Assembly: GCA_015711825.1 (NCBI GenBank)
Contig: JACVJD010000014.1
Coordinates: 1-43,049, forward strand
Origin: Candidatus Solincola daggyaiensis
GTDB lineage: Bacteria > Actinomycetota > Geothermincolia > Geothermincolales > RBG-13-55-18
Length of the DNA stretch: 43,049 bases
Reading direction: 5' to 3'
The notes beneath the pieces were generated by a model. The model had not been told where the DNA came from, ran no database searches, and saw only the letters and a program-made list of their open reading frames with translations. This document shows positions 1 through 43,049 of this stretch, in pieces. The position numbers and the translations under genes are program-made. Every line of letters begins with the position of its first letter. The first letter of the stretch is position 1.

Positions 1-1739
1 TTGGTGTATTCGACGTCCACCGAGGAATGGTACATGTAGGGCTCGCCCTCCCACACGCTGAACCACTCCTGCCCTCCCGAGTTGTAGCACCACCAGGCGT
101 TGCAGATGAAGTTCTGCAGGGCCACCGCCGCCAGCTCCCTGCCCGCCTGGGAGAGGGAGGAGATGTACTGCTCGGAGAGGATGCCGTCGAAGAAGTCGCT
201 CTTCTCCAGGATGGAGGCCCGCTCCCCCAGGGCGTAGTCCACCACCGCGTCCACGGAGTCCAGGTTGGGGCCAGCGGGGCGGTTGTAGAGGAAGCGGTAG
301 CCCTCGTCCTCCTGCACCTCGAGGACGTTGTCGGCGGAATGACAGGCGAGGACGACGTTCAGGCCGTCGCTGCCGTAAGGCCCGAGATCGAAGGCGGCGT
401 CGAAGCCCGAATAGCCGCGCGGCACGAAGGTATAGACGGGATGGGGTCGGGCCTGCGGATATCCCGGCGGCGAATCCCACATCCACTCACTTTCCCCGAT
501 ATCGCGGTAATGCCAGTTGACGCGGCTCGGGTCCCCCACCGCCACCGCCTCCCAGAATTCGAAGTAGCGCGAGTTGTTCTCCAGGTTGACGTGGTTTTCC
601 TGTCCATAGGTATAGCGGGAGACGAACTTATAGCCCCGGGATCCCTTGAGCTCGCGGGGCGCCTTCTTTGCGGTATTGTCGTCCTTGTGCGCCCGGGCCA
701 GCAGCAGCTCTCCCCTCACCGGCGATTCACCCCGGTTGGAGAGGGATATGTCGAGGTAGAAGAAGGGCGCGCCGGATAGCTTGACCTCCCCGGGGTAGAA
801 GGGCGCCCGCACGGTGACGGTGGCCGTGAAGGGCAGGCCGGGGTCCTGGCAGGTATAGGAGACTCCGGTGAGGGTGAGGTTCTGGTCGATGGCGGAGAAG
901 ACCGGGTAGCGGTCGGTGAAGGGAAGGCAGCGTATGTCCCCCTCCTGGTCCCGGAAGGCCAGCACCAGCTCCGAGAGGTCGTCGGTCCAGGTACCCAGGG
1001 GCGACTGGCGCCAGGCCAGGAGCTGGGGAGCGGGGTTGACCATGAAGCGGGAGCCGAAGCGGCCGAGGACCACCTCGAAGACCTCCTGCTCCGGCGAGGG
1101 AGTGAAACGGAGCGGGAAACGGGTCCAGTGCCGCGACTCGCCGGTGTCGATCTCCAGGTCCTTCACGCCCGGAGCGCTGAGACGTATGTGGCTCACCAGA
1201 GCGAGCCCCTTCTCCGCCTTGAAGCGGAGGTCCATGATCCCCCCCGGCGCCTCCACCGCCGGTATGGTCACCTGGTACGCAAGCTCCTTTCGCGCCCTGG
1301 CGCAAAGGTCCACCGACCTCATCCCCGGTAGGACGGCGCCGTTGCAGGAGACGGTGAACACCCTGAGGCCCGGGAAGGTGTGGACGTATTCGATGAAACT
1401 CAGCTCCAGGTCGTAAGCCGGTTGTCGAAGCCCCGCGATGAGGTAGTGGAAGTCCTCGCCCTCGCGCACGGTGCGGAATTTGTACTCGGCCATGTTGCCG
1501 TCGTCGAAACCGCGAAGCGGCCGGCCCTCCAGGGTGACGGGCCAGGAATTTCCCTGCAGCTCTATGATGATGTCGCCGCGGTATGAAAGCGGGCGCACCA
1601 CCTCGTCCGCGTCGCTGCCGAATCCGCTGTTGCCGATGAAGAGCACGGGGTACAAGGCGAGCATCCCCGCCATGATGAGAACTACACCCAGCTTTCTGTA
1701 TTTTTTTACAAGTTTCTCTTCTTTTCCTATCTCTCCCAT
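1..1739 (-). CDS. Membrane-anchored extracellular protein, possibly glycoside-hydrolase-like (3' end outside window)
   Basis: The reading frame stays open for 579 codons, from an ATG at 1739 to the window edge, so the C-terminus is missing. Residues about 15-36 form one hydrophobic segment after a Lys-rich start, which fits a signal anchor or uncleaved signal peptide. The rest is beta-rich and aromatic-rich and would lie outside the membrane. Near the edge it has a Trp/Cys/Tyr-rich stretch (NAWWCYNSG) and ends SSVDVEYT. That style resembles the substrate region of six-hairpin (alpha/alpha toroid) hydrolases such as the glutaminase A and GH116 groups. This resemblance is my recollection and is weak; no catalytic residue can be assigned. 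It lies 196 bp downstream of atpD on the same strand and does not look like part of the ATPase. The AGAGG three bases before the ATG could be its ribosome binding site. Confidence 0.7.
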   Translation of the reverse strand, partial: MGEIGKEEKLVKKYRKLGVVLIMAGMLALYPVLFIGNSGFGSDADEVVRPLSYRGDIIIELQGNSWPVTLEGRPLRGFDDGNMAEYKFRTVREGEDFHYLIAGLRQPAYDLELSFIEYVHTFPGLRVFTVSCNGAVLPGMRSVDLCARARKELAYQVTIPAVEAPGGIMDLRFKAEKGLALVSHIRLSAPGVKDLEIDTGESRHWTRFPLRFTPSPEQEVFEVVLGRFGSRFMVNPAPQLLAWRQSPLGTWTDDLSELVLAFRDQEGDIRCLPFTDRYPVFSAIDQNLTLTGVSYTCQDPGLPFTATVTVRAPFYPGEVKLSGAPFFYLDISLSNRGESPVRGELLLARAHKDDNTAKKAPRELKGSRGYKFVSRYTYGQENHVNLENNSRYFEFWEAVAVGDPSRVNWHYRDIGESEWMWDSPPGYPQARPHPVYTFVPRGYSGFDAAFDLGPYGSDGLNVVLACHSADNVLEVQEDEGYRFLYNRPAGPNLDSVDAVVDYALGERASILEKSDFFDGILSEQYISSLSQAGRELAAVALQNFICNAWWCYNSGGQEWFSVWEGEPYMYHSSVDVEYT

Positions 1740-1935
1740 GAGCCTCTGCCATTTACTTTTTTAACCAGTACCGGCAACTCCTTTAATCGTCAGCGCGCCT
1801 CCAACCCTTTAACGGACGGCCAAAACCCGGCCACCTCGGCATGAAAAGATCTACAGCATAGGGGCATCGCCGGGGCTTGGCGAAAACCGCCCTCGGGCGC
1901 AGCTTGATCAGGTGGGGGAAGGATGGACGAGCCGG

Positions 1936-2571
1936 TCAGCTGGAGCGGGCCGCCTCTTCCTGCATGCTCTTGATCTTCATGAGCTGGGTGCGGTAGGAGC
2001 GCTCCATCTCGTCCAGCTTCATGGTGATATAGACCACCGTCTCCTCGAGGGAGGGGATGAGCACGTACTCCAGCGCGTTCACCCGCCGGCGCGTCTTTTC
2101 GATCTCGTCCGCGAGCAGCTTCACGTTGTTCTCCAGCTCCGCCAGCTTCAAGAGCTCCGGCATCAGCTCCCGGTAGTGCTGCAGCGCGGCATCGAAGGCC
2201 ATGGGGGTGGTGGAGAGGCTGTAGCAATCGTATCCCCCCTCCTGCCGCAGCTCGAAATGCGGCACCTTCACGCCCACGATGTTCTCCCTGCGCACGCCCA
2301 CGTCCAAAACCGCTTCGCTTATGGCCAGGGACTCCCTGACCTCCTCGGTGGTGACCTCGGAGCGGGCGATGGAGAAGATGGTGTAGGCCTCGGCCAGCCT
2401 GGCCTCCACGCGGTCGCGCAGGGCGCCGCTCTCCTTGATCAGGGACATGAACTGCTTCATGAGCTCGTCCAGCTTATCCTTGAGCAGCTTGTGGCCGCGC
2501 TTGGCGATGACCGTGCGCTTGCGGAGCTTGAGCAGCTCCATGCGGTTGGGATTGACGTTGATGCGCGCCAA
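1936..2571 (-). CDS. atpD: V/A-type ATPase subunit D (central stalk)
   Basis: Subunit D forms the coiled-coil rotor shaft that turns inside the A3B3 head and links it to the membrane ring. The 211-residue product begins ARINVNPNRMELLKLRKR, the usual family start. It has long helical segments at both ends (about 10-75 and 115-190) flanking a less helical middle, the normal layout, and its length is typical. Translation starts at TTG 2571, directly after the TAA of atpB with no gap. GGAGGTG within the last codons of atpB acts as the ribosome binding site, so the two genes are translationally coupled. It is the last gene of the ATPase operon; 196 bp follow before the next gene. Confidence 0.95.
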   Translation of the reverse strand: MARINVNPNRMELLKLRKRTVIAKRGHKLLKDKLDELMKQFMSLIKESGALRDRVEARLAEAYTIFSIARSEVTTEEVRESLAISEAVLDVGVRRENIVGVKVPHFELRQEGGYDCYSLSTTPMAFDAALQHYRELMPELLKLAELENNVKLLADEIEKTRRRVNALEYVLIPSLEETVVYITMKLDEMERSYRTQLMKIKSMQEEAARSS

Positions 2572-3954
2572 TTAGCCGGCCACCTCCGCCTTCATATACC
2601 TCTCTATCTGCTCTTCCTTGACCCTCTTGAGCTCGGAGCGCGGCAGGATCCTTAAGAGATCCCAGCCTATGGAGAGGGTCTCCTCGATGGTGCGGTTCTC
2701 GTATTCTCCCTGGCGTATGAAACGGTCCTCGAACTCGTCGGAGTACTTCACGAACAGCTTGTCCTCCTCGGAGAGGGCCGCCTCGCCCAGGATGATGGAG
2801 AGCTCCCTCGCCTCCTTGCCGCGCGCGTAGGCCGAGAAGAGCTGGTTGGAGAGCCCGGAGTGGTCCTCCCTCGTCTTGCCCTCACCGATGCCTTTCTCCT
2901 TGAGGCGGGAAAGGGAGGGCAGCACGTCCACGGGCGGATAGATCCCCCGCCGGTGCAGGTCGCGGGAGAGGATGATCTGCCCCTCGGTGATGTATCCCGT
3001 GAGGTCCGGGATGGGATGGGTCTTGTCGTCGTCGGGCATGGAGAGCACCGGGATCTGGGTTATGGAGCCCTTGGCGCCCTTGATCCTTCCCGCCCGCTCG
3101 TAGATGGTCGCCAGGTCGGTGTAGAGGTATCCGGGGTACCCCCGCCTTCCCGGCACCTCCTTGCGCGCGGCGGAGATCTCGCGCAGCGCCTCGCAGTAAT
3201 AGGTCATGTCGGTGAGGATCACCAGCACCTGCATGTCCAGCTCGAAGGCGAGATACTCCGCCGCGGTGAGGGCCATGCGGGGCGTGGCGATGCGCTCGAT
3301 GGCGGGGTCGTCGGCCAGGTTTACGAAAAGCACCGAGCGTTCCAGCGCCGCCTGGTCCCGGAACTCGCGGATAAAGAAATCCGCCTCCTCGAAGGTGATG
3401 CCCATGGCGGCGAAGACCACCGCGAACTCCTCCCGCTCACCCAGCACCCCCGACTGGCGCGCGATCTGCGCCGCCACGCGGTTGTGCGGCAGGCCCGCCC
3501 CGGAGAAGATGGGCAGCTTCTGCCCCCTCACCAAGGGGTTGAGGCCGTCGATGGAGGAGATGCCGGTCTGGATGAAGTCGGTGGGGAAATCGCGCGCGTA
3601 GGGATTGATGGGGTTGCCGTTTATGTCCAGCCTCTTCTCGGGCATGACGCGCGGGCCCTTGTCCAGGGGACGCCCCAAGCCGTCGAAGACGCGCCCCAGG
3701 ATGTCCCTGCTCACCGGAAGCTCCAGGCTCTTGCCCGTGAAGCGCACCTTGGTCTGGGCCACGTTGAGGCCGCTGGTGGACTCGAAGGACTGCAGCAGCA
3801 CCACGTCCCCCTCCACCTCCAGCACGTTCCCGTAGCCCACCGAACCGTCCGGGAACTCCACCTCCACCAGCTCGTTGTACTTGGCTCCCTCCACTCCCTC
3901 CATGAGGATGAGGGGCCCCACTATCTCCCTTACCGTGAAATACTCCTTGGCCAT
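2572..3954 (-). CDS. atpB: V/A-type ATPase subunit B (non-catalytic nucleotide-binding subunit)
   Basis: Subunit B alternates with subunit A in the hexameric head and contributes to the nucleotide sites without hydrolysing ATP itself. The 460-residue product shows the beta-barrel domain at 1-75, then the RecA-like core with [22 protein letters not shown], where the P-loop of subunit A is replaced by the degenerate SGAGLPHN typical of B. It also has [35 protein letters not shown] and a helical C-terminal domain. Its length is normal for the family. It sits 46 bp after atpA and abuts atpD, in the standard A-B-D order. Confidence 0.97.
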
Positions 3955-4000
3955 TGCTCGGGCTCCTTCCGGTCCGCCTAGATCGCGCGCGCGCGGCGCG

Positions 4001-5767
4001 TCATGCCTGCTTCACCCCGGAGGCCGCGCCTGAGAGCTGCTCCTCGACCTCCTGTTGCAATTCAGCGAATCTATCCAGATCATCCTCCGGTATGAACTTG
4101 GCCCGCGCGATGCTCTCCTGCACCGGCAGGTCCATGAGCTCCGCGATGGGCCTGCCCTTCCCCAGCTCGCGCATGGCCACGGTATGGAAGCTCATGATCA
4201 ACTTCAGCAGCAGGAACTGCTTGCGCAGTGAGGTGAAGGCGTCGGCGTCGTCAAAGGCGTTCTGCTGCAGGAAGTCCTCGCGCAAGGACTTCGCCGTCTC
4301 CATGAGCAGCCTCTCCTGGTCGGAAAGGGCTTCCACCCCGATGAGGCGCACGATCTCCTGCAGCTCCGCCTCCCGCTGCAGGATGGCCATGGCCTCCTCG
4401 CGCAAGCGCGCGTACTCCTCGTCCACCTCGCGGTTCCAGTATTCCTCCGACTGGTCGAGGTAGAGGCTGTAGCTGTTCAGCCAGCTTATGGCGGGGAAGT
4501 GACGCGCGAAGGCCAGGCGATCCTCCAGGGCCCAGAAGACCTTGACCACGCGCAGGGTAGCCTGGGTCACCGGCTCCGAGAGGTCCCCACCGGGGGGAGA
4601 TACGGAGCCTATGGCGCAGATGGACCCCTCGCGCCCGTCGCTTCCCAGGCACACCACGCGCCCCGCCCGCTCGTAGAAGGCCGCGAGGCGGGTCCCCAGG
4701 TAGGCGGGGTAGCCCTCCTCTCCCGGCATCTCCTCCAGGCGACCGGATATCTCCCTCAGGGCCTCGGCCCAGCGCGAGGTGGAGTCGGCCTGCAGGGTCA
4801 CGGCATATCCCATGTCGCGGTAATACTCCGCCAGGGTGATGCCGGTGTAAACCGAGGCCTCGCGCGCCGCCACCGGCATGTTGGAGGTATTGGCGATGAG
4901 CACGGTGCGCAGCATAAGGGGCTCCCCCGAATAGGGGTCAAGGAGCTCGGGGAACTCCAGGAGCACGTCGGTCATCTCGTTGCCGCGCTCGCCGCATCCC
5001 ACGAAGATAACGATCTCCGAGTTGGCCCATTTGGCGATGGCGTGCTGCAGCACCGTCTTGCCGGAGCCGAAGGGTCCGGGGACGCAGGCGGTCCCGCCTT
5101 TGGCGATGGGGAAGAAGGTGTCCACGATACGCTGCCCGGTGACCAGGGGCTCCTCGGGGGGCCGCTTCTCGCGATAGGGTCGCGGCAGGCGCACCGGCCA
5201 CCGCTGCATCATGGTCACCGGGATCTCGCCCGAGGGGGTCTCCACCGCCGCGACCGTTTCCTCCACCGTGAACTCCCCCGCCGCGATGTGGGATATCCTG
5301 CCCTGCACGCCGCGCGGCACCATCACGCGGTGCACGGCTACCTTGGTCTCCTGCACCGTGCCGATGATGTCCCCGGGGACCACCTCGTCTCCCGCCTTCA
5401 CCGTGGGCTCGAAGGCCCATTTACGGTCACGCGGCAGCCCCGGCTCCTCCACGCCCCTGGCGACATAGTTGCCGTGCTTGGCCATGATTACGTCCAGGGG
5501 CCTCTGCACGCCGTCGTAGATGGAGGTGAGCAGGCCGGGGCCCAGCTCCACGCTGAGGGGCTCGCCGGTGCTCACCACCTCATCGCCGGGACCTATGCCC
5601 GACGTCTCCTCGTAAACCTGTATGGAGGCCCGGTCACCCCGCAGCTCGATGATCTCGCCCATGAGGCGGTCCTTGCCCACCTTCACCAGGTCGTACATCT
5701 TGGGATCGGGCAACCCCCTCGCCACCACCAGGGGCCCCGCTACCTTTACCACGTAGCCTTCGCTCAT
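4001..5767 (-). CDS. atpA: V/A-type ATPase catalytic subunit A
   Basis: The catalytic subunit hydrolyses or makes ATP in the A3B3 head. The 588-residue product has the N-terminal barrel (1-75), the A-subunit-specific insertion or bulge domain (about 110-190), and the Walker A motif GPFGSGKT at 231-238. [29 protein letters not shown] follows in the core, and then the C-terminal helical bundle. GPFGSGKT is the V/A-type signature; F-type beta subunits have GGAGVGKT. The ATG at 5767 follows GAGGAGCGGGAT. The gene lies 79 bp after atpF and 46 bp before atpB. Nothing is missing. Confidence 0.97.
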
Positions 5768-5846
5768 ATCCCGCTCCTCGTCTATTCACGCGCTCCCGGC
5801 GGCCGTACCCGCCCCCTTCTCAAGGGCCGTGCGGGTACCCCGCGTC

Positions 5847-6182
5847 CTATTCCAGCGTGGAGCCCAGGGCCTTCACCACCCTGCTCCTTATGCCCTCCCG
5901 TGCCAGCCCCAGCGAGCCGCTGACCGCGGGCACCGCCATGATCACCGGCAGTTCTTCTCCAAGATCTGGAAACCCCGGCACCCTTTCCAGCAGCACCCGG
6001 TAAACCGGCTCGGTGATCATCACCAGGGCATAGCGCTCGCGGGGAAGCGATTCCCATATCGCCGGCGCCTCCTCGGGGACGGCGGCGATGTAGGTCTCCA
6101 CCCCCACCGCCTTGAAGCCGATCACGGAGGTCAAGCCCCCGATCATCGCCACCTTCATGCCCTCTGCCTGCAAGAGCGCCAC
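5847..6182 (-). CDS. atpF: V/A-type ATPase subunit F
   Basis: Subunit F is a small Rossmann-like protein that sits on the central stalk with D and modulates activity. The usual family start, MKVAMIGG, appears at residue 9 and is followed by SVIGFKAVGVE, the expected first strand and helix. I chose GTG 6182 because AGAGGAG sits at a good distance before it; the alternative is ATG 6158, which starts exactly at MKVAMIGG but has poorer spacing. The product is 111 residues (103 from the alternative start), about normal. The stretch ALVMITEPVYRVL matches the conserved core (usually ITE). It sits 27 bp after atpC. Confidence 0.92.
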   Translation of the reverse strand: MALLQAEGMKVAMIGGLTSVIGFKAVGVETYIAAVPEEAPAIWESLPRERYALVMITEPVYRVLLERVPGFPDLGEELPVIMAVPAVSGSLGLAREGIRSRVVKALGSTLE

Positions 6183-6209
6183 CAGCTTCTCCTCTTTTTC
6201 TCTTTTTCC

Positions 6210-7325
6210 CTATTCTATGTACAGCTTCCTCAGCATCTTCTCGATCGCCTCGGGCGGGACTTGGTGCAATTTCGCCACCAGGATGAGGCGCACCATCAGC
6301 ACCTCGTTCTCACGCGACCGCAGGTAGGCGAAGATGGGCTCCACCCCCACCGATATCCTCTTGGTCCCCCTCACCATCTCCATGAGCTGGTCGTCGCTGC
6401 GGCGGTCGAACTCCGTCAGCCTCACGACCTCCTCCTCGTCCCCCGCCATCTCCATGAGGCGGGCGAAGTAGTTTATGCCCTCGAGCTTTTTCACCATGGC
6501 CTCCGACGCGTCGCCGTAGATATCGACCAGGGTGACGACGTCCACGAACCCGCCCCGCGCCAGCAGGGCCTGCAGGTAATCCCTTTCCTTGGAGAGGATG
6601 CGCGCCCTGAGCAGCACCTTGAGGTTCGCGAGGTCGATGGAAGCACGCGCGAAATCCACCATGAAGGGGCTTCCCTCCCGCCCGGCCAGGAAGAGGCGGT
6701 ACTCGAGGTAACGGCGGTCGATGAGGGTGTCCAGCTCCTGCGGCGTACCCCAGCCCTGGGCCAGTTCCTCCACCGTCTCCTTGTACGGCCAGGGAAGGAG
6801 GAGCGGGCTCTCCAAGCCCTTGCGCAACTCCTCGATGTCCATGGTCCCCAGGCCTTCCAGCAGGCCCTCGGGCTCTCCCCCCGCCCTTTCCGCCTTGAGC
6901 AACGCCTTGAGGTTATGGAAGTCGAAGCGGCAACGGAAAAACTCCATGATGAAGGAGTCGTGCGGCAGGGCCTTGGCGAGGGTATCGTAGCTGTCGCGCA
7001 GAAAGGCGTTGAGGCCCGCGTCCACCTCTCCCGCCAGCCTGGCATGGCGCAGGTAATCGCCGATGGGCGTCTCCTCCAGGATATGGAGGGCCTCCTCGTA
7101 TCCCGCCTCCACCAGCCTCTCGACGTGTTGCGAGCCGAGCGTCTGGGTCTCGAGAACCCTTATCATCCCCACGGCGTATCCGTAGCGGGTCACGTCACTG
7201 AAGGAGCGTATGCGCCGCTGGCTCACGGTGAGGAAATCGGGCAGCCTCCGCGTCTTCCCCTCGCGGAAATGCGGTAAAACCCCTTTTTTCACGGGGTTCA
7301 TGTTCGCGTGCCCGGGTACGTTCAC
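6210..7325 (-). CDS. atpC: V/A-type ATPase subunit C (d-type stalk adaptor)
   Basis: Subunit C is the funnel-shaped, mostly helical protein that sits on the membrane ring and receives the D/F shaft. The 371-residue product is helical throughout. YGYAVGMIRVLETQTL at about residue 49 resembles the usual family N-terminus, so about 40 extra residues precede it. GTG 7325 overlaps the atpE stop as GTGA, which supports coupling, but no good ribosome binding site precedes it. A start at an internal codon such as GTG near residue 44 is therefore possible. The C-terminal RLILVAKLHQVPPEAIEKMLRKLYI is the conserved family ending. It lies between atpE and atpF in standard order. Confidence 0.92.
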   Translation of the reverse strand: MNVPGHANMNPVKKGVLPHFREGKTRRLPDFLTVSQRRIRSFSDVTRYGYAVGMIRVLETQTLGSQHVERLVEAGYEEALHILEETPIGDYLRHARLAGEVDAGLNAFLRDSYDTLAKALPHDSFIMEFFRCRFDFHNLKALLKAERAGGEPEGLLEGLGTMDIEELRKGLESPLLLPWPYKETVEELAQGWGTPQELDTLIDRRYLEYRLFLAGREGSPFMVDFARASIDLANLKVLLRARILSKERDYLQALLARGGFVDVVTLVDIYGDASEAMVKKLEGINYFARLMEMAGDEEEVVRLTEFDRRSDDQLMEMVRGTKRISVGVEPIFAYLRSRENEVLMVRLILVAKLHQVPPEAIEKMLRKLYIE

Positions 7326-7945
7326 TCTCCGCTACCCCTCCTGCCGTCCTCGCCGAAGAGGATGGCCAAGACCTCCTCCTCGTACCTCTCCCTCAGCTCG
7401 CGCAGCGCCGCCTGCAGCGACAGGTTGTTGGCGTACCTCTCGCCCTTGAGGATCACCCCGCGGCCGAATCCGGCTTCCCGATCGGAGAGCGCGAGCCCCC
7501 CTCCTTTTCCGCTTTCCCTCAAGGCGCCGTTTATCTCCTCCAGCAACCCGGAGGAGAGGAGTTTCCTGTCATAGGGGGCCGCGACGACCTCCACCACGCC
7601 CTCGCCCGCGTTATCCAGGATCACCCTTTTCAGCCAGGCGCGGTACCTTTCCTCGGGCAGGGATTCGAACTCCCGCGCGGCGGCCGCAAAGACCTCCTCG
7701 AAGAGCTCCACCTGGACGGAAAGGTAGGCGGCGCGGCTCTGCGTGAGCGCCTCGCTCATGATCCTGGTGCGCTCGCGCTCACCCCGCTGGCGGAAGGAAG
7801 AGCGGATGGCCTCCGCGGAACGCAGGGCCTCTTCCTCGCCCTCCTTCAGGATCCTCGCCGCCTCCTCCTCGGCCTCCGCGAGGAGCTTTTCGCCCTCCGC
7901 CCTTGCGTCGGCAGCGATCCTCTCCAGCAGATTATCCAGGGACAT
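7322..7945 (-). CDS. atpE: V/A-type ATPase subunit E (peripheral stalk)
   Basis: Subunit E pairs with the G/H-type subunit to form the peripheral stalk that holds the head against the membrane part. Residues 1-95 are a long coiled coil rich in Glu and Ala (for example ARAEGEKLLAEAEEEAARILKEGE). The rest is a globular alpha/beta domain ending near LREREEVLAILFGE-type sequence, as expected. The length of about 207 residues is normal. ATG 7945 is preceded by GAGGGG; a TTG directly upstream (7948) would add one residue. The stop overlaps the atpC start by 4 bp. Confidence 0.93.
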   Translation of the reverse strand: MSLDNLLERIAADARAEGEKLLAEAEEEAARILKEGEEEALRSAEAIRSSFRQRGERERTRIMSEALTQSRAAYLSVQVELFEEVFAAAAREFESLPEERYRAWLKRVILDNAGEGVVEVVAAPYDRKLLSSGLLEEINGALRESGKGGGLALSDREAGFGRGVILKGERYANNLSLQAALRELRERYEEEVLAILFGEDGRRGSGE

Positions 7946-7963
7946 CAAGCACCCCTCGGCCGC

Positions 7964-8467
7964 CTATCCCGGATAGGCGGGCTTTATGACCACGAAGAAC
8001 ATGAGGATGGTGACGATGAGCGAGAGCACCGCGTAGGTCTCCACCAGTGCCGGCAGCACCAGTGCGCGTCCCATCTCCTCGCGGCGCTTGGCCACCATGC
8101 CCGCCGCGCCGGCCGCCGTCAATCCCTGGTAGACACCCGAGCTGAAGCAGACGAAAGCCACCGGCAGGCACGCCAGGAAGATCTGGAATCCCAGCGCTCC
8201 CGTCAACGCATCCCATCCGGCTCCCGGCTTCATCACGAAAGCCACCAGCACCCCGGTGATGAACCCGTAGATACCCTGGGTGCCCGGTATGACCACCAGC
8301 GGGAGCAGGGGCCCAAAGTGATCCGGCATCTCGGTAAGGATGCCCCCCGCCACGTTGGCGATGTAGGTGATGCCCATGGCCGAGCCCGAGCCCCCGCCGA
8401 TCACCGCCACCGCCGCTCCCAGCAGCGCCCACTGCAGGCCGGTCAGACCTCCGAAAGTCTCTACCAT
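7964..8467 (-). CDS. atpK: V/A-type ATPase membrane ring subunit K, Na+-type ligand set
   Basis: This is the proteolipid that forms the rotor ring carrying ions through the membrane. The 167-residue product is a tandem duplication of a two-helix hairpin, giving four membrane segments (about 11-37, 53-79, 91-117, 138-163). The first hairpin has PGTQGIYG (61-68) with no carboxylate; the second has LVETYAVL (141-148) with the single ion-binding Glu143. Together with Thr63, Gln64, Tyr67 and Gln114 (in VYQG) this matches the residues that hold Na+ in Enterococcus hirae NtpK. I infer Na+ rather than H+ transport. The ATG follows a perfect GGGAGGT. The gene lies between atpI (12 bp) and atpE (18 bp). 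Confidence 0.96.
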   Translation of the reverse strand: MVETFGGLTGLQWALLGAAVAVIGGGSGSAMGITYIANVAGGILTEMPDHFGPLLPLVVIPGTQGIYGFITGVLVAFVMKPGAGWDALTGALGFQIFLACLPVAFVCFSSGVYQGLTAAGAAGMVAKRREEMGRALVLPALVETYAVLSLIVTILMFFVVIKPAYPG

Positions 8468-8479
8468 ATCTACCTCCCT

Positions 8480-10456
8480 TTACCGGTCCTCGATCACCAC
8501 TCGGTTGGTACGCAAGGAAAGAGGCGCGAAGGGCTCTCCCCCGTCCTCGTAGAACTTGCCGAAGAACTCCACGTATTGAAGCCTCAGGGGGTGCACGAAA
8601 GCGCTGAGGAAGTTGATGGCCAGGTTGAAGGCGTGGCCGCCCAGAAGGATCACCGCCAGGAACACCACCCCCAGGATGGGGATGCCCAAGGTCATGGCGG
8701 CCATGCGGTTGACCACGCTGCCGATGGCCACCGTCGCCAGCCCGAGGGCATAGAGCCTCAGGTAGGAGGCCACGTCCCCGATGGTGCTCGCCAGCAGGCC
8801 GTACATGTTGTACAGGCCGCCGAAGAACTTTCCCGCCAGGCTCCTGCTCGCCACGTTGGAGAGGAATATGACCCCGGCGACCCCGGCCAGGGCGATGAAC
8901 GTGCCCGCAGACCTCAGGGCCTCCACCTTGACGCCGGCCCCCACCGCCATGACCGCGATCCCCAGCCATAGCAGCAGGGTGGTGCCCTGCTCGCAGAAGC
9001 CCAGCCACACGGAATTGTGGCGCATGTTGTCGTACATCTCGATGGCCACCCCGATGGAGATATGGATGAGCCCCAGGGCCGCGCACACCAGCATGATGGG
9101 AATGGGGTCGTTGAGGATGTCCAGGGTGCCGGGGAATTTCAAGAAGCCCGGCAGCGAATCCCCCTCGATGCCGAAGTAGCCCCGCGTGAAGATGCCCACC
9201 AGGATGGTGGCCATGCCGCAGTACATGAAGAGGCGGAAGAACCTGCGCGCGTTATCGCTCACGTCCAGCTTCTTCATGGCCAGCCAAAAGGCCAGGGTGA
9301 GGATCACGCCGTACCCCACGTCCCCGATGCACATACCGAAAAAGAGGATGAAAAAGGGCGCCACGAAGGGGGTGGGGTCGGTCTCGCTCATCCCCGGCAG
9401 CCCGAAGAGGTTGATCAGGGTCTCGGCAGGCTTGATGCGCCTGCGGTTCACCAGCAGGGTGGGCACGACCTCGCTCTCCCCCGGGGGCTCGAAATCCACC
9501 TCCAGGGGATGGCCCAGCTCCTCGAGCCCCTGCCTTATCTCCTCCCGGCGGCCTTCCTCCACCCAGCCCTGCAGGGCCACGGTGCGTGGCGTGTGCAGGA
9601 ACTTGCCCTTGACCTCCTCCTTCTGCAGGAGGTTTTCCAGGTATTCCTTAAGGGCCAGCAGCTTGGGCTTGAGGGGGAAGCGCGCCTTGATGCTTTCCTC
9701 CAGCTCCCTGCGCCTCTCGCGCGCCGCCTCCAGCTTTTCCTTGCTCAGGGAGAACTCCTCCGAAACCGTCCCCTCCCTATCTCCCAGTTCCACGTGCTCC
9801 AGCTCGAACTCGGAGGCCAGGGAGGCGAACTCGGCCGCGTCGTCGCGGTGAACCGCCGCCGCCAGGAAAGCCCTTTCCGCCCGCCTCTCTATGGTCTCAA
9901 AGACGCTGAGCGGACAGCGCGACTCCATTTCCCTTTCCCAGTCCGCGAGATGCTGGTGCGGCAACACGCCGAGGTGCAGATCCACCGTTCCCAGCCCGTA
10001 GGCTAACCCCAGGGGATAATCCAGTTCCTTCCATGGATCCAGGATCTCCAGGTCTCCTTCCAGGCGGGAGATGTCCGATTCCACCTTCCTGAGCTCGATA
10101 TCCAGGTCCTCCAGCTCATGGTACAGTCCCGGAAGCTCTATCTCCCCCTCCACCGCGAGGAACTCCTCCAGGGTGAGGTGCACCTTCTGCTGCAGAAAGC
10201 CGGAGATGAGCCCCGTCTTGGCCTCCTCGAAGCGCTCGAAGAGCTGGAGGATGAACTCCGTCCTCGCCAGCGCCAGCCGCAGCTGGCGGGTTTCGGGCTC
10301 GAAGGGCTTGACGCCTATATCGGCTTCGGCTCCGCCGCCGTCCAGGTCCAGCTCCACCAGGTGGACCGCCCCCATGCGGTGAAGCTTGTTCACCAGCTCC
10401 TCCCCGGCATCCAGGGGCGCCAAAACCGACATCTTCTGCATCCTGGCTATGGGCAT
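8480..10456 (-). CDS. atpI: V/A-type ATPase subunit I (membrane stator, a-type)
   Basis: Subunit I is the stator counterpart of eukaryotic subunit a. Its membrane half forms the two ion half-channels against the K ring. The 658-residue product starts with the conserved form MPIARMQKMSVLAPLDAGEELVNKLHRMGAVHL. It has a cytoplasmic half with long coiled coils (about 80-300) and a C-terminal half with about seven membrane segments, including FFILFFGMCIGDVGYGVIL and the functional segment LRLYALGLATVAIGSVVN, whose Arg faces the rotor Glu. Length is typical. ATG 10456 follows GGGAG. The gene is 30 bp after the G-like gene and 12 bp before atpK. Confidence 0.96.
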   Translation of the reverse strand: MPIARMQKMSVLAPLDAGEELVNKLHRMGAVHLVELDLDGGGAEADIGVKPFEPETRQLRLALARTEFILQLFERFEEAKTGLISGFLQQKVHLTLEEFLAVEGEIELPGLYHELEDLDIELRKVESDISRLEGDLEILDPWKELDYPLGLAYGLGTVDLHLGVLPHQHLADWEREMESRCPLSVFETIERRAERAFLAAAVHRDDAAEFASLASEFELEHVELGDREGTVSEEFSLSKEKLEAARERRRELEESIKARFPLKPKLLALKEYLENLLQKEEVKGKFLHTPRTVALQGWVEEGRREEIRQGLEELGHPLEVDFEPPGESEVVPTLLVNRRRIKPAETLINLFGLPGMSETDPTPFVAPFFILFFGMCIGDVGYGVILTLAFWLAMKKLDVSDNARRFFRLFMYCGMATILVGIFTRGYFGIEGDSLPGFLKFPGTLDILNDPIPIMLVCAALGLIHISIGVAIEMYDNMRHNSVWLGFCEQGTTLLLWLGIAVMAVGAGVKVEALRSAGTFIALAGVAGVIFLSNVASRSLAGKFFGGLYNMYGLLASTIGDVASYLRLYALGLATVAIGSVVNRMAAMTLGIPILGVVFLAVILLGGHAFNLAINFLSAFVHPLRLQYVEFFGKFYEDGGEPFAPLSLRTNRVVIEDR

Positions 10457-10486
10457 GCCGGACTCCCTTTATCTCGCAAGCTGCTC

Positions 10487-10843
10487 CTACCAGCCCTGCT
10501 CGAGTCTCTCGACGATATAGCACACCGCCGCCTCGCGCTTACCGGTCACGGACTTCCGCAAATCCACCGCCTCTTTTTCGTATCTCTCCTTGAGTTCGCG
10601 GGCGCCGGCCTCGGCTTCCTCGAGTATCCTCCTCATCTCCGCCTCGCCCTCGGAGCGGGCCCTCGATTCCGCCTCTTCCTTGGCCCTTGCCGCCTTCTCG
10701 CGCGCCGCGGTTATCCTCTCCTCCGCCCTCCTGCGGTAGTCATCGAGCGTGCTCGCGGCCTCGTCCTCGGCCTTTTTTACCCTCGCCAGCTTTTCCGCCA
10801 TGGAGCCCATCTCAACCGCCTTCCCGACCTGATCGGAAGCCAT
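10487..10843 (-). CDS. atpH: V/A-type ATPase G/H-like coiled-coil subunit (peripheral stalk)
   Basis: This 118-residue protein is almost entirely one charged coiled coil (KKAEDEAASTLDDYRRRAEERITAAREKAARAKEEAESRA). That is the hallmark of the small peripheral-stalk subunit called G in Thermus, H in archaea and NtpF in Enterococcus, which pairs with subunit E. First place in the operon, before atpI, is where it belongs. ATG 10843 has no clear ribosome binding site. ATG 10810 (residue 12) has AAGGCGG before it and gives a more usual N-terminus, so the protein may start there. Sequence identity within this family is low, so the call rests mainly on position and coiled-coil character. Confidence 0.85.
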   Translation of the reverse strand: MASDQVGKAVEMGSMAEKLARVKKAEDEAASTLDDYRRRAEERITAAREKAARAKEEAESRARSEGEAEMRRILEEAEAGARELKERYEKEAVDLRKSVTGKREAAVCYIVERLEQGW

Positions 10844-10963
10844 TACAGCTGCTCACGCCAGCGCAGACGATGCGGATTTCTCCCCTCATGCCGTCGCGCG
10901 CTCGAACTTTGTTACCCGGCGATAAATTTTTCGGAGCCTGAAAAAATATTTTAGGCCGCGCTA

Positions 10964-10992
10964 ATTTTATATTCTCGCCCCTCTGTTTTCAA
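10964..10992 (-). promoter_or_regulatory. Promoter of the V-type ATPase operon
   Basis: On the minus strand TTGAAA (10987-10992) and TAAAAT (10964-10969) are separated by exactly 17 bp, in an AT-rich patch that stands out from its surroundings. The predicted transcript begins about 110 nt before the first ATPase gene. The 359 bp between the ATPase operon and the TrkA cluster (10844-11202) hold this promoter and nothing else that I recognise. Confidence 0.6.
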
Positions 10993-11202
10993 GCAATCGG
11001 GGTCAATTCTTTCGGCTCCTCTCTTGAGGGCACGGGCAAAGGAGCGCCGCGACAGCATAGCGGTCGGGATAAAGGCCGTTAAGGTATGGAGGCATGCTCG
11101 AGGTCAGGCCGTCGCTTTCCCGCATCCCGCAAAGCATATTCGCGTCCTTTGGTTGCAAGAACCCCGTTTCGCCCCTCCCGCCGACGCTCCACCCCCTCGC
11201 CT

Positions 11203-11850
11203 TCAGGAGGTGAGGATGCGCTTGAGCTCGCCCTCCAGCTCGGGCTCGGTGACCGCGATGACCGTGTCCCCCGGCTGCAGACGCGACCCTCCCTGGGGGA
11301 TGACCACCTCGTCCCCCCTCACGATGGACACCAGCACGCACCCCGCGGGCAGCCCAAGATCCCGCAGGGGAACGCTGCAAGAAGAGCAACGGTCATGCGG
11401 CAGGTCCAGCTCCACCACCGCCAGCTTCCCCTTTTTCAAGGTGTGCAGGGTTATGATGTCCCCCACGGTAGTGCGCTCCTCGATGAGCTGCGCGATGACC
11501 GTGGTGCTGGAGATGGCGTCCACTCCCAGGAGGTTGAAGATACGCTCGTTCTTGGGGTTGTTGACCCTGGCCACCGTCCTGGGGACCTGGAAATAGGTCC
11601 TGGCGAGCTGGCACGCCACCAGGTTGTCGTCATCGTCGCCGGTGACGGCCGCGAATACCTCCGCGCCCCCCACGTCGGCCTCTTCCTGGTAGCGCAGGTC
11701 GCACCCGTCTCCCTGGATGACCACCGCGGAGGTCTCCACCGCCAGCCTTTCACAGAGCTCGCGGTCGCGCTCGATCACCGCCACCTGGTGGCCCTTTCCC
11801 CCCAGCAACTCGGCCAGAAAGGAGCCCACCTTTCCGCCGCCCATGATCAC
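11203..11850 (-). CDS. trkA: TrkA-family K+ regulatory protein (KTN-RCK), last of cluster
   Basis: TrkA proteins bind NAD(H) and nucleotides and gate the membrane part of K+ channels and transporters. The 215-residue product has a Rossmann start, IMGGGKVGSFLAELL, an acidic residue after strand 2 (VIERD), a conserved TGDDDDNLVA segment, and a C-terminal TrkA_C domain (about 135-215, ending PGDTVIAVTEPELEGELKRIL). GTG 11850 cuts the first strand short. In-frame ATA at 11859 would give the full IRIVIMGGGKVG and overlaps the upstream stop as ATAA, with GGGGAGG nine bases before it. No channel gene is nearby. Confidence 0.93.
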   Translation of the reverse strand: MIMGGGKVGSFLAELLGGKGHQVAVIERDRELCERLAVETSAVVIQGDGCDLRYQEEADVGGAEVFAAVTGDDDDNLVACQLARTYFQVPRTVARVNNPKNERIFNLLGVDAISSTTVIAQLIEERTTVGDIITLHTLKKGKLAVVELDLPHDRCSSCSVPLRDLGLPAGCVLVSIVRGDEVVIPQGGSRLQPGDTVIAVTEPELEGELKRILTS

Positions 11851-11855
11851 TATCC

Positions 11856-13319
11856 TTATGGCCCCTCACCTCCCCTTTGCGAGAGCCCCGCCGCGAGGCC
11901 ACGCGCCAGCCGCGCCTTGGCCCTGGCCACCTGCGCCGCCGCCGGCCAGCCGCCGGCGGTTATCCTCCTCACCCTCCCGATCCTTCCGGACAGCACCGCG
12001 GCCACCATCAGGTCGCCTTCCTCCAATCGCGCCTCGCGCTCCGCCGGCACCATCACGCCTCCACGGCCGATAAGCCCCACCCTGAGCAGTTCCTCCTTCT
12101 CCAGCCATCCCACCTTCCTGCCTCCGAAGCGTGCGGGGCAGGTGAACTCGGTGACCAGCACGCGGTTGTTGGCGGTCCAGGCGATGATGTTGAGCCTGTC
12201 AGGCACCATGCGCTTCATAAAGCGCTCCGCCAGGATGGAGGTCCCGCAGAAATAGTTAATATCCAGCGCCTGGAAGGTCTTCTCCTTGTCGGGGTTATAC
12301 AGCCTCGAGACCACCCTCTCCACTCCGAAAATCCTCCTCGCGACCTCCGCGGCCATGAGATTGGTGTTGTCGTAATTGGTCAAGGCGGCGAAAACGTCGG
12401 CCTGCTCGATGCCCGCCTGCTTAAGGGTATCCAGGTCGAAGGCAAACCCCTTTACGGCCTCTCCTTGAAAGGACTTGCTGAGGCGCGCGAAGGATTCGCG
12501 ATCCCGGTCGATGACCGTCACGCGGTACCCGTCCAGGGAGAGCATCTCGGAGAGCTGAGCCCCCACCCGTCCGCATCCCGCCACCACCACCCGCCAGCTC
12601 GCATGCGCCCGGCCTGCTCGCCCCACGGTAGCAACGCTCCCCTCCGGCCCGCGACCTCCGCCCCCCGCAAGGGGCGCGATCCTCTCCGCGTAAACCTTGT
12701 CGCCCGCGTTCACCGCCATCACCAGGCGGTCTCCGGGCAGGATGAGGGTGTCGCGGGAGAAAAACACCGGCTTATCCCCCCGCACCAGGGCCATCAACCG
12801 GGCCGCGCCCGGGGCTCGAAGCCCCTCGATATCCATCCGCCTCGCCCCTTCGCCCACCTCAAGCTCCACCACCTTAGCGCCTCCGGGCCATTCCGCGTGG
12901 GTTATCATCCCTCCCGCGGTCACGAAACGGTGAAAGATATCGGCGATTATGGTGCTGCCGCAGATGTAATCGATGCCCATGGCGCGGTAGGTGAGCTCCT
13001 TGTCCGGGTTATACACACGGGCGATGACCCTCGGTACCCCGAAGATGCCCGCGGCTATCTCCGAGGCCATGAGGTTGGTGTTGTCGTAGTTGGTGACGGC
13101 GGCGAAGGCATCCGCCTCCTCGATGCCCGCCTCCCTGAGCATCTTTTCGTCGAAGGCCATCCCGGCCATGGTCTCGCCGTTGAAGGAAACGCCCAGACGC
13201 TCGAAGGACCGGGGGTCGCGGTCGATGACCACCACGTTATGGCCTTCAAGGGAAAGCGCCTGCGCGACCTGGGAACCTACCCTGCCGCAACCGGCGATTA
13301 TCGCCCGCATGGGCATCAC
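11856..13319 (-). CDS. Tandem TrkA protein with two KTN-RCK modules
   Basis: The 487-residue product carries two full TrkA units. The first has GCGRVG at 10-15, VIDRD after strand 2, and TNYDNTNLMA at 77-86, with a TrkA_C domain to about 212. A Gly-rich linker (about 215-240) follows. The second has GCGRVG at 248-253, again VIDRD and TNYDNTNLMA, and a TrkA_C domain to about 460, then a basic Ala/Arg-rich tail. The near-identical motifs show an internal duplication. This layout equals two RCK domains in one chain, as in E. coli TrkA. GTG 13319 directly follows the upstream TGA; ATG 13316 and ATG 13310 are alternatives. Confidence 0.92.
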   Translation of the reverse strand: MMPMRAIIAGCGRVGSQVAQALSLEGHNVVVIDRDPRSFERLGVSFNGETMAGMAFDEKMLREAGIEEADAFAAVTNYDNTNLMASEIAAGIFGVPRVIARVYNPDKELTYRAMGIDYICGSTIIADIFHRFVTAGGMITHAEWPGGAKVVELEVGEGARRMDIEGLRAPGAARLMALVRGDKPVFFSRDTLILPGDRLVMAVNAGDKVYAERIAPLAGGGGRGPEGSVATVGRAGRAHASWRVVVAGCGRVGAQLSEMLSLDGYRVTVIDRDRESFARLSKSFQGEAVKGFAFDLDTLKQAGIEQADVFAALTNYDNTNLMAAEVARRIFGVERVVSRLYNPDKEKTFQALDINYFCGTSILAERFMKRMVPDRLNIIAWTANNRVLVTEFTCPARFGGRKVGWLEKEELLRVGLIGRGGVMVPAEREARLEEGDLMVAAVLSGRIGRVRRITAGGWPAAAQVARAKARLARGLAAGLSQRGGEGP

Positions 13320-13982
13320 TCACTCTATATCCAGGATCTTTCTCAACTCATCCACCCTTTCGGGTTCGGAGATGAAAAGGATCTTATCTCCCGCCAACAG
13401 CGTCAAGTCACCCCTGGGGATGAGGATGCGGCGGTCCCTCAACACCGTGGCCACCAGCGTTTTAGGGGGAAGCTCGATGTCCCGTAGATTCATGCCCACC
13501 GCCCCGCTTCCCTCCTTGAGGACGATCTCCTCCACCACCAGGTTCTCGCGCCTCAGCTTAAGCAGGGTCACCATCTCGCCCAAGGTGAGCTCCTCCTGTA
13601 CCAGCTGCACGATGATGGAGGCGCTGCAGACGGCCTCGTCCACCCCCCAATCAGCGGTGAACAGCCACTCGTTCTTGGGGTTGTTCACGCGGGCGAAGAC
13701 CATGGGCACGCCGTATTCGAACTTGGCGAGATAGGAGATGACCAGGTTATCCTCGTCGTCGCCCGTGACCGCGGCCACCACGTCGGCTCCCGCCGTTCCC
13801 GCCGCGTCCAGGACCGAGGGCTCGCAGGCATCGCCGTGCAGGATCGACGCGCGCGGGAATTTCTCCCTCAACTCCTCCACCCTGTCCCGGCGCTTCTCCA
13901 CCACCACCACCTCATGATCGTCCTTCAGCGACGACAGGAGGTGAAGGCCCACCATTCCTCCGCCCAGCACGATAATGCGCAT
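13320..13982 (-). CDS. trkA: TrkA-family K+ regulatory protein (KTN-RCK)
   Basis: A single KTN-RCK protein of 220 residues. It starts MRIIVLGGGMVGLHLL with the Rossmann Gly pattern, then VVVEKRRDR after strand 2, TGDDEDNLVISYLAK, and a TrkA_C domain at about 135-220 ending LLAGDKILFISEPERVDELRKIL. I chose ATG 13982 because GAGGGG lies six bases upstream. ATG 13988 would put the start directly on the ribosome binding site. The gene follows the previous TrkA gene by 10 bp and abuts the tandem TrkA gene, so they are one transcription unit. It resembles the 11203-11850 product more than the tandem one (both keep TGDD-DNLV). Confidence 0.93.
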   Translation of the reverse strand: MRIIVLGGGMVGLHLLSSLKDDHEVVVVEKRRDRVEELREKFPRASILHGDACEPSVLDAAGTAGADVVAAVTGDDEDNLVISYLAKFEYGVPMVFARVNNPKNEWLFTADWGVDEAVCSASIIVQLVQEELTLGEMVTLLKLRRENLVVEEIVLKEGSGAVGMNLRDIELPPKTLVATVLRDRRILIPRGDLTLLAGDKILFISEPERVDELRKILDIE

Positions 13983-13992
13983 CTTCATCCCC

Positions 13993-14643
13993 TCACTTCA
14001 GGCCCAAGAGGCGCTCCAGCTTGCCCTGGCTCTCCTTGGCCACCGCGATGTAGAGTACATCTCCCTGCTTGAAAATGGTGCCCGCGGTGGCGAGGATGGT
14101 GCCCGTGCCCCTGGTCACGCACACCACCTGCACCTCCATGGGGACGTTGAGGTCGGCGGCGCTGCGACCCGCGAGGTGGGCCGGGACCTCCAACCTCACC
14201 ATGTCCACCTCGCCGTTGCCGAACTGGTACTCGCTGTCTAGCTCGCCGTGGGAGATGTAGCTCAGCATGCGGTGACCGGACCACGCCACGCTGGCGACGG
14301 TGGGGATGTTCAGGCGCTTGTAGATCTCCGCCCGGCGCGGGTCGTAGATGCGGGTGATGACCCTGGGGACGCGGAAGTGCTCTTTCGCCAGGCGAGCGCT
14401 GACGATGTTGCTGTTGTCGCCGCTGGTCACCGAGACGAAGGCGTCCGCCTCCTCGATGCCCGCCTCCAGCAAGGCGTCGCGGTCGAAAACCACTCCCTTG
14501 ATCCTCCTGCCCGAGAAACCCTCCCAGAGGTTTTCGAAGGCCTCGGGGTCCTTGTCGATCACCGCCACGCTGTGGCCTTCGCGCTCGAGCATATAGGCCA
14601 GGTAGGAACCCACCCGACCGCACCCGCCTATGACCACGTGCAT
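13993..14643 (-). CDS. trkA: TrkA-family K+ regulatory protein (KTN-RCK), first of cluster
   Basis: A single KTN-RCK protein of 216 residues. It begins MHVVIGGCGRVGSYLAYML, has VIDKD after strand 2, TSGDNSNIVSARLA, and a C-terminal TrkA_C domain (about 130-216) ending FKQGDVLYIAVAKESQGKLERLL. GGTGAGG lies just before ATG 14643. It is the first of four adjacent TrkA genes with gaps of 10 bp or less, and it lies 126 bp after the P-type ATPase gene on the same strand. The Cys in GGCGRVG places it nearer to the modules of the tandem gene. It may serve a Trk/Ktr channel encoded elsewhere; none is in this window. Confidence 0.92.
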   Translation of the reverse strand: MHVVIGGCGRVGSYLAYMLEREGHSVAVIDKDPEAFENLWEGFSGRRIKGVVFDRDALLEAGIEEADAFVSVTSGDNSNIVSARLAKEHFRVPRVITRIYDPRRAEIYKRLNIPTVASVAWSGHRMLSYISHGELDSEYQFGNGEVDMVRLEVPAHLAGRSAADLNVPMEVQVVCVTRGTGTILATAGTIFKQGDVLYIAVAKESQGKLERLLGLK

Positions 14644-14769
14644 ATCCTCACCCCCTATTCAAGGATCCCGCGGCCGTAAATCCCGGGCCGCCAGGCCTTC
14701 GGCACACGTGCATGGTCCGTATAAGTCGATAGTAGCACCCGCCACGGCAAAACCACAGCTCACACCAGG

Positions 14770-17553
14770 TCACGTTTCTCTCCCTTTCTTGCGGCGGCGC
14801 AGGTAAGCACGCAGGATCAGCTTGCGTATCTCGTCCGCGAACATGCATACGGGTATGAAGGGCACCAGGAAAAGCCAGTCCGACCAGGAGATGGGCGCGG
14901 TCTCGAAGGCCTTGTTGAGGAAGGGCACATATACGATGAGCGCCTGCAGCGACAGCTCGCTGAAGATGCCCAGGAGATAAAGGCGGTTGGTGGTGAGGCC
15001 GGCCCGGAATACCGACTCCACGGTGGTGCGGCAGGCGAAGCCGTTGCCGATCTGGGTCATCACGATCCCGGTCAGGGACATGGTGGTGGCCTTGACGTAG
15101 GTTATGGGGTCGGCCTCCTTGATCCTCCAAAGCGCGTCACCCCACTTCCACCCGAACATGTAGAGGTATCCCAGCATGCACGCCAGCGCCTCCAGCGGTC
15201 CCAGGAATCCGTATGCCCGCAGCAGCACCCGCAGGTTGAGCAGCCTCTCCTCCTTGGGCCGGGGAGGCCTTTCCATGATGCCCGGCTCCGGCCGCTCCGT
15301 GCCCAGGGCCAGGGCGGGCAGAAGGTCGGTCCCCAGGTCCACCGCCAATATCTGGATGATGGTCAGCGGCAGGGGGATCTTGAACATCACGAAGAGGATA
15401 AAGGGAACGATCTCGGGGATGTTGGAGGCCAGGATGTAGGTGATGAAGCGCCGGATGTTGTCGAAGATGGCGCGCCCTTCCTCCACCGCCGCCACGATGG
15501 AGGCGAAGTTGTCGTCCACCAGGATCATCTCCGCCGCCTCCTTGGCCACGTCGGTGCCGGTTATCCCCATGGCCACCCCGATATCCGCCGCCTTGAGGGC
15601 GGGGGCGTCGTTCACCCCGTCCCCGGTCATGGCCACCACCTCGCCCATGCTCTTCAGGGCCAGAGCGATACGCATCTTATGCTCGGGAGAGACACGGGCG
15701 AAGAGCACTTCCTCCCCGCGCAGATGCTCCACCAGCTCCTGGTCGGACATGTTGTCGAGATCGAAACCGGTGATGATGCGCGGCGGGCCCTGCACCAGCC
15801 CGATACGGCGGGCGATGGACTCGGCGGTGAGGCCGTAGTCCCCGGTGATCATGATCACCCGGATGCCGGCGGTACGGCACTTCCTTATCGCCTCCTCGAC
15901 CTCGGGGCGAGGAGGATCCATCATGGCGGCCAGGCCCAGGAAGGTCAGCTCGCGCTCGGTGCTCTCGATATCGTATTGGGCCATGGCCTGGGGAAGCTCC
16001 CGCCGCGCCATGGCCAAAACCCGCAGGGCGGAGCGCGCGTAGCGGTCGTTGACGCCGACGATGCGGTCGCGATCCTCGGGCCGCATCTCGCGCACCCCTT
16101 CCTCGGTGAGGATGTGGGTGCAGCGCTCCACCACCGCTCCCGGCGCCCCCTTGCAGAAAGCCGTCTTTCCCCCTTCGCCCTCGCAGATCACCGTCATCAT
16201 CTTGCGCGTGGAATCGAAGGGGAGCTCCGCGACGCGCCTCCATCTCCCCTCGCTCTCCTCGGGATCGACCCCGCCCTTCTTCCCCACCACTATCAGCGCC
16301 CCTTCGGTGGGGTCGCCGATGATGCGGTAGGCGCCCTCTTCCTCCCCCGCCACCAGGCGCGAGTTGTTGCACAACACCGCGGCCTCCAGGAGCGGGCGGA
16401 GCCTTTCCACCTGCTCCTTCGAGAGCTTCCTCTGTTTCTTGCCGTTGCCCGCCACGGTGAATTCGCCCACCGGCGCGTAGCCCACCCCCCCCACCGCCAA
16501 CTCCATCCAAGGGGTCCAAAGCGACCGTACCGTCATCTCGTTCTGGGTAAGGGTGCCGGTCTTGTCGGTACAGATGACGGTGGTGGATCCCAGGGTCTCC
16601 ACGCTGGAGAGCTTTTTCACCAGGGCATTGCGTTTGGCCATGCGCTGGGTGGCCATGGCCAGGGAGAGGGTGACGGTGGGAAGCAGCCCCTCGGGAACGT
16701 TGGCGACGATGATGCCGATGGCGAAGATGAGGTTGTCGGTGAAGGGGAGCTTCACCACGTATTGGCCCAGGAGGAAAAAGAGCACCCCTAGGCCCAGGGC
16801 CAGCACCGCCACGAACTTGGTGATGCGCTTCATCTGCAACTGGATGGGGGACTCCTCCTCCTCCACCGACTGGGTCATGGCCGCTATCTTCCCGAACTCG
16901 GTGTCCATGCCCGTGGCGTAGGCGATAGCCCTGCCGGTGCCGATGGCCACCGTGGTGCCCATGAACACCAGGTTGAGGATGTCGGTGCGGGAGAGGTTCT
17001 CCTCCAGCACGGGGTAGGCATTGCGACGCACCGCTTCCGACTCGCCGGTGAGGGCGGAGTTGTTGGTGCGCAGCTCGGCGCTGCTGATCAAACGCGCGTC
17101 CGCCGAGATATGATCCCCCTCGCGCAGGATCATGAGGTCGCCCGGGACCAGGTTTGCCGCCTCTATCTGTTGCTCCGTGCCGTCGCGGATCACCGTGGCC
17201 ATGGGCGGCAACATCTTTTTCAGGGCCTCGGTGGCCTTCTCGGCCTTGTATTCCTGGATGAAGGTGAAGATGGCGTTGATGAAGATGACGGCGATGATGG
17301 CGTATCCCAGCGCCGCCTGGTCGGCCACGAAGGAGAGCACCCCTCCTATCCACAACAGGATGGCGAAGAAGTGGGTGAAGTGGGAGAGAAGTTTCTTCCA
17401 CAACGGAACCCCGCGGACCTTGCGGATCTCGTTGGGCCCGTATTGCTCCAGGCGCCTCGCCGCCTCCTCGCCGCTGAGACCCTGAGGGGAGGTGTCCAGG
17501 GTTTTATAGACTTCCTCCGCGTTGAGCCTGTATATGTTCTCCAAGTCCTGCAT
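14770..17553 (-). CDS. P-type cation ATPase, Na,K-ATPase-like (P2C group)
   Basis: A 927-residue ion-pumping ATPase. It has an N-terminal cation-ATPase domain (1-60), the A domain with TGES (169-172), the phosphorylation site DKTGTLT at 330-336, KGAP in the nucleotide domain (468-471), TGDGVNDAP (643-651), and six C-terminal membrane helices. Its ion-site residues follow the animal Na,K-ATPase pattern: PEGLL in M4 (287-291), YILASNIPE in M5 (706-714) and DLGTD in M6 (739-743). SERCA-type pumps have PEGLP in M4 instead. I infer transport of Na+ and/or K+. ATG 17553 follows AGGAGGGTCC; an upstream in-frame ATG at 17589 lacks such a site. The neighbouring TrkA genes fit a role in Na+/K+ balance. 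Confidence 0.94.
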   Translation of the reverse strand: MQDLENIYRLNAEEVYKTLDTSPQGLSGEEAARRLEQYGPNEIRKVRGVPLWKKLLSHFTHFFAILLWIGGVLSFVADQAALGYAIIAVIFINAIFTFIQEYKAEKATEALKKMLPPMATVIRDGTEQQIEAANLVPGDLMILREGDHISADARLISSAELRTNNSALTGESEAVRRNAYPVLEENLSRTDILNLVFMGTTVAIGTGRAIAYATGMDTEFGKIAAMTQSVEEEESPIQLQMKRITKFVAVLALGLGVLFFLLGQYVVKLPFTDNLIFAIGIIVANVPEGLLPTVTLSLAMATQRMAKRNALVKKLSSVETLGSTTVICTDKTGTLTQNEMTVRSLWTPWMELAVGGVGYAPVGEFTVAGNGKKQRKLSKEQVERLRPLLEAAVLCNNSRLVAGEEEGAYRIIGDPTEGALIVVGKKGGVDPEESEGRWRRVAELPFDSTRKMMTVICEGEGGKTAFCKGAPGAVVERCTHILTEEGVREMRPEDRDRIVGVNDRYARSALRVLAMARRELPQAMAQYDIESTERELTFLGLAAMMDPPRPEVEEAIRKCRTAGIRVIMITGDYGLTAESIARRIGLVQGPPRIITGFDLDNMSDQELVEHLRGEEVLFARVSPEHKMRIALALKSMGEVVAMTGDGVNDAPALKAADIGVAMGITGTDVAKEAAEMILVDDNFASIVAAVEEGRAIFDNIRRFITYILASNIPEIVPFILFVMFKIPLPLTIIQILAVDLGTDLLPALALGTERPEPGIMERPPRPKEERLLNLRVLLRAYGFLGPLEALACMLGYLYMFGWKWGDALWRIKEADPITYVKATTMSLTGIVMTQIGNGFACRTTVESVFRAGLTTNRLYLLGIFSELSLQALIVYVPFLNKAFETAPISWSDWLFLVPFIPVCMFADEIRKLILRAYLRRRKKGRET

Positions 17554-17629
17554 GGACCCTCCTGATGCGGATGGAGCCGGCGGCAACACCTACCCCTTCG
17601 GCCGATCCGTCCCCGCGGCATTAACCACG

Positions 17630-17658
17630 AGATTATTCCCGCCGCCCGCGGGCGTCAA
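17630..17658 (-). promoter_or_regulatory. Promoter of the P-type ATPase gene
   Basis: On the minus strand TTGACG (17653-17658) and TAATCT (17630-17635) are 17 bp apart. The transcript would start near 17623 and leave a leader of about 70 nt ending in the strong AGGAGGG of the ATPase gene. No riboswitch that I know is recognisable in the leader. The transcript could continue into the TrkA cluster. Confidence 0.55.
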
Positions 17659-17903
17659 GACGCGTACGTTATTTCTTAAGGCCCTTTTTGTTCGCCCGAT
17701 CTCGCAAGGACGCTCTTGAGAACTCGGAAAAGAGCGTGGAAGTCTCCCGTGCCCGTTTTGTCGTAAAGGAAGCCGGGCAGAGAGAAGGACAAAGGCGATG
17801 GCATCGCCTCCTTGACGTGTTTGAGCACCTATCTCCGAGGGGTAACCCCGCTGAGGAGACGCCGGACCTCGCCCGCCGCTTCCCGAACCTCCCGCCTGGG
17901 ACC
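17659..17903. other. Non-coding stretch between P-type ATPase promoter and DUF2229 operon end
   Basis: This piece separates the upstream side of the ATPase promoter from the stop codon of the last DUF2229 gene. I see no credible gene, repeat or clear terminator. The open frames here are antisense continuations of the neighbouring gene. Confidence 0.5.
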
Positions 17904-19016
17904 TCAGAAGGCGGGTTGCGGCGCGAGGCCGCGTTGATCAGAGCACGTGCGGCGGCGGAAACGCGCCAGGTCGGCGAAGGCCTCCAGACGCGTGGCCACC
18001 CCGGCCATGCCGGTGAGCTCGTCGATGACCAGGGAGAGAACGGGTATGCCGAGATGCTGGGAAACCTGGGGCAGGATGCTCTTGGCGATGGTCTCCGGCA
18101 TGCAGGTGAAGGGCATGAGCTGCACCACCCCGTCAAAACCCAAGTGCTGGAAAAGAATGGTATCACCCACGGAGAAGACCCCCTCTCCCCCCACCTTGTG
18201 GGACAGGTAGGGCGCGGCCAAGCGCTCGGAAGCGTGCTCGTGATGGCCCAGCACCGGCCTCTCCCCGGAGGGGCGTAACCAGTCGGTGAGGTAGATGTTG
18301 CGTTCCACGTACGCGCCCAGGTCCCCCAGTTGCTCCTCCACGTTGAGGTTGAAATAGGGTTCTAGGACGAGGTAGAACTCCCCCACGATTCCTATCCTTA
18401 TCTCCTCCCTCTCCACTTGCGGCACGGAACACAGCAAGGCGAAAGCCTCCTCCTCCGCGCGGGCAAGTTCCTGGTAGGATCCTGCCTCCCAGACCAGACG
18501 GTAGCAGCGCTTGAGGGCTTCGGTGGTGGCGCCCTTATCCCGGTCCAGCCAGCGCTGGTGCAGGGCTTGCTGCTCCAAGCGGTCGATAAGATGCGCCTTG
18601 TGCAGGGCGAACTTGATGGCGCGGTAGAGCGAGGCCCAGGGGCGGCCCTGCTTAAGACGCTTCAACCTCTTGATGGTGAGGGGGATGCGCGAGGGCTCGA
18701 ACTCCAGGGGCACCATCTCGAACTCGTACCCCGCCTCGGACAGGATGCGGCGCTGGGTCTCGGCGTAATAGCCGAAACGGCAAGGCCCACGGCCCGCCAC
18801 CATGATCAGGGTGTCCGCCCCCGCCTCCAAGGCCTCGATGAAATTGCCCAGGGTGGTCTTGAGCGGAAAGCAGGCGAACTCGGGGCCGAAGCGGGCGCCC
18901 AGCTCCAGGGTGCGCTGGGAATTGGGAGGGGGCAGCACGTAGTCCAGCCCGAGCTCCTCGAACACGCTCCCCAGCACGAACTCCAGGCTCCCCATGTGGG
19001 GCCAGGCTATCCTCAT
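17904..19016 (-). CDS. DUF2229 / acyl-CoA dehydratase activase-related protein (second of pair)
   Basis: A 370-residue protein of the DUF2229 type, related to the D-component fold of 2-hydroxyacyl-CoA dehydratases and benzoyl-CoA reductases; its exact reaction is unknown. It starts MRIAWPHMGSLEFVL. It has Cys in FACFPLKTTLGN (about 50), GPCRFGYYAE (about 80) and MPFTCMPETIAKS (about 315), placed like iron-sulfur cluster ligands. SLVIDELTGMAGVATRLEAF follows near the C-terminus, matching LVMDEHTGEGGFLTRIEAF in its neighbour, so the two are paralogues. It lacks the ATP-binding activase domain. ATG 19016 overlaps the upstream stop as ATGA, so the pair is coupled and probably forms a heterodimer (inference). 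Confidence 0.82.
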   Translation of the reverse strand: MRIAWPHMGSLEFVLGSVFEELGLDYVLPPPNSQRTLELGARFGPEFACFPLKTTLGNFIEALEAGADTLIMVAGRGPCRFGYYAETQRRILSEAGYEFEMVPLEFEPSRIPLTIKRLKRLKQGRPWASLYRAIKFALHKAHLIDRLEQQALHQRWLDRDKGATTEALKRCYRLVWEAGSYQELARAEEEAFALLCSVPQVEREEIRIGIVGEFYLVLEPYFNLNVEEQLGDLGAYVERNIYLTDWLRPSGERPVLGHHEHASERLAAPYLSHKVGGEGVFSVGDTILFQHLGFDGVVQLMPFTCMPETIAKSILPQVSQHLGIPVLSLVIDELTGMAGVATRLEAFADLARFRRRTCSDQRGLAPQPAF

Positions 19017-20002
19017 CCCGCCACCGCCTCCAGCTCCTCCGACTCCCGCCTCTTGCGCCTCCAAAGCATGTCCACGAAGGCCTCTATGCGGGTGAGGAAG
19101 CCTCCTTCCCCGGTGTGCTCGTCCATCACCAGGGTGAGCATGGGCACCCCTCCCATGCGGCGGTTCTCCTGCTCGCAGAGCACGCGCACGATGGAGTCGG
19201 GGCCGCAGGGGAAGGAGATCATGAAGATGATGCCGTCCACCAGGCGGTAGCGCGAGCAGGCGAGGATGGCTCCTGCCACCTCCTGCTCGTAGCTCCAGTA
19301 GATATCCTTCGGCAGGCGCCTCAGCTCCCGCTCCCGCAGCTTCTCCGGCACCATGTCTGCGGTCATCACGTCCACCCCCATGGATCCCAGCCGCTCCAGC
19401 AGGGACATGGTGGTGAAGGTGTCATAGACGTTGTAGTGATGGCCGATCACCCCTATACGCAGGTCCCTTCCCTCGCAGAGCAGGCGTTCCGCCTCGCCTT
19501 TAAGCGCCCCCTGGTGGTCAAGCCCCAGAGTGAGGCGCTCGAGGTAGAGGCGGTGCTCCCTCCAGGCGGTGACCCCGGCGGCGACGATGCGCCGGGGGTC
19601 GGGGGTGAAGATGCGGCCCAGGGAATAGACGGCGCGGTAGTTGTGCCACAGTCCCGACTGGAAATCTATGGTGGGAGAGATGACCGGCACCCTCTCTCCC
19701 GCGGCCGCCCTCGCCATGTCCGGCAGCCCCAGCATCTTGGGGCAGGTGTGGGTGCGCCTCTTCACGCTGACCAGGCGGGGCACGAAGAGGGCGTCCACCC
19801 GGTCCTTCAAGGCCAGGACATGCCCGTAGAAGACCTTCACCGGAAGGCAGCTCTCGTTCTCCGCCTTGCTCGCCCCGGAATTGAGGATGGAGCGCGTGGT
19901 CTCCCCCGACTCCACCACCTCCGCCCCCAGGGCTTGCAGGAAGGAGTTCCACAACCTGCCGTAACGGTAATAGAGAAGCCCGCCAGGTATTCCGACCCTC
20001 AT
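19013..20002 (-). CDS. DUF2229 / acyl-CoA dehydratase activase-related protein (first of pair)
   Basis: A 329-residue protein starting MRVGIPGGLLYYRYGRLWNSFLQALG, the characteristic opening of DUF2229 proteins. Cys residues occur in ESCLPVKVFYGH (about 52), HTCPKMLGLP (about 88) and SFPCGPDSIVRVL (about 260), the same three regions as in the downstream paralogue, and could hold an iron-sulfur cluster. LVMDEHTGEGGFLTRIEAFVDML closes the domain. It lacks the ASKHA-type ATPase domain that is fused to this domain in large activase proteins. It follows an acyl carrier protein gene by 67 bp and overlaps the next gene by 4 bp. The substrate is unknown. Confidence 0.82.
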   Translation of the reverse strand: MRVGIPGGLLYYRYGRLWNSFLQALGAEVVESGETTRSILNSGASKAENESCLPVKVFYGHVLALKDRVDALFVPRLVSVKRRTHTCPKMLGLPDMARAAAGERVPVISPTIDFQSGLWHNYRAVYSLGRIFTPDPRRIVAAGVTAWREHRLYLERLTLGLDHQGALKGEAERLLCEGRDLRIGVIGHHYNVYDTFTTMSLLERLGSMGVDVMTADMVPEKLRERELRRLPKDIYWSYEQEVAGAILACSRYRLVDGIIFMISFPCGPDSIVRVLCEQENRRMGGVPMLTLVMDEHTGEGGFLTRIEAFVDMLWRRKRRESEELEAVAG

Positions 20003-20069
20003 GGTCTCAACCCGCCTTCGTCAAGCGAACACCCCGTCGCCAGGTCACGCTCCCCGCCGGGTCGGCCGC

Positions 20070-20315
20070 TCAAGGGGACGCCTTCGCCAGGATGAGGTCC
20101 ACGGCATCGCCCACGGTGAGGATCTCCGTGGCCTCCTCGTCGCTCACCTTGAAGCCGTACCTCTTCTCCATCTCCAGCAGCAGCTCCACCAGGTCCAAGG
20201 AGTCGGCCTCCAAATCCTCCTTGAAACGAGACCACTCCGCGATATCCTCCTCGCGCAGCTCCAGCGCCTCCGCCAGCGCCGCCCGCACCACCTCGAATAT
20301 TTCCGCACGATCCAT
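20070..20315 (-). CDS. Acyl carrier protein
   Basis: An 81-residue four-helix acyl carrier protein. The phosphopantetheine attachment Ser39 lies in EADSLDLVELLLEME, and the acidic helix 2 is typical. Length and the ending TVGDAVDLILA are normal. No fatty-acid synthesis gene (fabD, fabF, fabG) is adjacent; instead it leads an operon with the two DUF2229 genes. It may be a dedicated carrier rather than the general AcpP, so I leave out a gene symbol. GGGAAGAGAAC precedes the ATG, and a well-formed promoter lies 56 bp upstream. Confidence 0.93.
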   Translation of the reverse strand: MDRAEIFEVVRAALAEALELREEDIAEWSRFKEDLEADSLDLVELLLEMEKRYGFKVSDEEATEILTVGDAVDLILAKASP

Positions 20316-20370
20316 GTTCTCTTCCCGTCTCCCTTTCCGGAACCCCTTACCTAACGCCCACCTAAACGGG

Positions 20371-20399
20371 TTTATACCCGACGCGCGGCGAGATCACAA
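20371..20399 (-). promoter_or_regulatory. Promoter of the ACP-DUF2229 operon with palindrome over the -10 box
   Basis: On the minus strand TTGTGA (20394-20399) and TATAAA (20371-20376) are 17 bp apart. The -10 box lies inside a perfect inverted repeat, CGGGTATAAACCCG (20367-20380, five-base arms around ATAA). This could bind a repressor or be chance in GC-rich DNA. Confidence 0.55.
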
Positions 20400-20805
20400 G
20401 CTCTTTCCCTTCGGTCGGCACCAGGCCGCGGCATCGCTTCCGGCACGCCGAACCCCATAAGGGCCCCGTGCCCCCGCCGACCGCAGCGTTCCCGGCATGG
20501 GGGCGCCCATGCGCGATATGGCGGCATGCCCCGCGCCCCGGACGCGGCGAGCTCCCGTCCCTCCCCCTGGCTCGGAGGGCCGAGGGCAGAAAACCCCTTT
20601 CGCCGAGGACCGTCTGCCGCCCACGCCCCGCGAGGGCAGGCGATGCGCATTGGGCTTCCTCGCTCGCTCCCCACTCCGCCCTGTGGATGCTTTTACCGCG
20701 GAGCGGCGATTTCCTTCCCGGCCCCTTTGGGCATAGCGCAGTCTCCCCACACGCGGCGCCCCTCGCGTCCCCCGCGTGCGCCGCCATGCCGCCGGCCTCC
20801 GCCCT
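20400..20805. other. Non-coding GC-rich stretch with a small hairpin
   Basis: About 400 bp between the ACP promoter and the end of the sigma-factor operon. Several overlapping frames are open on both strands, but none has a ribosome binding site or recognisable protein character, as expected from chance in GC-rich DNA. The only structure I see is a hairpin at 20495-20512 (seven-base arms GCATGGG/CCCATGC around GGCG) with no T-run. Confidence 0.5.
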
Positions 20806-21120
20806 TCATACCCCGATGGGCACCACGCGGCGGCGTTGCACCATCTTGCCGATGGCGTAGGCGGCGACGCCCAGGAAGGGGAGGGCCGAGCAGATGGCGC
20901 CCCCGATGATCATGCCCCGTCGCGAAGCGTGCGCACTCGCCTCGCTGCCCAAGGTCAGAAGCTCGCGCGCGCCCAGGCTCTCGCACATCTCCTCCAGCCG
21001 GCGGGCGAACTCCGGCCCCGGGTCGACGGGGCGCAGGTGCTCTTTGACCATCCTCACCGTGTCCCGGTAACGGAGCCGCCCTCCCGACCCGCGCCCGTGC
21101 TTCCCGCCTTCACCGCTCAT
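20806..21120 (-). CDS. Small membrane protein coupled to sigma factor, possible anti-sigma or regulator
   Basis: A 104-residue protein with a charged N-terminal half (RLRYRDTVRMVKEHLRPVDPGPEFARRLEEMCESLG), one clear membrane segment (about 70-92, IIGGAICSALPFLGVAAYAIG) and a basic tail. Its ATG overlaps the sigma factor stop codon as ATGA, so the two are co-translated. That arrangement is usual for a sigma factor and its membrane regulator. No zinc-binding HxxxCxxC anti-sigma motif is present, so it is not a classical zinc anti-sigma factor. Function as a regulator is an inference from position and topology. Confidence 0.78.
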   Translation of the reverse strand: MSGEGGKHGRGSGGRLRYRDTVRMVKEHLRPVDPGPEFARRLEEMCESLGARELLTLGSEASAHASRRGMIIGGAICSALPFLGVAAYAIGKMVQRRRVVPIGV

Positions 21121-21746
21121 GGCCCGACCTCCTTCCCGGAAAGGCTGCGGTGCAGACTTAAAAGGGAGCGGTGGACGAGCACCTTCACCGCGCCGGTGCT
21201 CTTCCCCATGATCTCCCCTATCTCCTTGTGCCTAAGGCCCTCGGCGTAGCGCAGGATCAGCGCTTGCTGCCGCTCCTCCGGCAGTTCCAGAAGCGCGGCC
21301 TTCAAGGCCTCGACCTCCATCTCGCGCTCCAGTCTATCCTGGGGGGAAGGCGAGGGGTCGTGAAGCGGCTCCGCGCCCTCCAGGTCCACCATGCGCCGGC
21401 GCTTGGCGTTGCGGTGCCAGTTCGCGACCAGGTTGTGGGCGATGCGAAGCAGCCAGGCCGAGAAGGGGATGCCGCGGTCCTGGTAACGCTCGAGGTGCAG
21501 GAGAGCGTGCAGAAACACGCTCTCGGTGATGTCCTCGGCGTCGTCCACGTTTCCCACGCGGTAATAAACGTAGGTATAGACCCTTCTGAGGTACTTCTTG
21601 TAAAGGGCCTCGAAGGCCTCCCTCTCCTCCTTGGCCCTGCGCACCAGCTCCGAATCCTCGTGGCGGATCCTTCCATCCGCTTCCCTTTTCGTCAACTCAC
21701 ACCTCGTGTCTGCGAATCCTGCCGCGGTCACCGCTCTTTCCCTCAC
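21117..21746 (-). CDS. ECF-type sigma-70 family RNA polymerase sigma factor
   Basis: A 209-residue group 4 (ECF) sigma factor. Region 2 is at about 40-105 (FEALYKKYLRRVYTYVYYRVGNVDDAEDITESVFLHALLHL, then FSAWLLRIAHNLVANWHR). Region 4 is at about 140-200 (LPEERQQALILRYAEGLRHKEIGEIMGKSTGAVKVLVHRSLLSLHRSL), with the helix-turn-helix. GTG 21746 starts only five bases after a TATAAT box, which would make it leaderless. A TTG at 21692, preceded by GAGGTG, is a conventional alternative that removes 18 residues of low conservation. The partner gene overlaps the stop. The genes it controls are not evident here. Confidence 0.93.
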   Translation of the reverse strand: MRERAVTAAGFADTRCELTKREADGRIRHEDSELVRRAKEEREAFEALYKKYLRRVYTYVYYRVGNVDDAEDITESVFLHALLHLERYQDRGIPFSAWLLRIAHNLVANWHRNAKRRRMVDLEGAEPLHDPSPSPQDRLEREMEVEALKAALLELPEERQQALILRYAEGLRHKEIGEIMGKSTGAVKVLVHRSLLSLHRSLSGKEVGP

Positions 21747-21751
21747 CGCTA

Positions 21752-21757
21752 ATTATA
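21752..21757 (-). promoter_or_regulatory. -10 box upstream of the sigma factor gene
   Basis: A perfect TATAAT on the minus strand five bases before GTG 21746. There is no good -35 hexamer at 16-18 bp; GGTAAC lies 20 bp further upstream. Transcription from here would start at or next to the GTG. Confidence 0.45.
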
Positions 21758-22049
21758 AACACGATGGGCGGCGCTTGGTTACCCCGGGCAGGGGTTCTCG
21801 CCCCACCGCCGGAGCTCCGCTCCGTTATTCCCGCGCCGAACATGGCGGGTTCACCCTTTCGCATCCTTTACCCTCTTTGTGGGCATGCCGTTTATGACCG
21901 CCCCGGCGGGCCGGCGCGGCGGCCTCCTCCCAGGCCCCCTGGGCATGGAACGCGCAAAGCGTCGCTTGACGGTTTCCTTAACCCCTCGCTCGCGGTATGG
22001 TAGCATTCAGATAAAGGCCTTCCCGGGCGACAAGAAGGGGATGCCGCGC
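21758..22049. other. Non-coding stretch before the 29-bp repeat pair
   Basis: This is the divergent region between the sigma factor gene (minus strand) and the plus-strand small-protein/uppS/recO genes. TTGACG at 21966-21971 could be a -35 box for the plus-strand genes, but the nearest -10-like sequences are not at a good distance. I see no gene. Confidence 0.45.
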
Positions 22050-22139
22050 CGGCGCTCCCACCCGGGTCGAGGAAAAACGATGTCGCAGCGGGGGTGGAGA
22101 GGTCGGGTCTCGGCGCTCCCACCCGGGTCGAGGAAAAAC
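22050..22139 (+). repeat. Two perfect 29-bp direct repeats separated by 32 bp
   Basis: Positions 22050-22078 and 22111-22139 are identical over 29 bp. Both start CGGCGCTCCC, contain the palindrome ACCCGGGT, and end GAGGAAAAAC. The 32 bp between them is unrelated. No third copy lies one period (61 bp) upstream or downstream. The 29/32 spacing equals that of a type I-E CRISPR unit, but there are only two repeats and no cas genes, so a duplicated regulatory element is equally possible. The second copy ends 14 bp before the ATG of the small cysteine protein. Confidence 0.8.
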
Positions 22140-22153
22140 CTCAGGAGGTAATG

Positions 22154-22393
22154 ATGGGAAACGTTCCCGGCGCGTACTGCCCCTTCCGCGTCTCCTCCAT
22201 CGCGGGAGCGCTCTCGCCCTGCAATGACGAGTGTGCCCTCTATATCCCCACCTCCAAAATGCCTCCCCAGAAGAGCTGCGCCGTGTCCATACTGGGCGTG
22301 TACGCCCTGCAGAGGATCATCTTCAAGCAGCAGGACGAACAGGCGCCGACACCCGAGGGCGGCGCGCCGGATAGGGAAAGTCCGGAGTCGTAG
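22154..22393 (+). CDS. Small four-cysteine protein, possible metal-binding
   Basis: A 79-residue protein with Cys9 (YCPF), Cys23 and Cys27 (PCNDECALY) and Cys42 (SCAVSILG), then a charged tail. The pattern CPF...CxxxCALY...CA(V/I) is, as I recall it, seen in small uncharacterised proteins of clostridia and related bacteria, and could bind zinc or an iron-sulfur cluster. GGAGG lies five bases before ATG 22154; ATG 22151 directly upstream is too close to it. It precedes uppS by 32 bp on the same strand and follows the 29-bp repeat pair. The function is unknown. Confidence 0.75.
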   Translation: MGNVPGAYCPFRVSSIAGALSPCNDECALYIPTSKMPPQKSCAVSILGVYALQRIIFKQQDEQAPTPEGGAPDRESPES

Positions 22394-22425
22394 GCAGGGC
22401 GTCATGAAGAGGGGAGGCGGTGCGA

Positions 22426-23163
22426 ATGACAGGTGAGGCGGTAAGCAGGCCGGACGGCGCGCTACCCAACCACATCGCCATCATCATGGACGGCAACGGC
22501 CGCTGGGCGGAGCGTCGCAACCTCCCGCGCATAGCCGGGCATAAGGCGGGCGAGGAATCCATCACCGATATAGTGCGGGCCGCATCGGAGTGGGAACTCG
22601 GCGCCCTTACCCTCTTCGCCTTCTCCACTGAGAACTGGAACCGCCCCCCCAGCGAGGTGCAGTTTCTCATGAGCTTCAACCGCAATCTCCTCAACAAGCG
22701 CGTGGAGGAGTTCCACGCCCGCAATATCCGCATACGCCACGCAGGTCGGCGTGACCGCATACCAGCCTCCACCCTCAAAGCCATCGACAACGCCGTGGAG
22801 ATGACGCGCGGCAACACCGGCTTGGCCCTGAACATCGCCTTCAACTACGGCGGTCGGGCGGAGATCGTGGACGCCGTGCGCGGACTCTGCGAGGAAGCGG
22901 CCCGCGGCGACCTCGAGCCGGGAGAACTGGACGAGGAGAGGTTCCGCTCCTACCTCTACAACCCCGAGGTGCCGGATCCCGACCTCCTCATCCGCACCGC
23001 CGGGGAGATGCGCATCAGCAACTTTCTCATCTGGGAACTGGCCTACACGGAGATCTACGTCACCGAGGTGCTGTGGCCGGACTTCCGGCGCCGACACCTC
23101 GCCGAGGCCATAAGGGAATACCAGTCCAGGGAACGCCGCTTCGGGAGCATCAAGGAGGGATAG
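22426..23163 (+). CDS. uppS: Isoprenyl transferase (undecaprenyl diphosphate synthase family)
   Basis: This cis-prenyltransferase condenses isopentenyl diphosphate units to make the C55 lipid carrier used in cell-wall synthesis. The 245-residue product has HIAIIMDGNGRWA (16-28, catalytic Asp22), the FAFSTENW motif, and near the end RTAGEMRISNFLIWELAYTEIYV, which holds the diphosphate-binding Arg and Ser. Length is typical. I chose ATG 22426 because GGAGG lies eight bases upstream; GTG 22420 is too close. recO follows after 7 bp, and the two are probably co-transcribed. Confidence 0.96.
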   Translation: MTGEAVSRPDGALPNHIAIIMDGNGRWAERRNLPRIAGHKAGEESITDIVRAASEWELGALTLFAFSTENWNRPPSEVQFLMSFNRNLLNKRVEEFHARNIRIRHAGRRDRIPASTLKAIDNAVEMTRGNTGLALNIAFNYGGRAEIVDAVRGLCEEAARGDLEPGELDEERFRSYLYNPEVPDPDLLIRTAGEMRISNFLIWELAYTEIYVTEVLWPDFRRRHLAEAIREYQSRERRFGSIKEG

Positions 23164-23170
23164 GGCGCCG

Positions 23171-23941
23171 TTGGCCACCTTCAAGGATGAGGCCATCGTC
23201 CTCAGGGCCTTCGACCTCGGCGAGGCTGACCGCATTCTTTCCCTCATCACCTCGGGCCACGGCCTGCGCCGCGCCGTGGCCAAGGGCGTCAAGCGCACCA
23301 AGAGCAAGTTCGGAGGGCGCCTTGAGCCCTTCACGCACATACGCGCCATGCTGCACGAGGGCAGGAACCTGGACACGGTGCTGCAGGCGGAGACGGTGCG
23401 TCCTCATGCCGCGCTGCGCGGCGACTACGCCAAGTTCCTGCATGGAGAGGCGATGCTGGAGCTTATCGAGAAGTCGCTGCAGGAACACCAGGAGGTGCCA
23501 CGGCTTTTCGATATCCTGCGCGTCACCCTGGACGTGCTCGAAGGCGAGGTGCGCGATGCCTCCCTGCTGCTGGCCGCCTTCGCCCTCAAAGTATGCGCCC
23601 TTATAGGGTACCGCCCACACCTCGACTGCTGCCTGCACTGCGGGCATGAAGGCGGTGGCGGCAAGGTGTTTCTGGACCTCTTAGGGGGAGGTATGGTCTG
23701 CTCACGCTGTCGCCCCTCCTGCGGAGAGAGCCTTCCCCTCAGCCCGGAGGGTCTGGCTCTTATGCGCGGGCTGCTGCGCGAGGACATGGCCACCGTGGCG
23801 GGCGTGGAGCGCGGCCCGCGCGAGGCCGGGGAGGCCCTCTCCGCCTCCCTCCGCCTCGCCGAGGGTTTTCTGGAGCGCCCCCTGAGATCCCGGCAGGTGA
23901 TCATGCGCCAACTGCAGGGGAACGCGGAGCGACAGCGCTGA
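23171..23941 (+). CDS. recO: DNA repair protein RecO
   Basis: RecO binds single-stranded DNA and SSB and helps RecR load RecA in gap repair. The 256-residue product has the N-terminal OB-fold start MATFKDEAIVLRAFDLGEADRILSL with the basic segment AKGVKRTKSKFGGRLEPF. A helical C-terminal domain follows, with a four-Cys zinc site, CCLHCGH (about 153-158) and CSRCRPSCG (about 177-185). It starts at TTG 23171, seven bases after the uppS stop, with AGGG in between as a weak ribosome binding site. The conserved N-terminus supports this start. Confidence 0.94.
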   Translation: MATFKDEAIVLRAFDLGEADRILSLITSGHGLRRAVAKGVKRTKSKFGGRLEPFTHIRAMLHEGRNLDTVLQAETVRPHAALRGDYAKFLHGEAMLELIEKSLQEHQEVPRLFDILRVTLDVLEGEVRDASLLLAAFALKVCALIGYRPHLDCCLHCGHEGGGGKVFLDLLGGGMVCSRCRPSCGESLPLSPEGLALMRGLLREDMATVAGVERGPREAGEALSASLRLAEGFLERPLRSRQVIMRQLQGNAERQR

Positions 23942-23991
23942 TCCGCCATGGGGGGCGCGGAGCGCCGCTCGGACCCGGGAGAAAAAAGCTA

Positions 23992-24020
23992 TTGACGGAC
24001 TAATACCACAGTGGTATATT
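23992..24020 (+). promoter_or_regulatory. Strong promoter with palindromic operator, upstream of an RNA gene
   Basis: TTGACG (23992-23997) and TATATT (24015-24020) are exactly 17 bp apart. The spacer and the -10 box hold a perfect inverted repeat, ATACCACAGTGGTAT (24003-24017, seven-base arms around one A), placed to block RNA polymerase if bound by a repressor. The expected start point, about 24027, coincides with the first bases of the terminal stem of the downstream structured RNA. A second TATATT follows at 24021-24026. Confidence 0.7.
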
Positions 24021-24026
24021 TATATT

Positions 24027-24148
24027 GACCCCAAGGAGCTGGAGGTGAGGCCAGCGGGGGCGACCGGCGAGGGGAACCGGAAGGCGTAAGCCGGAAGGGG
24101 AAGCTCGAAGGGAGTTCTCGAGGAAGCGCCGAAGGTTACTTGGGGTCA
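24027..24148 (+). ncRNA. Putative stand-alone structured RNA, family unknown
   Basis: The ends pair perfectly over ten bases: TGACCCCAAG (24026-24035) with CTTGGGGTCA (24139-24148). Inside are GCTGG/CCAGC (24038-24042 with 24051-24055, SD-like loop AGGTGAGG), a GGC-GTAA-GCC hairpin with a GNRA loop (24083-24092), and CTCGA/TCGAG (24104-24108 with 24118-24122). The RNA is purine-rich, with six GGA motifs, and has no open frame of note. A well-spaced promoter starts it at the base of the stem. The next gene, deoC, is on the opposite strand, so this is not a leader of an adjacent gene. It does not match SRP RNA, 6S RNA, tmRNA, RNase P or a riboswitch that I can recognise. Confidence 0.55.
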
Positions 24149-24278
24149 CCCCTTTCCCGTAAAGCATACCTCCAACCACCGGCCCCCTCAGGGCGCGCAG
24201 AGCTTTCCCGTAGCGCTATTCCTCGACGCCGTAGAGCTTTGCCGAAGGCCGGAGGCCCTCCTTGCCCCCGCCGGCCCG

Positions 24279-25031
24279 TCAGCTCCTGTTCCATGCGAGA
24301 AGGCGGAGATACTCGCAAAGGATCTCCGAGGCGGAGCCGGTCCCTATGCGGTTGGCTCCCGCCTGCACCATCTCCAGCACCTGGGACAGCCGCCGTATCC
24401 CCCCGCTCGCCTTCACGCCGAACCCCGGCCCCACCGTCTCGCGCAGGAAGGCGACCTCCTCCGCCTTCGCCCCCGTCGGCCCGAAACCGCTGGAGGTATT
24501 GATGGAATCGGCGCCGGCCTCCATGGCGATGAGGGCGCCCGCGCGCATGTCCTCGCGGCTCAGGTAACAGGTTTCCAGTATCACCTTGACCACGATATGC
24601 CCCTCGCCCTTGGCGGCGTCGTAGCGGCGCGCCAGCCGAACCACCTCGGAGATATCTTCCCTCACCCTTTGGTAGCGACGGGAGCGCAGGGCGGAGATGT
24701 TCACTACCATGTCCAGCTCCTTCGCTCCTTGCTGCAAGGCGAACACCGCCTCCGCCTTTTTGGCGTCCGTGGAGGCAAACCCGAAGGGATAGCCTATGGC
24801 GGCACCAGGGCTGACCGCGCTTCCCTCCAGCTCCACCCTGGCCATGGGCAGGTAATAGAGGGGCACGAAGGCGCATCTGAAACCGGCGTCGGCCGCTTCG
24901 CGCAGGAACTCCAGGTATTCGCGTTCCTCCGCCTCCGGCTTGAGCATGACGGCGTCGATGAAGTAGGTAAGCCCTCCCACCTCCGGGAAGACGCGCAGGA
25001 CCTCCTCTCTCGCCGTGGGGGCGTCGTTCAT
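24279..25031 (-). CDS. deoC: Deoxyribose-phosphate aldolase
   Basis: DeoC cleaves 2-deoxyribose 5-phosphate to acetaldehyde and glyceraldehyde 3-phosphate in nucleoside breakdown. The 250-residue TIM-barrel protein has DMVVNI (Asp107), VKVILET with the Schiff-base Lys149, SINTSSGF, and GVKASGGIR with the second active-site Lys207. Length is slightly above that of bacterial short forms because of an N-terminal extension. Its ATG overlaps the mgtE stop as ATGA, so it is translated with mgtE. It is the last gene of an era-mgtE-deoC unit; 337 bp holding the RNA gene follow. Confidence 0.93.
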   Translation of the reverse strand: MNDAPTAREEVLRVFPEVGGLTYFIDAVMLKPEAEEREYLEFLREAADAGFRCAFVPLYYLPMARVELEGSAVSPGAAIGYPFGFASTDAKKAEAVFALQQGAKELDMVVNISALRSRRYQRVREDISEVVRLARRYDAAKGEGHIVVKVILETCYLSREDMRAGALIAMEAGADSINTSSGFGPTGAKAEEVAFLRETVGPGFGVKASGGIRRLSQVLEMVQAGANRIGTGSASEILCEYLRLLAWNRS

Positions 25032-26377
25032 ATCAGCACAATCCCGATGAGGACATATACCGCGAGGCCGAGTATATCCATCAAGGTGGCCAGAAAAGGC
25101 TCCGAGGCTTTCGAGGGGTCCCTGCCCAGGGCCTTGAGCAGGAGGGGAAGGGCGCTCCCCACCAGAGTGGCGAAGACGATGGTACAGGCCATGGCCGTGC
25201 CCACCACTATCCCTATACGGGCGCTCTCGCCCACGGAACGGGCAAAAACGGAGATTATCGCCCCGCTCGCAACCGCTATCCCCACCCCGATGAGCGACTC
25301 GTGGAGAACGCTTCCCGCAAACCTCCTCCCTCCCTCACCCTCGCCGAGAACCTCCAACGCCATGCGCGTGGCGCTCTGCAACGATACCGTGCCCCCCATG
25401 GAAAGGATGGCGGGAATGAAGAAGACCAGGGCTATATGCGCCCGCATAGTCTCCGAATACGCCCTCAGGATACCCCCCGCCACCAGCAACTCCAACGCCA
25501 GGGCGATAAGCACCCAGGGGAGCCGGCCCACGATGGCGGCCAGGAAGGGGTTGCGTTCCCTGCCCTCCTCCGTTTCCCAGGTGCCCGCCAGGCTGTAAAG
25601 GTCTTCCCTGGCCTCCTCCTCTATGACGTCCATGACGTCGTCCACGGTCACGATGCCCAGCAACCTTCCCTCGCCATCGACCACGGGGACGGCCAGCAAG
25701 TCGTAGCGGTCGATGAGGGTGGCTACTCTCTCCTGGTCCTCCTCCGGCCTCACGGTGATGAGATTGCGCTGCATGATCTCCGCCACCGGCACTTCGGGGT
25801 CGGCGACGATGAGCTCGCGCAGGGAAGTGACCCCGCTCAGCCTTCCTTCCATATCATGGTAATATACATAGTAGATCATCTCGATGTTCTCGGGGGCCTC
25901 CCTCAGCTTCTCCAGCACCTCCCCTACCGTCAGCCCGTCGCTGAGGCGCATGGCGTCCGGGGTCATGAGCCCCCCCGCCGTCTCTTCCCCGTGCGCCATA
26001 AGGCGCCGCAGCTGACCCGCCCGGTCCGGGCTCATTCCCGCCAGCAACGCCTCTGCGGTCTTGGGGGGGAGATCCGCCAGGAGGTCGACGGCGTCGTCGG
26101 GAGGCATCTCCGATATGATGCGGGTTGCCAGGCCCCTGGCGAGACCCTGCATCACCTCCACCTGCCCCTCCTCGGACATCTCCAGCAAGGCCTCCGAGGA
26201 CTCCTCCACGTCCCAGGCCTTGAAGATACGCAGGCGGTCTTGATAGGGAATGCCCTCCAGGACCTCGGCGGCGTCGGCGGGCTGCAGGCCCTCAAGCAGC
26301 GCCAAGGCCGCGGCCATCTTCCCCTGGGAGAGGAGGTCGCTCAGGCTCTCCCCCAACACCTTGTTCCTGTCCTCCAT
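25028..26377 (-). CDS. mgtE: Magnesium transporter MgtE
   Basis: MgtE is a dimeric Mg2+ channel gated by cytosolic Mg2+. The 449-residue product has the helical N-domain (about 15-130, with EMPPDDAVDLLADLPP), two CBS domains (about 135-260, with TVDDVMDVIEEEAREDL), a connecting helix, and five membrane segments (about 285-449), including FFIPAILSMGGTVSLQSATRMAL, the conserved pore region. Length is normal. It sits 34 bp after era. No M-box-like leader is visible, so it is probably expressed with era. Confidence 0.95.
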   Translation of the reverse strand: MEDRNKVLGESLSDLLSQGKMAAALALLEGLQPADAAEVLEGIPYQDRLRIFKAWDVEESSEALLEMSEEGQVEVMQGLARGLATRIISEMPPDDAVDLLADLPPKTAEALLAGMSPDRAGQLRRLMAHGEETAGGLMTPDAMRLSDGLTVGEVLEKLREAPENIEMIYYVYYHDMEGRLSGVTSLRELIVADPEVPVAEIMQRNLITVRPEEDQERVATLIDRYDLLAVPVVDGEGRLLGIVTVDDVMDVIEEEAREDLYSLAGTWETEEGRERNPFLAAIVGRLPWVLIALALELLVAGGILRAYSETMRAHIALVFFIPAILSMGGTVSLQSATRMALEVLGEGEGGRRFAGSVLHESLIGVGIAVASGAIISVFARSVGESARIGIVVGTAMACTIVFATLVGSALPLLLKALGRDPSKASEPFLATLMDILGLAVYVLIGIVLI

Positions 26378-26411
26378 GCGCGAACCCCCGCTTATCGCAT
26401 ACGTGCCGCCC

Positions 26412-27308
26412 TCAGTACCCCAGACGCCTCACCATCTGCGGCCTCTTCGCCCAGTCCTTCTCCACCGCCACCTTGAGCTGGAGGAAAACCCTCTCGCCCA
26501 GCAGGGGCTCTATCTCCGCGCGCGCCCTGCTGCCGATATCCTTGAGCATCCTGCCTCCCTTGCCGATGATGATGCCCTTCTGGGACTCGCGTTCCACGTA
26601 GATGACCGCCTCTATGTACACCAGGTCCTTATCCTCCCGCCGCTCCATCTCCTCCACCGCCACCGCCACGCTGTGAGGGATCTCCTCGCGCGTGAGCTGC
26701 AGGACCTTCTCGCGGATGATCTCCGCCACGATAAAGGTCACCGGTTGGTCGGTGACCATGTCCTCGGGATAGTACTTGGGGCCCTCCGGCAACAGCTCCA
26801 CCACGCGCTCGATGAGGGCGTGCACGTTTTCCCCCGTCTTCGCCGAAAGGGGTATCAGGTCGGCGAACTCGCCCAGCTTGGAGGCCACCGCCGTCTGCGC
26901 CTCGAGCTGGTCGCGGGTGAGGCGGTCGATCTTGTTGAGCACGGCCACCACCGGCGTCTCCAGTTCCGCCAGCTCGCCCGCGATGAAAAGGTCCCCCTTG
27001 CCGATGGTCTGGGTGCCGTCGAGGATGAAGACCACCGCGTCCACCTCCTCGAGGGTCTCCCGCACCGCCTTGTTGAGCCTCTCCCCCAAGGCGTTTTTGG
27101 GTTTGTGAAAACCCGGGGTGTCCACGAAGACGATCTGGGCGTCCTCGCGCGTCAGCACGCAGCGGATTTTATTGCGGGTGGTCTGCGGTTTCTCGGAGAT
27201 GATGGCCAGCTTGCGGTGCATGAGGTTGTTCAGAAGCGTGGATTTCCCCACGTTCGGCCGGCCCACCAGGCCGACGAAACCGGATCGGTAAGGGCTTTCC
27301 TCCTCCAA
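26412..27308 (-). CDS. era: GTPase Era
   Basis: Era is a GTPase that binds the 3' end of 16S rRNA and assists 30S maturation. The 298-residue product has the G1 motif GRPNVGKS (16-23), G2 TTRNKIR, G3 DTPG, G4 NKID, and a C-terminal KH domain with IIGKGGRMLKDIGSRARAEIE. Length is normal. It starts at TTG 27308, preceded by AAGGGGGG. It lies 185 bp downstream of rodA and upstream of mgtE-deoC. Confidence 0.97.
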   Translation of the reverse strand: MEEESPYRSGFVGLVGRPNVGKSTLLNNLMHRKLAIISEKPQTTRNKIRCVLTREDAQIVFVDTPGFHKPKNALGERLNKAVRETLEEVDAVVFILDGTQTIGKGDLFIAGELAELETPVVAVLNKIDRLTRDQLEAQTAVASKLGEFADLIPLSAKTGENVHALIERVVELLPEGPKYYPEDMVTDQPVTFIVAEIIREKVLQLTREEIPHSVAVAVEEMERREDKDLVYIEAVIYVERESQKGIIIGKGGRMLKDIGSRARAEIEPLLGERVFLQLKVAVEKDWAKRPQMVRRLGY

Positions 27309-27397
27309 AGAACCCCCCTTTCATCGGCCGCGCACACCTGCGCGCGACGCTTCAACGGCGCCCGCCGCGGCCCTATCTCGAGATCGACACCAAAGAT

Positions 27398-27406
27398 ATT
27401 ATCTCA
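27398..27406 (-). promoter_or_regulatory. Possible extended -10 promoter for era-mgtE-deoC
   Basis: On the minus strand TGAGATAAT (27398-27406) has the TGn extension in front of a near-consensus -10 box, about 90 bp before era. There is no convincing -35 hexamer. Read-through from rodA is also possible. Confidence 0.3.
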
Positions 27407-27493
27407 CGAGCGGCCGTGCTTGCCCCCATGCCGCGCGTCGCGCTTTCGACCCCGTCCCCTTTCCATGTCTCATCCGGCCCTTGCGCCCCGGCG

Positions 27494-28669
27494 CTAGATC
27501 TGGGAGAACCTCCTCATCTGGATATTGGTCAGCAGCCCCACGCAGGCCAGGCTGACGATGAGGTTGTTGCCGCCGTAGCTTATGAAGGGCAGCGGGATAC
27601 CGGTGATGGGCATGATGCCGATGGTCATGCCGATGTTCACCACCACCTGAAACGCGAACATGCAAACGATCCCGAAGGCGATCATGGTGCCGTAGAAATC
27701 GCGGGAGTTGTTGGCGATGCGCACCGCCCTCCACAGGAAGAGGCAGAAGACCCCGATCAGGAGCATGGCTCCCAGCATACCGAGCTCCTCGCCGATGACC
27801 GCGAAGATGAAGTCCGTGTGGTGCGCGGGGATGAAGTTCAGGTTGGTCTGGGTTCCCTGCATCAGCCCTTTGCCCACCAGCTGTCCCGACCCTATGGCTA
27901 TCTTGGACTGCAGGAGATGGTATCCCGCTTCCTGGATATTAGAGCCCTGGCGCAGGAAAGCCGCGAAGCGCTCCACCTGGTAGGGCTTGAAGACGTGGAA
28001 AACGAAACCGAAGACGAAGCCCATGACCCCTGCTCCCACCAGCCCCAGCCAGTATCTCATACGGCATCCTACCAGGAAGAGCATGCCCAAAAGGATAGCG
28101 GCGAGGACCAGGGTGGTGCCCAGGTCGGGCTGGAGAAAGACCAGGAGCATGTAAGGCGTCGCCCAGGCCACGGGGAGCATGAAGCTGCGCAAGGAATCGG
28201 GGTCCGCCTTGTTGTCGGAGAAGAAGTTGGCGAGCACCAGGATAAGGACCAGCTTGCAGTACTCCGAGGGCTGGAAATTGATGAACCCCAGCGATATCCA
28301 GCGCGAAGAGCCCATCACGCGCTCCGTCAACAGCACCGCCATCAACAGCACCAGGAAGAAGCCGTAAACGAAAGGGCTGGCCACCTTGAGGCGACGGTAA
28401 TCGAAGCTCATCAACAACCCCATGAGCACCAGTCCGATGAGCAGGTTCACGGCGGTGCGCAGTACGTAGTAAGTGGGATTGCCGGTGATGTCGTCGCGGG
28501 TGGCGCTGTACTGGATGAGCATGCCGAACCCCACCAGGAAAAGGGTGAGGGCGAGGAGGGTCCAGTCCACGTGGCGGATGGGAAGCCCGCTCAGGCGGCG
28601 GGCGACCTCGTCCGTCTGCCTCCTCTCCGTCACCTTGGGCGCGAGCACCCTGCCCAGCCTCTGCGGCAA
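27494..28669 (-). CDS. rodA: Rod-shape peptidoglycan glycosyltransferase RodA (SEDS family)
   Basis: RodA polymerises glycan strands during side-wall growth, with PBP2 as its transpeptidase partner. The 391-residue product has about ten membrane segments and SEDS motifs: GSSRWISLGFINFQPSEYCKL, LVFLQPDLGTTLVL with the catalytic-site Asp, HTDFIFAVIGEELG, and GIPLPFISYGGNNL near the end. It starts at TTG 28669, eight bases after AGGAGG, overlapping nothing; mrdA ends 12 bp upstream. The N-terminal 30 residues are polar. It is the last gene of the mre operon. Confidence 0.95.
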   Translation of the reverse strand: MPQRLGRVLAPKVTERRQTDEVARRLSGLPIRHVDWTLLALTLFLVGFGMLIQYSATRDDITGNPTYYVLRTAVNLLIGLVLMGLLMSFDYRRLKVASPFVYGFFLVLLMAVLLTERVMGSSRWISLGFINFQPSEYCKLVLILVLANFFSDNKADPDSLRSFMLPVAWATPYMLLVFLQPDLGTTLVLAAILLGMLFLVGCRMRYWLGLVGAGVMGFVFGFVFHVFKPYQVERFAAFLRQGSNIQEAGYHLLQSKIAIGSGQLVGKGLMQGTQTNLNFIPAHHTDFIFAVIGEELGMLGAMLLIGVFCLFLWRAVRIANNSRDFYGTMIAFGIVCMFAFQVVVNIGMTIGIMPITGIPLPFISYGGNNLIVSLACVGLLTNIQMRRFSQI

Positions 28670-28681
28670 ACCCGCTTCCTC

Positions 28682-30637
28682 CTAGTCTCCCACCGGGGGT
28701 CCGATCTGGCCCTGGCCCGGCTCTATGTTGTAGATATACTCGAGGATGCGACGCGCCACCGGCGCCGCCATGGCGCCTCCGAAGCCGCCCTCCTCGATCA
28801 TCACCACCACCACGTACTGGGGATCGTTGGCGGGGGCGTAGCAGGCGAACCACGCGCAGGGCTGCTTGCCCTGCACCTCCGCGGTCCCCGTTTTGCCGGC
28901 CACCGGCACCGCCTGGAGGGGAAAGCCCTGGAAGGCCCCCGCCGCGGTGCCCTGGCCCGAGGTCACGCCCGCGAGGGCGGAACGTATCACCGCCAGCCTT
29001 TCCTTGTCCACGTGCACTCCTAAGATGTTGTCGGCGCTGGTGATGTCGCCTATCTTCTGGGGCTGGATTACCTCCACCGTCTCCCCTTGCCAGGTGATGA
29101 CCTCCTTGCCCACGTGGGGACGGAAGAAGGGGCCGTTGTTGGCGACGGCCGCGTATGCGTTTGCCAGCTGCAGGGGAGTGACCAGCACGTCGCCCTGTCC
29201 CACCGCGAGGTTGACGGTGTCCCCGGGATACCAGCGCTGGTAGTCCGGGTTGCCCTGGTTGAACTCCCACTTCCATTGCGGGGTCGGCACCCTGCCCTCG
29301 AACTCGTTGGGGAGATCCACCCCCGTCAAGCTGCCCAGTCCCGCCAAGCGGGCGTAATCCTGCAGCTTCGTCACCCAGCCCTCCTTCTCGCGGTTCTCGT
29401 AAAGCGAATACCCGAGGTCGTAGAAGACCACGTCGCAGGACTCCACGATGGCGTGGGTGAAATCGAGCGCCCCGTGCGTCCCCCAGCAGGTCTTGGGGAA
29501 CTGCTGGAACTCGCCACGGTTGAAGACATGGTTGCAGTAGAAAGGCGAGTAGGCCGTCACCCCAAGATCTTGAAGCGCGGCCATGGCCGTGATCACCTTG
29601 AAGGTGGATCCGGGCGGGTACTGTCCCACGATGGCGCGGTTGTTAAGAGGATAGTTGTTGGCGGGGTCGTTGAGGATAGCCCATTCCTCCTCGTCGATGC
29701 CTCCCACGAAGTTCTCCAGGTTGAAGGTGGGCTCGCTGGCCATGGCGAGTATCTCGCCGTTGCGCGGATCCAGGACCACCGCCGCCCCGGCGGGGGCGGA
29801 GTAGTTCCTCTCCCTCTCCTTGTCGTAATAGGTGCGCGCCCTCTCCATGCCCTCGCGCAGGGCCTCCTCCACCGCCTTCTGGAGATCCTTGTCCAGGGTG
29901 AGGATGACCGTCTTCCCGGGGTTGCGCTCCGCCTCCCCGAGCACGCGCAGGGGCTTTCCCGAGGCGTCCACCTCCACGATGCGCTTGCCGTCTATGCCGC
30001 GCAGGGTGTCCTCGTAGTAGGCCTCCACGCCCGAGGTGCCCACGATGTCCCCGGCCTTGTATCCCTTGTCCTTGAGGCTTGTCAACTGCTCCTGGCTGAT
30101 CTGCCCCAGGTAGCCGAGGACGTGGGCGGCCAGGGCCTCCTCGCCCTCGTGGTACTCGCGCACCGGCATCTCGTCCGCCTCCACCCAGGGAAAGTCCACC
30201 TGCCTCTCGGCGATGAAAAAATACACCTCGGGGTCGACGTCCTTTTTGATGAGCACCGGCTTATGGGGCTGCACCTCGTTTCCCTCCAGCTTTTTGAGGA
30301 TGTCCTCGGGCCTCATGTCCAGCATCTCCGCCAGGCGGGCCACCTCCCCCTCCTTGTCCTCGAGCTTCTCGAACTCGGTGGGGAGCACGAATATGGAGAG
30401 GGCCTGGCGATTGATGACCATCTCCTTCCCGTTGCGATCCAGGATATTGCCGCGGTTGGCCTCCAGGGGGACCTCGCGGATACGGTTGCCCTCCGCCATC
30501 ACCTTGTAATGGTCGCCCTGCACCACCTGCAGGAACCACAACCGCACCACCAGCACCGCGAACAGCGCCGCGAGGAACATCACGAAGAGGGTGAAGCGGT
30601 GGACCATGGCTCCCTGCTGCTGGGGATTAACGGGCAT
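28682..30637 (-). CDS. mrdA: Penicillin-binding protein 2 (elongation transpeptidase)
   Basis: PBP2 cross-links peptidoglycan in the elongasome. The 651-residue protein has one N-terminal membrane helix (about 13-38) and the dimerisation/pedestal domain with ANRGNILDRNG (60-70). The transpeptidase domain has SxxK at Ser344-Lys347 (GSTFK), SxN-type SCD at 400-402 and KTG at 582-584. SCD in place of SxN is normal for PBP2. ATG 30637 has GGAGAGCCC before it. It is 21 bp after mreD and 12 bp before rodA. Confidence 0.96.
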   Translation of the reverse strand: MPVNPQQQGAMVHRFTLFVMFLAALFAVLVVRLWFLQVVQGDHYKVMAEGNRIREVPLEANRGNILDRNGKEMVINRQALSIFVLPTEFEKLEDKEGEVARLAEMLDMRPEDILKKLEGNEVQPHKPVLIKKDVDPEVYFFIAERQVDFPWVEADEMPVREYHEGEEALAAHVLGYLGQISQEQLTSLKDKGYKAGDIVGTSGVEAYYEDTLRGIDGKRIVEVDASGKPLRVLGEAERNPGKTVILTLDKDLQKAVEEALREGMERARTYYDKERERNYSAPAGAAVVLDPRNGEILAMASEPTFNLENFVGGIDEEEWAILNDPANNYPLNNRAIVGQYPPGSTFKVITAMAALQDLGVTAYSPFYCNHVFNRGEFQQFPKTCWGTHGALDFTHAIVESCDVVFYDLGYSLYENREKEGWVTKLQDYARLAGLGSLTGVDLPNEFEGRVPTPQWKWEFNQGNPDYQRWYPGDTVNLAVGQGDVLVTPLQLANAYAAVANNGPFFRPHVGKEVITWQGETVEVIQPQKIGDITSADNILGVHVDKERLAVIRSALAGVTSGQGTAAGAFQGFPLQAVPVAGKTGTAEVQGKQPCAWFACYAPANDPQYVVVVMIEEGGFGGAMAAPVARRILEYIYNIEPGQGQIGPPVGD

Positions 30638-30658
30638 GGGCTCTCCACCTCCCCCGTC

Positions 30659-31159
30659 TCATTGGAACATGAGGGACCTCTCCTCCCCCAGGGCGAAACG
30701 TCCGATCACCGGGTATATGGCCAGGGTGAGCAGGGCGTTGTAGAGGGCCAGGCCGGCGATGATGCCGAAGCTGAAGGGAGGGCGGTCTTCCAGGCCCACC
30801 ATGGCCCAGGTGGCGAACTTCACCAACTCGTGGAGGATGGAGGCGAAGAACACGATGGCCATGGGCCAGGCCACCGACTTGGAGACGATGCGCTGCCGAA
30901 GCTCGCCGCTGAAATAGCCGATGATGGTCTTGGCGAAGGCGCCGACCCCCAGCACCGCGGTGGAGAAGACGTCCTCCAGCAGGCCGCCGAAGAACCCGAA
31001 AAGAGCCCCCTGGCCCGGGCCCTCGAAGAGAGCCCAGCATACCGTGGCCACCAGCAGCACGTCGGGCCTCACCGAGCCCACGCCGATCTCCGGGGCCACC
31101 GTGAGCTGCACCAGCAAAGCCAGCACCAGCACCACGAAAAAGGTCAACCTTCGATGCAT
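30659..31159 (-). CDS. mreD: Rod shape-determining protein MreD
   Basis: MreD is an integral membrane protein of the elongasome. The roughly 166-residue product has about five membrane segments and the family features SVRPDVLLVATVCWALFEGPGQGALFGFFGGLLEDV. Position between mreC and mrdA confirms the call. I chose ATG 31159, five bases after GAGG; GTG 31162 directly upstream is an alternative. mreC ends 7 bp before it. Confidence 0.93.
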   Translation of the reverse strand: MHRRLTFFVVLVLALLVQLTVAPEIGVGSVRPDVLLVATVCWALFEGPGQGALFGFFGGLLEDVFSTAVLGVGAFAKTIIGYFSGELRQRIVSKSVAWPMAIVFFASILHELVKFATWAMVGLEDRPPFSFGIIAGLALYNALLTLAIYPVIGRFALGEERSLMFQ

Positions 31160-31166
31160 CACCGCC

Positions 31167-32030
31167 TCACCTTCTCCCCGCGGCCTCGATGGGAGCGGTG
31201 CGCGGCGGCGGCGATACCACCACCATCACCCGGTTCAACCGCGTCAGGCGGGCGCGCGGCTCGATGACGATCCCCACCGAGAGGTCCGCCCTGCGCTCGC
31301 TGATCTCGGTGATGTTTCCGACCGGAAGCCCCGCGGGGCAGGTTCCCCCCAGGCCGGAGGTCACCACCAGATCCCCGGTCTTCACCTCCGCGTCCTGGTT
31401 GAGCAGCTCCAGGCGCACCCCGTTCCTGCCCTCGCCCCGCAACACCCCCAGTTCCCCGTTGGTCTGCAGCTTCGCGCCCACCGAACTCTTCTCGTCGGTG
31501 ATCAACTGCACCACCGAGGCCTCCGAGGTGCAGAGGATTATCCTTCCCGCCAGGCTGCCGTCCTCGCTGAGGACGGCCATATATTCCCGCAGCCCGTCGG
31601 AATACCCCGCCCCTATCTGGATGGTCTGCTCCCAGATGTCGGGGTTGGCCCCGATGACGTCCACCACCAGGAACTCGAAGCCCGGGTTGTTCTCCTTCAC
31701 CGCGATCATGCTCTTGAGCTCCTCGTTTTCCAGCCTCAGGGCCTCCAGCTCGTCCACCCTCCCCTGCATGTCGCGGAACTCCTCCCGCAGGCGGTCGCGC
31801 TCCCCCCTCGCCTTTCCCAGGTCCACCACGAAGCCGATGCCGTCCTTGACCGGGCTCAAGACCTTGCTCATGCCCTTCTGAAGCGGGGAGATGATGTCCA
31901 GGGAGAGGCGCTGCAGGCGATGAAAGAGGCCGTCCTTGCTCTCGCGCGAATAAACGGTGACCAAGAGCACGCAGATGACCACCAGGGTTATGACCAACGC
32001 CCTCTGCCTGCGGTTCTGTCTTTCGATCAT
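31167..32030 (-). CDS. mreC: Rod shape-determining protein MreC
   Basis: MreC is a membrane-anchored periplasmic/extracytoplasmic scaffold of the elongasome that activates PBP2. The 287-residue product has a basic N-terminus, one membrane helix (about 12-28, ALVITLVVICVLLVTVY), a coiled coil (about 70-110) and the beta-barrel domain ending in VTSGLGGTCPAGLPVGNI. That last motif (usually TSG...PxGIPVG) is the family signature. The open frame reaches back to 32105 inside mreB, but ATG 32030 gives the normal MreC N-terminus. It starts 17 bp after mreB, without a strong ribosome binding site. Confidence 0.93.
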   Translation of the reverse strand: MIERQNRRQRALVITLVVICVLLVTVYSRESKDGLFHRLQRLSLDIISPLQKGMSKVLSPVKDGIGFVVDLGKARGERDRLREEFRDMQGRVDELEALRLENEELKSMIAVKENNPGFEFLVVDVIGANPDIWEQTIQIGAGYSDGLREYMAVLSEDGSLAGRIILCTSEASVVQLITDEKSSVGAKLQTNGELGVLRGEGRNGVRLELLNQDAEVKTGDLVVTSGLGGTCPAGLPVGNITEISERRADLSVGIVIEPRARLTRLNRVMVVVSPPPRTAPIEAAGRR

Positions 32031-32047
32031 GATCGTCCGGCCCCGGT

Positions 32048-33148
<1,101 letters not shown>

Positions 33149-33194
33149 CACGCGGCGTTCTCGACCTGCCGGCAACCGCGGCCCGGGCCTCGCT

Positions 33195-33605
33195 TCAGAG
33201 GCCGGGGAAGAATATGCCCACCTCGCGCTCCGCGCTCTCCGGGCCGTCGGAGCCGTGCACGACGTTCTCGGTGATCCGCACCGCGAAATCTCCCCGGATG
33301 GTCCCGGGCGGAGCCTCCCTGGGGTCGGTGGGACCCATGAGCTTGCGCACCTGGGATATGGCCGCCTCTCCCTCCAGCACCATGGCCACTACCTCGCCGG
33401 AGGTGATAAAGGAGAGCAACTCGGGATAGAAGGGCTTTTCCAGGTGCTCGGCATAGTGGCGTGCCGCCAGCTCCTCGTCCACCAGGAGCATGCGCATGGC
33501 GGCGATGCGCAGCCCCTGCCTCTCGAAGCGCGAGATGACCTCGCCCACCAGCCCGCGCCTTACGCCGTCGGGCTTCACCAACACCAGCGTCCTCTCGATA
33601 GCCAT
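33195..33605 (-). CDS. ndk: Nucleoside-diphosphate kinase
   Basis: Ndk moves the terminal phosphate between nucleoside triphosphates and diphosphates. The 136-residue product begins [28 protein letters not shown] and has the active-site [12 protein letters not shown] with phospho-acceptor His117. Length and sequence are typical. It lies between folC (111 bp upstream) and mreB (about 107 bp downstream) on the same strand. Confidence 0.97.
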
Positions 33606-33716
33606 GTTCTCCTCCGCGTCCCTCGGGGGTCAGGTCATCGATCCCGAGTATTCTGCCATTATCCTCCACTTAGGTAACGCCGCCGCCGGCGCTGAAACGC
33701 GTGCAGGCACCGGCTC

Positions 33717-35030
33717 CTATTCGGGCTTTAGGCCCAGCGCGGTCCTGGCCTCTCCCACCGTGTACAGCGAGCCGGTGACGCAGACCACATCGCTCACCGT
33801 GGCCAGGGTACGCGCGAACCTCACCGCTTCCCCCACCTGCTCCACCACCACGCAGTCCTTCCCCAGCCCCTTGACCATCTCCGCGAGGCGGTGCGCGGGG
33901 ATGGCGCGCTCGTCGCCGCTCTGGGTGGCCACCACCGTATGCGCCAGGGGGAGGAGCGACGCGAGCATGGCGAGCGCGTCCTTGTCCTCGAGTATGCCCA
34001 CCACCAGGATGCAGCGCTCGTAGTCCAGGTCGTTGGCCAGGACCTGCGCCAGCCGGCCCGCGCCGTCGGGGTTGTGTGCGCCGTCAAGGAGCAGGAGGGG
34101 GTCGCGTGAAACCACCTCCAGTCGCCCCGGCGACTTCACCCGCCGCAGCCCCATCTCCACCTCGGTGGAGGAGAGGGCGGCAAGGGTGCCGGCATAGCAC
34201 TCGCATGCCGCCACGGCGCACGCCGCGTTGACCGCCTGGTGATCGCCCAGCAGGGGCACGAAAAGCTCCGGGTATTCGCGCAGCAGGCCTCTGACGCCCA
34301 CCGCCTGCCCTATTCTTCCCGTGTCCACTCCGTAGGTGAGATTGTAGAGGAGTGAGAAGTCCCTCCCCAAAAGCTTCAGGTTGCTCCTCTTCTCCTCGCA
34401 GGCCCTTTCGATCACCTCCAGGGCCCCGGGATCGCCCACCGCGGAGATCACGTAGCTGTCCTCCTTGATGATCCCCGCCTTCTCCCAGGCTATCTTTTCC
34501 AGGGTATCGCCGAGCTCGGCCATGTGATCGAGGGCCACCCCGGTGATGATCTGCAGTCTCGAGTCCACCAGGTTGGTCGCGTCCCACCTTCCCCCGAGAC
34601 CCACCTCGATCACCCCCACCTCCACCTTGCGCTGGGCGAAATAACCAAAGGCCATGGCGGTGGTGACCTCGAAGTAACTCAAGGGGTCGCCGGTCTCGGC
34701 GTCCGTCTCCTCCACCAAGGGTATTATCCTCTCCAGCGTGGCGGCGAAATCGCGCTCGGAGATGGGCCTGCCGTCCACGCACATGCGCTCGGTGATGCTC
34801 TGCATGTGCGGAGAGGTATAGCGCCCCACCTTTCTTCCCCCCACCTCGAGGATGGAGGCCACCATGCGCGCCACCGAGGTCTTGCCGTTGGTCCCGGTGA
34901 TGTGGATGGAGGGGAACCGGAGTTGGGGGTCGCCCATCTTGGCGAGGAGCAGGCGTATGCGGTCGAGGCTCGGCTTGATGCCGTGCATGGCAGATTTCGC
35001 CAGGTACTCTTCGGCCGCCTTGAAATCCAT
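33717..35030 (-). CDS. folC: Folylpolyglutamate synthase / dihydrofolate synthase
   Basis: FolC joins glutamate to folates, and often also to dihydropteroate. The 437-residue Mur-ligase-fold protein has the P-loop TGTNGKTS (45-52), SPHMQSITERMCVDG, the VEVGLGGRWDATN motif with its Mg2+-binding residues, DHMAELGDTLEKIAWEKAGIIK, and LLLDGAHNPDGAGRLA near the C-terminal domain. Length is normal. It follows valS by about 110 bp, a common bacterial order (valS-folC). Confidence 0.96.
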   Translation of the reverse strand: MDFKAAEEYLAKSAMHGIKPSLDRIRLLLAKMGDPQLRFPSIHITGTNGKTSVARMVASILEVGGRKVGRYTSPHMQSITERMCVDGRPISERDFAATLERIIPLVEETDAETGDPLSYFEVTTAMAFGYFAQRKVEVGVIEVGLGGRWDATNLVDSRLQIITGVALDHMAELGDTLEKIAWEKAGIIKEDSYVISAVGDPGALEVIERACEEKRSNLKLLGRDFSLLYNLTYGVDTGRIGQAVGVRGLLREYPELFVPLLGDHQAVNAACAVAACECYAGTLAALSSTEVEMGLRRVKSPGRLEVVSRDPLLLLDGAHNPDGAGRLAQVLANDLDYERCILVVGILEDKDALAMLASLLPLAHTVVATQSGDERAIPAHRLAEMVKGLGKDCVVVEQVGEAVRFARTLATVSDVVCVTGSLYTVGEARTALGLKPE

Positions 35031-35142
35031 CTCTCCCCCTACAGGATCAGGGATCCGGCCTTGAACATATTCTCATGTATTCCCATGGCCCTATCCGAGC
35101 TCCTCCATCCTCATCAGCGTCGACGATCCGCGATCAAAGACC

Positions 35143-37803
<2,661 letters not shown>

Positions 37804-38216
37804 TCTCTTTACCCTCCTCGCAATCACCTTTCGCCATCCCGCCCGCGCCGCCGACCCGCGGGGGTGGTTTGCCCGCCCGCGAGGACTCCTGCAACCCGCA
37901 CGCGCGGCAGGACCGCGAGGGCATCAAGCGCCTCCCCCTTACGGCATTATGCCTTATGACGGCGACGCCATGATCGAAGGCGGTCTTTCGCATCCCGAAG
38001 GCGCCTCAATGCATGGTAAAAAGCGGCCCTGCCTTTGTCAAACCCGCTCCTTGCGACCTGGGCGGGCAAGATCGCGCGACGCCGGCGATTTGCTTGCGGG
38101 AGGGCCAACAAACCGCTCTCAAGAAGGAAACGCGACCGCAGCCGTCCCGGGTGGAAAAATGATACAATGGCACCCGGACAAAGACCTGTTCCCGGCGGTG
38201 GAGAGGAAGGAAAGGC
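37804..38216. other. Divergent non-coding region between valS and a small membrane protein gene
   Basis: About 410 bp. CATAAT on the minus strand near 37950 may be a -10 box for valS, and TACAAT at 38163-38168 on the plus strand may serve the small membrane protein gene; neither has a convincing -35. I looked for a T-box (AGGGTGG-type core) on the valS strand and saw none. No gene or repeat is evident. Confidence 0.45.
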
Positions 38217-38540
38217 ATGGGCACGGCGGCATTGATCGTCTTCCTGGCGTCGCTCGTCCTGGGCATGGCCGCCCTGGCGGCCCTGGTCTGCGCGGCGCTG
38301 GGCGTGTGGCGAACGGCACGCTACGGCTATAAAGACTTCCGGGCCTGGTCCGTCTTTTTCGGGGAACACGCCGCGAACCTGCGCCTCGCCTTTGAGGCCA
38401 TGGGGGAGCGCGCGCGCTCCATCGCCTCCCATGCCGCCGAGATCAGGGAGGGTGTGGAGGATATCCGGGACAGCGCGGAGGAAATGCGCTCCCACCCCGC
38501 CATCCGCGCCGCCCGCCTCGCGGGCCGGCTGCGCCGCTGA
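38217..38540 (+). CDS. Small single-pass membrane protein with coiled coil, unknown function
   Basis: A 107-residue protein. Residues 4-31 are a strong membrane helix (ALIVFLASLVLGMAALAALVCAALG). The rest is a charged amphipathic helix (for example RLAFEAMGERARSIASHAAEIREGVEDIRDSAEEM) that could form a coiled coil, then a basic Arg-rich end. ATG 38217 is preceded by GGAAAGGC, and TACAAT lies 49 bp upstream. It is alone on the plus strand, divergent from valS and convergent with the surface-protein remnant. The topology is like DUF948-type or YtxH-type small proteins, but I cannot assign a family. Confidence 0.7.
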   Translation: MGTAALIVFLASLVLGMAALAALVCAALGVWRTARYGYKDFRAWSVFFGEHAANLRLAFEAMGERARSIASHAAEIREGVEDIRDSAEEMRSHPAIRAARLAGRLRR

Positions 38541-38585
38541 CCGCGGCCTGCGCGGCTCTCTCCCTTTCCCCGCCCGGGCAATGAA

Positions 38586-38642
38586 GGGCGCGTGCCCGCA
38601 GCGCTTTGGTCCGGGCACGCGCCCGCTCGCCACCAAGCGAGC
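38586..38642. terminator. Strong tandem hairpins between convergent genes
   Basis: A perfect 13-bp inverted repeat, GGGCGCGTGCCCG (38586-38598) with CGGGCACGCGCCC (38612-38624), surrounds a 13-nt loop. A second hairpin, GCTCGC/GCGAGC (38625-38630 with 38637-38642), directly follows. Position between convergent transcription units suggests a two-way terminator. The usual T-run is missing, so it may act as a transcription barrier or mRNA 3' end. Confidence 0.6.
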
Positions 38643-38649
38643 TATTCCC

Positions 38650-38949
38650 CTAAGGCGTATGAGCGGCGGAGTCGTGGGCCCAGGCGTCGTCGTTGCCGTA
38701 CATGGCGCGCTCGCAGATGACGTCCCCTCCGTGCGAGGTCACCTTGGTGGAGACGTTCCAGTCCATGACCAGCTCGTTGAGGTCGAAGGAGTGGCGGGAC
38801 TTCCCGGCTATCTCGAAGCCCTGGGGTCCGTCCACCTTGCCCTGGGTGGTCATGAAATAGATGGTAAACCTGCAATTGACGGTGGTGGAGCTCGCCGCCT
38901 TCGCATAGGTAGCCCAGATGGGGCCCTGGCCCTCTTTCGTGAGCATCAC
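38650..38949 (-). pseudogene. Surface-protein remnant, C-terminal fragment in a shifted frame
   Basis: A 99-codon frame that overlaps the end of the preceding fragment by 4 bp in another frame. It has no ribosome binding site. It reads AKAASSTTVNCRFTIYFMTTQGKVDGPQGFEIAGKSRHSFDLNELV and later VICERAMYGNDDAWAHDS. ERAMY-N-HDS is the style of repeat seen in the C-terminal parts of large actinobacterial surface proteins (DUF5719-like). It is best explained as the end of the same surface protein, knocked out of frame or joined by a deletion. A separate small gene is less likely. Confidence 0.55.
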
Positions 38950-40391
38950 GAAGGGCGACCCCAGAATCCAGTTCCCGTCAGGGTGACGTCGATGGTGGCG
39001 CCGAGCACGCCCGAGTCGGGCTCCACGCCGGTCAGGGTGGGCGGGGGCAACGCCCCCGTGACCATGAAGCCGCCGGGCAGGGTCCCGCTGCGGCCGTCGG
39101 GGTTGGTCACCGTCACGTCCCAGGGACCCGAGTAGGCGTCGGCGGGGATAGGGAAGCTGCAGGTTATCTTGGTGCCGTTGCTGTAGATGCTGACGCCGGT
39201 GGCCACGATATCGGGCTGGCCGCTCCTGGCGAGCTTGACCGTGGCTTTATCGGCTGGGGTATCCCAGAAGCCGGTGCCGGCCAGGTCGCTGATGGCCACG
39301 GTGGATCCCCTTGGCCCGTAGTCGGGCGTTATGGAGGTGATGGTGGGATCAGGCGGCGGGTTCTCCACGATCCTGAAACCCCAGAAGGTGTCCTCGTACG
39401 CGTCGGGGCCGGGATCCCTGATATAGACTTCCCGGTAATCCAGCTCAGCTTCCGCCGGGAGCGGGAACTTGCAGCTTATGTGATAGAGGTCGTGCACCAC
39501 GACGTCCGTGGCCTCTATTATCGAACTACCGTATCGCAGCTGTACCGTCGGTTTTTCCCCCGGCTTCTCCCAGAAGCCGTAGCCATGGATGTCGGCGTCC
39601 ACGGTGCTCTCCCGCATGCCCCAGCTGGGGGTGACGCTCTTTATCTTGGGGAAGGGGTAGATGATCATGAACTCCGAGAGCGAGGTCGCCTGCCCGGTGA
39701 TGACGTTGTTCTCCGTGTCCACGGAGGTGGTCACGTCCTCCCAGCCGCTTCCCGTGTTATGGAACAAGCGATAAGCGCTTTCGTCAAGCCCGCTATCGCC
39801 GTAGGTCAACCTCACCTCGGCCGTCCCCGTAAAGGAGGCGCTGGAGGAGATGTCCACGCACCTCTGGGGCCAGTGGTAGTCGAACTCCTCGCCGCTGGGG
39901 GGCTCCGCCGGGTATTTGACGGTGTTCCCCGCCGCGGTCACGGAGGAGAAGGTGACGGTGTCGCCGCCCCCCAGGTCCACGCTGACGCCGCTTCCCACCC
40001 GGGTGTTGGCCTGCACCAGGCACAGCACGGTGCAGTGCTCTCCCGCCGCCCAGGCGTGGGTGGCGTCCACGGCATAGACGCTTTTCAGGTGCTCGCCGGT
40101 GGGGGCGTACATGCGCTCCCAGCTCGCGCCGCCGTCGGTGGTGCGCAGGATGGTGCCGGAGCTGCCCGCCGCGAAGGCGGTGGAGGCGTCCAGGGCGCAG
40201 ATGAAGTAGAGGCTTCCCGACCCCTGCGGCATGGCGTACACAGACCAGTTCTCGCCGTAGTCGCTGGTCTTGATGACTATGCCCGGGCTGCCTGGGGTAT
40301 TATCGACGACCGCATATGCCGTGCTGGTGCCCGCGGTCTCGATCTGCTCCACCGTCAGCGATGAAGACGCGGGGTCAGGCGCTCTCCTCAT
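38946..40391 (-). CDS. Truncated surface protein with YCF48-like and IPT/TIG domains
   Basis: A 481-codon open frame with coherent extracellular domains but no signal peptide. Residues about 14-125 hold BNR/YCF48-like repeats ([21 protein letters not shown]). About 125-240 is a beta-rich part. About 245-345 and 350-455 are IPT/TIG domains that start with [17 protein letters not shown]-type sequence. A third TIG domain is cut off at GTGFWG by a stop. Its first ATG lies inside the last codons of clpX (17-bp overlap), with no ribosome binding site. The true N-terminus seems lost, so this is probably a gene fragment, perhaps translated weakly by coupling to clpX. Confidence 0.6.
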
Positions 40392-41637
40392 CCTTGTAGT
40401 CGCCGGCCGAGGTGACCAGGGTGGGCTCGATGCCCTTCTCGATGGTGTCCTTGGTGACCACGCAGCGGATGATGTCGTTGCGCGAGGGGAGTTCGTACAT
40501 CACCTCCAGGAGGCACTCCTCCATGATGGCGCGCAGGCCCCGCGCCCCGGTGGTGCGCTGCATGGCCTTGCGGGCCACCGCCCGCAGCGCCCCCTCGGTG
40601 AAGCGCAGCTCCACCCCGTCGAACTCGAAGAACTTCTTGTACTGCTTCACCAGGGCGTTCTTGGGCTGGGTGAGGATGGACACCAGGTCGTCCTCGCTGA
40701 GACCGTGGAAGGCGGCGATCACCGGCAGGCGCCCCACGAACTCGGGGATGAGGCCGTACTTGAGGAGGTCCTCGGGCATCACCTGCTCCAGGATCTCCCC
40801 GATCTCCTTGTCCTCGCGGCGCTTGATATCCGCCCCGAAACCCACCCCCTTCTTGCCGATGCGGTTCTCCACGATGTTCTCCAGCCCCGCGAAGGCCCCT
40901 CCGCAGATGAAGAGGATGTTGGTGGTGTCGATCTGGATGAACTCCTGGTGGGGGTGCTTGCGCCCTCCCTGGGGAGGAACGCTGGCCACCGTCCCCTCCA
41001 GGATCTTGAGCAACGCCTGTTGCACCCCCTCGCCGGAGACGTCGCGGGTGATGGAGGGGTTCTCGGACTTGCGGGCTATCTTGTCCACCTCGTCGATGTA
41101 GATGATCCCCGTCTCCGCCCGCTTGACGTCGTAGTCGGCGGCCTGGATGAGCTTGAGGAGGATGTTCTCCACGTCCTCGCCCACGTAGCCCGCCTCGGTG
41201 AGGGTGGTGGCGTCGGCGATGCAGAAGGGCACGTTGAGCACCCGCGCCAGGGTCTGCGCCAGCAGGGTCTTGCCGCAACCGGTGGGGCCGATGAGGACGA
41301 TGTTGCTCTTCTGCAGCTCCACGTCGTCGTCGGAGTAGCTGCCCACCTGGATGCGCTTGTAGTGGTTGTAAACCGCCACCGAGAGGATCTTCTTCGCCTT
41401 GTCCTGCCCGATGACGTAATCGTTTAGGAAACGGTAGATCTCGGAGGGCTTAGGCAGCTCCTCGAGGCGCAGCTCAGGGGTCTCGGAGAGCTCTTCCTCG
41501 ATGATCTCGTTGCACAGGTCGATGCACTCGTCGCATATGTAAACGCCCGGGCCAGCTATGAGCTTCTTGACCTGCCGCTGGCTCTTGCCGCAGAAGGAAC
41601 ATTTGAGAAGATCGCCGCCCTCGCCGAACTTGGCCAT
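40375..41637 (-). CDS. clpX: ATP-dependent Clp protease ATP-binding subunit ClpX
   Basis: ClpX unfolds proteins and feeds them to ClpP. The 420-residue product has the N-terminal zinc domain (Cys13, Cys16, Cys35, Cys38), Walker A GPTGCGKT (117-124), Walker [10 protein letters not shown] (177-185), pore loop GYVGED, the ClpP-docking loop reading VGF (usually IGF or LGF), sensor 1/2 and the C-terminal [11 protein letters not shown]. Length is typical. ATG 41637 follows GGAGGTAGCTATAG. It is 388 bp downstream of clpP. Confidence 0.97.
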
Positions 41638-42025
41638 CTATAGCTACCTCCACCTCGATAAAGCTCCGGGCTTGCCGCAGCCCTTTCGCGATCCTTTAAC
41701 GCCTTGCGGGTTTTATACCTCCGGCCCTTGAACGGTCCGACTCCGCCTGGCGCTTCGGCGCCCCGCTTTCCGTCTAAGCCGCGGTGGCCGCCGACGACAA
41801 CACCACCTATCGTCCTTTTCGTCCCTTTCCTTTACCCTGGCTTCCCTGCACCTCGCCTTCGTTAATCATATCGTCCTCCCGGGACGATTTCTTGCGCCCT
41901 AAGCGACGCCTATTTCCCCGCCTGGGCTGCGCCCGCCAACCCTACTCCATCAACGCTCCCAAAAGCGCTTTCCTCGCCCAGGCACCTCAAGGCGCACGCA
42001 AGGCGTCGTTGTTCGCGCCCCGGGA
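41638..42025. other. Non-coding region between clpP and clpX
   Basis: About 390 bp. TATAAA on the minus strand (41712-41717), about 75 bp before clpX, is a possible -10 box without a good -35. A perfect GGCGC-TTCG-GCGCC hairpin lies at 41749-41762, just upstream of that box, and could end transcripts coming from clpP, though it lacks a T-run. I see no gene here. Confidence 0.45.
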
Positions 42026-42637
42026 TTATTTCAGCTTCTCCTCCTCCTCGGCCTTGCGCTCGATAACCATGTCGATAACCCCGTACTCCTTGGCCTCCTG
42101 CGCGCTCATGATGAAGTCCCGGTCGGTGTCCGACCTTATGCGCTCCAGCGGCTGACCGGTGTGCTCCGAGAGTATCTTGTCCAGGAGGTCGCGCAGGCGC
42201 AGGATCTCGCGGGCATGGATGTCGATGTCCACCGCCTGGCCGCTCGCCCCGCCGGCGGGCTGGTGCAGCAGGACCCTTGAATGTGGTAGCGCAAAGCGCT
42301 TCCCCGGCGCCCCCGCCGCCAGCAGCAGCGCCGCCCCCGAGGCCGCCTGACCGATGCAGATGGTGGAGACGTCGGCCTTGACGTACTGCATGGTGTCGTA
42401 GATGGCCAGGGTGGAGGTGACGATGCCCCCGGGGCTGTTTATGTAGAGGTGGATGTCCTTCTCCGGATCCTCCGATTCCAGGTGCAGGAGCTGCGCCATC
42501 ACCAGGTTGGCGACGTGGTCGTCGATCTCCGAGCCGAGGAAGATGATGCGGTCCTTGAGCAGGCGCGAGTAGATATCGAAGGACCTCTCACCTCGGTTGG
42601 TCTGCTCTATCACTATGGGTATCAGGCTGCTGGTCAT
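42026..42637 (-). CDS. clpP: ATP-dependent Clp protease proteolytic subunit ClpP
   Basis: ClpP is the serine protease chamber that works with ClpX. The 203-residue product has the catalytic triad Ser100 (GQAASGA), His125 (LLHQP) and Asp174 (DTDRD), in family spacing. It starts [24 protein letters not shown], the usual propeptide and axial-loop region. Length is normal. ATG 42637 has only weak ribosome binding sequence (AAGGA about ten bases upstream). It follows a probable trigger factor gene, the common tig-clpP-clpX order. Confidence 0.97.
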
Positions 42638-42726
42638 CTCACATCATCCTTTTCCCGGCGCATGGCGCCGTCCGTACGCGTCCGTGGTCTTTTCTATACC
42701 TTTTTCCGTCCCTTCCTTCTATACAG

Positions 42727-42757
42727 ATTATACCCGCGCGAGCCCGCTCTTCCCCAA
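42727..42757 (-). promoter_or_regulatory. Probable clpP promoter
   Basis: On the minus strand a perfect TATAAT (42727-42732) lies 90 bp before clpP. TTGGGG (42752-42757) is a poor -35 at 19 bp. The 288 bp between the upstream gene and clpP hold nothing else that I recognise; a second TATAGA box follows a few bases downstream. Confidence 0.45.
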
Positions 42758-42925
42758 CCTGCGCGCCAGGCGCAGCGGCCGGCCTTGCCGCGGCCGCGTC
42801 CAGGACTCTCCCCCCATCGGGGTTAGCGGGAATGGCGCGCGCGAGACCGGGGTGCGCGCCGCCCCGGCACCTTGCGGGCGTTAACGGCAGCGACCGCCGC
42901 TTCTCGCCCTTCATCGGTCCACTCC

Positions 42926-43049
42926 TCACTCTTGTCCGCCCTCCTCCGGGGGCGCCTCCTCCGCCTTTTCCTCCGCCTTTTCCTCCGCCGCGGCGGCCTT
43001 GCCTTCCCCGCCTTCCCCGGCGAAAACGGCGTGGTCGCCCAGGAGCTTG
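42926..43049 (-). CDS. tig: C-terminal tail of probable trigger factor (5' end outside window)
   Basis: Only the last 41 codons are in the window, reading KLLGDHAVFAGEGGEG, then an Ala/Glu/Lys-rich tail with AEEKAEEKAEEAPPEE, to a TGA at 42926-42928. Acidic, repetitive tails after the last helix are common in trigger factor. Position directly upstream of clpP-clpX on the same strand is the standard place for tig. The visible sequence alone would not identify it. Confidence 0.5.
   Translation of the reverse strand, partial: KLLGDHAVFAGEGGEGKAAAAEEKAEEKAEEAPPEEGGQE

Follow-up and report, generated by a model that had tools for sequence, protein, structure and literature searches.

Between recO and deoC of Candidatus Solincola daggyaiensis lies a short segment that a preliminary description, made from the sequence alone, read as a discrete RNA gene and not as a leader. 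The locus raises the question of whether such a gene exists, to which RNA family it would belong and what its product might do. We studied the locus within the 43,049-nucleotide stretch of DNA that contains it (the window) and in related genomes. Comparative analysis strongly supports a discrete structured RNA gene that has its own promoter, is not a leader and matches no Rfam family. The earlier reading is upheld by homologues, compensatory changes, the placement of the promoter and a reciprocal match between covariance models.

Fold and covariation of the RNA

The features of the locus are collected in Table 1. The window RNA has a predicted folding energy of −61.8 kcal/mol (z = −6.0), and none of 200 shuffled sequences folded as well; across nine family members, z ranged from −3.4 to −7.2. 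The ten-base perfect terminal stem noted earlier is indeed present (24026–24035 with 24139–24148), and it resumes past a 2×2 loop, where 24038–24040 pairs with 24134–24136. The preliminary description also listed internal hairpins, one with a GNRA loop: the GNRA loop stands, as the single apical GUAA, and the several hairpins are replaced by one unbroken rod, in which short helices alternate with purine-rich loops up to the GUAA tip. The clearest of these loops sets GGAA opposite GGAA. In the family alignments, the conserved letters lie mostly in the helix and the purine loops, G–U pairs are kept at fixed places in the terminal helix, and the aligned members contain no long conserved single-stranded seed.

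Table 1. Features of the RNA locus and its neighbours, in positions of the window
Feature	Positions	Strand	Basis or remark
recO, upstream neighbour	23171..23941	+	
−35 box TTGACG	23992..23997	+	promoter scan
Perfect inverted repeat ATACCAC-A-GTGGTAT, candidate operator	24003..24017	+	overlaps spacer and −10
−10 box TATATT, extended −10 TG	24015..24020	+	promoter scan; 17-nt spacer to −35
Structured RNA, ~123 nt	24026..24148	+	predicted 5′ end at first one or two bases of terminal stem
Conserved terminal helix, 5′ strand TGACCCCAAGGAGCT	24026..24040	+	homologue comparison, covariation
Symmetric GGAA/GGAA internal loop, first GGAA side	24079..24082	+	fold; conserved in relatives
Apical GNRA tetraloop GUAA	24086..24089	+	fold; GCAA or GAAA in most relatives
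Symmetric GGAA/GGAA internal loop, second GGAA side	24093..24096	+	fold; conserved in relatives
Conserved terminal helix, 3′ strand GGTTACTTGGGGTCA	24134..24148	+	homologue comparison, covariation
deoC, convergent downstream neighbour	24279..25031	−	

Homologues with compensatory changes, proposed earlier as a check on the RNA gene, were found in two alignments. In the first (A1, 17 sequences of the order), 9 of the 24 pairs had changed on both sides with pairing kept and 97.8% of cells pair; none of 500 shuffles, a control that leaves shared ancestry in, reached any of five measures, and sliding the partner by one column lowered pairing to below 60%. The 12 closest copies gave a result in agreement with this. 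In the second (A6, 19 long-form sequences), 24 of 37 pairs had changed on both sides, and the 98 such cells compare with a mean of 33 in shuffles that likewise retain shared ancestry (0 of 500). The alignments show that the predicted rod-shaped structure is conserved and that its terminal helix is nearly invariant.

Two other candidates at the locus were rejected. The motifs AAGGAG/GGAGG, considered as a Shine–Dalgarno mimic, are not retained in the other families of the order Geothermincolales, and an antisense open reading frame of 59 amino acids (24000–24179, minus strand) has no Pfam match, its homologues shifting in length by 1–2 bases in places.

Distribution among basal Actinomycetota

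The preliminary description took the RNA for an orphan, which is contradicted by the spread of its family through basal Actinomycetota. With BLASTN, relatives were recovered at the level of the genus, the family and the order; a close relative that bears a name is Candidatus Solincola tengchongensis (class Geothermincolia, order Geothermincolales). A covariance model (R1) was searched in 18 Candidatus Geothermincolales genomes and in 13 from four sister families within the class. Exactly one R1 copy was found in 17 of the 18 order genomes. The remaining genome, the 18th, is 62% complete, and there the RNA is split by a contig end: recO stops 10 bases before the end, and the 3′ half of the RNA opens another contig. 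The 13 sister-family genomes gave no R1 copy and, with filters off, no diverged copy either. Two R1 matches were judged false, one within a long open reading frame (L060) and one at a contig end (L059 29–153, family f18), where a tandem GGATGGCGAAAGCC repeat imitates the GGAA rod.

The copies in Geothermincolales always follow uppS–recO, and a convergent deoC faces the RNA in every locus with a long enough contig, except L019. In the sister families, recO–uppS and deoC/mgtE are co-directional, with little space separating recO from its neighbour and no RNA. Relative to those families, uppS–recO is inverted with respect to deoC–mgtE in Geothermincolales (window 22420–26377; L105–L116), so that the RNA of this order occupies the resulting junction.

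Weak R1 matches in other classes shared a common 5′ end, GACCCCAAGG.GCTGGA, and a common 3′ end, AAGGTT.CTTGGGG. A DNA pattern of both ends occurred in 12 of 396 Actinomycetota genomes, and the reversed-pattern controls gave zero. Scanned across all phyla as a fixed DNA pattern, not as a covariance model, with each of 84,980 species represented by a single genome, it returned just 8 loci. Seven bear the title Actinomycetota/Actinobacteria or the name of a candidate from that phylum; the eighth, titled "unidentified bacterium", has an RNA identical to a copy from family f24, which we equate with Aquicultoria because L075 (Ca. Aquicultor secundus) matches the copy in G107. Of 395 Actinomycetota genomes, 45 proved to be carriers by a second covariance model (R2): 16 belong to Geothermincolales and 29 do not, the latter including all 11 sampled Aquicultoria, with the remainder falling into about ten other families that are placed here mostly by family label and not by class. 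Many of the R2 RNAs are ~175 nt long and others 46–150; weak matches were accepted on the conserved helix, and long forms also on whole-length alignment. Conversely, a model built from the long forms of other lineages only (R3) had the window RNA, placed exactly at 24026–24148, as its sole match in the 43-kb window, at an E-value of 3e-4, which like all E-values of our home-made models is rough, and it recovered the remaining Geothermincolales copies with their ends where expected. The window RNA thus has the terminal helix, the promoter placement and the reciprocal covariance-model detection by which we define the family.

The short and long classes appear to belong together, the link between them resting mainly on the terminal helix. 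Architecture varies, and in some lineages the helix closes a short 3′ hairpin of a possibly longer RNA. In family f27 (L057 1360–1546), the conserved helix forms a short hairpin (1501–1546) that immediately follows a distinct structured domain of ~140 nt, an arrangement that suggests a modular helix. Copy number is mostly one per genome. G251 has three RNA-model matches, a tandem pair with 130 bases between its members (L128 912–1063 and 1194–1337, minus strand) and one elsewhere (C3:686571–686693), and G335 has two.

Neighbouring genes, named outside the window from their protein sequences, are conserved within a clade and differ between clades: recO/deoC, UbiD-like and RNase HI genes, a DAHP-synthase-like gene, and others. 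Such changes between lineages indicate a stand-alone gene and not a part of an adjacent one. A cis element of recO or deoC (leader, terminator or 3′ UTR) would explain why recO always adjoins the RNA in Geothermincolales, but deoC faces the RNA convergently, a promoter of its own precedes the RNA, neighbours differ in other lineages, the sister families carry recO and deoC without the RNA, and the genome has no second copy; we regard this explanation as very improbable.

It is well supported by these comparisons that the family, previously uncatalogued and absent from Rfam 15, is widely conserved in the deepest branches of Actinomycetota, being present in all 18 sampled Geothermincolales, all 11 Aquicultoria and about ten further families. 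In a study of actinobacterial flagella, Ca. Aquicultoria, Ca. Geothermincolia and Ca. Humimicrobiia are listed as basal classes (PMC10746217). For metatranscriptome searches and pull-downs, a ready handle is offered by our alignments and covariance models.

Promoter, palindrome and 3′ end

The promoter scan found exactly one site, of sigma-70 type (shuffles 0.0 ± 0.2), and this is the TTGACG/TATATT promoter with a 17-bp spacer that had been read from the sequence before. Of the 36 family members examined, 34 have TTGAC 29–40 nt 5′ of the helix, against a background of 0.007 per 12-nt slot. Family-wide, the promoter is shown to be placed so that transcription would begin at the base of the helix; transcription of the RNA is itself predicted. 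The scan found no strong terminator at the window copy, and TTT occurs within 14 nt 3′ of the stem in 35 of 36 family members examined.

The palindrome ATACCACAGTGGTAT, previously described as repressor-like, is perfect. The window contains four odd palindromes whose arms measure 7 bp, against 6.6 in shuffles, so the palindrome alone is not significant. Over 16 aligned promoters, 57 of 96 positions about the dyad centre are complementary, the best centre tested, most others giving ~30 or less (about 25%), and in one relative (L012) both arms are altered together, with C and G replacing the A and T of the window. The palindrome is absent from several members (L021, L023 and L026) and from Aquicultoria promoters, and two f3 members have a dyad with different spacing. 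Within 3 mismatches, the genome has no second copy, and the idea of a palindrome regulon was dropped. The dyad is partly kept in close relatives and unique in the genome; a repressor may act there, and the palindrome is a possible operator for a dedicated regulator.

Known RNA classes and the probable function

No Rfam 15 family matched the window RNA or its relatives at the gathering threshold, and relaxed thresholds gave chance matches only (H19_3, the best at the window, E 1.2; mir-9033, E 9.7; IMES-5, E 3.1). The match to a known class that the preliminary description had wished to see checked was therefore not found, and a literature search of open-licence papers returned no description of the RNA family.

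Some catalogued RNAs nevertheless resemble it. Bacterial small SRP RNA (RF00169) is likewise a rod of about 100–120 nt with GGAAG segments, but the locus has no RF00169 match and a separate SRP RNA is found elsewhere in 17 of 17 order carriers, by which this identity was rejected. 6S RNA (RF00013) shares the stand-alone rod closed by a terminal stem and the own promoter; here, too, the identity was discarded, as the locus has no RF00013 match, the window RNA lacks a large central bubble and 15 of 17 carriers have a separate 6S RNA above the Rfam cut-off. In the sister families f4–f7, neither the window-type RNA nor 6S RNA was detected, while SRP RNA was. A stand-alone RNA of about 120–180 nt, with a long rod and a predicted 5′ end at the closing stem, could still regulate RNA polymerase by binding it in the manner of 6S or Ms1 RNA. 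The separate 6S RNA of most carriers and the rod without a large open central bubble argue against this. Ms1, also a stand-alone structured small RNA of Actinobacteria, binds core RNA polymerase, and its homologues are recognised by flanking HAD hydrolase and oxidoreductase genes (PMC9130861), which are not seen at this locus, with its recO/deoC and other neighbours; the text of that paper does not mention several early-branching classes that we looked for. We consider a polymerase-binding regulator quite improbable.

Bacterial Y RNAs combine a conserved terminal helix with a variable interior, and a U-rich 3′ end adds to the likeness. A Y RNA-like partner of the Ro60/Rsr (TROVE) protein is nevertheless refuted for nearly all carriers, since just 1 of 45 carrier genomes encodes TROVE, and its probability is close to nil.

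The preliminary description had speculated on an RNA that sequesters CsrA, counting six GGA motifs, some in loops. The actual count is eight, with GGAAGG repeats but only two ANGGA, and no hairpin loop contains one of the motifs, which sit in helices and internal loops. Repeated GGA motifs are a likeness to CsrB/RsmZ, their position outside hairpin loops a difference. CsrA is encoded in 7 of 17 order carriers, the window genome included, and went undetected in 10, among them G006 and G010, which are both 99% complete and have RNAs rich in GGAAGG. Because CsrA is missing from these 10 carriers, the titration of CsrA by a CsrB/RsmZ-like RNA fails as a family-wide function and can be given very little credence.

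Small RNAs encoded by stand-alone genes of such a length often regulate by base pairing, and pyrimidine-rich targets could pair with the purine-rich loops. Against an antisense regulator of mRNAs, almost all of the RNA is base-paired or confined to small purine loops, a conserved seed is nowhere exposed, and most of the conserved sequence falls within the terminal helix; we think this role unlikely.

The explanation that we prefer, and hold to be probable, is a stand-alone RNA gene of a new family whose product acts in trans and is bound by protein via the terminal helix and the purine loops. The RNA would be transcribed by RNA polymerase carrying the main sigma factor, and it would end in the U-rich stretch immediately past the helix and fold to a stable rod. 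One or more proteins would most likely bind through the conserved wobble-containing terminal helix, CCCAAGNNG..G / AGGUUNCUUGGG, and the stacked purine loops (of the tandem G–A type), and the bound protein would be titrated or scaffolded by the RNA; we infer protein binding, as the most likely function, solely from conserved sequence in paired and non-canonical elements. The palindrome may let a DNA-binding protein adjust promoter activity in organisms closely related to that of the window. Several of the organisms that carry the family have 6S and SRP RNA as well, and the family may therefore mark an undescribed RNA–protein system near the root of Actinomycetota. More tentatively, and with the balance against it, one may picture an ancient housekeeping noncoding RNA of basal Actinomycetota, in which a conserved core protein docks on the invariant wobble-containing terminal helix of a fast-evolving purine-loop rod, giving a new global regulatory RNA–protein particle beside 6S and SRP RNA.

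As a separate observation, an ECF sigma factor gene lies near the window RNA (21117–21746, minus strand), BldN-like by its best model at a score below the model cut-off, and L019, L122 and L143 likewise have ECF sigma factor homologues close to the RNA.
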